Source of the DNA: Prevotella sp.
GTDB lineage: Bacteria > Bacteroidota > Bacteroidia > Bacteroidales > Bacteroidaceae
Assembly (NCBI GenBank): GCA_017475005.1
Contig: JAFVGI010000044.1
Span: 1-49,000 of the forward strand
Direction: 5' to 3'
DNA: 49,000 bases
This document shows positions 1-49,000 of the stretch, piece by piece. The position numbers and the translations under genes were made by a program. The notes beneath the pieces are model-generated. The model saw nothing but the letters and a program-made list of their open reading frames with translations, was not told the DNA's origin and made no database searches. Within the stretch, counting starts at the first letter, position 1. Every line of letters begins with the position of its first letter.

Positions 1-45
1 AGATGTAAGATGTAAGATGTATGATGTATGATGTAAGAGGGGAGA
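1..45. repeat. Short tandem repeat, unit about GATGTAA
   Basis: About six imperfect copies of a 7-base unit (gatgtaa or gatgtat) run from the window edge. They lie downstream of the minus-strand tRNA-Arg. The array may continue beyond the window. No function can be read from it. Confidence 0.75.
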
Positions 46-84
46 AAAAAAAGAAGAAAGCGGTAAACTTTCTTCCTTTTTCGG

Positions 85-158
85 TGATCCCGCGGGGATT
101 CGAACCCCGGACCCACAGCTTAGAAGGCTGTTGCTCTATCCAGCTGAGCTACGAGACC
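85..158 (-). tRNA. tRNA-Arg (anticodon TCT)
   Basis: On the minus strand the acceptor stem GGTCTCG pairs with CGGGATC (two G-T wobbles), followed by discriminator A. The D arm (TAGCTCAGC), an anticodon stem ACAGC/GCTGT around loop CTTCTAA, and the T arm GGTTCGAATCC are all present. The anticodon TCT reads AGA/AGG arginine codons. CCA is not encoded. Transcription should come from the promoter at 265-296, which leaves a leader of about 100 bases. Confidence 0.97.
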
Positions 159-205
159 ATCATTTTTATGTCAAAGGTCTAAGGACTAAGGTCAAAGGCC
201 TCAAA

Positions 206-260
206 CCTCGTTTTTCTCAAATTCGGCTGCAATGTTGCGACCCCGTTTTTCTCAAATTCG
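206..260. repeat. Direct repeat in the tRNA-Arg leader
   Basis: Two 20-base copies, at 206-225 and 241-260, differ at one position (core CGTTTTTCTCAAATTCG). The homology continues to the right into the promoter: copy two runs into gtGCAAAGGTA (the intact minus-strand -7 element), while copy one runs into ctGCAATGTTG, where the element is degraded. This looks like a tandem duplication of a promoter start region whose inner copy has decayed. Confidence 0.7.
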
Positions 261-264
261 CGTG

Positions 265-296
265 CAAAGGTACTACTTTTTTTTGAAATGTGCAAA
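265..296 (-). promoter_or_regulatory. Promoter for tRNA-Arg (Bacteroidetes type)
   Basis: On the minus strand TTTG (296-293) is followed after exactly 20 bases by TACCTTTG (272-265). This matches the Bacteroidetes primary sigma factor consensus TTTG-N19..21-TAnnTTTG. The only clear gene downstream is the tRNA-Arg. Confidence 0.8.
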
Positions 297-795
297 TTTT
301 TTGTTTTTATTTTTTTGGCTTGCGCGCAGGGCTTGAGGGGGAAAAAAACCGAAAAAACATCCCTCTCGTAGGATTGTGACCCTTTCAGGGCCTTTAGCCG
401 TTGCTGTCAGCCTGTGCAATTGTAAGCAAACTTTCATTGCACCCACTGCCATCACCATCACCTACCAAGGTAGGCCAATCCAACGGAGGGCAAAAACCCC
501 GGCCTGAGCTCAACGCCGGCCTAAAAAACCAGTTATACTATTTGCCCAATACTTACTCTAACAGTCAAACACAATATTCTGTTTTTTAGGTTCGACAAAG
601 TTGAACCGAGGTTTTTGCTCACGAGGTATGTGATGACTCTGTAAGAGTCTAAGATGAAAGGGAGATATTTTTATCTAAGAGCTTGTTCTTAAGGAAAAAT
701 AGATGTCTTGCATCATAAAGGGGGCTATAAGCCCAACACATACCGAAGTGAGGGTTTTTATTGTTTTTGTTAAAATAAAAAACAAGGGATTTCTC
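297..795. other. Long intergenic stretch, no convincing gene
   Basis: About 500 bases lie between the tRNA promoter and the pyrI stop. Short open frames here lack family features and sit in low-complexity sequence. I see an imperfect GC-rich hairpin near 497-520 (CCGGC and GCCGG around a TGAGCTCA palindrome) that could act as a terminator on either strand, and a small hairpin GGGCTATAAGCCC near 723-735. An uncharacterised small RNA is possible, but no tmRNA, RNase P or SRP signature is visible. Confidence 0.5.
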
Positions 796-1257
796 TTACA
801 CAAGTTCTACGAGTTTGATGTCTTGTTCTTTGTCGCAGTAGTGGCAGCGGACGGTGCCGAGCTGTTTGTTTACAACTCTGAAGACTGTCTGCATCGGCTC
901 GTTGTTGGTGACACACTTAGGATTGTTGCAGCGGATAATACCCTTCAGTTCGTCTGGTGTCTCTACCATTTTCTTCTCTACTACCTCATACCCTTTTATG
1001 ATGCTCAACACTACCTTTGGAGCAACAACAGAGAGTTGTGATATTTCTTCATTGGTAAAGAATCTGTCGAATACCTTTATGAGGCCTTTTTTGCCTACTT
1101 TTTCTGAACTGTAGTTCTGACCAATGGTGAAAGGTGTCTCCATCTTGTCGAGTCCGAGGAGTGATACCACCTGAAAAGTCTTCTCAGCTGGGATATGGTC
1201 TATTACTGTGCCGTTCTCAATAGCAGCAACGAGTAGTTGTTTTTGTGGTGTATCCAT
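796..1257 (-). CDS. pyrI: Aspartate carbamoyltransferase regulatory subunit
   Basis: This 153-residue protein is the regulatory chain of aspartate transcarbamoylase. The chain binds nucleotide effectors and holds catalytic trimers together in de novo pyrimidine synthesis. The N-terminal allosteric domain is followed by a C-terminal zinc domain with four cysteines in the expected pattern: CNNPKC (about residues 109-114), then CHYC (about 138-141). Length matches the family. It lies 94 bases after the pyrB stop on the same strand and has no TAnnTTTG element of its own, so it is probably co-transcribed with pyrB. The gap is filled by a tandem repeat that ends a few bases before the ATG. Confidence 0.96.
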
Positions 1258-1258
1258 T

Positions 1259-1347
1259 TTTAAAGGGGAGTGAAAGGGGAGTGAAAGGGGAGTGAAAAAG
1301 GGGAGTGAAAAAGGGAAGTGAAAGGGGAGTGGAAAGGGAGTGAAAAG
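1259..1347. repeat. Tandem repeat between pyrB and pyrI, unit about GGGGAGTGAAA
   Basis: About seven imperfect copies of an 11-base unit (plus-strand form aaaggggagtg) vary between copies through the length of the A and G runs. The repeat occupies nearly the whole gap between the pyrB stop and the pyrI start. The same unit recurs at 48244-48270, again directly upstream of a minus-strand start codon. Confidence 0.9.
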
Positions 1348-1351
1348 GGCG

Positions 1352-2287
1352 CTATATTATTGTCTTGTCGTTTTTGATTTCCTCAAGGGTGATTCCTAAG
1401 CAGTGGGCGAAGATGGCTTCACGGGCATACAGGCCGTTTTGGGCCTGCTGTATGTAGTATGCATGTGGGTCGTCATCAACGTCGTAAGCTATCTCGTTGA
1501 CGCGTGGCAACGGATGAAGTATCTTCATGTTGTCCTTTGTCTTCTGGAGCATCTCGCGGTTGAGGACATATACGTTCTTTACCTTCTCATATTCCATGAG
1601 GTCTGAGAAACGCTCCTTCTGCACGCGTGTCATATATATAATGTCGGCATCGGCAATGACGTCTTCGTTGAATTCTGTATGCTCGATATATCTTATTCCG
1701 TGCTCCTGACAGTAGAGCTTGTACTCCTGTGGCATTGCCAGTTCTTCTGGTGCAATGAAATGGAAGGTCGGGTTGAAGTGACGCATTGCAGTTATCAGCG
1801 AGTGCACTGTACGACCATATTTCAGGTCTCCGACGAGATATATGTTCAAATTCTCCAATGTCCCTTGGGTCTTGTATATGGAATACAGGTCAAGCAGACA
1901 TTGTGAAGGATGCTCGTGTGCTCCGTCTCCAGCGTTCACAATAGGTACTGGAGCTATCTCTGAGGCATATTGTGCTGCACCCTCTATGTAATGACGCATT
2001 GCTATGATGTCGGCATAGTTGGACACCATGAGCAGAGTGTCTTTCAGCGTCTCGCCCTTTGTACCACTGGTGATTTTAGGGTCTGCGAAGCCTATCACAC
2101 GAGCTCCTAGCCTGTTTGCTGCTGTCTCGAAAGATAGGCGTGTGCGGGTACTGGGCTCAAAAAAGAGGGTAGCGACAATCTTGCCTTTCAGTAATTCACG
2201 ATTGGGGTGTTTTTCAAACTCCTCGGCCATAGCAATCAGATGGAGGAGTTCTTCTTTGGTAAATTTGGAAATGGTTACAAAGTCCAT
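1352..2287 (-). CDS. pyrB: Aspartate carbamoyltransferase catalytic subunit
   Basis: This enzyme condenses carbamoyl phosphate and aspartate to carbamoyl aspartate, the committed step of pyrimidine synthesis. The carbamoyl-phosphate motif [12 protein letters not shown] is intact, as are the aspartate-loop region [12 protein letters not shown] and the C-terminal [10 protein letters not shown] chose the ATG at 2287 (start MDFVTISKF, 311 residues) because it matches the family N-terminus. The frame stays open further upstream, but that part would overlap the promoter at 2309-2316. It is first in the pyrB-pyrI operon and divergent from the penicillin-binding protein gene. Confidence 0.97.
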
Positions 2288-2308
2288 GTTGTTGTCATAA
2301 ATTTCGTG

Positions 2309-2316
2309 CAAAAATA
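2309..2316 (-). promoter_or_regulatory. pyrB -7 element
   Basis: TATTTTTG on the minus strand matches TAnnTTTG and ends 21 bases before the chosen pyrB ATG. No clear -33 TTTG is present at the usual spacing. Confidence 0.6.
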
Positions 2317-2422
2317 CTAAAAGATTAAGGAAATAAGATTGAGGCCCCCATCTTTTTAGTTTTTTTAACAAGAAAAGTAAAGCGAAACGGGGGCTTGACA
2401 TATGTCATTCTTCAAATTTTAT

Positions 2423-2430
2423 TATCTTTG
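2423..2430 (+). promoter_or_regulatory. -7 element for the penicillin-binding protein gene
   Basis: TATCTTTG matches TAnnTTTG and ends 24 bases before the ATG at 2455. With the pyrB element it forms a divergent promoter region of about 170 bases. Confidence 0.65.
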
Positions 2431-2454
2431 CAACAAAATAATTCTTCAAAATTG

Positions 2455-4758
2455 ATGAGACGTAAGTTCGTAATAACTCTTTGGTCAATACTGGCATCCA
2501 TTATATGTTTTGTCGGTGTTGTAGTTTTTTTGATATGGAACGGTCTTATAGGATACATGCCTGATATGGAGGAACTCCAGGATCCTGTTGACCGTTTTGC
2601 TTCTCAGGTATATTCTGCCGACGGCAGACTGATGGGAATGTGGAATGTAGGTAACCAAAATCGCATACATGTTGACTTTAATAAAATCAGCCCCTATGTC
2701 GTAGAAGCCCTCGTTGCTACTGAGGATGCCCGTTTCTACGAACATGCAGGTGTTGATTTTGTTGCAATAGGCAGAGCGTTGGTAAAACGTGGTATCATGG
2801 GCCAGCAGAGCGCCGGTGGCGGTTCTACCATTACGCAGCAGTTGGCAAAGCAGCTGTATTCGGAAAGGGCTCACAGCACAAAGGAACGTCTGATGCAGAA
2901 GCCTATAGAATGGATTATCGCAATAAAGCTGGAGCGTAACTTTACCAAGGAGGAAATCGTTACGATGTATCTTGACCAGTTTGATTTCCTGCATAATGCC
3001 GTTGGTATCAAGAATGCTGCCAATACATATTTCTCCAAGGAACCAAAGGACCTTACTCTCGAAGAGGCTGCCATGCTGGTGGGACTGTGTAAGAACCCGT
3101 CATACTTCAATCCACGACGTTATGAGGAGCGTTGTCTGGAGCGTCGTAATGTGGTGCTTCAGCAGATGGAGAAAGCCGGATATATCTCTCATGCACAGTA
3201 TCGTGAAAGTTCTGCAAAACCCCTCGGACTGAACTTCAAGCAAAAGGAGGTTACAGCAGGTATTGCACCATATTTCAGGGAGTATCTGCGTAAGTATATG
3301 ATGATGGAACATCCTCGCAGAGAAAACTATCCTTCGTGGAACTACACAAAGTTCTATATCGACTCCGTAGCATGGGCTAATGATCCATTGGCAGGATGGT
3401 GTAACAAGAACCTTAAGAAGGACGGCACCCCTTATGATGTTAATAAGGACGGCTTGAAGATATATACTACTATTGACAGTCGCATGCAGAAATATGCAGA
3501 GCAGGCTATGCTTGAGCACCTCGCAAGATACTTGCAGCCAGCCTTTACGAGTGCTAACAAGTTAAAGCCAAATGCTCCTTTCTCACGCTATACTTCCCAG
3601 GCACAGGTGGATGCCATCTTGGAGCGAAGCATAAAAAACAGCCCTCGCTGGTACAGAATGAGGGATGCTGGATATAGCGAAAAGGAGATACGTGAATCAT
3701 TCTACAAGAAGACAGAGACATCACTCTTCTCTTACAAGGGAATGATAGACACCACGATTACTCCTTTCGACTCTATAAGATATATCAAGTCCTTCCTGCG
3801 TTCAGGCTTCTGTTCTATGGAGGCAAAGACAGGACAGGTTAAGGCTTATGTCGGAGGTGTTGACTTCTTTAACTTCGAGTATGATATGGTAGGCGAGGGC
3901 AGACGTCAGGTAGGTTCTACCATCAAGCCTTATCTGTATTCTCTTGCTATGGAGAATGGCTTGACGCCATGCGACCCTATTTCCAATTCATCTGCTTATG
4001 CCAACTGGCATGTTAAGGGAGCAGGTGGTGGCACATTGCCTATACGAAACGCTCTGAAGAGGTCTCTCAATGGTGCTTCTACACAGTTGATGAAACGCTT
4101 CTCTTACGACGGACGAGTATTCAAGGACTTCTTGACAAGGAACTATGGCATAAACCTGCCAGGTGTTGAGCCGACTCCTACATTGTGTCTCGGCTCGTGT
4201 GAGATATCCCTTCTCGAGATGGTCAGCGCCTATTCTGCTTTTGTTAACCAGGGCATTCGTTGCGCTCCGTTGATGGTAACACGAATCGAAGACCGCACAG
4301 GACAGGTATTGGCACGTTTCGAACCTCGTGTCAACGAAGCCATTTCTGCTGAGTCGTCATATAAGATGCTCGACATGCTTCAGGGAGTTATCAATGGCGG
4401 TACCGGTAGCCGTCTGAGATATGCTCACGGCATCAAGGCAGCATTGGCAGGAAAGACAGGTACTACAAACCTTCAGTCCGACGGATGGTTTATGGGTCTT
4501 ACCCCAAGCCTCGTGTCAGGATGTTGGGTAGGCGGTGAAGACCGTGATATTCACTTCGACAGTACCTCGATGGGACAGGGTGCCACGATGGCATTGCCAA
4601 TATTCGCATACTATATAAAGAAGGTGTTTGCAGATACCACGCTGCCATACCGGCCGGAAGAACAATTCGAGATACCTGAGTTCTTTAACCCGTGTGCCAA
4701 GGACTCTGATGTCGGATTCGAAGAAGACGGATTCAGTATAGAAGATGTGTTTGAATAA
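2455..4758 (+). CDS. Class A penicillin-binding protein (PBP1A-type glycosyltransferase/transpeptidase)
   Basis: This 767-residue bifunctional peptidoglycan synthase is anchored in the inner membrane by one N-terminal segment (residues about 6-33). The GT51 glycosyltransferase domain has the catalytic glutamate in ATEDARFYEHAG (E90) and the GGSTITQQLAKQ motif. The transpeptidase domain has the SxxK nucleophile STIK at S488, an SLN motif in RSLNGAS, and KTGT at about K667. ATG 2455 is preferred over an upstream TTG in frame, because the upstream codons would overlap the -7 element. The C-terminus is acidic. It lies 37 bases ahead of uxaC, with no promoter or terminator visible between them. 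Confidence 0.95.
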   Translation: MRRKFVITLWSILASIICFVGVVVFLIWNGLIGYMPDMEELQDPVDRFASQVYSADGRLMGMWNVGNQNRIHVDFNKISPYVVEALVATEDARFYEHAGVDFVAIGRALVKRGIMGQQSAGGGSTITQQLAKQLYSERAHSTKERLMQKPIEWIIAIKLERNFTKEEIVTMYLDQFDFLHNAVGIKNAANTYFSKEPKDLTLEEAAMLVGLCKNPSYFNPRRYEERCLERRNVVLQQMEKAGYISHAQYRESSAKPLGLNFKQKEVTAGIAPYFREYLRKYMMMEHPRRENYPSWNYTKFYIDSVAWANDPLAGWCNKNLKKDGTPYDVNKDGLKIYTTIDSRMQKYAEQAMLEHLARYLQPAFTSANKLKPNAPFSRYTSQAQVDAILERSIKNSPRWYRMRDAGYSEKEIRESFYKKTETSLFSYKGMIDTTITPFDSIRYIKSFLRSGFCSMEAKTGQVKAYVGGVDFFNFEYDMVGEGRRQVGSTIKPYLYSLAMENGLTPCDPISNSSAYANWHVKGAGGGTLPIRNALKRSLNGASTQLMKRFSYDGRVFKDFLTRNYGINLPGVEPTPTLCLGSCEISLLEMVSAYSAFVNQGIRCAPLMVTRIEDRTGQVLARFEPRVNEAISAESSYKMLDMLQGVINGGTGSRLRYAHGIKAALAGKTGTTNLQSDGWFMGLTPSLVSGCWVGGEDRDIHFDSTSMGQGATMALPIFAYYIKKVFADTTLPYRPEEQFEIPEFFNPCAKDSDVGFEEDGFSIEDVFE

Positions 4759-4795
4759 TTAATAATTCATATAATTCACTTAAGACTAACCTATT

Positions 4796-6214
4796 ATGAT
4801 TAAATCATTCAATGACAAGAATTTCCTGCTTGAGACGGAAACTGCGCAGGAATTGTATCACAACCATGCGGCAAAGATGCCGATTATCGACTACCACTGC
4901 CATCTGATTCCACAGATGGTGGCAGAGAATAAGCGTTTTGAGTCAATAGCACAGATATGGCTCATGGGCGACCACTACAAGTGGCGTGCTATGCGTTCCA
5001 ATGGTGTTGATGAGCGCTTCTGTACCGGTAAGGATACCAGCGACTGGGAGAAGTTTGAGAAATGGGCAGAAACAGTGCCATATACTTTCCGTAATCCTCT
5101 GTATCATTGGACACACCTGGAGCTAAAGACAGCCTTCGGCATTACCGAGACTTTGAATCCAGAGAATGCCCGCGCTATCTTTGACAAGTGTAACGATATG
5201 ATAAAGAATGATCCAAAGTTCACACCACGTGGACTCATGGAGCACTATAATGTTGAGACAGTATGTACTACAGACGATCCTGTTGATACTCTCGAGTGGC
5301 ATGATATCGTTGCTGCTGATGCTTCTTGCAAGACCCGCATGATTCCTGCTTGGCGTCCTGATGCTGCTATGAATATCGAGGCTGCTACATGGAAGGGCTA
5401 TATCGAAAAACTCGAACAGGTTTCAGGTGTAGAGATAAAGAAGTTTGCCGATATGGTTGATGCTCTCCAGAAGCGTCACGACTTCTTTGCATCAAAGGGT
5501 TGTAAGCTCTCTGACCACGGTATTGAGGAGTTCTATGACGAGCCATATACCGATGCTGAGATTGATGCTATCATGCAGAAGGCTCTCTCTGGCAAGACAC
5601 CAACTGTTGCTGAGCAGCGTCAGTTCAAGCATGCCTTCCTGAAGGAAATGGCTATTATGGACTATAATGCTGGTTGGACACAGCAGTTCCACTATGGTGC
5701 TATCCGCAACAACAATACCAAAATGTTCCAGCAGCTGGGTGCTGATACTGGTTTCGACTCTATCGGTGAGTTCACAACGGCAAAGGCTTGCTCACACTTC
5801 CTCGACGAACTGAATGTTCAGGGAAAACTGACAAAGACTATCCTTTATAACCTCAACCCTTGTGCTAATGAGGTACTTGCTACTATGCTCGGTAACTTCC
5901 AGGACGGTTCTTGCCCAGGTAAGATACAGTGGGGTTCTGGATGGTGGTTCCTTGACCAGAAGGATGGTATGGAGAAGCAGATGAATGCTCTCTCATTGCT
6001 CGGTCTGCTGAGCCGCTTCGTTGGTATGTTGACAGACTCTCGTTCGTTCCTGTCATATCCACGTCATGAGTACTTCCGCAGAACCTTCTGTAACCTCCTC
6101 GGTAACGACATCGAGAAGGGTATGGTACCATTCACAGGCTATGAGGAGAAACGTGTTCGCCAGATGGTAGAGGATGTTTCTTACAACAATGCCAAGAATT
6201 ACTTTAATTTCTAA
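4796..6214 (+). CDS. uxaC: Glucuronate isomerase
   Basis: This 472-residue enzyme interconverts D-glucuronate and D-fructuronate (also galacturonate and tagaturonate) in cytoplasmic uronate catabolism. It belongs to the amidohydrolase-fold UxaC family: the metal-binding DYHCHL motif is at residues 33-38, and the characteristic WGSGWWFLDQ and MLTDSRSFLSYPRHEYFRR motifs are near the C-terminus. Length is typical. The rest of the hexuronate pathway is not in the window. A possible source of substrate is the uronate-type polysaccharide lyase at 42.7-44.5 kb, but that link is inference. Confidence 0.96.
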   Translation: MIKSFNDKNFLLETETAQELYHNHAAKMPIIDYHCHLIPQMVAENKRFESIAQIWLMGDHYKWRAMRSNGVDERFCTGKDTSDWEKFEKWAETVPYTFRNPLYHWTHLELKTAFGITETLNPENARAIFDKCNDMIKNDPKFTPRGLMEHYNVETVCTTDDPVDTLEWHDIVAADASCKTRMIPAWRPDAAMNIEAATWKGYIEKLEQVSGVEIKKFADMVDALQKRHDFFASKGCKLSDHGIEEFYDEPYTDAEIDAIMQKALSGKTPTVAEQRQFKHAFLKEMAIMDYNAGWTQQFHYGAIRNNNTKMFQQLGADTGFDSIGEFTTAKACSHFLDELNVQGKLTKTILYNLNPCANEVLATMLGNFQDGSCPGKIQWGSGWWFLDQKDGMEKQMNALSLLGLLSRFVGMLTDSRSFLSYPRHEYFRRTFCNLLGNDIEKGMVPFTGYEEKRVRQMVEDVSYNNAKNYFNF

Positions 6215-6264
6215 CGTTAACTCTATAATCGTTAAACGTTAACCGTTAAACTTTAAACATTAAA
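6215..6264. repeat. Intergenic CGTTAA/TAACCG repeat between uxaC and galK
   Basis: The gap between uxaC and galK is made mostly of overlapping cgttaac, cgttaaa and ccgttaaa units. It belongs to the family seen at 10678-10713, 12868-12890, 31851-31880 and 42565-42648. Confidence 0.7.
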
Positions 6265-6267
6265 ATC

Positions 6268-7431
6268 ATGGTAGACATTGAATTTGTTCGCTCGCGTTTC
6301 ATCAAGCATTTTGATGGACAGACAGGTAATATATATTTCTCTCCTGGTCGTATCAACCTCATTGGTGAGCATACCGACTATAACGGCGGTTATGTGTTCC
6401 CAGGTGCTGTAGATACTGGTGTTATGGCAGAGTTCCGTCCTAATGGCACGAATATGATTAGGGCTTACTCTATAGACCTCAAGGACCGCGTTGATTTTGA
6501 TATCAACGACCCTAAGGGCCCAAGTGCTACATGGGCACGCTTCATCTATGGTATGGTGAAGGAGTTCCAGCTTCTCGGCGTTGACGTGAAGGGTTTCAAT
6601 ATTGCCTTCGCAGGTGATGTGCCACTCGGTGCTGGTATGTCTTCTTCTGCTGCTATGGAGAGCTGCTTCGGTTGCGCCCTGAATGACCTCTTTGCTAATA
6701 ATAAGGTATCAAAGTGGGACATCGTTCTCGCTGGTCAGGCAACAGAGCACAAGTATATCGGTTGTAACTGCGGCATCATGGACCAGTTTGCTTCTGTCTT
6801 CGGAGAAGAGGGTAAGCTGATGCGTCTTGACTGCAACTCTCGTGAGTTCGAGTATTTCCCATTCAAACCTGTTGGCTATAAGCTCGTGCTGCTCAACAGC
6901 TGCGTAAAGCACGAACTTGCAGGTTCTCCTTATAACGACCGTCGTAACAGCTGCGAGAATGTAGCAAAGGCAGTTCAGGCAAAGCATCCTGAGCGCACTA
7001 TCAGCACTCTTCGCGACTGCACATGGGAAGACCTTGAGGAAGTGAAGGGCGATGTGTCTGCTGAAGACATCCAGCGTGCTACCTTCGTACTTGGTGAGAA
7101 AGACCGCGTTCTCGGTGTCTGCGATGCTCTTGTTGCAGGTGACTATGAGAAGGTCGGTGAACTGATGTATGCTACTCATAAGGGCCTCTCAAAGGATTAT
7201 GAGGTAAGCTGCGAAGAACTCGACTATCTCAATGATATCGCCAAGGAATGTGGCGTTACAGGTTCACGTATCATGGGTGGCGGCTTCGGTGGTTGCACCA
7301 TCAACCTCGTGAAGGATGAACTCTATGACAACTTCATAAAGACAGCAAAGGAGAAGTTCAATGCCAAGTATGGTCACGAACCAAAAGTATATAATGTGGT
7401 TATTGGACAAGGTTCAAGAAAAATTTGCTAA
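6268..7431 (+). CDS. galK: Galactokinase
   Basis: This 387-residue GHMP kinase phosphorylates galactose at C1 in the Leloir pathway. The substrate signature GRINLIGEHTDYNGG is near residues 27-41, the ATP loop PLGAGMSSSAAMES near 119-132, and the third motif GSRIMGGGFGGCTINL near 330-345. It follows uxaC by 53 bases on the same strand, and its end is marked by a strong terminator at 7453-7493. No galactose transporter or epimerase is adjacent. Confidence 0.97.
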   Translation: MVDIEFVRSRFIKHFDGQTGNIYFSPGRINLIGEHTDYNGGYVFPGAVDTGVMAEFRPNGTNMIRAYSIDLKDRVDFDINDPKGPSATWARFIYGMVKEFQLLGVDVKGFNIAFAGDVPLGAGMSSSAAMESCFGCALNDLFANNKVSKWDIVLAGQATEHKYIGCNCGIMDQFASVFGEEGKLMRLDCNSREFEYFPFKPVGYKLVLLNSCVKHELAGSPYNDRRNSCENVAKAVQAKHPERTISTLRDCTWEDLEEVKGDVSAEDIQRATFVLGEKDRVLGVCDALVAGDYEKVGELMYATHKGLSKDYEVSCEELDYLNDIAKECGVTGSRIMGGGFGGCTINLVKDELYDNFIKTAKEKFNAKYGHEPKVYNVVIGQGSRKIC

Positions 7432-7452
7432 GTAAAGTTGATAGATATCAAG

Positions 7453-7493
7453 GAAAAGTGGTAATTTGAAATAAAATTATCACTTTTCTTTTT
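7453..7493 (+). terminator. Rho-independent terminator after galK
   Basis: A 15-base stem (GAAAAGTGGTAATTT paired with AAATTATCACTTTTC, one G-T pair) with a small AT loop is followed by five T residues. It closes the plus-strand run that ends with galK. Confidence 0.85.
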
Positions 7494-7499
7494 AAAATA

Positions 7500-7531
7500 T
7501 TTGTTTATATCAGAAAAACTTTGTACCTTTG
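7500..7531 (+). promoter_or_regulatory. Promoter for tRNA-Pro
   Basis: TTTG (7500-7503), a 20-base spacer and TACCTTTG (7524-7531) match the Bacteroidetes consensus exactly. The mature tRNA starts 27 bases downstream. Confidence 0.88.
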
Positions 7532-7557
7532 CATCCGCATTTGAGAAAGAAGTGCAC

Positions 7558-7630
7558 CGGGGTGTAGCGCAGTTGGTAGCGTTCCTGGTTTGGGACCAGG
7601 CTGTCGCAGGTTCGAGTCCTGTCACCCCGA
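7558..7630 (+). tRNA. tRNA-Pro (anticodon TGG)
   Basis: The acceptor stem CGGGGTG pairs with CACCCCG and is followed by discriminator A. The anticodon stem CCTGG/CCAGG surrounds loop TTTGGGA with anticodon TGG, and the T arm contains GGTTCGAGTCC. CCA is not encoded. A hairpin with features of a terminator follows at once. Confidence 0.97.
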
Positions 7631-7636
7631 CCCTGA

Positions 7637-7678
7637 AAGAGGAAGCATCCAGAGATGGAAGTTTCCTCTTCTTGTTTT
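7637..7678 (+). terminator. Hairpin after tRNA-Pro
   Basis: The outer stem AAGAGGAA (7637-7644) pairs with TTCCTCTT (7663-7670). Additional inner pairing of TCC with GGA is possible, and CTTGTTTT follows. It probably terminates the tRNA transcript. No separate TAnnTTTG promoter is visible between it and leuB, so leuB may depend on read-through or on a promoter type I cannot recognise. Confidence 0.6.
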
Positions 7679-7685
7679 AAATCAT

Positions 7686-7724
7686 TTGCCTCTTAAACTC
7701 TTGAACTATTAAACTCTTAAACCA
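7686..7724. repeat. Short repeat upstream of leuB, unit about TTAAACTCTT
   Basis: Units of ctcttaaa, ctcttgaa, ctattaaa and ctcttaaa stand in tandem just before the leuB start. This is another low-complexity upstream spacer, different in sequence from the TAACCG family. Confidence 0.55.
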
Positions 7725-7734
7725 AATAAAAAAG

Positions 7735-8817
7735 ATGAAACTGAAAATTGCTGTATTGGCTGGTGATGGTATCGGCCCGGAAATTATGGAGCAGGGTGTG
7801 GCTGTAATGTCTGCTGTAGCAGAGAAGTTCGGTCACGAGGTTAGTTACAAGGAAGCCCTCTGTGGTGCTCATGCCATTGATGAGGTCGGTGACCCATTCC
7901 CAGAGGAGACATACAAGACATGTGAGGAAGCTGATGCTGTTCTTTTTGCCAGCGTCGGTGATCCAAAGTTTGATAACAACCCTTCTGCAAAGGTACGTCC
8001 AGAGCAGGGTCTTCTCGCTATGCGTAAGAAGCTCGGTCTGTTTGCAAACATTCGTCCTGTAACCACTTTCGACTGCCTCGTTCATAAGTCACCACTGAAA
8101 GACGAGATAGTAAAGGGTGCTGACTTTATCTGTATCCGCGAACTCACCGGCGGTATGTACTTCGGTAAGAAGCAGGAGCCACAGATGAATGCAGAACTGG
8201 GCGAGGAAGATGCTCTCGATACAAACTACTACACTCGTCATGAGGTAGAGCGCATCCTGAAGGTAGCATATCAGTATGCCCGTCAGCGTAAGAATCACGT
8301 TACTGTTGTTGATAAGGCTAATGTGCTCGCTTCTTCACGTTTGTGGCGTAAGATTGCACAGGAGATTGCACCACAGTATCCTGACGTCACAACTGACTAT
8401 ATGTATGTTGACAACGCTGCTATGCGCATGATTCAGGAGCCAACATTCTTTGATGTCATGGTAACCGAGAATACCTTTGGTGATATCCTTACTGATGAAG
8501 GTTCTTGTATCACTGGTTCTATGGGACTGTTGCCATCAGCATCAACAGGTTCTTCTACACCTGTCTTCGAGCCAATCCACGGTTCTTGGCCACAGGGTAA
8601 GGGCCTGAATATTGCCAACCCACTCGCACAGATTCTCTCTGTTGCTATGCTCTATGAGTATTTCGACCTCAAGGAAGAAGGTGCTCTCATCCGTAAGGCT
8701 GTTGATGCTTCTCTCGACCAGAATGTCCGCACACCTGAAATTCAGGTAGAAGGTGGTGCGAAGTACGGCACAAAGGAAGTAGGTCAGTGGATTGTTGACT
8801 ACATCAAGAAGGCGTAA
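7735..8817 (+). CDS. leuB: 3-isopropylmalate dehydrogenase
   Basis: This 360-residue NAD-dependent decarboxylating dehydrogenase carries out the third step of leucine synthesis. Motifs include the N-terminal [13 protein letters not shown], the substrate-region TGGMYFG and [13 protein letters not shown], and the metal and cofactor signature [25 protein letters not shown]. Length is standard for LeuB. The other leu genes are not adjacent, so it stands alone between tRNA-Pro and a bidirectional terminator. Confidence 0.96.
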
Positions 8818-8840
8818 TAAGATATTACGATATACAAAAA

Positions 8841-8879
8841 AAAACTCACGCAGGTATTTTCTGTGTGAGTTTCTTTTTT
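8841..8879. terminator. Bidirectional terminator between leuB and the transporter gene
   Basis: A 12-base stem AAACTCACGCAG pairs with CTGTGTGAGTTT around a 7-base loop. It has an A run on the left and a T run on the right, so it can serve both convergent genes. Confidence 0.85.
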
Positions 8880-10670
8880 TTATGGTAATGGTGTCAACGG
8901 ATAGACGATATTCACTATCAGGATATTGGCAGCCAGTATGATGATGTTCATCAGCAAACCTATTCGCATAAAGTCGCTGAAACGATATCCACCTGGAGCG
9001 TACACCAGCATATGCGTTGGTGAGCCGATAGGCGTAGCGAAACTGCTGCTGACGCTAATCATCAGGGCAACGAGGAACGGGAACGGGTCGTAGCCCAGTT
9101 TCTCCGCAGCCTCATACATGATAGGGAAGAACATGGCACCAGCTGCTGTGTTCGAGATAAATTCCGTTATAAATGTTCCTACGAAGCATACGGCAGTCAT
9201 CACAACGATAGGATTCGTACCGCAAATATCCAGGATGCCATTTGCCATCCATTCTGCAATACCCGTCTTCTGTATTGCAATACCAAGAACGGCACTTCCT
9301 GCGAATACCATCAATATCTCCCAGTTTATAGCCTTCATGGCCTGATCCATATTACAGCATCTGAATAATAGCATTGCTGCTGCAGCAAGGAAAGCACATT
9401 GCAATAGCGGCATGATGCCGAGAGCCGAAAGTACTACCATTGCTATCATGATGGCGGTGGAGATAAGGGTACCATATCCAATGTCAGGTACCTCGTCAGA
9501 GTCATAGAAGCAGAGGTCGCTCTTTGAAGTGTCCACTTTAAAATTTCCTGGGCACACCAAAAGAAGTGTATCACCAGCCTCTAACACTACCTCTCGTGGT
9601 GCCTCATTGATACGCTCACCGCGTCGTGATACGGCAGCCAGAATCATGTTTGTATCCTTCTCAAAGCCAATATCTCCGATTCTCTTGCCTATCAGGCTGC
9701 TGCCGAAATTGACGTATGCAGTACGTAGTTTGGCGTTATTGTCCACCTCACTCATTGAGAAGACATGATGGTCAGCAGCCACGAGGCTATGTTTTACTGC
9801 TATTTCATATATCTCGTCAATATGTCCGGCATATATCAGATGGTCGCCACCCATGATTATTTCATCTTCGCGGACAGGCAGTGGAGCATGGTCGTAGTGA
9901 TACATCTCTACCAAGCTACCACCATTGATGTGGTATAGTCCGGCCTCATTAAGTGTCTGGCCGATATATGGATTGTCTGACGGCACCCGCAGTTCTACGG
10001 TATATTCTCCTGTTTCTTCGAAAGCACTCTCAGGAGCCTTGCGGTCGGGTAGGAGGCGACGCATAGCGATAACTGACAGTACGCCGACAGCCAGACAGAA
10101 TAGTCCTGGGATTGTTGTGGTAAGAATATTCATTGCCACACCAGTCTTTTCCTCATAGAGTCCGCTGATGATGAGGTTAGGAGGTGTTCCGATGAGTGTG
10201 CATACACCACCCATGCCTGAGGCATAGCTTAACGGAATGAGTAGTTTTGATGGCGACACGCCCAGTTTCTTAGCCCACATCTTTACGATGCCTACAAAGA
10301 GGCTTACTACCGTCGTGTTACTCAGGAACGAACTCAATGCCGCTACCGGCAGCATCAGTCGTGTTACCGCTTTTGAGTAACTGTCAGGTGTGCCAAGCAG
10401 ATATCTCACAACTACATACAGCACTCCTGTACGTGTTAATCCTGCTACTACCACAAACAACACTCCGACAGTAATTACCGAGGTGCCGCTGAAGCCAGAG
10501 AAAGCCTCTTTGGCATCCAACACGCCCGTAACAAACAGAGTACCGATAGCTCCGAGGAATACAACGTCGCTGCGCCACTTGGTACACAGCAGTATCGTAA
10601 ACATTCCCACCACCGTCACGATGGTAATCCACGCATCAAGACCGAAGCCTAAAAACATCATCGATTCCAT
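8880..10670 (-). CDS. SLC13-type transporter with two TrkA-C domains
   Basis: This 596-residue inner-membrane protein belongs to the divalent anion/sodium symporter (CitMHS/ArsB-like) superfamily. Hydrophobic segments fill residues about 10-205 and 400-590. Between them lie two soluble RCK-C/TrkA-C type regions (about 220-300 and 305-385; for example GDTLLLVCP). The family motif SNTAAGAMFFPI is near residue 510 and TPIGSPTHMLVYAPGGYRF near 550, while the first half has the matching SNTTVVSLF and GGVCTLIGTPPNLI. The substrate (dicarboxylate, sulfate or phosphate) cannot be decided. It is preceded on its strand by the 153-residue secreted protein gene across a 39-base repeat-filled gap. Confidence 0.88.
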   Translation of the reverse strand: MESMMFLGFGLDAWITIVTVVGMFTILLCTKWRSDVVFLGAIGTLFVTGVLDAKEAFSGFSGTSVITVGVLFVVVAGLTRTGVLYVVVRYLLGTPDSYSKAVTRLMLPVAALSSFLSNTTVVSLFVGIVKMWAKKLGVSPSKLLIPLSYASGMGGVCTLIGTPPNLIISGLYEEKTGVAMNILTTTIPGLFCLAVGVLSVIAMRRLLPDRKAPESAFEETGEYTVELRVPSDNPYIGQTLNEAGLYHINGGSLVEMYHYDHAPLPVREDEIIMGGDHLIYAGHIDEIYEIAVKHSLVAADHHVFSMSEVDNNAKLRTAYVNFGSSLIGKRIGDIGFEKDTNMILAAVSRRGERINEAPREVVLEAGDTLLLVCPGNFKVDTSKSDLCFYDSDEVPDIGYGTLISTAIMIAMVVLSALGIMPLLQCAFLAAAAMLLFRCCNMDQAMKAINWEILMVFAGSAVLGIAIQKTGIAEWMANGILDICGTNPIVVMTAVCFVGTFITEFISNTAAGAMFFPIMYEAAEKLGYDPFPFLVALMISVSSSFATPIGSPTHMLVYAPGGYRFSDFMRIGLLMNIIILAANILIVNIVYPLTPLP

Positions 10671-10677
10671 TAAATAT

Positions 10678-10713
10678 CTTACCGTTATCGTTAAGGTTAA
10701 CGTTAACGTTTAA
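10678..10713. repeat. Intergenic TTAACG/CGATAACGG repeat
   Basis: Read on the minus strand, in the direction of the genes, this is a run of gttaac, ccttaac and gataacgg units directly ahead of the transporter start. It slightly overlaps the end of the upstream gene. It belongs to the TAACCG family. Confidence 0.6.
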
Positions 10714-11171
10714 TCGTCCACTTTTTTAACGTTAAACTTCTTGTCAAACTCTACTTCTAACCCATTATTCAGCTTAACCTCATACTTTTTGCCATTACTG
10801 CTTCTGTCTATCTTTACGATTCTAGCATTAGAAAAGTCTGCCATAATGCGCATTTTTATAGGGTTGGGAATAAGGATGTCTGGCACTTGAGTTGTGTGGC
10901 ATGAAACTTCCGTCCACTCACCCTTGTTGTTAAATTCAATCTTTTCCCCATTATTGAATATCACTTCGTACTCACCCCTCTCTTTCAATATGGTAAGTAC
11001 CTCTCTGTCTGCAAAACACTTGGTTATGACCTCCTGTGCGGCAACAGGCAGTTGTTGAACACCGACTACGTATCCATCACTTGCCATTTCTACAGAGGTA
11101 TTCTTCTCTACCATAGAATATGTTGTTCCCACCATTAGAAACATACATACTAAAAAAAACATTCTTTTCAT
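10710..11171 (-). CDS. Secreted PepSY-like (BLIP-type) protein
   Basis: This 153-residue protein has an N-terminal signal peptide (residues 1-19, MKRMFFLVCMFLMVGTTYS). Two tandem modules share the pattern YEV.(F/L)NNG..(I/V)EF followed by V: YEVIFNNGEKIEFNNKGEWTEV (about 68-89) and YEVKLNNGLEVEFDKKFNVKKV (about 130-151). This pattern is typical of the periplasmic PepSY-like proteins abundant in Bacteroidetes, some of which resemble beta-lactamase inhibitor folds. The molecular role is unknown. A promoter lies 60 bases upstream. Confidence 0.82.
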   Translation of the reverse strand: MKRMFFLVCMFLMVGTTYSMVEKNTSVEMASDGYVVGVQQLPVAAQEVITKCFADREVLTILKERGEYEVIFNNGEKIEFNNKGEWTEVSCHTTQVPDILIPNPIKMRIMADFSNARIVKIDRSSNGKKYEVKLNNGLEVEFDKKFNVKKVDD

Positions 11172-11231
11172 TTTCGTAATAATTATTGATTAGGTAAATA
11201 AATAGTTTGCATTGTTTATGTATTCCGCTTG

Positions 11232-11239
11232 CAAAATTA
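11232..11239 (-). promoter_or_regulatory. -7 element for the PepSY-like gene
   Basis: TAATTTTG on the minus strand matches TAnnTTTG and lies 60 bases before the start codon at 11171. Confidence 0.55.
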
Positions 11240-11290
11240 TAAAAATTCTTTTTATTTTCTACGGAGAAACAGATAATTTTTTTATTTTTG

Positions 11291-11322
11291 TTTGGTATTT
11301 TGCTCACTTAATTGTATCTTTG
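11291..11322 (+). promoter_or_regulatory. Promoter for the M48 peptidase gene
   Basis: TTTG (11291-11294), a 20-base spacer and TATCTTTG (11315-11322) fit the consensus exactly. The ATG follows at 11348. Confidence 0.85.
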
Positions 11323-11347
11323 CAAACGGAAGATAATTTATAAGACT

Positions 11348-12244
11348 ATGAAAAAGATAAAATTCCTTTTGATGGCGATAGCCGGGGCTGTCCTGGTGAG
11401 TTGTGGTACTGCAAGTACTGTGCCTATTACAGGCAGAAAACAACGTCTTGTTGTTAGTGACGAACAGGTGTTGGGCCTCAGTAGTCAGGAGTACAACAAG
11501 TATATGCAGTCGGCAACACCTTCCAAGGATGCTGCTGCTACTGCAATGGTGAAACGCGTTGGTCAGCGCCTGGCTGCTGCTGTTGTAGCTTATCTTAATG
11601 CCCACAATATGGGCAATGAGGTATCCAACTATCAGTGGGAGTTTAATCTGGTGCAGGATGATCAGGTTAATGCCTGGTGTATGCCTGGCGGTAAGATTGT
11701 TGTCTATGAGGGCATTCTGCCTGTTACGAAAGATGAGGCATCGCTTGCCGTTGTACTGGGTCACGAGATAGCGCATGCTGTGGCAAAACACTCGGCAGAA
11801 CGCATCAGCAATTCCTACAAGCAACAGACAGCAATGTCGGTAATAGGCGGTGTGGCAGGTGCTGCAGGCGTTAGTTCCGGTTTGCAGTCAATAGCGTCAG
11901 TAGCTATTGGTGTCGGTGCTCAGGCATGGTCGTCGGGTTTCTCCCGAAAGCAGGAGAGTGAGGCTGACCATATAGGACTTATCTTTGCTGCTATGGCAGG
12001 ATATGATCCGGAGGTGGCAGTATCATTCTGGCAGCGTATGGCGTCGGTGGGAAACAGCTCAAACTCTATCTTCAGCGACCACCCTTCTGACGAGAAGAGA
12101 ATAAAGCAGATACAGGAATGGATGCCAGAGGCAATGCAGTATTACAAGCAGTCATCAGCAACCGTTGCAGATGTTTCGACCTCACCAGCTCCGACTGTAA
12201 AAAGCGTTTCGATAAATAGCCTGTCAAAAGCACAGAAGAAGTAG
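11348..12244 (+). CDS. M48 family metallopeptidase, lipoprotein
   Basis: This 298-residue zinc protease belongs to the M48B group (LoiP/BepA/YcaL-like), which acts in envelope protein quality control. A signal peptide ends in the lipobox LVSC, so the mature protein should be lipid-anchored in the periplasm. The catalytic HEIAH lies at residues 139-143, within VVLGHEIAHAVAKHSAERI, and the third zinc ligand is in ESEADHIGL. ATG 11348 is chosen because it places the signal peptide at the N-terminus and lies a normal distance from the promoter. The next gene starts 2 bases after the stop. Confidence 0.92.
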   Translation: MKKIKFLLMAIAGAVLVSCGTASTVPITGRKQRLVVSDEQVLGLSSQEYNKYMQSATPSKDAAATAMVKRVGQRLAAAVVAYLNAHNMGNEVSNYQWEFNLVQDDQVNAWCMPGGKIVVYEGILPVTKDEASLAVVLGHEIAHAVAKHSAERISNSYKQQTAMSVIGGVAGAAGVSSGLQSIASVAIGVGAQAWSSGFSRKQESEADHIGLIFAAMAGYDPEVAVSFWQRMASVGNSSNSIFSDHPSDEKRIKQIQEWMPEAMQYYKQSSATVADVSTSPAPTVKSVSINSLSKAQKK

Positions 12245-12246
12245 TT

Positions 12247-12867
12247 ATGAAGGTTTTGCTTATCAATGGTAGTCCGCACGATAACGGAAATACATACCTG
12301 GCGCTTAACGAGGTGGCACAGTCACTTCAGAAGGAAGGTATAGAAACAGAAATCGTCAGTATCGGGAAACGTGCCATACAGGGTTGCATCGCCTGCGGGT
12401 GGTGCAGCAGGATGGGGAAGTGTACCTTCAACGACGACCTGTACTACAAGATTTGGCGTGCCGTAAAAGATGGCATCGACGGCCTGGTTGTCGGCTCGCC
12501 AGTATATTATGGCGGTCCGAACGGCTCTTTGTGTGCCTTGCTCGACAGAGTGTTCTATTCTCTTGGCAATGCGCTGCAGTACAAGCCTGCTGCCAGCGTA
12601 GTGGTATGCCGAAGAGGTGGTGCCTCTGCTGCCTTTGACCGTCTGAATAAGTATTTCACTATTATGAAGATGCCCGTTGTCAGTTCGCAGTACTGGAATA
12701 TGGCTTACGGCCTGAATCAAGGAGAGGTGACAAAGGACGAAGAGGGTATGCAGACAATGCGTACCTTGGGCCAGAATATGGCGTGGATGATAAAACGCCT
12801 GAACATAGAGGAAGAAGGACACCCGACAGCAGAGTCACCCGAATGGACGAATTTCATTAAAGGGTAA
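12247..12867 (+). CDS. Flavodoxin-fold NAD(P)H-dependent oxidoreductase (iron-sulfur flavoprotein type)
   Basis: This 206-residue protein starts with the NADPH-dependent FMN reductase signature VLLINGSPHDNGNT. It also has the family's cysteine-rich segment GCIACGWCSRMGKC (about residues 45-58) and the FMN-loop GSPVYYGGPNG (about 83-93). In iron-sulfur flavoproteins such cysteines can hold a cluster, although the exact ligand set here is not certain. Electron partners and substrate are unknown. It is translationally close to the M48 gene (2-base gap) and convergent with the FAD oxidoreductase gene. Confidence 0.85.
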   Translation: MKVLLINGSPHDNGNTYLALNEVAQSLQKEGIETEIVSIGKRAIQGCIACGWCSRMGKCTFNDDLYYKIWRAVKDGIDGLVVGSPVYYGGPNGSLCALLDRVFYSLGNALQYKPAASVVVCRRGGASAAFDRLNKYFTIMKMPVVSSQYWNMAYGLNQGEVTKDEEGMQTMRTLGQNMAWMIKRLNIEEEGHPTAESPEWTNFIKG

Positions 12868-12890
12868 CGGTTATCGGTTAGCGGTTATCG
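12868..12890. repeat. Convergent-gap GGTTATCGGTTAGC repeat
   Basis: Three tandem units (cggttat, cggttag, cggttat) fill the gap between two convergent stop codons. On the other strand these read ataaccg/ctaaccg, the same family as at 31851-31880 and 42565-42648. Confidence 0.7.
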
Positions 12891-12898
12891 AAAACTCT

Positions 12899-14266
12899 TC
12901 ACTTAATAATCTCTCGGCACGTGAAGTAGGCTGTCATGGTGGTGCCATGGATGCCGTGAATCATAAGGCTCTGTCCGGTAAGAAGAAGGTTGGGCAGAGG
13001 GGTGCGTGGGGTGAGGATGGTCATCAGGTGGTTTGAGAAATCTTTGCGGATACCATAGGCATTTCCTTCCGGTGCATTGTTGTAGTCGCGCCAAGTGAGA
13101 GGGGAAGAACAATATATTTCTTTTACGGCATCACGAAGTCCCGGCAAGAGTATTTCAGCCCTTGCAATGAGTTCCTGTGCCTTGGCAGCCTTGAAGGCCT
13201 TATAGTCGTCACCGCGATGGCCGAGGGTCGTATCGTGCCACTGTGCCACCTCGCTCCACAACATGGGGGTGAGGATGTCTATCTGGTTGGGTTGTGCAAA
13301 GGAGATAAGTATGCCGTTCCTGTCCCATACGTCGGAAGGGGTGGAGTAGAGGAACTTGTTGTGGTTGGCATAGAACTGCTCGGTATCGAGACGTAGGGAG
13401 CAGGTGAAGATGCCAAACGTATTTTCGAGAGACGTCATGCGACGGCGATAGATGCCTTTAACGACACGGCTTTCCTTGATAAGACTGATGGTGAGTGAAG
13501 GGTGGATGTCGGAAATAAAGATGTCGGCATCATAGCGTTCGCCATTCTTGCAGACGGCTGTACAGAGCATTCCGTCGCGTTCAACGAGCTCCGTTACCTC
13601 GCTATTGCAAAGTACCTCTCCGCCGTTGTCTTCTATTTGTTTTATGAGTTGGTTTACGAGAACATTTCCCGGGGCATTAAGACGCCAGCTGCTTTGTATG
13701 AAGGAGGCATTGCCATGGGCAAAGTTGAATAGCGGCAGCGTCTCGCGGTTGAGTTCCATCTTGAGGGATGTTCCCGACAGAACGGCGATAAGCAGCGGGT
13801 CGGAGAAGGTCTCGTTGAGCCATTGCCACGCATTGACGTCAGCATAGTGCATGCTAGTGTCGGTATCGCTGTCGCGGAGGACATCGATGTATTTCTGCAG
13901 CCCAGCCTTCTGTGACGGAAAGCGTTCTGACATGGTGCGTAGGAAATTGTCGTAGCCTTCAACGAACGGGAATGTCTCGCCACCGATGGTGATACGGTCG
14001 AAGCCGTTAGGGTCGAGATGCTGCCAAGGGAGAGAGAGAAGTCCCAGCTGCTTGAAGATATCATGCAGTACCTGTCCCTCGCCGATGCCTCCGACATAAT
14101 GCAGGCCGGTGTCATAATCCATACCGTTGCGACGATAGCTCTGCATGCAGCCGCCGGGCTGATGCTGACGCTCCAGAATGCGCACGTGAAAACCCTCCCT
14201 TGACAGGAGAACACCGCACTCAAGGGCTCCAAGACCCGAACCGATTATGATTACTTCTTTAGCCAA
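12899..14266 (-). CDS. FAD-dependent oxidoreductase, phytoene desaturase / retinol saturase family
   Basis: This 455-residue protein has an N-terminal dinucleotide fold (IIIGSGLGALECGVLLSREG, then an acidic residue in LERQ), the family's DTGLHYVGG near residues 53-61, and a C-terminal FAD motif LLTGQSLMIHGIHGTTM. Such COG1233 enzymes reduce, desaturate or isomerise polyene chains. The start codon is TTG at 14266, inside the end of the exporter gene (16-base overlap): the Rossmann beta strand begins at once, so no later start is possible. It is last in the seven-gene lipid/polyene block. The substrate is unknown; an acyl polyene made by the neighbouring enzymes is the natural guess. Confidence 0.85.
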   Translation of the reverse strand: MAKEVIIIGSGLGALECGVLLSREGFHVRILERQHQPGGCMQSYRRNGMDYDTGLHYVGGIGEGQVLHDIFKQLGLLSLPWQHLDPNGFDRITIGGETFPFVEGYDNFLRTMSERFPSQKAGLQKYIDVLRDSDTDTSMHYADVNAWQWLNETFSDPLLIAVLSGTSLKMELNRETLPLFNFAHGNASFIQSSWRLNAPGNVLVNQLIKQIEDNGGEVLCNSEVTELVERDGMLCTAVCKNGERYDADIFISDIHPSLTISLIKESRVVKGIYRRRMTSLENTFGIFTCSLRLDTEQFYANHNKFLYSTPSDVWDRNGILISFAQPNQIDILTPMLWSEVAQWHDTTLGHRGDDYKAFKAAKAQELIARAEILLPGLRDAVKEIYCSSPLTWRDYNNAPEGNAYGIRKDFSNHLMTILTPRTPLPNLLLTGQSLMIHGIHGTTMTAYFTCREIIK

Positions 14267-16710
14267 CGGAATACAGCAGGTTGAAGGATGTAGGACAATG
14301 CTACTGCAGATATCATGCCCACAAGAGTTGCGAAGCCTACCGACTGAAGGGCTGGATGCTGTGCAAGGAGCATGGAGGCAACAGTAGTGATGAGTATGAA
14401 GGCAGAGAAGAGAATGGCTGTCTTATGGAAAGCCAGCATGTGGGAAGAGGTGTTGTTCTTCTCGCCAATGAGTCCTGACATGATGAATATGGAATAGTCA
14501 ACACCAATACCGAAGATGAAGGTAGAGATGATGATGTTGATAAGATTGAAACGAATGCCGAAGAGCGCCATCGCTCCCAGGACTATGAGCCATGAGATGA
14601 GGATTGGCGAGAAGCCGAGCAGGGCATAGCACCAGTTGAAGCGGAAGCTGAGCAGCAATACCACGAAGACAAATGCCATGCTGACCCACTGAAGCACGTT
14701 GAAGTCGCTGTTGAGGGTTGTCAGGCCGTCTTTGGTATAGTAGTTGGTATCGAGCACCAGCATATTCGGCTCGTTGGCAATGGCATCGCAAACGGCGGTA
14801 TATGTCTTCAGATTGCGAGGCATAGAGACATTGGTGAAGATGAGCCAGTCGCCGGCCATTGTCTGCTCCATAAGTGTTGACTGATAGCCTGGTGGAATGA
14901 TGTCGATGTCATAGAGAGGGGTAGGTAGATATTCACTCTCTACCAACTCGTAGAAAGGAGAATCGGCAGGAATGAAAGGACGCACTTTGTTGATGCGTTC
15001 CGGAGTCCAGAAAGCCTTCCATGCATCGATGCGTTCCTTCTGCTGAGTGAGAGGAACGAAGATAGAATTCGTATGGGTATAGTCCTTTACCAGTCCCAGC
15101 TTCTGAAGAGAGTCGATTTTTGCTTGCAACAGGCTGAAATTCTGAAGGGCCTCTTCCGAAGTTTTACCCTGGGCTGCGAAATATCTCGTAGAGTCGGTAA
15201 GGCCGCCTGCAGGTGTCGTCTTGGCATCAAGGAGATGTTCCGCATATTCGGTATTTGGGGAGAGATATCCCAGATGGCTCATATCAGCATCAAAGTCGGT
15301 ACCTTTGATGACATATGACGTAACGAAAACAACAATAAAGATGCCGATAAGGTAGAGGAGTGGCTTCTTGGTGTCGAGAGGGTAGTTATTGAACTTGTCA
15401 ACTACAGCGAAGGCACGCTTGTTAATCTTGTTTCCTTCCATCTCCATGAGGTGAGGCAGATAGACGAGCGAGAATACCGTCGTACCAATGATTGCCAAAG
15501 CTGCGAAAAGACCAAAGTCCTGCAGCAGGTCGGTCTTGATGAAGATAAGTCCCATGAAGGAACCTATGGTCGTGATACATCCCAGCAGCACAGGGACTGT
15601 CTCGTCACGAATCACCTTTTCGGCATCGCCGGTATATTTATAGTGTATGATGATATGCAGGACGTATGACATTGCTACACCCAGCACGATTGCTCCCAAT
15701 CCGAGAGCCAGGAGCGAGAACTGTCCGCGGACAAGATACATAATGGAGAGTCCGAAGAGAGTGCCAAAGACGACTGGCAGCATAAGGAGAGGAATAGTGT
15801 TCCATGTCCGCATGCAGATGAATAGTACCAGGAGTACTATGAGCATAGACCATCCTACAGTGGAAACGAGGTCGTTCTTTATTGTTGAAGAGTTATAATA
15901 TCCGCTTGCGGGAGTGCCGTAATAGGATATCTTGACGCCCGGATGTGTCTTGGAAAAGTTGTCGATGAGACTGTTGAGATGTTCGAAGAGAGCAGAGCCT
16001 TGTCCTGTGTTCGTTGATGAGAAGGCTGGAGAGATAAAGGCAACGCATACTGTGGAATCAGGCACGAAGAAGTGTCCGTCGATAGTAATGAACTTGCCGC
16101 CGGTTGACATCAATGGCTCCATCTGCTTTGCCAGAATATCTCGCATGCCGATAGGGTCCATGTCAATGAGGGAAGAGAGCAGTTCGCCTGTCTCATCATC
16201 ATTCTCCATCGCTTTCTCCTTGTCGCTGGCGTTGATAGCCTGTTGCGCGCGAAGATGTCGTGGCGTCAACAGTGTGTCGAACTTTGCATAGGCACTGGTA
16301 TCGATATACGCCGGCAGATGCTCGATGAGGAAAGATACACCTTCGAACATCATGTCGTCGGGGATGCTGCGGAAGATGTCGATGTCGGTAGTATCGCGAG
16401 CCAGAAGAGAGTCGGAGAATACCTCGCAAGTATTGATAAGTTGGCTCACGGCTTTTGATTTCTGCTCTTTGACATTGCCGTTCATCTCAAAGAGCAGATA
16501 TGTCTTGTCTTTTATTCTAAGGTCAGCAAATGCCGTCTTGATAGAGCCGTCAGCATTTCGGGATGATGGCATCAGTTTGTTGAGGTCTTCCTCAAGGTGT
16601 ATGCATAAAGCACCATACCCTGTGACTACAAATAATAAAACCATCGAGAACCACATTTGGTACTGATGGCGTTTAAAGTATTGATAAATATCGGAAAATA
16701 TTCGGGTCAT
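14251..16710 (-). CDS. MMPL/RND-superfamily exporter
   Basis: This 819-residue inner-membrane transporter has the internal duplication of the RND superfamily: a first transmembrane helix (about residues 17-37), a large periplasmic loop to about 255, a helix bundle to about 425, a second loop, and a final bundle from about 665. It resembles COG4258 exporters, which accompany aryl-polyene and related lipid loci and move acyl products out of the inner membrane. Its ATG overlaps the TGA of the upstream hotdog gene as ATGA, implying translational coupling. The cargo is unknown. Confidence 0.85.
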   Translation of the reverse strand: MTRIFSDIYQYFKRHQYQMWFSMVLLFVVTGYGALCIHLEEDLNKLMPSSRNADGSIKTAFADLRIKDKTYLLFEMNGNVKEQKSKAVSQLINTCEVFSDSLLARDTTDIDIFRSIPDDMMFEGVSFLIEHLPAYIDTSAYAKFDTLLTPRHLRAQQAINASDKEKAMENDDETGELLSSLIDMDPIGMRDILAKQMEPLMSTGGKFITIDGHFFVPDSTVCVAFISPAFSSTNTGQGSALFEHLNSLIDNFSKTHPGVKISYYGTPASGYYNSSTIKNDLVSTVGWSMLIVLLVLFICMRTWNTIPLLMLPVVFGTLFGLSIMYLVRGQFSLLALGLGAIVLGVAMSYVLHIIIHYKYTGDAEKVIRDETVPVLLGCITTIGSFMGLIFIKTDLLQDFGLFAALAIIGTTVFSLVYLPHLMEMEGNKINKRAFAVVDKFNNYPLDTKKPLLYLIGIFIVVFVTSYVIKGTDFDADMSHLGYLSPNTEYAEHLLDAKTTPAGGLTDSTRYFAAQGKTSEEALQNFSLLQAKIDSLQKLGLVKDYTHTNSIFVPLTQQKERIDAWKAFWTPERINKVRPFIPADSPFYELVESEYLPTPLYDIDIIPPGYQSTLMEQTMAGDWLIFTNVSMPRNLKTYTAVCDAIANEPNMLVLDTNYYTKDGLTTLNSDFNVLQWVSMAFVFVVLLLSFRFNWCYALLGFSPILISWLIVLGAMALFGIRFNLINIIISTFIFGIGVDYSIFIMSGLIGEKNNTSSHMLAFHKTAILFSAFILITTVASMLLAQHPALQSVGFATLVGMISAVALSYILQPAVFRWLKK

Positions 16711-17060
16711 TGTACTGTACCTTTTAGGGTCATGTATGTCTGTGTGCTGTCTTTTATCTCAGCAAGAATGGTATTGTTCTCATCAACAGAGACCGATACC
16801 GTCACTTCCGGGCATACTTCCGGCGTAGCAATAGCCGTCAGGCGGCATTGCTTTATAGTGGCATAATGAAGGTTCTTCCCTGTCAGCATCATGGCACACT
16901 CAAGGATGGTCTGCATATTGCAAACACCTGGGCATACGGGATTGCCTGGGAAATGGCCGTCATACACACTACAATCAGGAAGAATGGCAAGGGTGTATGT
17001 AGCACTCATGCCGGACGTCTCTTCCTTTGTTACTTTATAGAATTTATCTTTAAGGAACAT
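16707..17060 (-). CDS. FabZ-like hotdog 3-hydroxyacyl-ACP dehydratase
   Basis: This 117-residue single hotdog protein carries the dehydratase signature YDGHFPGNPVCPGV (about residues 33-46), with the catalytic histidine in GHFP and a glutamate in TILECA at the position of the FabZ acid. The family removes water from 3-hydroxyacyl-ACP to make an enoyl double bond. It resembles the small ApeI-type dehydratases of polyene clusters. Its start overlaps the end of the neighbouring hotdog gene by 11 bases. Confidence 0.82.
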   Translation of the reverse strand: MFLKDKFYKVTKEETSGMSATYTLAILPDCSVYDGHFPGNPVCPGVCNMQTILECAMMLTGKNLHYATIKQCRLTAIATPEVCPEVTVSVSVDENNTILAEIKDSTQTYMTLKGTVQ

Positions 17061-17466
17061 ATATCTTCATTCTTGTGTCGGCAATAGGTTCTCCACTTTC
17101 TTTCTTACACTCTCCGCTGATGATGGTTACACCGTCAACAGTAGGACCCATAGTAATGGTAGTGATGAGGACATCACCTACTGCGGGGCGTTGGGTAAAA
17201 TGAAAATTCTTCACTTCACCGATATATCCGACAGGAGGTTCTGTAGCACCTTCTTCCTCTACGGCACGATAACCGGCAAAGGCTGATGCTGACTGGGCAA
17301 TATGCTCTATGATACCTACTTCGGCAATGAGGCCATCTTCCTCCAGAAAGAAATTATCCTCTCTGACAGCAAGGCGGCATTGTGCTTCGTCGCCATTAAC
17401 ACACAACAACTCGTCCACCATCATGATGGGCGAGCGTTGTGGTATTAGTTGCTTAATATTAAGCAT
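17050..17466 (-). CDS. ApeP-like (COG4706) hotdog dehydratase
   Basis: This protein is 138 residues from ATG 17466 (start MLNIKQLIPQRSPIMMVDEL, a classic FabZ-like beginning). The open frame extends nine codons further upstream. The middle has IIEHIAQSASAFAGYRA, the pattern of COG4706 predicted 3-hydroxyacyl-ACP dehydratases, but I do not see the GHFP histidine of FabZ, so its chemistry may differ. The ATG lies within the last codons of the acyl carrier protein gene (8-base overlap). Pairing of a COG4706 protein with a FabZ-like one, an ACP and a KAS is typical of aryl polyene-type loci. Confidence 0.8.
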   Translation of the reverse strand: MLNIKQLIPQRSPIMMVDELLCVNGDEAQCRLAVREDNFFLEEDGLIAEVGIIEHIAQSASAFAGYRAVEEEGATEPPVGYIGEVKNFHFTQRPAVGDVLITTITMGPTVDGVTIISGECKKESGEPIADTRMKIYVP

Positions 17467-17698
17467 GAGACTCAATGTAGTCGTAAAGGTCATTGAAAGT
17501 CTGCACCTTTGGCAGATCTTCTGCTGGAATCTTTACTTTGTACTCGTGCTGGATGAGAGCAACGAGGTCAACGAGAGAAAGAGAATCAAGAGCCAAAGTG
17601 TTCTTAATGTTGGCTTCTGGAGTGATTACGCTTTCTTCTACTTCAAACTCCTCTGCAAGAACAGAGTTAATCTTAGATACGATTTCTTCTCTTGTCAT
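17459..17698 (-). CDS. Acyl carrier protein
   Basis: This 79-residue acidic helical protein has the phosphopantetheine site LALDSLSLVDLV (serine near residue 43). The sequence differs from housekeeping AcpP and sits among specialised synthase genes, so it should serve this locus specifically. It lies 13 bases after the ketoacyl synthase gene. Confidence 0.92.
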   Translation of the reverse strand: MTREEIVSKINSVLAEEFEVEESVITPEANIKNTLALDSLSLVDLVALIQHEYKVKIPAEDLPKVQTFNDLYDYIESHA

Positions 17699-17711
17699 CT
17701 TGTAATAATGT

Positions 17712-18929
17712 TTATAGATTTTTTATAATTAATGTTGAATTAGTTCCACCAAAACCGAAAGAATTAGATAAGAACATATCAAAGTGTGCTGATTTTGTCT
17801 CAGGAATAATGTTGATGCAGTTTGTCTCTTCGTCAGGCTCCTCGAAGTTGATGTTTCCTGCAATGAAGTCGTTCTTCATCATAAGCATAGAGTATATGCA
17901 CTCTGCAGCACCAGCGGCCCACATCTCGTGGCCTGTCTGTGACTTGGTAGATGTTACAGGCACCTTATAGTCACCGAATACCTGTGCTATTGCCATAGCC
18001 TCACGTCCGTCACCAGCATGGGTAGATGTAGCGTGTGCATTGATATAACCAATCTGACGAGGATCTATGCCGCCATTCTTAAGAGCCAGTTCCAAAGAAC
18101 GTGCAGGACCTGCTACATTTGGTGTAGAGATATGGTCGCCATTACCTGAGAATCCCCAGCCGACCACTTCTGCCAATATTGGAGCACCACGCTTTACGGC
18201 GTGTTCGTAACTTTCGAGAATAACAGTGGCAGCACCACCGCCAGGCACGAGGCCATCACGATTTTTGTCGAATGGACGAGATGCCTTTGTTGGCTCATCC
18301 TCACGAGTAGAGAATGCTTGGATGCCGTCGAAGGATGCTATAGAATACATGTTAGCCTCCTGACCACCGCCACAGATGATGCAATCCTGCAGACCATTCT
18401 TGATGAGCAGATAGGCATTACCGATAGCCAAAGAGCTGGATGCACAAGCTGCTGAAGAGGTAAGGTTGATACCGCGAAGACGGAACAGACATGCCAGGTT
18501 CATGGTAATGGTAGAGTTCATTGACTGGAAGATAGCACCGGAACCGCAAGCGGAGGTATCCTTGAACTCACGGAACTTATCAAGGGCATTCATAGTTGCT
18601 TCAGCAACAGAATCATTACCATAGATGATACCTACCTCATGACTGTCGAGGTAATCCTGATCTATCTTTGCTGCCTCCAAGGCATCCTTGGTTGCCATAT
18701 ATGCATACTGTGCCTCTTCTGGCATGAACTGACGCAGATTGCGGGAAACGAATGGCTTGAGGTCTGGCTTTGGCACATTAGCACAAAGTGCAGAACGGAA
18801 ACCAAGGTCTTTACGCTCCTGTGAGAAGATGATACCACTCTTTCCTTCAAAAAGTGACTGACGAACATCGTCAAGGGTTTGGCCTAAGCATGACCAGATA
18901 CCCATTCCTGTAATTACTACTCTATTCAT
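17712..18929 (-). CDS. Beta-ketoacyl-ACP synthase (FabF-like)
   Basis: This enzyme extends an acyl-ACP by decarboxylative condensation with malonyl-ACP. The thiolase-fold triad is intact: cysteine in SSAACASSSLAIG (about residue 160), histidine in NAHATSTHAGDG (about 295) and histidine in KSQTGHEMWAAGAAE (about 331). Start ATG 18929 gives MNRVVITGMG, the usual KAS beginning; an ATG two codons upstream is also possible. It overlaps the end of the GNAT-like gene. There is no adjacent chain-length-factor partner or ketoreductase. Confidence 0.9.
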   Translation of the reverse strand: MNRVVITGMGIWSCLGQTLDDVRQSLFEGKSGIIFSQERKDLGFRSALCANVPKPDLKPFVSRNLRQFMPEEAQYAYMATKDALEAAKIDQDYLDSHEVGIIYGNDSVAEATMNALDKFREFKDTSACGSGAIFQSMNSTITMNLACLFRLRGINLTSSAACASSSLAIGNAYLLIKNGLQDCIICGGGQEANMYSIASFDGIQAFSTREDEPTKASRPFDKNRDGLVPGGGAATVILESYEHAVKRGAPILAEVVGWGFSGNGDHISTPNVAGPARSLELALKNGGIDPRQIGYINAHATSTHAGDGREAMAIAQVFGDYKVPVTSTKSQTGHEMWAAGAAECIYSMLMMKNDFIAGNINFEEPDEETNCINIIPETKSAHFDMFLSNSFGFGGTNSTLIIKNL

Positions 18930-20103
18930 TTGCAAGATTTTTTATCATTGTGTTAGGGGTTAATGGCTTGTCAGTAAGAGACTTCTCCCAGCATCTGCGA
19001 CGTTTTACCATCTGAGGATTGAGAGGCTTCCACTGGGCCAATTCCTTAACATTATATTCTAACTGTGGATTTGTTTCGCACCATTTAATACCTTTCTTAT
19101 TATAGATTGGTATCAAGTCGTCAAAGAACATTGCATTGAGTCCCATGCCGTGCAACTCTGGTTTCACACCTATAAGGAGAAGCATTGCTTTCTCGCTTTT
19201 GTGGAAATAGATATGATTTATAAGGTGTAGCCAGCCGAAGGGGAGGAGTTTTCCTTTTGACTTCTTCAAGCCTTCTGATGGGTCACGCAACGTGACAGCA
19301 GCACCGACCAATTCGTTTTTCTCATTAACGATAAATGGTATCAGGTCCATATCGAGCAGGGGAAGATACATATTGACATAGTCATCAACCTGCTTGTAAT
19401 CGAATACTGAGGTACCATAGAGTGGGGCGAAGGCTTCATTGAAGAGGTCGAAGAGAACATGTCCGTATCCAGAAAGAACATCTTTTTTTGTCTTCTTGAT
19501 AACACGAAGGTGTAACTCTTCCTTCAGATATTCTGAAACACGGTGATAACGTGCAGGAATCTCCTTTGGAACATTAATACGCACCTGAAGCCAGTCAACA
19601 GCCTTTTTATATCCCAACTTCTCCAAGTGCTGGATGTAATAGGGGTAGTTCCAAAATTCGGCTGCAGACCCTCCTAAGTCAAAGTCCTCCACAAGCATAC
19701 CTTCTTTGTCGAAGTCGGTTATACCCATAGGACCTTCTATCACTTCCATTCCTTTCTCTTTTCCCCATTGCTCAACAGCTTTCAGAAGAGCAGAGGAGAT
19801 ATCGAGAGAGTCATAGAATTCTATGTTCGTGAAACGTACGCGACGTACATTCCATTTGGCATTTGTCTTATGAGAAATTACACCTGTTATGCGTCCCACA
19901 CATGCTCCGTCCCGATAAGCAACGAACGATTGTACATCAGCGTATTTCAGGCTGTCGTTGTGCTTTGGGTCGAAGAAGTTACGGGTATCCATGTCCAATT
20001 CTGGAACATACTCCGCACATCCTTCATAGAGACGGTGTGGAAGGGCAACGTAATCATCCATTGCCTTCTTCGTATCAACAGGTATAATCTGTATCTTAGA
20101 CAT
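18922..20103 (-). CDS. GNAT-like acyltransferase of unknown substrate
   Basis: This 393-residue protein has a GNAT-fold look. A beta-strand region SFVAYRDGACVGRITGVI (about residues 58-75) is followed by FTNIEFYDSLDISSALLKAVEQWGKEKGM and EGPMGITDFDKEGMLVEDFD, and a second half resembles an acyl-CoA N-acyltransferase domain with GVKPELHGMGLNAMFFDDLI. I know similar proteins in Bacteroidetes and Proteobacteria only as conserved putative acyltransferases; some bacterial ceramide synthases have this general fold. Its ATG follows the nuoN stop with no base between, so it joins the complex I run to the lipid locus. Confidence 0.7.
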   Translation of the reverse strand: MSKIQIIPVDTKKAMDDYVALPHRLYEGCAEYVPELDMDTRNFFDPKHNDSLKYADVQSFVAYRDGACVGRITGVISHKTNAKWNVRRVRFTNIEFYDSLDISSALLKAVEQWGKEKGMEVIEGPMGITDFDKEGMLVEDFDLGGSAAEFWNYPYYIQHLEKLGYKKAVDWLQVRINVPKEIPARYHRVSEYLKEELHLRVIKKTKKDVLSGYGHVLFDLFNEAFAPLYGTSVFDYKQVDDYVNMYLPLLDMDLIPFIVNEKNELVGAAVTLRDPSEGLKKSKGKLLPFGWLHLINHIYFHKSEKAMLLLIGVKPELHGMGLNAMFFDDLIPIYNKKGIKWCETNPQLEYNVKELAQWKPLNPQMVKRRRCWEKSLTDKPLTPNTMIKNLANE

Positions 20104-21567
20104 TTACTGTGCTGCAGCGGTATGAAGCATTTCGTATATGCAACTGCAAACTCCGAAGAATGCTACTCCGAAGGTGCAGATGACAAGTGTCAGTTTCGTA
20201 TTGAAATCCATTGCAAAGGCAGGAATTGGTTCTCCATCCTCTTCTTTGTTGCGGATATACATAGCCTTTACTATCAGCAGATAGTAGTACAGTGATACTA
20301 CGGTATTTACGAGTGCTATGAATACGATGAAATAAGGCCAGAATGTTGGTCTTCCATCTACTGCTGCCAAGAATACGAAGAACTTAGAGAACATACCTGC
20401 AAATGGAGGAATACCACCGAGAGAGAAGAGAGCCAATGTCATGAGAAAGGCCATCTTCGGATTTGTGCGGTACAGACCATTATAGGTTGCCATGTCTGTT
20501 CGTCCGTCATTAGCATTCTCCACAGAAGCAATGATGGTAAATACAGCCATGTTGGCAACAATGTATATCAAGACATAGTACATTAGGGCTGTTGTTGACA
20601 TGATGCTGTCACCGCCAATCACTACAAGCATGATGTAACCTGCCTGTGAGATAGAAGAGAATGCCATGAATCGCTTCAACTCTGTCTGACGTATTGCCAT
20701 GAGGTTGCCGACTGTGATTGTCAATACCACAAGTATCATCATTGCAAACATCCAGAAAGGAAGCAGTGCAATGAATACCTTGTAGAGTAGGGTAGCAAGA
20801 GTAAATGCTGCGGCACCCTTTGATATTACGCTGAGGTAACCGGTTACTGTTGTTGGAGCACCCTGATATGTGTCGGCTGTCCAGAAGTGGAATGGCACGA
20901 GCGAAATCTTAAAGCCTAATCCTGCAATGAAGAATACCATTCCCATTACAGACAGATTTGTTGGCTTGAGCAACATTCTGAAATCATCGAAATACAGATG
21001 TCCTGTAGCTCCATAGAGGAAAGAAATGCCGTAGAGCATTACTCCAGAAGAGAATGTGGCGGTAAGAATAAACTTTGCTGCTGCTTCTGCTGATTGGTTG
21101 CGCCATTTGTCGAGAGCAACCATACATGCCATAGGTACAGAAGCCATTTCAAGTCCAAGGAAGAACATAAGGAAATCGCCTGCTGACATCATCATATACA
21201 TACCCAGAAGAGTTGATGCTGTCAACATATAGAACTCACCTTCTACCATCTTTGACTCTGTATTGTTAAGCCAGTTACGTGACTGGAGTACTACGATAAA
21301 GGTACCAAACGTGAGAATGGCCTTCATCATATTGACTGCTGGGGTAGCATGATACATAGAGCCGAAGAGGTCTATGGTATTGCTGTTTCCCATGATGGTA
21401 GGAAGAAGACATACTATTGTCTGCGCCAGAAAACAGATGCTGGCAAATGGATTCAACCATTTCCTTTCTGCATCGCGAGAGGAGCAGAAGTCTTCTATGA
21501 ACAATATTACCAAGAAAGCAACGAGGGTTGCCTCAGGTATCATATATAGAAATTGACCGTAATTCAT
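20104..21567 (-). CDS. nuoN: NADH-quinone oxidoreductase subunit N
   Basis: This 487-residue antiporter-like membrane subunit of complex I belongs to the distal proton-pumping arm. Key charged residues of the family are visible: a glutamate in FFLGLEMASVP (about residue 137) and lysines in GLGFKISLVPFHFWTADTYQGAPT and VISKGAAAF. Length is typical. It is last of the nuo genes and abuts the GNAT-like gene. Confidence 0.95.
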   Translation of the reverse strand: MNYGQFLYMIPEATLVAFLVILFIEDFCSSRDAERKWLNPFASICFLAQTIVCLLPTIMGNSNTIDLFGSMYHATPAVNMMKAILTFGTFIVVLQSRNWLNNTESKMVEGEFYMLTASTLLGMYMMMSAGDFLMFFLGLEMASVPMACMVALDKWRNQSAEAAAKFILTATFSSGVMLYGISFLYGATGHLYFDDFRMLLKPTNLSVMGMVFFIAGLGFKISLVPFHFWTADTYQGAPTTVTGYLSVISKGAAAFTLATLLYKVFIALLPFWMFAMMILVVLTITVGNLMAIRQTELKRFMAFSSISQAGYIMLVVIGGDSIMSTTALMYYVLIYIVANMAVFTIIASVENANDGRTDMATYNGLYRTNPKMAFLMTLALFSLGGIPPFAGMFSKFFVFLAAVDGRPTFWPYFIVFIALVNTVVSLYYYLLIVKAMYIRNKEEDGEPIPAFAMDFNTKLTLVICTFGVAFFGVCSCIYEMLHTAAAQ

Positions 21568-21570
21568 ATC

Positions 21571-23070
21571 TTATAGCGTTCCTATGTTTGTTAGAATTGG
21601 AATAACACCTGTCTCAATGACATCACTTGCCCAAAGAGGGAATGAACCGAGACCTGCTACACAGAAGATGAGGCAGCATACAGCAAATTTCTCATCCCAA
21701 GTCGCATCGGTAAGTGTTTCATAGTGTGGATTGGTAACATTTCCGAAGAGGATAAATCCGACTGTTCTAAGAATATAAACAGCTGTTACTACAATAGATG
21801 TACATGCTATTATTGTGCAGCAACGGTGGAATGTATCAGGATTCTCGAATGAACCAACGAAGATTGTCATCTCTGCGATGAAGCCTGAGAAACCAGGGAG
21901 ACCAAGGTTTGCAAGACCTGCTATCACATATCCTACAGAGAGGAATGGCATTATCTTCATCAAACCACCCAGTTCACGTATGTCACGTGTGTGGGTACGT
22001 CCGTATATCATACCGATGAGTGCGAAGAACAGTGCTGTCATGAGACCGTGAGAAAGCATCTGCAGGATAGCACCTGTGCATGATACCTTTGTCATCATCA
22101 GGAGTGCGAAGAGTACAAGTCCGCAGTGAGACACAGAAGAGTATGCATTGATAAACTTCAGGTCGGTTTGTACGCAAGCACTGAATGCACCATAAACAAC
22201 AGATATAGTGGTGAGGATAAGGAATATCCACGCGAGATCATTTGCTGCATCTGGAAGCAGGAACATAGCAATGCGGAAACAACCGTAGCCACCAAGCTTC
22301 ATCAATACACCAGCGTGAAGCATGGAAACAGATGTTGGCGCACAGCCGTGACCGATAGGAGACCATGTATGGAATGGGAACAGTGCTCCAAGAACACCGA
22401 ATCCAATGAATACGAATGGGAACAAAGCTTTCTGAATCTCTACAGGAATCATCATTGCACCATTTGTGTGGTGAGCAATGTCAAGAAGATTCATTGTCTG
22501 GCCACCGCTGAAGAAATAAATGCCGGCAAGACCAACGATGATAAGGGCAGAACCACCCATGAGCATCAGGGTCAGTTTCATGGCAGCATATTCCTTGTTG
22601 CCTGAACCCCAGTAACCGATAAGGAGATACATAGGAATCAACGCAACCTCATAGAACATGAACATGGTGAAGAGGTCGATGCTGATGAAGAATCCGAATA
22701 CACCAGTAGACAGCAATGTGAACCAAAGGAAGAACTCCTTTGTCAGAGGCTGCAACTTCCAAGAAGCGAATGTGCCGGTAAATACTATGATGCTTGAAAG
22801 CAGAAGCATCACTACGCTGATGCCGTCAACACCTACGGCATAAGAAATGTTCAGCGGAGCAAACCATACATGGCTGTAGGTGTAAAGCATTTCTGCTGTG
22901 TTGCCTGCGGCACGCTGGCTTATAAAATCGATGGTGAGCCATACTGAGAGAGCTACAAGACAAGAGGCTCCAGCTACCATCACACCGCGTACTTCATTGA
23001 TGTTTCTTGCAAGCCAAAGGCCAAGAAGCATCAGTACGGGAATCAGTACAAATATTGATAATATACTCAT
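21571..23070 (-). CDS. nuoM: NADH-quinone oxidoreductase subunit M
   Basis: This 499-residue antiporter-like subunit has about 14 membrane segments. The essential glutamate is in MFYEVALIPMYLLIGYWG (about residue 140), and the signature FPFHTWSPIGHGCAPTSVSMLHAGVLMKLGGYG spans the broken helix region. Three bases separate it from nuoN. Confidence 0.96.
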   Translation of the reverse strand: MSILSIFVLIPVLMLLGLWLARNINEVRGVMVAGASCLVALSVWLTIDFISQRAAGNTAEMLYTYSHVWFAPLNISYAVGVDGISVVMLLLSSIIVFTGTFASWKLQPLTKEFFLWFTLLSTGVFGFFISIDLFTMFMFYEVALIPMYLLIGYWGSGNKEYAAMKLTLMLMGGSALIIVGLAGIYFFSGGQTMNLLDIAHHTNGAMMIPVEIQKALFPFVFIGFGVLGALFPFHTWSPIGHGCAPTSVSMLHAGVLMKLGGYGCFRIAMFLLPDAANDLAWIFLILTTISVVYGAFSACVQTDLKFINAYSSVSHCGLVLFALLMMTKVSCTGAILQMLSHGLMTALFFALIGMIYGRTHTRDIRELGGLMKIMPFLSVGYVIAGLANLGLPGFSGFIAEMTIFVGSFENPDTFHRCCTIIACTSIVVTAVYILRTVGFILFGNVTNPHYETLTDATWDEKFAVCCLIFCVAGLGSFPLWASDVIETGVIPILTNIGTL

Positions 23071-23079
23071 TTTTTAATA

Positions 23080-25092
23080 TTATAAGCAGATTAGAAGTAA
23101 TGTTATTGCTATGACACCTGTTATGAACCATACGGCATAACTGCGTACATCACCATCCTGTGTCGTACGGATGCTTTCTCCTCCGGCATTGGTTCCCCAT
23201 GCTGTGAAGTCAATGAAGCCATTGATGATATGCTCATCAATCCACTGTACTGGAATAGAGACATAACGGAAGAGTATCTTATGGGTCACAAACTGATATA
23301 CCTCGTCCATGTAGAAGCGCTTGTATGCCCAACGATGGAGATTTGGTGCAAGAGAGTACATCTTATCTGCTATCGGCTGTACTTCACCTTTGAAGATATA
23401 GGTGGCAAGAAAGATTGATACGATGGCGATTAATGTAGATGTGATTGCTATCTGTGGGTCGAAGTGTATGGTATATGCAGTACCGCTTGCGGTAACGAAT
23501 GAGCCGAATGAAGCCCAATCCCAATGCAGGAAGCCGCCAAGAGTCGTGAAGACACCTACACCGACTGTTACACATGAGAGGAAAATAAGTGGGAATGTCA
23601 TTGTCCAAGGTGCCTCATGTGGAGTATGATGAGCATGCAGTTCCTTGTTCTCTGTACCCCAGAATATACCGTAGTAAAGACGGAACATGTAGAATGCTGT
23701 CATTGCTGCAACACCTGTCATCCACCATCCGCAGATTGGTGAGTATGCAAAACATGCAGAGATAATCTCATCCTTTGAACTGAAGCCAGAGAAGAATGGA
23801 ATACCTGCAATGGCGAGACAAGAGATAAGGAATGTAGCATGTGTGATAGGCATGTATTTTCTCAAACCACCCATTGCTGACATCTCATTAGAGTGTACTG
23901 CATGAATGATACATCCTGCACCGAGGAACAGGCATGCCTTGAACATAGCATGGGTAAACAGATGGAACATAGATGCCATGTAACCCAGTGATGAGTGATT
24001 GTTGATGTATGCTTCTCCATCATGTCCTGGCAGACATACACCTAATGCAACCATCATGAATGCTATCTGTGATATAGTAGAGAATGCCAAGACTCTCTTG
24101 ATATCGCTCTGTGCACAGGCTATTGCTGCTGCGTAGAATGCTGTGAAAGCACCCACAACGACAACTATAGAGAGTTGATTTGGTGCATAGTCAATCCACA
24201 GAGGGAACATACGTGCTATCTGGAATACACCAGCTACAACCATCGTAGCAGCGTGGATAAGTGCAGATACAGGTGTTGGACCTTCCATAGCATCTGGGAG
24301 CCATATGTGGAGAGGGAACATTGCTGACTTACCAGCACCACCTATAAACATCAGCACAAGAGCTGTTGGCAGTATCATGCCGCCAGCAAGGAATGCCTTG
24401 TCTGCATTGCAGTTTGTGAAGGTATTAGCTGCTGCACCGATTATCTCTGTACCCGTGAATGAGAAATTGAAACTCTGGGTATAGAAACCAAATATCAAGA
24501 TACCGATAAGGAAGAACATATCGGCAAAACGTGTTACGATAAATGCCTTCTTTGATGCATGTACGGCTGCTGCGAGAGGGTAGTAGAAACCAATGAGCAG
24601 ATAAGAGCTCACACCCACCAACTCCCAGAACATATACATCTGGAAGATATTTGTTGCCAGTACCAGTCCCAACATTGAGAAGGTAAACAGCGACAAGAAT
24701 GCATAGTAGCGTTGGAATCCTTTTTCACCATGCATGTAGCCGAAAGAATATATATGTACCATCAACGATACGGTAGAGATGACGATGAGCATCATCACTG
24801 ATATCGGATCAAGTAATATACCAAGGTCAAAATGCAGCGCACCCAGTGGCAGCCATGTAGTATTGTAAGGTACTACTGTAGCGTATGTGCCGTCAGCAAG
24901 ACGATCCATGCCAAAATACTGGAATGCTGTGATATAGCAGAGTATTGTCACAATGCCAAGAGAACAGGTACCCATCAGTCCTGCTGCCTTGTGTAACCAG
25001 CCGTTCTTACCTCTAAAGTAATCTATCAAACCGATTACCAAGAATGAGAGCAGAGGCAGAAGAAGTATACCGATTGTATATTCGAAAGTCAT
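23080..25092 (-). CDS. nuoL: NADH-quinone oxidoreductase subunit L
   Basis: This 670-residue subunit is the largest antiporter-like protein and includes the long lateral helix region near the C-terminus. The conserved MFWELVGVSSYLLIGFYY and GKSAMFPLHIWLPDAMEGPTPVSALIHAATMV motifs are intact, as is FSGFSSKDEII. It lies 28 bases after nuoK and 9 bases before nuoM. Confidence 0.96.
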   Translation of the reverse strand: MTFEYTIGILLLPLLSFLVIGLIDYFRGKNGWLHKAAGLMGTCSLGIVTILCYITAFQYFGMDRLADGTYATVVPYNTTWLPLGALHFDLGILLDPISVMMLIVISTVSLMVHIYSFGYMHGEKGFQRYYAFLSLFTFSMLGLVLATNIFQMYMFWELVGVSSYLLIGFYYPLAAAVHASKKAFIVTRFADMFFLIGILIFGFYTQSFNFSFTGTEIIGAAANTFTNCNADKAFLAGGMILPTALVLMFIGGAGKSAMFPLHIWLPDAMEGPTPVSALIHAATMVVAGVFQIARMFPLWIDYAPNQLSIVVVVGAFTAFYAAAIACAQSDIKRVLAFSTISQIAFMMVALGVCLPGHDGEAYINNHSSLGYMASMFHLFTHAMFKACLFLGAGCIIHAVHSNEMSAMGGLRKYMPITHATFLISCLAIAGIPFFSGFSSKDEIISACFAYSPICGWWMTGVAAMTAFYMFRLYYGIFWGTENKELHAHHTPHEAPWTMTFPLIFLSCVTVGVGVFTTLGGFLHWDWASFGSFVTASGTAYTIHFDPQIAITSTLIAIVSIFLATYIFKGEVQPIADKMYSLAPNLHRWAYKRFYMDEVYQFVTHKILFRYVSIPVQWIDEHIINGFIDFTAWGTNAGGESIRTTQDGDVRSYAVWFITGVIAITLLLICL

Positions 25093-25120
25093 AGTTCTTT
25101 TCTTTTTATTGGTTTGATAA

Positions 25121-25429
25121 TTAGAGTTTCATATTTTGTATGCTTGTTACCGAATCACTCTTGAAGTGACGGTAAGCGTTGATAATAATTGCTATTGCAA
25201 CAGCTGATTCAGCAGCGCTGACACCGATAGAGAAGAGTGTGAAGAACATTCCCTCCATTGCTTCTGGATAGAGAAGGCGGTTAAATGCAGCGAAATTGAT
25301 GTCAACAGCGTTTAGCACCAATTCAATGCTAACAAGCATGGCAATCATATTGCGACGGGTTACGAAACCAAAGACGCCGATGAAGAAGAGAAGTGCACTG
25401 AGCACGAAGAAACATTGTACTGGTACCAT
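25121..25429 (-). CDS. nuoK: NADH-quinone oxidoreductase subunit K
   Basis: This 102-residue protein has three membrane helices. The two conserved glutamates of the proton path appear in SIELVLNAVDINF and SAAESAVAIAIIINAYR. Its start immediately follows the nuoJ stop. Confidence 0.95.
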   Translation of the reverse strand: MVPVQCFFVLSALLFFIGVFGFVTRRNMIAMLVSIELVLNAVDINFAAFNRLLYPEAMEGMFFTLFSIGVSAAESAVAIAIIINAYRHFKSDSVTSIQNMKL

Positions 25430-25954
25430 TTATTTGTCCTCCTTCTGATTACGTGATACAACAAGTCCTCCTATGATACATGCCAACAGGAAGAGTGAAA
25501 TAAATTCGAATGGCAGTACATACTGATATTTCTCAGAACCCATCAGTGTATCACCGATTCTCTCCATAGGAATTTCTACGTCAGGTACAGAGCAGAACTT
25601 ATCAAAGAAAGCAGTACGCAACTGTGCTATGATGACTGTTAGGCAGCCTGTGAGGGCTACGAGTCCTGCTATTGTCATACGCTTCCAGTCAATCTTCTCC
25701 TTTATACCCTGAAGACGACGCTTTGAAATCAACTGTATGGCAAAGATATATATCATTGTCATACCGCCTGCATAGATACTCAATTGAGCAGTACCAATAA
25801 AGGTATAGTCAAGCAGGAAGTATAGACCTGCTATAGCAAAGAGTACGAAAAGCAGTGCAGTAACTGAACGCATGATGCTCTTTGTCATTACGGAGAATAT
25901 GGCTGCGCAGAGTATTACTGCTGCCAATATTGCGAATACTATTATATTTGCCAT
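25430..25954 (-). CDS. nuoJ: NADH-quinone oxidoreductase subunit J
   Basis: This 174-residue, five-helix membrane subunit has the family segment ALLFVLFAIAGLYFLLDYTFIGTAQLSIYAGGMTMIYIFAIQL containing the conserved third helix. It has a 2-base gap after nuoI and none before nuoK. Confidence 0.94.
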   Translation of the reverse strand: MANIIVFAILAAVILCAAIFSVMTKSIMRSVTALLFVLFAIAGLYFLLDYTFIGTAQLSIYAGGMTMIYIFAIQLISKRRLQGIKEKIDWKRMTIAGLVALTGCLTVIIAQLRTAFFDKFCSVPDVEIPMERIGDTLMGSEKYQYVLPFEFISLFLLACIIGGLVVSRNQKEDK

Positions 25955-25956
25955 TC

Positions 25957-26460
25957 TTATGCCTCCTTATTGTTTTCCTCTTCGTCAGCCTTAGGCTTTG
26001 CCTCTGGAAGTACTGGCGGGATATTGAGGTGTAATGCTAATGCATCACGGTTAAATACAGCATTCTCAAAGTCCTTACGGAATTCAATAGCACCGAAGTT
26101 ACAAGCATTTACGCAAAGTTGACAGAACATGCAGTCACCAAGATTGTAAAGGTAGTCAACCAATACTTTCTTTTTCTTGCCATCTTCTGTTTCAACCATT
26201 TGTGAGGTAATCTTGATAGAGCCGTTAGGACATGTCTTCTCGCACAGCGTACAAGCAGTACATTTGTTCTTGCCATTTTCATCGTGGGGCATTACCAATG
26301 TGCCGCGATGACGGTCTGCCACGTGCTGTGTCTTGCGATTTTCGGGATACTGCTCAGTTATCTTTGGAGTAACATACTCGCCCATGGTAATGTCCATACC
26401 TGTGAGCAGAGTCTTTACTCCTGCCAGAGCAGTAGCGAAGTATGATTTATTGTTAGCCAT
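25957..26460 (-). CDS. nuoI: NADH-quinone oxidoreductase subunit I (two 4Fe-4S ferredoxin)
   Basis: This 167-residue protein carries two ferredoxin motifs, CTACTLCEKTCP and CMFCQLCVNAC, for the clusters N6a and N6b that pass electrons towards NuoB. The C-terminal tail is charged (EEENNKEA). Six bases separate it from nuoH. Confidence 0.95.
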   Translation of the reverse strand: MANNKSYFATALAGVKTLLTGMDITMGEYVTPKITEQYPENRKTQHVADRHRGTLVMPHDENGKNKCTACTLCEKTCPNGSIKITSQMVETEDGKKKKVLVDYLYNLGDCMFCQLCVNACNFGAIEFRKDFENAVFNRDALALHLNIPPVLPEAKPKADEEENNKEA

Positions 26461-26466
26461 TGTGTG

Positions 26467-27693
26467 TTATTTGTCTTTCTTTATTGCAATGTCAACGCCA
26501 ACCAGCTTCTGGTCTCTTGCGAAAGCAGAGCGGAATTTCATAGCGCGGACGCAGATTACTATTGCTAAAGCCACGATTGCTGCCAGCACGATGTAGCTTA
26601 TGTACTGTATTCCTGTGATGTTGAATGCAACACATACAGTCATCAATACCAGATTGCACAGTGCTACTGGCATGAGGTATTTCCATTCCAGTGTCAGTAT
26701 CTGGTCGATACGCAGACGTGGGAAAGTCCATTTTACCCACATCAGCAGCCATACTATTGCAAATGCTTTACCCAAGAACCATACTATGCCTGGGATGTAA
26801 TCCATCACGGCATCAAATTCTGCTATGCCAATGTGTATAGGACACCATCCGCCGAGGAATACCAGACTTGTTATTCCGGATACGATGAAAAGGTTCAGGA
26901 ATTCTGCAAGATAGTAAAATCCGAATCCCATACCAGAATATTCTGTGTGATATCCGGCTGTAAGCTCTGACTCTGCTTCAGCAAGGTCGAAAGGACCACG
27001 GTTAGCCTCTGCGTTACCGGCTACAAGGAAAATCAAGAAAGCAATTATTGCAGGAACATGTCCCTGGAATATAAGCCATCCGAAAGGACCTGTCTGTGCC
27101 TCTACGATACCGCTCACCTGCATCGTTCCAGTCAGGATACATGCTGTGATGAGACAAAGTCCCAGAGACATTTCGTATGAAATCATCTGAACAGCGCCAC
27201 GCATAGCAGATACAACGCCATACTTGTTGTTTGATGACCATCCTGCAAGGAATATACCTACAACACCGATAGCACTTAGTGCAGTATATAGGAATATACC
27301 CACATTAAAATCTAATACTATAGCACCCTTGTTCCAAGGCAGGAATGCAAAAGCGCCTATAGAACCCATGATGACGAGTATTGGAGCCAGAGCATAAAGC
27401 AGTTTGTCGGCCTTGTCAACAAAGAAAATCTCCTTTATGAGCATCTTGAGAACATCGGCAAATACCTGCAACAGTCCCCAAGGACCAACACGCATAGGGC
27501 CTAAACGACATTGGAAGTATGCACACACCTTACGCTCCATGAATATCAGCGCAATTGCAAGGAGTGCATAGCCAACTATTATCAGCAGACCAACGACGAT
27601 ACACTCAATAAGTATAGTAAGCCATTCAGGGCATCCAATGAGGTTCATCAGCAGGTCATGAAACCATGTTGAAATTATTGAAAAGTCAAACAT
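26467..27693 (-). CDS. nuoH: NADH-quinone oxidoreductase subunit H
   Basis: This 408-residue subunit forms part of the quinone chamber. Conserved loops are present: ERKVCAYFQCRLGPMRVGPWGLLQ, then DVLKMLIKEIF, and RGPFDLAEAESELTAGYHTEYSGM. It is somewhat longer than E. coli NuoH. Confidence 0.95.
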   Translation of the reverse strand: MFDFSIISTWFHDLLMNLIGCPEWLTILIECIVVGLLIIVGYALLAIALIFMERKVCAYFQCRLGPMRVGPWGLLQVFADVLKMLIKEIFFVDKADKLLYALAPILVIMGSIGAFAFLPWNKGAIVLDFNVGIFLYTALSAIGVVGIFLAGWSSNNKYGVVSAMRGAVQMISYEMSLGLCLITACILTGTMQVSGIVEAQTGPFGWLIFQGHVPAIIAFLIFLVAGNAEANRGPFDLAEAESELTAGYHTEYSGMGFGFYYLAEFLNLFIVSGITSLVFLGGWCPIHIGIAEFDAVMDYIPGIVWFLGKAFAIVWLLMWVKWTFPRLRIDQILTLEWKYLMPVALCNLVLMTVCVAFNITGIQYISYIVLAAIVALAIVICVRAMKFRSAFARDQKLVGVDIAIKKDK

Positions 27694-27722
27694 AACTATA
27701 GTTATATAAATAAGGTGTGTGA

Positions 27723-29312
27723 TTATCTGTCAATATCAGGGATAATATAATCCAGTCCTGCACCAACTGCAATGAGGTCTGCAATCTTTGTTCCTTGCAG
27801 CATCTCGTCAAGTGCGGCAACAAGTGTTAGGGCCATCGGACGGAACTTCATGCGGAAAGGCGACTTGTCGCCTCTTGAATCCAGATAAACACCGAATTCT
27901 CCACTTGTTCCTTCTACAGCATAGTACCACTGACCTTCCGGACATTTGATGATTGGCTTCTGCTTGATGTAGTATTCACCCTCTGGTATATTGTCAATGA
28001 GCTGCTCTATGATACGCAGAGACTGCTCTATCTCCTTCACGCGGAGGTAATAACGGTCCTGTGCGTCGCAGCCGTCGAGTACTACCTGATCCCAGTCAAC
28101 CTTGTCATATACGCCGTAAGGATAGTTCTTACGCATGTCGTTTGCCCACTGTGAGGCACGACCGTTAGAACCGCTGATACCGTAGCTGATACACTGTTCC
28201 TTGGTGAATACACCGACACCTTCAAGACGCTGATGTGTTATGACGTTGTCACCGAAGACCTTGACATACTCGTCAAGCTTTGGACGCAGGTATTCTATCA
28301 GTTTCTTGCAGTTCTCCTGGAAGTTAGGATCTATATCATCCTGCAGTCCGCCGATACGGTAGTAGTTCTGTATCAGACGTCCGCCTGTTGTCTCTTCCAT
28401 TACGTTTAGCACATACTCACGGTCGCGCATGCAGAAGAGGAATGCAGTCAGGGCACCCAGGTCCTGTGCATAGCAACCCAGATACAGCAGGTGACCGTCA
28501 ATACGCTGCAGCTCATCCATAATAGTACGGATAGTCTTGATGCGGTCGTTGAGCTCTATTCCGAGAGCCTCCTCAATGACACCTACCAAAGCGTGGCGGT
28601 TCATCATAGCAGAGAGGTAGTTCATACGGTCTGTCATAGCCAAAGTTTGAGGATATGTCATCTCTTCGGCCATTTTCTCGATGCCTCTATGGATGTAACC
28701 AAGATGTGGATAAATCTTTTTTACGGTTTCTCCATCAAGAATAGTCTCCAGACGCAACACACCGTGTGTTGATGGGTGCTGAGGACCGATATTCATCACA
28801 AAATCGCCCTCCTTGAAGAGTGGGTGAGTGGTGGTTACCACTTTGCCGTTGGCGTCAAGATTGTACTCTGTTGTGGTAGAAACCTCTGTGTCGTCTTCCA
28901 GTGAGTATTCTTCTGATGCAACAAAATCCTTGCGGAAAGGATAGCCCTTGAAGTCGTTTCTCAAGAACAGACGACGCATATCTTTATTACCGAGGAAACG
29001 GATGCCGTAGAAGTCGTAAACTTCTCGTTCCAACATCTCTGCGCACTTGTACAAACTGCTGATAGACTGAATGTAATAATTTCCATCTATCTTCTCAGCC
29101 ATTGTCTTTGTGCTGATTCTCTCGTGTGTCTGGGTGTTTTCAAGAATGTAAATACAACCCAGAGAATATTCGTCTTTGTTTTCTTCACCCTCGGCGGTAC
29201 CGAAGTCCTCACCGACGATGGTTACGAGATAGTCAAAATTCTTCTCGTTCTTCAGTTTTGTCATCTCAGAGGCGAACTCACGAAATGAAAATTCTATCGG
29301 ATTTAGTTTCAT
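27723..29312 (-). CDS. nuoCD: NADH-quinone oxidoreductase fused subunits C/D
   Basis: This 529-residue fusion has an N-terminal NuoC (30 kDa) domain at residues 1-140, with DFYGIRFLGNKDMRRLFLRNDFKGYPFRKDF, and a NuoD (49 kDa) domain from about 165, with GPQHPSTHGVLRLETILDGE and YPHLGYIHRGIEKMAE. The D part lines the quinone site together with NuoB. Fused nuoCD is common in Bacteroidetes. Confidence 0.96.
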   Translation of the reverse strand: MKLNPIEFSFREFASEMTKLKNEKNFDYLVTIVGEDFGTAEGEENKDEYSLGCIYILENTQTHERISTKTMAEKIDGNYYIQSISSLYKCAEMLEREVYDFYGIRFLGNKDMRRLFLRNDFKGYPFRKDFVASEEYSLEDDTEVSTTTEYNLDANGKVVTTTHPLFKEGDFVMNIGPQHPSTHGVLRLETILDGETVKKIYPHLGYIHRGIEKMAEEMTYPQTLAMTDRMNYLSAMMNRHALVGVIEEALGIELNDRIKTIRTIMDELQRIDGHLLYLGCYAQDLGALTAFLFCMRDREYVLNVMEETTGGRLIQNYYRIGGLQDDIDPNFQENCKKLIEYLRPKLDEYVKVFGDNVITHQRLEGVGVFTKEQCISYGISGSNGRASQWANDMRKNYPYGVYDKVDWDQVVLDGCDAQDRYYLRVKEIEQSLRIIEQLIDNIPEGEYYIKQKPIIKCPEGQWYYAVEGTSGEFGVYLDSRGDKSPFRMKFRPMALTLVAALDEMLQGTKIADLIAVGAGLDYIIPDIDR

Positions 29313-29329
29313 TGTTTTTGCCTCCTTGA

Positions 29330-30016
29330 TTATTTGAATGTATCGTTAATTTCTTTTTTCACAAAGTCTTTCACCTCACCGGCGGTCTTCTTCATCTCGT
29401 TGATGAAGTTCTTTGGTATGTCAGTGATAACGAGTGGGTTAGGGTTATCCTCCTTGTGGTTCACACCACCGAAGAATTTCTCGACCTTCACCTTTCTCTG
29501 CAACTGCATCATACCATACAGAATTGCTTCCGGACGTGGAGGACAGCCTGGTATGTAAACATCTACTGGCAGGAATTCGTCGATGCCTTTTACAACGTGG
29601 TAGCTCTTTTTGAACGGACCACCGCTGATAGCACATCCTCCTACAGCAATGACATATTTTGGCGTAGCCATTTCGTCATACAGACGCTTGAGCACAGGAG
29701 CCATCTTGTGAGTGATAGTACCGGCACACATTATCAGGTCTGCCTGACGTGGACTGTTTCTGGTTACCTCAAAACCGAAACGGGCAAAGTCGTAACGTGC
29801 ACATCCGCAAGCCATGAACTCAATACCGCAACATGATGTGGCAAAGGTCAGTGACCAAAGTGAATTGCTGCGTCCCCAGTTGATAAGAGAATCTAAATTA
29901 CCTACAATAAGGTTTACTCCGTTTTCGTTGAGTTCGTTGATGAGCGACTCTAACGTTTCATTGTCTTTCCATTCGTTGTATGGAATATTCTTGATACTAG
30001 GCTTCCTTATTTCCAT
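29330..30016 (-). CDS. nuoB: NADH-quinone oxidoreductase subunit B
   Basis: This subunit holds cluster N2 next to the quinone site. The ligand cysteines appear as [21 protein letters not shown] and [12 protein letters not shown] chose ATG 30016 (start [12 protein letters not shown], 228 residues), which overlaps the nuoA end; an ATG seven codons upstream at 30037 is also open. Confidence 0.94.
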
Positions 30017-30357
30017 TCCAACGCTCCTTTCCGCCATGCATAAGCAAGACCAAATACTAATACTAGCATGAAGAAGCCGATAGAAGCTAATGCCATCACG
30101 CCAAATTTGTTAACAACAACTGCCCATGGGTACAGGAATACAGTCTCTACGTCGAACATCAGGAAGAGTAGGGCAAATAGGTAATAACCTACATGCATCG
30201 TCAGCCATGACGTGCCGCGAGTAGGTATACCACACTCAAAAGGCTCACCCTTCACTGGTGCATACGTACGAGGACCAAGAAGCTTGGCCATGATGTATGC
30301 CGCAACAACCAGAAAAACAGCTGTTATGATTACGGTAATAAACAGAGTGAAATACAT
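30007..30357 (-). CDS. nuoA: NADH-quinone oxidoreductase subunit A
   Basis: This 116-residue, three-helix subunit has the conserved loop [40 protein letters not shown]. It is the first gene of a run of 17 minus-strand genes reaching to 12899. A consensus promoter lies 33 bases upstream. nuoE, nuoF and nuoG are absent, as in many Bacteroidetes, so the electron donor is probably not NADH through NuoF. Confidence 0.95.
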
Positions 30358-30389
30358 ACTTATTTTTAAAAATGTTTAAATTTCGCGTG

Positions 30390-30420
30390 CAAAGGTAATA
30401 AAAATCCTTGAAATAACAAA
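30390..30420 (-). promoter_or_regulatory. Promoter of the nuo gene run
   Basis: On the minus strand TTTG (30420-30417), a 19-base spacer and TACCTTTG (30397-30390) stand 33 bases before the nuoA ATG. It is the only clear promoter I see for the 17 genes that follow. Confidence 0.8.
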
Positions 30421-30492
30421 ATAATTAGTTTAAAATAATTATTATGGCACGTAAATTGCATCATTACTTGATAAAAATATTTTCACTTTTTA

Positions 30493-30500
30493 TATTTTTG
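30493..30500 (+). promoter_or_regulatory. -7 element for the CobW-like GTPase gene
   Basis: TATTTTTG ends only 8 bases before the ATG at 30509. With the usual few bases from -7 element to transcription start, the mRNA would begin at or next to the start codon. Confidence 0.55.
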
Positions 30501-30508
30501 CACGCGTT

Positions 30509-31846
30509 ATGAATAGATATGAAGTTCCAGTTTTACTTTTGACAGGTTATTTGGGAAGTGGGAAGACAACACTTCTCAATCGTGTTCTGAATAATGAAAA
30601 GGGTATTAAGTTTGCCGTCATCGTCAATGATATCGGTGAGGTGAATATCGATGCCGACCTTATTGAGAAGGGTGGAGTAGTGGATAAACAGGATGATTCC
30701 CTTGTTGCCCTGCAGAATGGGTGTATCTGCTGTACCCTTAAGATGGACCTCGTCCAGCAACTCAGCGATATCGTTAAGCTCCAGAAGTTTGACTATATCG
30801 TTATCGAGGCCAGTGGCATCTGTGAGCCGGCACCTATTGCACAGACTATATACTCTATCCCAAGTATGGGTGACCAGTTCTGCCAGGGTGGCATACCTCG
30901 CCTGGATTGTATCGTGACAGTCGTTGATGCTCTTCGCATGAAGGACGAATTCGGCTGCGGCAAGTCGCTGCTTGGAGCAAAGCGCGATGAAGAGGATATA
31001 GAAAATCTCGTTATTCAGCAGATAGAGTTCTGTAATATCATTCTTCTGAACAAAGCCTCAGAGGTTACTCCTAGTGAGCTGCAGCGTGTTACGGAGATTG
31101 TTCGCGCTATTCAGCCAAAGGCAGAGATAATTCCTTGTGACTATGGTGATGTGGACTTCGAGAAGATTCTTGGCACAGGTATGTTCGACTTTGATTCTGT
31201 TGCCACTTCTGCAGCATGGATTTCTGAAATAGAAAAACATGACCCGCATAAGGATGACGAAAGCGAAAGCCAAAACGAAAACCAAAACGAAAACGAAGAC
31301 CACGACGAACACGAACATCACCACCATCATGAACATGAGCATGAGCATCATCACCATCATCACGACCATGATGAGCATGATGAGCATTGTGAGTCGCATC
31401 ATGGCGGTGAATGTACCTGCGGACATCATCACCATCATCATAATGAAGAGACAGGCGAAGCAGAGGAATATGGCATAGGAACCTATGTGTACTATGCTCG
31501 TCGTCCGTTTGATATTGTTCAGTTTGATGATTTCGTGGCCCGCAAATGGCCAAAAAATATCATTCGTGCCAAAGGTCTGTGCTGGTTTGTTGACCAGCCG
31601 CATCTGTGTTATATCTTTGAGCAGGCAGGCCGTCAGGTTAAGCTTGAGAATGCCGGACAGTGGTATGCTACGATGCCTGAGGCAGAGTTGAAGCAGTTCC
31701 GTATTGACAACCCTGGTGTAAACCGTGATTGGGATGAACAGTATGGTGACCGTATGCAGAAGTTGGTATTTATTGGTCAGAAACTCGACAAAGCAGCTAT
31801 TAAGAAAGAACTTGACAGTTGCCTGGTCGATTGGAAAGAGGACTAA
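30509..31846 (+). CDS. COG0523 / CobW-type GTPase with histidine-rich metal-binding region
   Basis: This 445-residue G3E-family GTPase is a putative metal chaperone. The Walker A GYLGSGKTTLLNRVL is at residues about 13-27, the metal-binding CxCC motif GCICC at about 71-75, and the guanine motif LLNKAS near 181. A segment at about residues 268-312 is extremely rich in histidine (clusters of up to six, mixed with Asp, Glu and a GECTCGH stretch), typical of zinc or other metal storage tails. The CobW C-terminal domain follows, with FDIVQFDDFVARKWPKNIIRAKGLCWF. No Zur-like operator is obvious upstream. It is divergent from nuoA. Confidence 0.92.
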   Translation: MNRYEVPVLLLTGYLGSGKTTLLNRVLNNEKGIKFAVIVNDIGEVNIDADLIEKGGVVDKQDDSLVALQNGCICCTLKMDLVQQLSDIVKLQKFDYIVIEASGICEPAPIAQTIYSIPSMGDQFCQGGIPRLDCIVTVVDALRMKDEFGCGKSLLGAKRDEEDIENLVIQQIEFCNIILLNKASEVTPSELQRVTEIVRAIQPKAEIIPCDYGDVDFEKILGTGMFDFDSVATSAAWISEIEKHDPHKDDESESQNENQNENEDHDEHEHHHHHEHEHEHHHHHHDHDEHDEHCESHHGGECTCGHHHHHHNEETGEAEEYGIGTYVYYARRPFDIVQFDDFVARKWPKNIIRAKGLCWFVDQPHLCYIFEQAGRQVKLENAGQWYATMPEAELKQFRIDNPGVNRDWDEQYGDRMQKLVFIGQKLDKAAIKKELDSCLVDWKED

Positions 31847-31850
31847 TCTC

Positions 31851-31880
31851 AATAACCGCTAACCGATAACCGCTAACCAT
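31851..31880. repeat. Intergenic TAACCGCTAACCGATAACCG repeat
   Basis: Four tandem 7-base units (ataaccg, ctaaccg, ataaccg, ctaacca) stand between the GTPase stop and the hydrolase start. They belong to the same family as other gaps in the window. Confidence 0.8.
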
Positions 31881-31885
31881 TGATT

Positions 31886-32815
31886 ATGCGAAAAGTTGTC
31901 ATTTGTTTTTTAGTTGCTTTTGCAATATTGATAGTCGTTCTGATTGGTGGCAGCTTTTATATGTTGCAGTATTCTTTGGGGCCTAATCCTAACAGATTAG
32001 ATACAGAAGGAGCTTACAAAGAACTTTTTGCGAACTATCCGGAAACCATTGAGTGGATGGATAGTTTGCGTCGTATTGATGCCCTGCATGATACCGTTCT
32101 TAATATGCCGCAAGGTTATAAGTGTCATGCTTACTACATCTTAACAGGCAGCAAACGTACAGCCCTCGTTATTCACGGGTGGCGTGATGTGCCAATAAAA
32201 TTCTTCTATCTGGCACGCATCTATGAAAAAGAATTTGGCTATAATGTCATAATTCCTGATGTCTATGCACACGGAAAGAGTGATGGTGACATGATACGGA
32301 TGGGGTGGCTCGACAGGCTTGATATGCTTCGTTGGATGGAAACCTTCAAGACGGATACTATGGTGGTGCATGGCGTCTCTATGGGCGGTGCAACGACAAT
32401 GATGCTTTCCGGTGTGACAATGCCTTCCGGCATCAAGGATGTCAGGTTCGTTGATGACTGTGGATATACCAGCGTATGGGACGAGTTTGCCGGTGAGTTG
32501 AAAAATCAGTTTGGTCTGCCGGAATTCCCTCTTATGTACACCACCAGTCTGTTGTGTCGTCTGATGTACGGTTGGAGTTTTGATGAGGCTTCGTCAATAA
32601 ATCAGATAAAAAAATGTCGCTATCCTATGCTTTTCATTCATGGGGACAGCGACACCTTTGTACCTACCGAGATGGTTTATCGTCTATTTGCAGCAAAGCG
32701 AGGACCGAAAGAGCTCTGGATAACAAAGAATACGGACCACGCCTGCTCTTATTTTAATCACAGGGAGGACTATATCCATCACCTGAAGAAATTCATTAGC
32801 ACCAAGTTTAAATAG
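31886..32815 (+). CDS. Alpha/beta hydrolase, membrane-anchored
   Basis: This 309-residue protein has an N-terminal hydrophobic anchor (residues about 4-26). The alpha/beta hydrolase motifs are intact: the oxyanion region VIHGWRD, the nucleophile elbow VHGVSMGG (serine about residue 167), the acid in FIHGDSDTFVP and the histidine in NTDHACSY. The family often has esterase or peptidase activity; the substrate cannot be told. ATG 31886 is preferred to the in-frame TTG two codons earlier. It is likely co-transcribed with the GTPase gene. The gene ends 2 bases from the stop of the convergent aldo/keto reductase. Confidence 0.88.
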   Translation: MRKVVICFLVAFAILIVVLIGGSFYMLQYSLGPNPNRLDTEGAYKELFANYPETIEWMDSLRRIDALHDTVLNMPQGYKCHAYYILTGSKRTALVIHGWRDVPIKFFYLARIYEKEFGYNVIIPDVYAHGKSDGDMIRMGWLDRLDMLRWMETFKTDTMVVHGVSMGGATTMMLSGVTMPSGIKDVRFVDDCGYTSVWDEFAGELKNQFGLPEFPLMYTTSLLCRLMYGWSFDEASSINQIKKCRYPMLFIHGDSDTFVPTEMVYRLFAAKRGPKELWITKNTDHACSYFNHREDYIHHLKKFISTKFK

Positions 32816-32817
32816 AG

Positions 32818-34176
32818 TTATTTTCTCAGTAATCCAACGATGCGTGACAACTGGTTTGGTATTCTAATCTGCTGCGGACATTTCGGCAGGCATTCTTCGC
32901 AGTCCATACACTGGTTGGCACGAGCCTCTACAGGTATTGCTTCGAGATACTCTGCAATGAATTTATCCTTCATCTCACCATAGTTTGCCGCATCCTTATC
33001 AGGCAGCGGTAGCAGGTGGTTGTTTACGGCATTGTTGTGGAAACTGAAGTTACCCGGGATATTCACGCCATAAGGGCACGGCATGCAGTATTCGCATGTG
33101 GTACACGGTATTGTGGGATATCCTGCCATCTGGTCCGCAATCTTCTCCAGCAGTTTGTTCTCTGCTTCCGTGCAAGGCTCCAGCGGCGAGAAAGTCTTTA
33201 TGTTATCAATAAGGTGATCCATGCGGTTCATGCCTGAGAGCGTTGTCAGGACGTTAGGGTAGGAACCAACCCATCTGAAGGCCCATCGTGCCGTGCTGTC
33301 ATCGGGACGCACTGCCTTCAGCTGGTCTGTCAGCTCCTGTGCCATCCTTCCGAAAGCACCGCCGCGAAGAGGTTCCATGATGACACACTGCACACCCATC
33401 TTCTCGCATTTGTCATAAAGATACTCCGCATCAGCATCATGGCGACGTCCCTGTCTCAGGGAGGCATGACGCCAATCGAGGAAGTTCATCTGTATCTGCA
33501 CAAAGTCCCATTTGTATTCATCCTGTCTGTCCAGCAGCCAGTCGAAATCACGTACATCGCCGTGATATGAGAAACCGAGGTGCTTTATGCGTCCCGCCTC
33601 TCGTTCCTTCAGCAGGAAGTCAAGTATTCCGTTGTCAAGGAAACGTCCCTTCAGCGAATCCATTCCACCACCGATGCTGTGCAGCAGGTAGTAGTCAATG
33701 TAATCCACCTTCAGCCGTTCCAGCGACTTCTCATAGAGAGCCTTAGAGGCATCGAACGACCACAGCCTGCCATTCTGGTTCGACATCTTCGTGGCGATAT
33801 AGTATTTGTCACGCGGATAGCGGCTGAGAGCTTCGCCTGTCAGCACCTCCGACTGTCCGCCCATATACATCGGGGCAGTATCAAAATAGTTCACACCGTG
33901 ACTGATGGCATAATCCACCAGCTCGTTGACAGCAGCCTGGTCGTTAGGCAGACGCATCATTCCGAAACCAAGTAGCGAGATGTGCTCTCCCGAATTGTGC
34001 TGCACGCGATAGGTCATAGCATTGTTCGGTGCATCACCAGTCTTTGCGGATTTGTCACTTAACAACGGATTTGCCAGACTTCGTATTGGGTCCAGGCCCA
34101 TCATCACCACTGCCGAACCGGCACCTATTCCGAGGCGCTTCAGAAATTCTCGTCTGTCCAGATTCTTTTTTGCCAT
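32818..34176 (-). CDS. Tat-exported aldo/keto reductase with C-terminal ferredoxin domain
   Basis: This 452-residue protein begins with a twin-arginine signal (DRREFLKRLG followed by a hydrophobic stretch), implying export folded. The aldo/keto reductase barrel shows the catalytic set: Asp and Tyr in YFDTAPMYMG, Lys in ATKMSN, and His in YYLLHSIGG. After residue 355 come two iron-sulfur motifs, CTTCEYCMPCP and CMDCEECLPKCP. Such fusions are common in Bacteroidetes; the substrate is unknown. ATG 34176 is chosen to place the Tat motif near the N-terminus; the open frame extends 21 codons further upstream across the promoter. Confidence 0.9.
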   Translation of the reverse strand: MAKKNLDRREFLKRLGIGAGSAVVMMGLDPIRSLANPLLSDKSAKTGDAPNNAMTYRVQHNSGEHISLLGFGMMRLPNDQAAVNELVDYAISHGVNYFDTAPMYMGGQSEVLTGEALSRYPRDKYYIATKMSNQNGRLWSFDASKALYEKSLERLKVDYIDYYLLHSIGGGMDSLKGRFLDNGILDFLLKEREAGRIKHLGFSYHGDVRDFDWLLDRQDEYKWDFVQIQMNFLDWRHASLRQGRRHDADAEYLYDKCEKMGVQCVIMEPLRGGAFGRMAQELTDQLKAVRPDDSTARWAFRWVGSYPNVLTTLSGMNRMDHLIDNIKTFSPLEPCTEAENKLLEKIADQMAGYPTIPCTTCEYCMPCPYGVNIPGNFSFHNNAVNNHLLPLPDKDAANYGEMKDKFIAEYLEAIPVEARANQCMDCEECLPKCPQQIRIPNQLSRIVGLLRK

Positions 34177-34205
34177 AACTATGTATAGGTTAGATTTTTC
34201 GCAGA

Positions 34206-34213
34206 CAAATTTA
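34206..34213 (-). promoter_or_regulatory. -7 element for the aldo/keto reductase gene
   Basis: TAAATTTG on the minus strand matches TAnnTTTG, 29 bases before the ATG at 34176. Confidence 0.55.
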
Positions 34214-34348
34214 CGAAATAAGATGATAACAACCAACAATCATTGAAAAAAAATAGCATTTTGTTCCATTTTTTGTGACAATTTCAATTGTTTTATTCAC
34301 TTATCCCGCAGTTTTGCTATAGCGAAATTCCTCTTTTTTGACGTTTTT

Positions 34349-34380
34349 CTTGCATTATTAACATATTATTTATAAATTTG
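34349..34380 (+). promoter_or_regulatory. Promoter for the 1947-residue surface protein gene
   Basis: CTTG (34349-34352), a 20-base spacer and TAAATTTG (34373-34380) are followed by the ATG at 34412. Confidence 0.65.
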
Positions 34381-34411
34381 TCCCCAGAAACCATAAAACT
34401 AACCCTATACA

Positions 34412-37400
34412 ATGAAACGACTACTAACCCTCTTGCTCCTTGTTGTTGGATTCACGACTGGAGCTTGGGCACAAACAGCCATCCTCGTACGTAACGGTCA
34501 GCCAGTATCTGCTTTCTATGGAGCAGGCGCCTTGACGGGTGCCGTTAATGCTGCCGAAGCTTCTGGTGACGTCATCGTTCTCAGCAGTGGCACCTTCAGC
34601 AATCCTGGCGAAATCAAGAAGTCCGTCTCCATCTACGGAAATGGTCATGAAGGTTCTGGCCGTACTTATATCCAAGGCAAACTGTCCTTGCGGCCAAGCG
34701 AAGAAGGTTCCATTGATAACTTTCATTTGGAAGGACTCTATCTGGAGAACCATTTCAATATCCTCAACGACGGCAATCGAAGTCCGATTAGTAATTTGAC
34801 TGTGGTGAAATGCCACGTTACAGGCATGTTTCTCTACATGCCCAGCAACAATGTTACGCTGAGAAACTGTATAATTCAGGGTGATTTGAAGACTTATCCA
34901 GGCTCTTATACGGCCACGGATATGCTGATTGAGAACTGTTGGAAGGACGGCGGTAGCTTCAATATGTTTACTGCTGAGAGTACGATTACTGTCAGGAACA
35001 GCATCTTCAACTGCAGAAGCATCAGCGGTTTTGACAACTCCTCGGCCTTCTGCAAAGCGACTTTCGAGAACAGTATAATTGCCGGAGCAACATTGGCAGC
35101 AGGCAGTTCTGCCACAAACTGTGTCCTGCTTAACGTCAATACTTCTGCAAATGATGTGACAACTACCAACTGTTGGACGGCATCTTCTGTTTCCGAGGCC
35201 TTCACGAATGCAGAGTCTCTTGTTTATGCAGAAGGCGCCACTCCTGCGGTTAAGGCAGATTATGTGGGCACAGACAATACGCCTGTCGGCATTACTGGCG
35301 GCAATTATCCCTGGAGCATCGTGCCGTCCCAGCCGACAGTCAACTTCGAGACTACTCTTGTAAAGGATGCCGATGGCTTCTACAAGATTGGTTCCGTCGA
35401 GGATTGGAAGGAATTAAAACGAGTCGTGGAGAATTTCAATCCTCTCGCAAACGCAAAGATGACCACAGATATTGACCTTGGCGACACGCAGGTGATGATT
35501 GGCGACGGCTATTACCCCAATGCCAATTATCGTCGTCCGTTTATGGGTATCTTCGATGGACAAGGACATACGCTTACCATCCACTTAGTTACTGATTCCA
35601 TTGCAGCAAGCTATACCGATGCAGGTATCGCCGTACCAGGTTATCTCGGTTGTGCCCCCTTTGGCTACGTGTGGAACGGCACCATCCGCAATCTGCATAC
35701 GGCTGGTACGATAACCGCTGCGCATGAAGGAACAGCAGGTATCGTCGGTTGGACTAACGGCACAGTCCTCATAGAAAACTGCCATAGCTCAGTTGATATC
35801 ACTTACACCAATGGAGCGCGCGGAATGGCTGGCATTGCATACACCAACTACAACGACAACCACAATCTGATTATCCAAGACTGTATATATGACGGTACAC
35901 TTACTGCCGGTACCAATAAAACAGGTGCTACCGGATTTGTGGTGCATCGTGCTTACGGCAATATCTATATCAGTAATTCGCTCTTAGCAGCTACCTTCGA
36001 CAACGGGCTTGGGACAAGCGACTGCGCCACATTCGTTCGAAACAATCTTGGCAGCGGCTATATCAGCAACAGCCATTTCAAGATGGCACTCGGCACCATA
36101 CAGGGCAATCAATCCACAGCAGACGAGTTGGCCAACGGCCGTACGGCTTTTTATCTGCAAGCCGGTCGCGAAGAAATGTTCTGGGGACAGGAGATTGGCG
36201 TTGATCCATTGCCCGTTTTGACCAACGACGAGAGCAAGCGCGTCTATCGCTCTGCGGATGGCTATACCAACAATCCCGATTTGGCTATTGCTGACCAGAG
36301 TCTTGTGCCTCTCCTCTATACACGCAGTAGTGATAACGAACTTACTATTACAGGCTTTGATCCTGGCTTTGTTGCCCCAGCCGACTATCAGCTTGTCATC
36401 CCCGATGACATCGACGGTGCTCCTGTCGTTGCCATCGCCAACAGCGCCTTCCGTTCCAACGCGAACATCAGAAGTGTGACTGCCAATAGTGTGATAACAG
36501 TCGGAGAATATGCTTTCGAGAAAAATTCGTCGCTTGTCAGCATCACCATGAATGAAGTGTTGACGCTTCAGCGTGCAGCCTTTGACATGTGTACGTCACT
36601 GACTACTATCAATATGCCCAAGGTTGAGACCTTAGCCGACATAGTGTTTGGAACAGCAACTAGTCTTACAGAGGTGTCGTTGCCCAAGGCCAAGATGCTG
36701 GGCGTCGAGGCATTCGGCACTTGTGCTAATCTTAGCAGAGTGTCGCTGCCGGAGGCTACCACCCTAGGCAATGGTGTGTTCCTGAAAGGCTATGCCCTGA
36801 CCCATACTGGTGAGGACGGCATCTATATTCCTAACGTTACTACCATCGGTACTTATCTCTTCCGCAGTTGCACGGCGCTTACTACCGTGTCAATGCCAAA
36901 GGTGACTGCCATCGGAACCTATACCTTTGACGGCTGTACGGCACTTACTTCGGTTGACTTGCCTCTTATTACCGCCGTTCCGGAACGGGCTTTCCAGAAT
37001 TGCAGCTCATTGTCTGCCTTCGACCATCCTGCCGTAACGAGCATCGGACACTATGCCTTTGTGAACTGCTCTTCGCTTACGGCATTTAGCAGCAATACCG
37101 TGACGGCACTCGGCAATAATGTCTTCGAAGGATGCACAAAGTTGAAATCAGCCTCCTTCCCCAATGTCACTTCTATGGGAACAGGTGTGTTCCATCAGTG
37201 TGCTGCTTTAGACTTCGACCAAGTTACCTTGTCTAAGATGACAAGTTTGCCCAACTACACATTCCAGTCTTGTACGGGCATAACCAGTGTGACGCTTCCG
37301 AACGACCGTATGCCTTTGGTTACAAGTATCGGTGCCTATGCTTTCCGCTATGATACAGGTATAGCCTCGGTGACCATCAATACGGCTATGACGCTTGGCG

Positions 37401-40255
37401 GTTATGCCTTCAGCGAATGTTCCAACAACGAATCGGTCAGTGCTCCGCTAGTAACCGCGATTCCCGAATATGCGTTTAATAAGAACACAAAGCTCAATAC
37501 ACTGAATCTGCCTGAAGTGCTGACCATTGGCAGGAATGCATTCGATTATTGTACTTCACTCCCGACGTTGTCACTTCCCAAAGTCCAGAGCATCGGCGAC
37601 TATGCCTTTGGAACTAATTCCAATCTTACGAAGGTGTCGCTACCATTGTGTACCACTCTCGGCACTGAGGTGTTTGGTACATGTGCAAGCCTCACGAAAG
37701 CCTATATGCCGGAAGTGACCACGATGGGCATTCGTATGTTCTACAAGAACACCAGTTTGCAGACGTTGGGCGAGGATGCCATTTATCTGCCAAAGATGAC
37801 TACCATTCCTGAAGGCACTTTCCGCGAATGTACAAACATGCTTACGGCTCCGTTACAAAGCGGCATCACCAGCATAGGGAACAATGCGTTCTACCAGAAT
37901 ACTAATCTGCAAAATGTGACAATTCCAACTACAGTTAAAACTATTGGCAACTCTGCCTTCCGCTATTGCACGAGTTTGAACAACGTCGTGCTGCCATATT
38001 CGCTGACCAGTATTCAGGACTGGGCGTTTGCCAACTGCACCGGCCTGGAGAACCTGACTATCGAAGAGGGCATACCCAATATCAATCGTGATGTGTTCCA
38101 ATATAGTGGTATGAAGAATGTGGTGTTGCCATCCACATTGGGAGCTATCGGCATCAATCTGTTCTATCAATGCAACCAGCTCGAAACGTTAGACGTCTCG
38201 AAATGTGTGAATGTCTGGGAACTCTACAACTACACTTCGTTGCGTGGCAGTAACACCATTTTCTACGGTGTGCCAACAACCACCAAGATAATCCTGCCGC
38301 CATACGCTCAGGCTACACTTGGAGCGAACGACGAGATAGCAACTCTTGCATTCGACCTTACTGCCGACACCGACGGCTACTACCTTATCAACAATGCCGC
38401 CGATTGGGACAAATTTGTGGCTTATTCGCGTGCCAACCCGACAGTCAACGGACGCATTACCGCCGACATCGACCTTACAGGCCATGCAGGAAAGTTTGGT
38501 GTGGGTTCCAACGAAAGCAACTATATCACCTATCAAGGCACCATTGACGGACAAGGTCATACATTGACGATACAATATCGTACAGCACAAGATGTTGAAG
38601 GCGGACTGTTCGCATACGTGGAAAATGCCACCATTCAGAATTTGAAAGTCAGCGGAAACATCATTGCCAACCATCGTCTTGTTGGCGGTTTCGTAGGCTT
38701 CGTGAAACCTGCCACTACTTTAACAATGCAGGATTGTGAGTCAAGTGTAAACCTTACTGTTACTCCATCCACAACCAATATGCACATTGCCGGTTTCGTT
38801 GGACAAGGCAAGACGTCCACCATCACACTGACTGACTGCCTCTACAACGGAACGATAACAGGTGTTACCAGTTTCCGTTACACAGCCCCATTCCTCGGAT
38901 GGAAGGAAAATTCAGGAACAATTACCTATAATTATTGTCTGAATAACGGTAATTTTGTAAATACTGATAAAAGTTATTCCTATGCTCTTGGTGTTACACA
39001 AAACAACGGACAGAGCACGGCGAATAACTGCTATTTCAAGAAAGGTAATGTCACCAACAATGAAAATCTTGCGAAGGAGGTAACCGTCGAGGAACTTGCC
39101 AGCGGCAAGATAACCTATCGCTTGCAAGACGGTCGCGAGCAGCAGCACTGGGGTCAGAAGATAGGTACAGACCCTGCGCCACGCCTTACCGATGAGGCTG
39201 GAACCCGCGTCTATCGTGGAGAAGTCTATACCAACGACCCTGTGGAAGAGAAAGAACTCAAGCGGGATGCTGACGGCTACTACCTCGTAGGCACGCCGGG
39301 CGAGTGGAGCCTTCTTGCAGAACTCGTGAACGATGAAGGCATGACGGACGTGAATGTCCGCATGACGGCTGACATCGACCTCGGCGATGACCAGACGATG
39401 ATAGGCTGCGGAACGACAGATCCTGACCAAAACGGTTCTACAAACATTAAGTACCAAGGCGTTTTCGACGGTCAGGGATATACGCTGAAAATCAATTATG
39501 TTGCTACCGAACACATTACGGCACCTTTCCGCTTCATTCAGGAAGCAACCATCAAGAACTTGCATGTCGTTGGAAGCATCACAACTCCTTATCGTAATGC
39601 TGGTGGTATTGTGGGTATCTGCTTCGGACAGCAAATGCATAGTTATATTGAAAACTGCGTCAGCTCCGTTCATATCTATTCGTCATATGTGAATACGGGA
39701 GACTTCTATGGAGGAGGTTGGCACGGCGGCATTGCTGCAAGGTTGCATTACTACGGACAATTACACATCACGGATTGTATCTTTGACGGCAGTATTAGTG
39801 GAGAGAGCAGAGGAGTTGTTTGGGGCGGCTTGTTGGGTATTCCTGACGGAACGGTTACTATTACCAATTGCTTGCAAGTCGCAAGCTTCGATTGCAGTGG
39901 TGTTATTAGTGGCGGAAACGGCTCCGGCACCTTCTCTACCGTATTTAACAACGGTTATGCCTCTAGGGTTAATGTTGGCAGCAACAACTATTACCTCAAC
40001 CAGTTAGGAAATGCCCAAGGCACACAAGCCACTGCTGAGACTTTGGCTGACGGCACTGTCACTGTTGCCCTGCAAGCCGGTCGCGAAGAGACCGTTTGGG
40101 TACAAGACCCTGTGACGAACCTACCGATGCTGAAGGTGTTTGTAAAGCCTTCTAATATTCGTGGTGACTTTAACGGCGACGGCAAGGTGGGTATGCCTGA
40201 CCTTATGTTCCTTCTGCAGAAAGTCCATAATGGAAAATTCCCTGATGAGAAGTGA
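34412..40255 (+). CDS. Giant secreted BspA-type leucine-rich-repeat / GLUG protein with dockerin-like C-terminus
   Basis: This 1947-residue protein has a signal peptide (residues 1-20, ending GAWA). Order of parts: a beta-helix-like region (about 30-300); a GLUG-like module (about 310-610) opening with DADGFYKIGSVEDWKEL; about 28 BspA-type LRR_5 repeats (about 640-1290; motif A..SC..L..V.LP..T.IG..AF); a second GLUG-like module (about 1312-1605) and a third (about 1614-1905), both opening with the same GYYL pattern. Each module closes with a related stretch such as LQAGREEMFWGQ. The end (1915-1947) is a single EF-hand, dockerin-like tag, GDFNGDGKVGMPDLMF then NGKFPDEK. BspA relatives are surface adhesins; here the role is inference. 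It is followed by the Ig-like lipoprotein gene after 54 bases. Confidence 0.88.
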   Translation: MKRLLTLLLLVVGFTTGAWAQTAILVRNGQPVSAFYGAGALTGAVNAAEASGDVIVLSSGTFSNPGEIKKSVSIYGNGHEGSGRTYIQGKLSLRPSEEGSIDNFHLEGLYLENHFNILNDGNRSPISNLTVVKCHVTGMFLYMPSNNVTLRNCIIQGDLKTYPGSYTATDMLIENCWKDGGSFNMFTAESTITVRNSIFNCRSISGFDNSSAFCKATFENSIIAGATLAAGSSATNCVLLNVNTSANDVTTTNCWTASSVSEAFTNAESLVYAEGATPAVKADYVGTDNTPVGITGGNYPWSIVPSQPTVNFETTLVKDADGFYKIGSVEDWKELKRVVENFNPLANAKMTTDIDLGDTQVMIGDGYYPNANYRRPFMGIFDGQGHTLTIHLVTDSIAASYTDAGIAVPGYLGCAPFGYVWNGTIRNLHTAGTITAAHEGTAGIVGWTNGTVLIENCHSSVDITYTNGARGMAGIAYTNYNDNHNLIIQDCIYDGTLTAGTNKTGATGFVVHRAYGNIYISNSLLAATFDNGLGTSDCATFVRNNLGSGYISNSHFKMALGTIQGNQSTADELANGRTAFYLQAGREEMFWGQEIGVDPLPVLTNDESKRVYRSADGYTNNPDLAIADQSLVPLLYTRSSDNELTITGFDPGFVAPADYQLVIPDDIDGAPVVAIANSAFRSNANIRSVTANSVITVGEYAFEKNSSLVSITMNEVLTLQRAAFDMCTSLTTINMPKVETLADIVFGTATSLTEVSLPKAKMLGVEAFGTCANLSRVSLPEATTLGNGVFLKGYALTHTGEDGIYIPNVTTIGTYLFRSCTALTTVSMPKVTAIGTYTFDGCTALTSVDLPLITAVPERAFQNCSSLSAFDHPAVTSIGHYAFVNCSSLTAFSSNTVTALGNNVFEGCTKLKSASFPNVTSMGTGVFHQCAALDFDQVTLSKMTSLPNYTFQSCTGITSVTLPNDRMPLVTSIGAYAFRYDTGIASVTINTAMTLGGYAFSECSNNESVSAPLVTAIPEYAFNKNTKLNTLNLPEVLTIGRNAFDYCTSLPTLSLPKVQSIGDYAFGTNSNLTKVSLPLCTTLGTEVFGTCASLTKAYMPEVTTMGIRMFYKNTSLQTLGEDAIYLPKMTTIPEGTFRECTNMLTAPLQSGITSIGNNAFYQNTNLQNVTIPTTVKTIGNSAFRYCTSLNNVVLPYSLTSIQDWAFANCTGLENLTIEEGIPNINRDVFQYSGMKNVVLPSTLGAIGINLFYQCNQLETLDVSKCVNVWELYNYTSLRGSNTIFYGVPTTTKIILPPYAQATLGANDEIATLAFDLTADTDGYYLINNAADWDKFVAYSRANPTVNGRITADIDLTGHAGKFGVGSNESNYITYQGTIDGQGHTLTIQYRTAQDVEGGLFAYVENATIQNLKVSGNIIANHRLVGGFVGFVKPATTLTMQDCESSVNLTVTPSTTNMHIAGFVGQGKTSTITLTDCLYNGTITGVTSFRYTAPFLGWKENSGTITYNYCLNNGNFVNTDKSYSYALGVTQNNGQSTANNCYFKKGNVTNNENLAKEVTVEELASGKITYRLQDGREQQHWGQKIGTDPAPRLTDEAGTRVYRGEVYTNDPVEEKELKRDADGYYLVGTPGEWSLLAELVNDEGMTDVNVRMTADIDLGDDQTMIGCGTTDPDQNGSTNIKYQGVFDGQGYTLKINYVATEHITAPFRFIQEATIKNLHVVGSITTPYRNAGGIVGICFGQQMHSYIENCVSSVHIYSSYVNTGDFYGGGWHGGIAARLHYYGQLHITDCIFDGSISGESRGVVWGGLLGIPDGTVTITNCLQVASFDCSGVISGGNGSGTFSTVFNNGYASRVNVGSNNYYLNQLGNAQGTQATAETLADGTVTVALQAGREETVWVQDPVTNLPMLKVFVKPSNIRGDFNGDGKVGMPDLMFLLQKVHNGKFPDEK

Positions 40256-40309
40256 TAAAATAACTCATTTTTAATAACCTAACACAAAATTAACAAAATA
40301 CCTTTAACT

Positions 40310-42490
40310 ATGAAAAAGAACTTATTTCTATTGGCTTCTTTGTTTCTGACAATGGCAACATTCGTAGCATGTAGCTCAGAAGATGACGCAGTAAACCCAT
40401 CGCCAACAGATCCTACGCAGACAGTCACGAAGGTAAGTATCATCGCCCCTATCGGCTATGCACAGAACCTGGGAGCATGGATGAATGCAGACGCTACCCA
40501 CAAGTACAAGAGACTCCTCGTTGAAGAAGGCCAGCACTATATCCTGGGCGTCATCTGCGAGCCAAGCACCGTGAAGAATCCTAACATCGACTGGAACTTC
40601 GTAAATAGTGCATTCGAAGAAGCAAACATCAGCGAACAGGGTATCGTGACCGGTGTTGCTGCTGACGAGAACAACACCAACCAGTGTCTCATCGTTGCCA
40701 CAACAGCAAACAACATTTCCGACACTATCGAGGTTTGTGTGATGAAGGAACTGTCTGTTGTCTATGAGCTAAAGAACAGCAATCCTGACGTTGTCATCAT
40801 GGACGGTGCTTCCGTACGTTCTACGGCTTACGTAAGTGCGATAAATGCCAGCGGAACCCTCAACAACAAGGACCTCATCACAGGCTTCTTCTCCGACAAG
40901 AACCGTGCTAACTTCAATGATGCTGCCACAATAACATTCATTTCAGGCACATCATTCGATATTCAGGGTAATGGTGTCGGTGTAAACATCCTGATGACAT
41001 ACTCCAAGGCATATTCTACCACAGCTGCCGGAACCGTTTACTTCGACAATGTGCGTGACTATAGCGTGCTGACATGTAAATCAAGAAGACAGGCCCTCAT
41101 GGTTGACTCTTCTTACGTAAACCTCAACGACCACAACCAGCACATGACTGCCGGCGAGACATTCAATCTCTCTGCAACACTCGAATCCATCAGTCCTCTA
41201 AAGCAGGTTCCTGTGAAGTATGCCAGCAGCAATCCGGCAGTGGCAACGGTTGATGCAAATGGTAAGGTGACAGCCGTCAGTCGCGGTTTGGCAACAATAA
41301 CAGCATATACCAACCACCTCGCAGAGTCACAGTACTGTGTAGTAAATGTTGACAATGCAGTGCCCGTTGCAGTAACACGTATCATTGACGTCAACGACCC
41401 GACTACTGCACACACCGTTTCTCGCGCCCTCATCGTGAAGGGTCAGACCAAGCAGCTCTTTGCCGACTCTCACAAGGACGAGATGACCTCTGCTTCTGGT
41501 ACAGAGTGGAAGAGTTCTGATGAATCAATACTGACGGTTGATGCTAATGGTAAAGTGACCGCTGTTGCTCCTGGTACAGCAATCGTCTATAACACTCCTT
41601 TCATGGAGGCTAACGGCGTGAAGGAATATGGCATCGCTGACTGCAGCTGCATCACCGTAATGCCTGACTATAAAGATGCAAAGGTTGGAGATATCTTCTA
41701 TGAGGATGGCTCATTCAGCACAACGCCTCTGTTGTCCGGAAAGACTGCTATCGGCATCATTGCATATCTCAACTGCGACGCCAACGGCACTCCTACAGCA
41801 GGTGCTACCGAACTGACTGAGAGCGGTGAGACAGGACAGTATGGTGCTATCGATGCAGCAACCAATTTCCACGGCCTCGTGATGGGTCTGAACAATGCAG
41901 CAACAGGTGTCAACTGGGGTAAGGATGCCACACAGGCAGGACTCCAGGGCATTACCATTGCCAATAGCGATGCTGCCAACCCAATAGCAGGTACTGCCAG
42001 AGCATCTGGCAATACGAGTGCCTATACCGCAGCCATCACTACCAATGCGCAGGATGTCGTTACTGGCGCACCGACCTTCGTACCTTCTGAGAGCTATCCT
42101 GCAAGCTATGCTGCATGGAACTATAATGTCAAGGTGCCAAGCTTCTGCTCAGGATGGTTTATGCCAACAGCTCCACAGTGGTACGCAATACTGACTAAGG
42201 GCTTGGGCGGCCTGACCACTATAGCTCCTACTTGGAACTCTTATTTTGATGCTGCAAACGATGCATTCAACAAGATAAATGCAAAGCTCAGCAACATCGG
42301 CGGCACTCAGCTCCCAGCAGTTTCTGAAAGCGCTCTTTTCTGGACCATCAACGAAAGCAGTACTACCGGCAAAATGGCGACAGTCCTCATCAAGGACGCT
42401 TCAGGCCTGAAGTTCTTCGAATACGACAAGACACAGACAGCCGGTCCTGGTGGAGCACAGACCATCGTCCGTCCATTCTTCGCATTCTGA
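40310..42490 (+). CDS. Lipoprotein with bacterial Ig-like (BIG_2) domains
   Basis: This 726-residue surface or periplasmic lipoprotein has a signal peptide with lipobox FVAC (cysteine at residue 21). Two clear BIG_2 domains end in near-identical strands: PAVATVDANGKVTAVSRGLATITAY (about 306-330) and ESILTVDANGKVTAVAPGTAIVY (about 405-427). The C-terminal 250 residues form a different domain with IAYLNCDANG, GWFMPTAPQWYAI and a final VRPFFAF. This resembles the Fibrobacter-major-paralogous / C-type-lectin-like ends of many Bacteroidales lipoproteins. No promoter consensus is visible in the 54-base gap before it, so it probably shares the upstream transcript. It ends at a strong terminator and carries no dockerin-like tag. 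Confidence 0.85.
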   Translation: MKKNLFLLASLFLTMATFVACSSEDDAVNPSPTDPTQTVTKVSIIAPIGYAQNLGAWMNADATHKYKRLLVEEGQHYILGVICEPSTVKNPNIDWNFVNSAFEEANISEQGIVTGVAADENNTNQCLIVATTANNISDTIEVCVMKELSVVYELKNSNPDVVIMDGASVRSTAYVSAINASGTLNNKDLITGFFSDKNRANFNDAATITFISGTSFDIQGNGVGVNILMTYSKAYSTTAAGTVYFDNVRDYSVLTCKSRRQALMVDSSYVNLNDHNQHMTAGETFNLSATLESISPLKQVPVKYASSNPAVATVDANGKVTAVSRGLATITAYTNHLAESQYCVVNVDNAVPVAVTRIIDVNDPTTAHTVSRALIVKGQTKQLFADSHKDEMTSASGTEWKSSDESILTVDANGKVTAVAPGTAIVYNTPFMEANGVKEYGIADCSCITVMPDYKDAKVGDIFYEDGSFSTTPLLSGKTAIGIIAYLNCDANGTPTAGATELTESGETGQYGAIDAATNFHGLVMGLNNAATGVNWGKDATQAGLQGITIANSDAANPIAGTARASGNTSAYTAAITTNAQDVVTGAPTFVPSESYPASYAAWNYNVKVPSFCSGWFMPTAPQWYAILTKGLGGLTTIAPTWNSYFDAANDAFNKINAKLSNIGGTQLPAVSESALFWTINESSTTGKMATVLIKDASGLKFFEYDKTQTAGPGGAQTIVRPFFAF

Positions 42491-42520
42491 TTTTCCCGTC
42501 GCAACATATTTGAATAAACA

Positions 42521-42556
42521 AGAGCAGGAACTGCGTAATGCAATTCCTGCTCTTTT
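42521..42556 (+). terminator. Terminator after the Ig-like lipoprotein gene
   Basis: A 14-base stem (AGAGCAGGAACTGC paired with GCAATTCCTGCTCT, one A/C mismatch) with a GTAAT loop is followed by a short T run. Confidence 0.85.
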
Positions 42557-42564
42557 ACTTTTCG

Positions 42565-42648
42565 CTAACCTTTAACCGTTAACCGATAACCGTTAGCCAA
42601 TCGCTCGGCTTATGTCTTTAACCGATAACCGATAACCGCTAACCGCTA
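42565..42648. repeat. TAACCG repeat array in the convergent gap
   Basis: Two blocks of 7-base units (taaccgt, taaccga, taaccgc) lie on either side of a short non-repeat stretch (agccaatcgctcggcttatg). This is the longest array of the family in the window. It stands between the convergent lipoprotein and polysaccharide lyase genes. Confidence 0.8.
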
Positions 42649-42650
42649 CA

Positions 42651-44480
42651 TCACTCCTCGTCCGGGAACTTGCCGTTGAGTATTTTTTGCAAAAGGAACA
42701 TGAGGTCAGGCATGCCAACCTCTTCGTCGCCGTTAAAGTCGCCGCGAATAGTATAATTTTCTTTTACCGCTGCTGCGATAGGAAAGCATAGTTGGCTCTC
42801 AATGCCGTTATTGTTGGTATAGGTAACACGATATACATAGCTTCTGTTTGTTGTTACGGTGATGTTTTGTGTTGTTTCTCCTGTATTCCACCGCCATTGT
42901 CCGCTATTCTCCTCGCTTTCAGGCAACTGTGGCATGAGGGTTAGTGTATGTCCTACAGGTGGGCATGTATTATTATTGACCTGGTATGTGTTTACGAGTC
43001 CTCCCATCTCATTGTGAAAAATAGTATTTCCACTGACAAGTCCTCGTTCTTTCTCCCTGTCAAGGCTGGGGATAAGATTGTCGTCGATAGTGCCGCTATA
43101 CACCATTTTTGGCGACAGTTCCGTCGGTCTTCTTTCTTCATGACATAGCTGTTCGTCACGAGTGTTCATCAGCACCGAGTAGCCCATGTGGTCATATCCG
43201 CCGCTGGTGCTGCCCTGTGCGCCTCCGTCTATCCCCATCTGCTCGTATGCCTTCTCTGCAAAAGGCATTTTTATGCCCTTTACACCCTCGTATATACCGA
43301 TGACTGTCCCCCAGTATGGTCGCATCTGTGCACCGAGCACTGGCACCGTCATAAGCCAGGCACGTCCATCGCTGTAGTAGTATCCGTTGGTTCCATACAT
43401 ATAATCAGTCCACGGCAGTCCCTCTATGCTCATTGCCTGGGCAGCCAAATACTCTATGCCCGATGCCAAACGGTGATTCATGTATGCAAAAAGATCATCG
43501 CCCTGATTCCATCCTATCTTTGCCATGTCAACAGCGAGTCCAAGAGACATCGCAGAATGACCGGCATCGCGTCCGCTTTCGTTCAGCTGACCGAGACGGC
43601 CGTAGGCACCCGTTTCCAATTCGCTCTCTACATCGGTAACCACAAGGTTTCCGAGAAATTCTGTCAGCCCGTCGTTATGTATGCATTTTCCTCCGTCAGC
43701 ATCACCATGTCCTGTAATGTCATGCAGTGTGGGTGGATTAACAAAGTTGCCCACTTGGTCGTACTTAAAGTATGACATGCCTTGATTATATATAAAAACA
43801 TCGTCGCAGAGCACACCAATACTTACCACGCAGATGGCATTGCACAGCCCCCAGTTGCTCCAGTAGTGTCCGGGAGCCTGCCACCATTTACCGCCGTTCT
43901 CCCATGTGCCGTTACGGCTGCGCAGGAAACTGAGACTGGTTGGATACCATACCGTTAGCATCCATTGGCGAAAGATACTGAAGTCTTCGCTGCTCCAGCC
44001 CTTATAGTCGCGCATAAGTTCTGCAGCTTGTGCAAAGGCATATCCATATAGTCCTGCTGCAAGGGCATAATTAGTGTCACCGCCTATGGCCTTTGTGGTC
44101 GTGGCCCATGCCATGAGAATGCGTACGGCAGCATCGGCACACTCCGTGTTGTCCTCAATCTTCCAGCGCAAGGCATTTTGGTAGGCCATTGCCGCGCCTC
44201 GTGCTGCATTCATATAGTTCTCACCGCTACCGCCACCTCGAATGATGGTCTCTACAGGATAAGTCTGTACCGAAGGCTGAGCATAGGCTGCCGACTTCAA
44301 TATCTCATAGGCCTGCTTAACTTTTGTGTTTCCCTTTGCGAGTTGTGCCTTTACGCGGTCGAAATCAGCCTGCGTATGAAGTCCCCCTGGGTGTATAAAA
44401 CCACGATTGAGCGCCTGTGCTGACATTATCGTGAATTGAACATCAAAGAGAATTGTTATGAAAATCATGAAATACTTCAT
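42651..44480 (-). CDS. Alginate-lyase-family polysaccharide lyase with dockerin-like C-terminus
   Basis: This 609-residue secreted protein starts at ATG 44480 with a signal peptide ending near MSAQA. The catalytic part resembles the alginate_lyase superfamily alpha/alpha fold (PF05426; PL5/PL38-like): GFIHPGGLHTQADFDRVKAQL, FAQAAELMRDYKGWSSEDFSIFRQWM, HYWSNWGLCNA and NESGRDAGHSAMSLGL. Substrates of the group are uronate polymers such as alginate or glucuronan; which one is not decidable here. A beta-rich segment near residues 490-565 precedes the tag GDFNGDEEVGMPDLMF then NGKFPDEE. The promoter element is TAACTTTG at 44502-44509. No SusC/D genes are near. uxaC at 4.8 kb could use released uronate, but this is inference. 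Confidence 0.82.
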   Translation of the reverse strand: MKYFMIFITILFDVQFTIMSAQALNRGFIHPGGLHTQADFDRVKAQLAKGNTKVKQAYEILKSAAYAQPSVQTYPVETIIRGGGSGENYMNAARGAAMAYQNALRWKIEDNTECADAAVRILMAWATTTKAIGGDTNYALAAGLYGYAFAQAAELMRDYKGWSSEDFSIFRQWMLTVWYPTSLSFLRSRNGTWENGGKWWQAPGHYWSNWGLCNAICVVSIGVLCDDVFIYNQGMSYFKYDQVGNFVNPPTLHDITGHGDADGGKCIHNDGLTEFLGNLVVTDVESELETGAYGRLGQLNESGRDAGHSAMSLGLAVDMAKIGWNQGDDLFAYMNHRLASGIEYLAAQAMSIEGLPWTDYMYGTNGYYYSDGRAWLMTVPVLGAQMRPYWGTVIGIYEGVKGIKMPFAEKAYEQMGIDGGAQGSTSGGYDHMGYSVLMNTRDEQLCHEERRPTELSPKMVYSGTIDDNLIPSLDREKERGLVSGNTIFHNEMGGLVNTYQVNNNTCPPVGHTLTLMPQLPESEENSGQWRWNTGETTQNITVTTNRSYVYRVTYTNNNGIESQLCFPIAAAVKENYTIRGDFNGDEEVGMPDLMFLLQKILNGKFPDEE

Positions 44481-44501
44481 ATCAGGGATGGTTTCTGCAT
44501 G

Positions 44502-44509
44502 CAAAGTTA
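44502..44509 (-). promoter_or_regulatory. -7 element for the polysaccharide lyase gene
   Basis: TAACTTTG on the minus strand, 21 bases before ATG 44480, matches TAnnTTTG. Confidence 0.6.
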
Positions 44510-44619
44510 AGCAAAATATTTGAAACTCCAAAAGAATTGGAGAAGAAAAATATATCTTACCTCCCTCTCTACTACGAAATTGCTGCAACGGGACGTGAAA
44601 TCCTATTGCGGCAAAAATA

Positions 44620-46197
44620 TTACTCCTCGTCCGGGAACTTGCCGTTGAGAATTTTGTTCACGATAAACATAGCATCAGGCATATTTACGACTCCATCACC
44701 ATTCACGTCACCACGGACGCCAGCGATGATACTTGCGTCTATTTCCTTTGTTGCGGCATCCGAGGGCACATAGCCGTCCTTTATTGCCGTTACCGATATT
44801 ATAAGCCTGCTTGGCTGCTTTACGTTGTTACCGTCAGTTAGGAATTCCAGACGGCATATATACTTCACTCCTTCCGTCTCACAACTGAAATTCAGACTTC
44901 CGTCAACCATGCTTATTACAGGCATAGCACACTTCTCAATGCCCGGCTCGCTCTCTATTGCAACGATTTTCCCGAATTCCCTCCATGTCGCGGCAGCCTT
45001 GTAGGCATCTATGGAAGCATTGGGCACATGCAACGTCGCATAGTTAATGTATGAGTCCTGGAAGGTGTTGCGACTTACTATCGGTACATTCGTCGCATAG
45101 CAATAGAAGTCCTTCAGTTCAGGGAAGTCGGAGAAAGCATAGTTGCCTATCGTCCTTACGGCACTTCCTATAGTGACAGATTTCAGACCTTCACATTTAT
45201 TGAAGGCATAATCGCCTATTGCCGTTACCTCTTCCCCAAGGATATATTCCGCTACCTGGCTACCGAAATAATCTTCCATAGAAACAGACATACCATCATC
45301 TGCTGTTAAGATGGAATTGCTGTTTATTGTCACCTTCGCAAGCTTCGTGCAGTTTTCGCAGGCATTGTATCCAATCAATGTCACACCGCTGGGGATGGTG
45401 ACCTCTGTCAGCCCTGTGCAGCCGGAGAAAGCCAAGCCGCCTATTGTTGTCACGCTGTTGGGAATGTCTATCGAAATCATGCCGGTACACTGCCTGAACG
45501 CACCGCCGCTAATGCATAGCGTTCCGTCCTGTAACGTAACAGCCGTGTCTTCCGGCATGGTTCCCTTATAGCAGTATGCTACATTGCCCACATATATTAA
45601 GCCGTCGGGCTGATTATCATACCATGGTGTGTCGGAAAAAGCGTCGCTGTCTATAAATGTAACGCTGCTGGGGATTTCTATTGTTGACAGGTTTGAGCAT
45701 TTGTAGAAAGCCATCTGGCCTATTGACGTCACGCCGTCTGGGATAGTTATTTCCGTGAGGCTGGTGCATTCAGAGAATGTATTGTTGCCTATCGACTTTA
45801 CACCTTCCGGGATATTTATGGAAGCCAATCCCGTGCAACCACAGAAAGCATAACTTCCTATTGACTTTACATTTTCGGGTATTGTTAAGGATGTCAGGCT
45901 TCTGCATCCGTTAAAGGCATAGTTTCCGATTGAGATAATGCTATTGGGTATTGATACCGATGTCAGCCCGCCGTAACCTGAAAAGGCACTACGTTCAATT
46001 GACGTCACATCATATGTTTCGTCATTATACACAACGGTTGCCGGTATTGTCACGCTGCCGCTATATCCGCCCGAAGTCACTGAAGCCTGTTTGGAAACGG
46101 TGTCAAAGTTGTAATAAATGCCATTAATCTTCACCTTGGCATTCGCCACCATTGCCAACAGCAATATAATAAAGGAAAGTAAGGTTTTCTGTCTCAT
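44620..46197 (-). CDS. Secreted BspA-type leucine-rich-repeat protein with dockerin-like C-terminus
   Basis: This 525-residue protein has a signal peptide (about residues 1-20, ending VANA). About a dozen LRR_5 repeats of roughly 23 residues follow (pattern SIGNYAF.GC..LTS..IP). A beta-rich region at about 420-490 precedes the tag GDVNGDGVVNMPDAMF then NGKFPDEE. The last 28 bases before its stop are identical to those of the lyase gene. It starts only 11 bases after the RelE-like toxin stop, and I see no TAnnTTTG in the sequence just upstream, so it may be transcribed with the toxin-antitoxin genes. Confidence 0.88.
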   Translation of the reverse strand: MRQKTLLSFIILLLAMVANAKVKINGIYYNFDTVSKQASVTSGGYSGSVTIPATVVYNDETYDVTSIERSAFSGYGGLTSVSIPNSIISIGNYAFNGCRSLTSLTIPENVKSIGSYAFCGCTGLASINIPEGVKSIGNNTFSECTSLTEITIPDGVTSIGQMAFYKCSNLSTIEIPSSVTFIDSDAFSDTPWYDNQPDGLIYVGNVAYCYKGTMPEDTAVTLQDGTLCISGGAFRQCTGMISIDIPNSVTTIGGLAFSGCTGLTEVTIPSGVTLIGYNACENCTKLAKVTINSNSILTADDGMSVSMEDYFGSQVAEYILGEEVTAIGDYAFNKCEGLKSVTIGSAVRTIGNYAFSDFPELKDFYCYATNVPIVSRNTFQDSYINYATLHVPNASIDAYKAAATWREFGKIVAIESEPGIEKCAMPVISMVDGSLNFSCETEGVKYICRLEFLTDGNNVKQPSRLIISVTAIKDGYVPSDAATKEIDASIIAGVRGDVNGDGVVNMPDAMFIVNKILNGKFPDEE

Positions 46198-46208
46198 TGT
46201 AGGTTTTG

Positions 46209-46529
46209 TTATTCCATGCGCTTCAGCAGTTCGCGCAGGTAAATGTCGCTGATATTGCCCATATCGGCTTTGTCATAGATATATAACAACTGTAGCTCAT
46301 CCTGTACTATGCGGACACGAATGATAACCCTTGCACCACCACTCTTACCACGTCCTTTCGATGTAATAGCAAGGCGAATCTTGCGGGCTCCACCGAAGAG
46401 CTCTACACCCTGCATCGGATTTTGCATCAACGAATTCAGAAAACGTTCAAAGTCTTCATCCAACGACTTATGCCTTTTCTTAAAATGCTTATACGATGTT
46501 CTGAAGTCTTCAGATATTTTTACCCTCAT
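46209..46529 (-). CDS. RelE/ParE-superfamily toxin
   Basis: This 106-residue basic protein has the RelE/ParE-like layout: an N-terminal helix pair (SEDFRTSYKHFKKRHKSLDEDFERFLNSL), a beta sheet with KIRLAITSKGRGKSGGARVIIRVRI, LQLLYIYDKADMGNISDIYLRELLK and a C-terminal glutamate. It is closest in feel to the HigB/RelE type that acts on ribosome-bound mRNA. Its ATG overlaps the antitoxin stop by 4 bases (ATGA), so the pair is translationally coupled. Confidence 0.85.
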   Translation of the reverse strand: MRVKISEDFRTSYKHFKKRHKSLDEDFERFLNSLMQNPMQGVELFGGARKIRLAITSKGRGKSGGARVIIRVRIVQDELQLLYIYDKADMGNISDIYLRELLKRME

Positions 46530-46714
46530 AGCGCCTTGAGCGATTCCATTGCTTCTTGAGGTGTCATGCTTGGCTCGGACTCAACCTGATTCATACTGCG
46601 GCTGATGATACGTGCCAACTTGTAGGTCTGCTCCAGTTCAAGCATCCTATTCCAGCGCCTAGTACTCATGCGTACAGTGACACTTCTGGGAGTTCTTTCT
46701 ATGACAGTGTTCAT
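46526..46714 (-). CDS. Putative antitoxin partner of the RelE-like toxin
   Basis: This 62-residue protein starts at ATG 46714 (MNTVIERTPRSVTVRM). The frame is open 12 codons further, but the upstream ATG lies inside the -7 element at 46748-46755, so it should not be in the mRNA. The N-terminal strand-like SVTVRMSTRRWNRMLELEQ could be a ribbon-helix-helix DNA-binding region, and the C-terminal part is likely the toxin-binding tail. Its identity as an antitoxin rests on position and size. Confidence 0.72.
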   Translation of the reverse strand: MNTVIERTPRSVTVRMSTRRWNRMLELEQTYKLARIISRSMNQVESEPSMTPQEAMESLKAL

Positions 46715-46747
46715 GATATTCTTGTCTAGTGTTATGTTTTCTGTGTG

Positions 46748-46755
46748 CAAAATTA
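46748..46755 (-). promoter_or_regulatory. -7 element of the toxin-antitoxin genes
   Basis: TAATTTTG on the minus strand, 33 bases before ATG 46714. It decides the antitoxin start. Confidence 0.6.
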
Positions 46756-46771
46756 CGATTAAGTTTTGAGA

Positions 46772-46809
46772 TATGCAAGAAAAACCAAATTTATTTTCTT
46801 TTCTGCATA
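46772..46809. repeat. Imperfect inverted repeat upstream of the transposase gene
   Basis: TATGCAAGAAAA (46772-46783) and TTTTCTGCATA (46799-46809) pair apart from one bulged A. It lies between the divergent antitoxin and transposase genes and could be a substrate hairpin of the transposase or a regulatory site; neither is shown. Confidence 0.45.
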
Positions 46810-46894
46810 CCCAAGATGTAGTAATATTTTTCTGGAAATATTTGTTAGTTTGAAGTTTTTTTGCTAATAATGCAGTGGTATAAAATAAATTTTG

Positions 46895-46902
46895 TAATTT
46901 TG
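46895..46902 (+). promoter_or_regulatory. -7 element for the transposase-like gene
   Basis: TAATTTTG, 29 bases before ATG 46932, matches TAnnTTTG. Confidence 0.55.
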
Positions 46903-46931
46903 CAGACGATAATCAATACAAACCCCAACAG

Positions 46932-47954
46932 ATGACGGATAGTTGTCAGACACGACGAATGTATGGGCACGATTACGCAGTGCCCGGTACCTATGAAGTG
47001 ACCATAGTCGTTGCTGACAGACGCCCTGTATTTGGTGAGATTGTCGGTACAACAAAGAATGGCGGTGAGAAACCCCATCTTAAGCCATCACCTCTGGGGC
47101 AGACTGTTCTGGAAAAGGAGATTCCAAAGATACATCATTATTATCCTCAGGTAGATATTTGGCAGGTATGCCTTATGCCCGACCACCTACACTTGATAAT
47201 CCGCATCAACCAGCCATTGCCTAAGGGCAAGCATCTCGGTATTGTTGTTGGTGCTTTTAAGGGCGGTATCAGTCGTGCTTGGTGGCAATTGGATACCACC
47301 GTGTCTGCGGCATCAGCTGTAGAATCCCGTCCTCCGCTATTCGAGCCCAACTACAACGACCACATCCTTATGCGTGACGGCCAGCTGGACAATTGGAAAC
47401 GCTACCTCCGGGACAATCCCCTCCGCTACATGATGCGCCGTGAATATCCAGACTTGTTTCAGCGCACATTATGCATAACGGTAGGCAATACGCGCTATAG
47501 TGCCTTCGGGAACATGCTCCTGCTTCGTCAGCCCGAGAAACACCAGGTGTTCTTCCACCGTCGTACAGGAGGGGTGCCCACAGAAAATACTGATTTCTGG
47601 AAGGCAGAGAGTCAACGTCTCATCTCTGCCGCCAACAGTGGAGACGTATTGGTCACTCCAGGCATCTCTGAATGTGAGAAGCGAATCAAAAACATGGCAT
47701 TAGAGCAGAAGCTGCGAATGATTCATGTACAAGCTGCTCCCATTGGCCGATATTGGAAACCCGAACGGAGCCGCTTTGAAGCCTGCGCTCATGGCTCGCT
47801 GCTCATCCTTGCGCCTTGGCCTGAGGATATGCCTGATTTTGCCAGCGACTACGAACGTTTCCATTACCTCAACCGCCTGACAGAAGCCATTTGTGCCATC
47901 AGTCATACAACAAACGTGGCTGTGCAAGGCTTACGCCTTTCACACGGTGGTTAG
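46932..47954 (+). CDS. REP-associated tyrosine transposase-like protein with C-terminal DprA/SLOG-like domain
   Basis: This 340-residue protein is in two parts. Residues about 10-185 match the Y1 transposase family (IS200/REP-associated): the HUH motif is HLH in CLMPDHLHLIIRI (about residues 84-90), and the helix with the candidate nucleophile tyrosine is NWKRYLRDNPLRYMM (about 155-169). Residues about 195-330 look like a Rossmann-type nucleotide-binding domain, with SGDVLVTPGISECEK, IKNMALEQKLRMIHVQ, RYWKPERSRFEACAHGSLLILAPWP and YERFHYLNRLTEAICAI, resembling DprA/SLOG proteins. Plain REP transposases are shorter (about 150-250 residues). A second ATG at codon 10 is possible. It has a 2-base gap to the next convergent stop. 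Confidence 0.8.
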   Translation: MTDSCQTRRMYGHDYAVPGTYEVTIVVADRRPVFGEIVGTTKNGGEKPHLKPSPLGQTVLEKEIPKIHHYYPQVDIWQVCLMPDHLHLIIRINQPLPKGKHLGIVVGAFKGGISRAWWQLDTTVSAASAVESRPPLFEPNYNDHILMRDGQLDNWKRYLRDNPLRYMMRREYPDLFQRTLCITVGNTRYSAFGNMLLLRQPEKHQVFFHRRTGGVPTENTDFWKAESQRLISAANSGDVLVTPGISECEKRIKNMALEQKLRMIHVQAAPIGRYWKPERSRFEACAHGSLLILAPWPEDMPDFASDYERFHYLNRLTEAICAISHTTNVAVQGLRLSHGG

Positions 47955-47956
47955 TT

Positions 47957-48229
47957 TTATTCCAGCAGGTTGATGGCGGAGAGGATGTTCGGATAGTTGT
48001 CTTTGGAGTAGGCCAGCTCGGTTTCGCGGCCATCCCACGCGAGTTTCAAAGAGCCGTTTTCTATGGTCGTAACGTAGTGCATATTTACGGCTACACCTCG
48101 GCGTACCTTCGTCAGCACGTCGCTGAGTTTACCGGCAAGGTCTTTGAATGATTCTGAAAGCACGATGGGGGCACGGCGGCCTATCGTGTAGCCCCTGCGC
48201 TTTGCTATTCTTGTTAATATCAGTTCCAT
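47957..48229 (-). CDS. Small conserved-looking protein of unknown function
   Basis: This 90-residue protein starts at ATG 48229 (MELILTRIAKRRGYTIGR). I do not recognise it with confidence. The first 18 residues resemble the opening of DUF5675 proteins (LTRIA.R..YTIGR), but the rest does not follow that family; it is a mixed alpha/beta sequence ending YPNILSAINLLE. The open frame extends 23 codons upstream through the GGGGAGTGAAA repeat, which I take as untranslated leader. Confidence 0.6.
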   Translation of the reverse strand: MELILTRIAKRRGYTIGRRAPIVLSESFKDLAGKLSDVLTKVRRGVAVNMHYVTTIENGSLKLAWDGRETELAYSKDNYPNILSAINLLE

Positions 48230-48243
48230 AATGTTAATTATTA

Positions 48244-48270
48244 AAGGGGAGTGAAAGGGGAGTGAAAGGG
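48244..48270. repeat. Tandem repeat upstream of a small gene, unit GGGGAGTGAAA
   Basis: Two full copies and part of a third of the unit also found between pyrB and pyrI lie just upstream of a minus-strand ATG. Confidence 0.8.
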
Positions 48271-48278
48271 AAAGTACC

Positions 48279-48320
48279 TTATTGTGGCAAAGTGGCAATG
48301 GGACATTGTGACACTTTACT
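48279..48320. repeat. TGCCACTTT-type repeat, copy 1
   Basis: On the minus strand the sequence reads as units of ttgccactt ending at the TAA of the 66-residue gene. Related copies are at 48621-48654 and 48761-48797. Confidence 0.7.
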
Positions 48321-48479
48321 CCAATGTTTGCTATCTGTTTTCTCTATCCATCCGTCGTGCCGCCAGCGAGTAATGATGTTTCGAAGTGCCGACTCACCGC
48401 AGAATCCGCGTTTCAGGGCCCTTAGGTCATCCATCGTGAATGTGGGTGCCAGTCCTTCGATATAGTTGATTATATTCAT
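48279..48479 (-). CDS. Small winged-helix-like protein
   Basis: This 66-residue protein, MNIINYIEGLAPTFTMDDL then ALRNIITRWRHDGWIEKTDSKHW, has a helix-turn-helix and wing pattern like small DNA-binding domains. The final eight residues (CPIATLPQ) and the stop codon come from a TGCCACTTT-type repeat, so the native C-terminus may have been replaced. Function is unknown. Confidence 0.5.
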   Translation of the reverse strand: MNIINYIEGLAPTFTMDDLRALKRGFCGESALRNIITRWRHDGWIEKTDSKHWSKVSQCPIATLPQ

Positions 48480-48620
48480 GTTATAAAATTATATTTTGCC
48501 GATATGAAATAATAAAGGCATTATTCATCTTAAAGAAAGAGCTTAAAAGGGTTATGTGAAGGGTTGTCTATAAGGTTGTCTTAGGCTACATCGGGGCTAA
48601 CTGCTAACTAAACTAGAATC

Positions 48621-48797
48621 GCCACATTGCCACTTTGCCACTTTGCCACATTAAGGTGGTGGCAATAGTGCAAAGGGGTGGCGAGAAAACTATAGAGTAA
48701 TATAATTAATAATATATTATATATATTATTAAACTTCAAGTCTGCATATTTCTGAGGATGCTTAATGTGGCAAAGTGGCAAAATGGCAAAGGGACAA
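48621..48797. repeat. Inverted repeat of TGCCACTTT arrays around an AT-rich core
   Basis: The left arm (48621-48654) is a tandem array of gccacattgccactttgcca units ending in attaagg. The right arm (48761-48797) is the same array inverted, starting with cttaatgtggcaaagtggca. Between them is an AT-rich stretch including about 35 bases of near-pure A/T around 48700-48732, itself partly palindromic. The arms can pair into a long stem. It could be a mobile element end, a replication or recombination site, or a terminator; the sequence does not decide. Confidence 0.7.
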
Positions 48798-48995
48798 AAG
48801 GGGTGTTAACAGATTTTCACATTCTACGGGCATCGAAATTTGTGTGCGCAAGATTTTCTTCGTACCTTTGCCATCGGTTTTGAGAATCACAAGTTCTTCT
48901 CGGGCATCGAAAAGCGTTTCGCTGCTAACTCTTTTAACAGAGTTGAACCGATGGCGATGTTGCTCACGCTCAGCAATCCGAAAGTAAACTTTCAT
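48762..48995 (-). CDS. Doubtful small open frame at the window edge
   Basis: This 77-residue frame (MKVYFRIAEREQHRHRF and so on) is open, but I do not recognise the product. Its last residues (CHFATLPH) and stop are derived from the TGCCACTTT repeat, as for the 66-residue gene. A strong plus-strand promoter consensus lies inside it on the other strand, which argues that it may not be a real gene or is overlapped by an antisense transcript. Confidence 0.3.
   Translation of the reverse strand: MKVYFRIAEREQHRHRFNSVKRVSSETLFDAREELVILKTDGKGTKKILRTQISMPVECENLLTPLLSLCHFATLPH
48839..48870 (+). promoter_or_regulatory. Consensus promoter pointing out of the window
   Basis: TTTG (48839-48842), a 20-base spacer and TACCTTTG (48863-48870) match the Bacteroidetes consensus exactly. 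The first possible ATG downstream is at 48951 (MAMLLTLSNPKVNF), with the frame running off the window end. The transcribed gene must lie mainly to the right. Confidence 0.65.
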
Positions 48996-49000
48996 TGCCT

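Follow-up and report, generated by a model that had tools for sequence, protein, structure and literature searches.

A clade-specific dockerin-like tag on secreted enzymes and BspA-type proteins of a Prevotella draft genome, with candidate cohesin partners

Three neighbouring secreted proteins encoded in a 49,000-nucleotide stretch of ruminant Prevotella DNA (hereafter the window) end in a common tag which, judged from its sequence, is a single type-I-like dockerin repeat whose end, GKFPDE, is specific to the clade. Dockerins are the plugs by which some gut bacteria fix enzymes onto a shared scaffold. We consider it probable (at roughly 0.6) that the tag belongs to a cohesin-dockerin system, specific to this clade, that attaches enzymes and BspA adhesins. 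The tag would be a dockerin peculiar to this clade, cut down in the window proteins to a single calcium-loop-plus-helix repeat, by which tagged secreted enzymes and BspA-type adhesins would plug, presumably in a calcium-dependent manner, into cohesin-like modules of partner proteins and so be held together, probably at the cell surface. Attachment of the dockerin type is supported because the tag is one dockerin repeat, is common to 18 proteins and coexists with cohesin-like proteins in the same genome; homology to dockerins, the reuse on 18 proteins, the interchange of one and two repeats on one enzyme and the cohesin-like proteins can all be read directly from the sequences, whereas we infer binding, calcium dependence and surface location.

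The tag in the window and across the draft genome

The draft genome, of which the window is contig 35, measures 2.36 Mb in 72 contigs and is 81% complete. The tagged genes and their tags are as follows.

34412..40255, + strand: 1947-aa secreted BspA-type leucine-rich-repeat protein with tag (open reading frame; Pfam LRR_5, E 7.6e-109; signal-peptide-like start)
40160..40252, + strand: one-repeat dockerin-type tag of the 1947-aa protein (tag-query and tag-profile searches)
42651..44480, - strand: 609-aa secreted alginate-lyase-family protein with tag (Pfam Alginate_lyase, E 1.1e-11; start chosen at 44480)
42654..42746, - strand: one-repeat dockerin-type tag of the lyase-family protein (tag-query and tag-profile searches)
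44620..46197, - strand: 525-aa secreted BspA-type protein with tag (Pfam LRR_5, E 1.4e-72)
44623..44715, - strand: one-repeat dockerin-type tag of the 525-aa protein (tag-query and tag-profile searches; Pfam)

The first-pass annotation had proposed a common C-terminal tag on these three proteins, and our searches bear this out, with 31 residues in each and a stop codon directly after each tag. Against a profile of 17 tags from the same genome, which includes the three window tags among its rows, the window tags scored 70.3-72 bits (E 1e-19 to 4e-19), and the first window tag used alone as a query retrieved the other two at 6.2e-14 and 1.8e-10, so that chance likeness is ruled out. The GLUG motifs that had been reported in the 1947-residue protein were not recovered, since Pfam gives BspA repeats and no GLUG motif at E<=1. 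The lyase gene probably starts at 44480 (609 aa, with a signal-peptide-like start) and not at 44588, the start of the longer open reading frame; the gene for the 525-aa protein lies some 140 bases upstream of the lyase gene on the same strand. Between the tagged genes (40310-42490, + strand) lies the gene of a 726-aa Big_2 protein that begins like a lipoprotein and has no tag.

Genome-wide counting of tagged proteins, which had been suggested as a check, was carried out with one tag as query and gave 32 places at E<=10 in the draft genome; after reading frames were considered, these yielded 18 proteins with a repeat ending in GKFP or, once, GKYP. Recent local duplication confined to three genes, the alternative that the first-pass annotation had raised, is rejected on the strength of these 18 carriers and of the codons, as many residues shared between the window tags are encoded differently (12/26, 12/21 and 9/22 shared residues in the three tag pairs). 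Nine of the 18 carriers, the three window proteins included, have a single repeat, and in the remaining nine the tag forms the second half of a two-repeat dockerin. Pfam assigns the carriers to GH53, GH28, GH43, an alginate-lyase-family protein, a C10 peptidase, two CotH proteins, a calycin-like protein and LRR/BspA proteins, while several have no Pfam match besides dockerin. A signal-peptide-like start, judged by a simple pattern and not by a predictor, is present in all but one (L042) of the 18, and none of them showed a lipobox. Our tag profile A1 consists of 17 of the 18 tags, L040 having been found later, and L033 (604 aa) and L043, which carry a related dockerin without GKFP in this genome, were left out of the 18.

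The tag ends no more than six residues from the C-terminus in 16 of the 18 carriers; the description 'exactly at the C-terminus' therefore holds for the three window proteins but not genome-wide (0-6 residues from the end in 16/18). In the other two, the calycin-like L034:4101-4745 and the CotH protein L044, it follows the signal peptide, and the L044-type position is also seen elsewhere (G060, L193). Among sister loci, the tag follows a signal peptide in L096 and is internal in L090. These positions bear on the possibility that the tag itself directs sorting or secretion from the C-terminus, much as the type IX sorting domain does. The terminal location of most tags would speak for such a signal, as would the longer homologs of the window lyase that end in a different, type IX-looking tail, although no profile confirmed that tail. 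We consider this role very unlikely, because two of the 18 proteins carry the tag after the signal peptide and because N-terminal or internal tags recur in sister loci; moreover, the genome has separate type IX sorting domains. The type IX (Por) domain (TIGR04183, PF18962) resembles the tag as a common C-terminal module of secreted Bacteroidota proteins but differs in its sequence, and the tag can be N-terminal; neither type IX profile matched any of the three window proteins at E<=1. The type IX-looking tails of L153, L154 (202 aa), L197 and L198 (cohesin-like proteins) and of L202 and L204 (lyase homologs) were not counted as sorting domains because those scanned did not match TIGR04183. Thus, of the two functions first suggested for the tag, attachment is supported by its dockerin-type sequence and sorting is not.

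Relationship to one- and two-repeat dockerins

Residues D3, N5, D7, M12, D14, M16, G25, K26 and P28 are invariant over 17 tags. The calcium loop followed by a helix and the pattern GD.NGDG..NM.DVM are shared with the type I dockerins of cellulosomes (PF00404; nearest, 2y3n chain B), and when the tag profile was compared with the PDB, solved dockerins ranked first, with 2y3n at 1.9e-10, or at 2e-8 for a profile of one-repeat tags only. MPD.MF, which the first-pass annotation took to exceed the usual dockerin pattern, is part of the repeat and similar to NMADVM of 2y3n, while the GKFPDE end does stand as a clade-specific extension. Pfam Dockerin_1 narrowly passes in the 525-aa protein (23.2 bits against a cut-off of 22.9) and is absent at E<=1 from the other two window proteins; two dockerin repeats were found in none of the three, each having one. 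The two-repeat relatives that were scanned pass Dockerin_1. For a sister genome's two-repeat form the fold prediction reached a pLDDT of 94.9, and the first 33 of 40 Foldseek rows for this model are dockerin or cohesin-dockerin entries, albeit with weak E-values (best 0.0038, none below 0.001); two-repeat relatives of the tag are thus predicted to share the dockerin fold with the type I modules. The one-repeat form, modelled from the single sequence of the 133 C-terminal residues of the 525-aa protein, gave an unusably poor model (pLDDT 49.7). Like type I dockerins, the tag occurs on secreted enzymes and is mostly C-terminal, and the dockerin-bearing enzymes of a cellulosome have their counterpart here; unlike them, it is reduced to one repeat in the window and in half of the carriers, has the conserved GKFPDE end, is found on BspA/LRR proteins as well as enzymes, and occurs in Bacteroidota.

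One and two repeats interchange on a GH53 enzyme that is 80% identical between this genome and G060, with one repeat here, two in G060 and 33 gap columns in the comparison. Two repeats are likewise present in the GH53 proteins of three further sister loci (L094, L099 and L108), so the difference is more simply explained if this lineage lost the first repeat. Residue 19 is K or R in 17/22 one-repeat tags and Y in 39/42 second repeats (Fisher 1.6e-8), in a post hoc comparison that counts orthologs repeatedly and for which three rows were moved by eye from the one-repeat to the two-repeat class; in this genome alone, K is present in 8/9 one-repeat and 2/9 two-repeat tags (p 0.015). On a post hoc reading, K or R at this position would suit a surface that has no first repeat left to pack against. 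A further set, A5, combines 20 of the 22 two-repeat stretches (two near-duplicates being left out) with the three window tags.

A half-length dockerin need not be a broken one. The group-2 dockerins of Ruminococcus flavefaciens are reported to be truncated derivatives of a two-repeat group with measured binding to surface cohesins (PMC5429695, PMC5301203), and the best reading of the one-repeat tags is that they are truncated dockerins that would work in a like manner. The likeness to the FD-1 group-2 dockerins (9gvb) is one of truncation and of working, with no kinship implied: 9gvb was not among the hits at E<=10 when the one-repeat tags served as sequence queries, and its structural match to the sister two-repeat model is weak (Foldseek rank 33, E 5.7). 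Occasional N-terminal or internal position is a further common trait; in R. flavefaciens, dockerins are reported to lie C-terminally in 156 proteins, internally in 32 and N-terminally in 19 (PMC2930009).

Candidate cohesin partners

The absence of a cohesin from the window was corroborated, as no window open reading frame matched the cohesin-like profile at E<=0.1. The Pfam cohesin family (PF00963) gave zero matches at E<=10 in this genome; it exceeded its cut-off in 15/60 relatives, and the sister proteins L152 and L153 pass it. Absence of Pfam cohesin and of an anchored cohesin from this genome, together with the single repeat in half of the carriers, would suit a stand-alone calcium-binding cap that stabilises the protein end, or tags that pair with one another in dockerin-like fashion, without any cohesin partner. 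We regard this as unlikely, given that MPD.MF and GKFP are conserved far beyond what calcium binding needs (M12, M16, G25, K26 and P28 being invariant in 17 tags), that the module sits on unrelated proteins, and that cohesin-like proteins do exist in the genome.

A search for a cohesin-like receptor, also suggested by the first-pass annotation, revealed three such proteins in the same genome when cohesin profiles were used. Profile A2, made of 18 cohesin-like domains of which two are from this genome, matched this genome four times at E<=0.1, namely at C45:39260-39652 and C45:39995-40405 (the two domains already in A2), at C72:41838-42242 (absent from the profile; 1.2e-29) and, weakly, at a contig edge (0.012). 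Because the presence of two own domains makes this test circular, it was repeated without them, and a profile of 16 foreign sequences recovered the three own cohesin-like proteins at 4.2e-7, 7.7e-13 and 1e-20 among 1154 open reading frames of stretches fetched from this genome, with the next open reading frame at 0.11 and reversed ones at 0.3 at best. Homology of the candidate partners is carried by a profile built from relatives that pass Pfam; Pfam cohesin itself found nothing in the C72 protein or in the 233-aa protein of C45. Against the PDB, A2 gave 35 rows at E<=1, of which the first 30 are scaffoldins or cohesins (best 5n5p, 6.6e-11). A few of these 30 are filed under an enzyme name, and we take them to be cohesin chains. 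Counting against this, single-sequence PDB searches with the C72 and G063 proteins returned dockerin or scaffoldin-tail chains only and no cohesin module.

All three own cohesin-like proteins end in dockerins: the 233-aa protein of C45 combines a cohesin-like domain with the tag, the 728-aa protein of C45 joins BspA, a cohesin-like domain and another dockerin, and the 228-aa protein of C72, encoded directly after a tagged gene, consists of a cohesin-like domain and a second dockerin class. Proteins of this layout could hand tagged proteins on to a second layer. Tagged genes of G063 and G060 are likewise followed by a C72-like gene (in G060 the tagged protein is a different one), and the second dockerin of the C72-like protein varies by species (NITDVS here, NVGDLVCVSNF in G063 and VTDIQEVIHIML in G060). 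Several cohesin-like domains in one protein were found in sister genomes only and not in this 81% complete genome. A 1163-aa protein of G063 has three, with MBG repeats and a two-repeat dockerin ending in NGEFPDE (Pfam cohesin 31.9 bits, cut-off 24.1), and a 456-aa protein of G061 has two with a dockerin between them (26.4 bits, same cut-off); on their predicted domain order, both are scaffold-like layouts.

Related cohesin-like proteins with differing second-class dockerins are present in three species (L037:5770-6456, L154:5524-6192 and L196:4643-5353), and the NITDVS class recurs in this genome on three other large proteins (L045, L046 and L048). The cohesin-like modules of L038:3915-4613 and L198:3174-3812 are similar but end in the tag here and in another tail in G062, as though their attachment ends had been exchanged.

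This genome, 81% complete, yielded no anchored cohesin, an observation that would suit a receptor outside the own cohesin set, either a cohesin made by a different rumen bacterium or a surface protein of some other kind; the same speculation has been reported for Ruminococcus albus 8 (PMC4035507). Such a receptor seems rather unlikely to us, as the same genome encodes cohesin-like proteins, one of which adjoins a tagged gene in three genomes, and as the incomplete assembly weakens the argument from absence. At E<=1e-10, A2, which contains sequences of the genus, detects cohesin-like domains in 75/150 genus genomes, most of them without the tag, so these domains may also serve other ends.

Distribution, export and significance

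A scan that demanded exact GKFP, and may leave out records of this genome, yielded 35 tag loci in five named Prevotellaceae assemblies (UBA7017, Sheep_1_mag_34, RUG14468, SRR12081297_bin.73 and SRR1267595_bin.81), whose genomes have 38, 20, 14, 17 and 6 matches, respectively, at E<=1e-10 with repeats counted singly. When at most 20 candidates per genome were scored across the genus, the tag was present at E<=1e-12 in 5/398 genomes, this one included; identical coordinates show the remaining genomes to be four among the five assemblies named above. The tag as a genus-wide feature was rejected on these figures.

All six tag-bearing genomes encode SprA and have type IX sorting domains. In this genome a small secreted protein bearing a type IX sorting domain (L036:5762-6208) adjoins a tagged gene, and judged by coordinates such a neighbour lies near a tag in G060, G061, G062 and G063 too. 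The combination of cohesin and type IX sorting domain was not confirmed by profile in the tag-bearing genomes, but it does exist in the order, because in a 1239-aa protein of the more distant G038 Pfam marks four cohesin stretches and a profile confirms a type IX sorting domain. This protein is one of two adjacent large proteins of G038 (L166:3474-14738) that have eight and five cohesin-like domains by A2 and both a type IX sorting domain, and that are candidate Bacteroidales scaffoldins; a Pfam scan of the whole of the other, 2467 aa long, gave no cohesin at E<=1. As to how tagged proteins might pass the outer membrane, Bacteroidota might own a cellulosome-like surface system in which cohesin proteins are type IX cargo, and dockerin-tagged proteins that have a signal peptide only bind them in the periplasm and cross the outer membrane with them; we think this improbable, but if true, the short tag would serve as a transferable pass for secretion in addition to attachment.

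Dockerins have been noted in rumen Prevotella bins, with their role left open (PMC7480376). One paper records cohesins in some Bacteroidetes (PMC6071333), and another reportedly found none, as in other Bacteroidetes (PMC5831590). In the open-access literature searched, we recognised no description of this tag or of a Prevotella cohesin-dockerin pair.

A small clade has one conserved dockerin class on both enzymes and adhesins; some of these dockerins are naturally of half length, and the candidate cohesins escape Pfam. These proteins would provide concrete pairs with which to test scaffolds in Bacteroidota, the sufficiency of half a dockerin and the exit of proteins that have no sorting domain.
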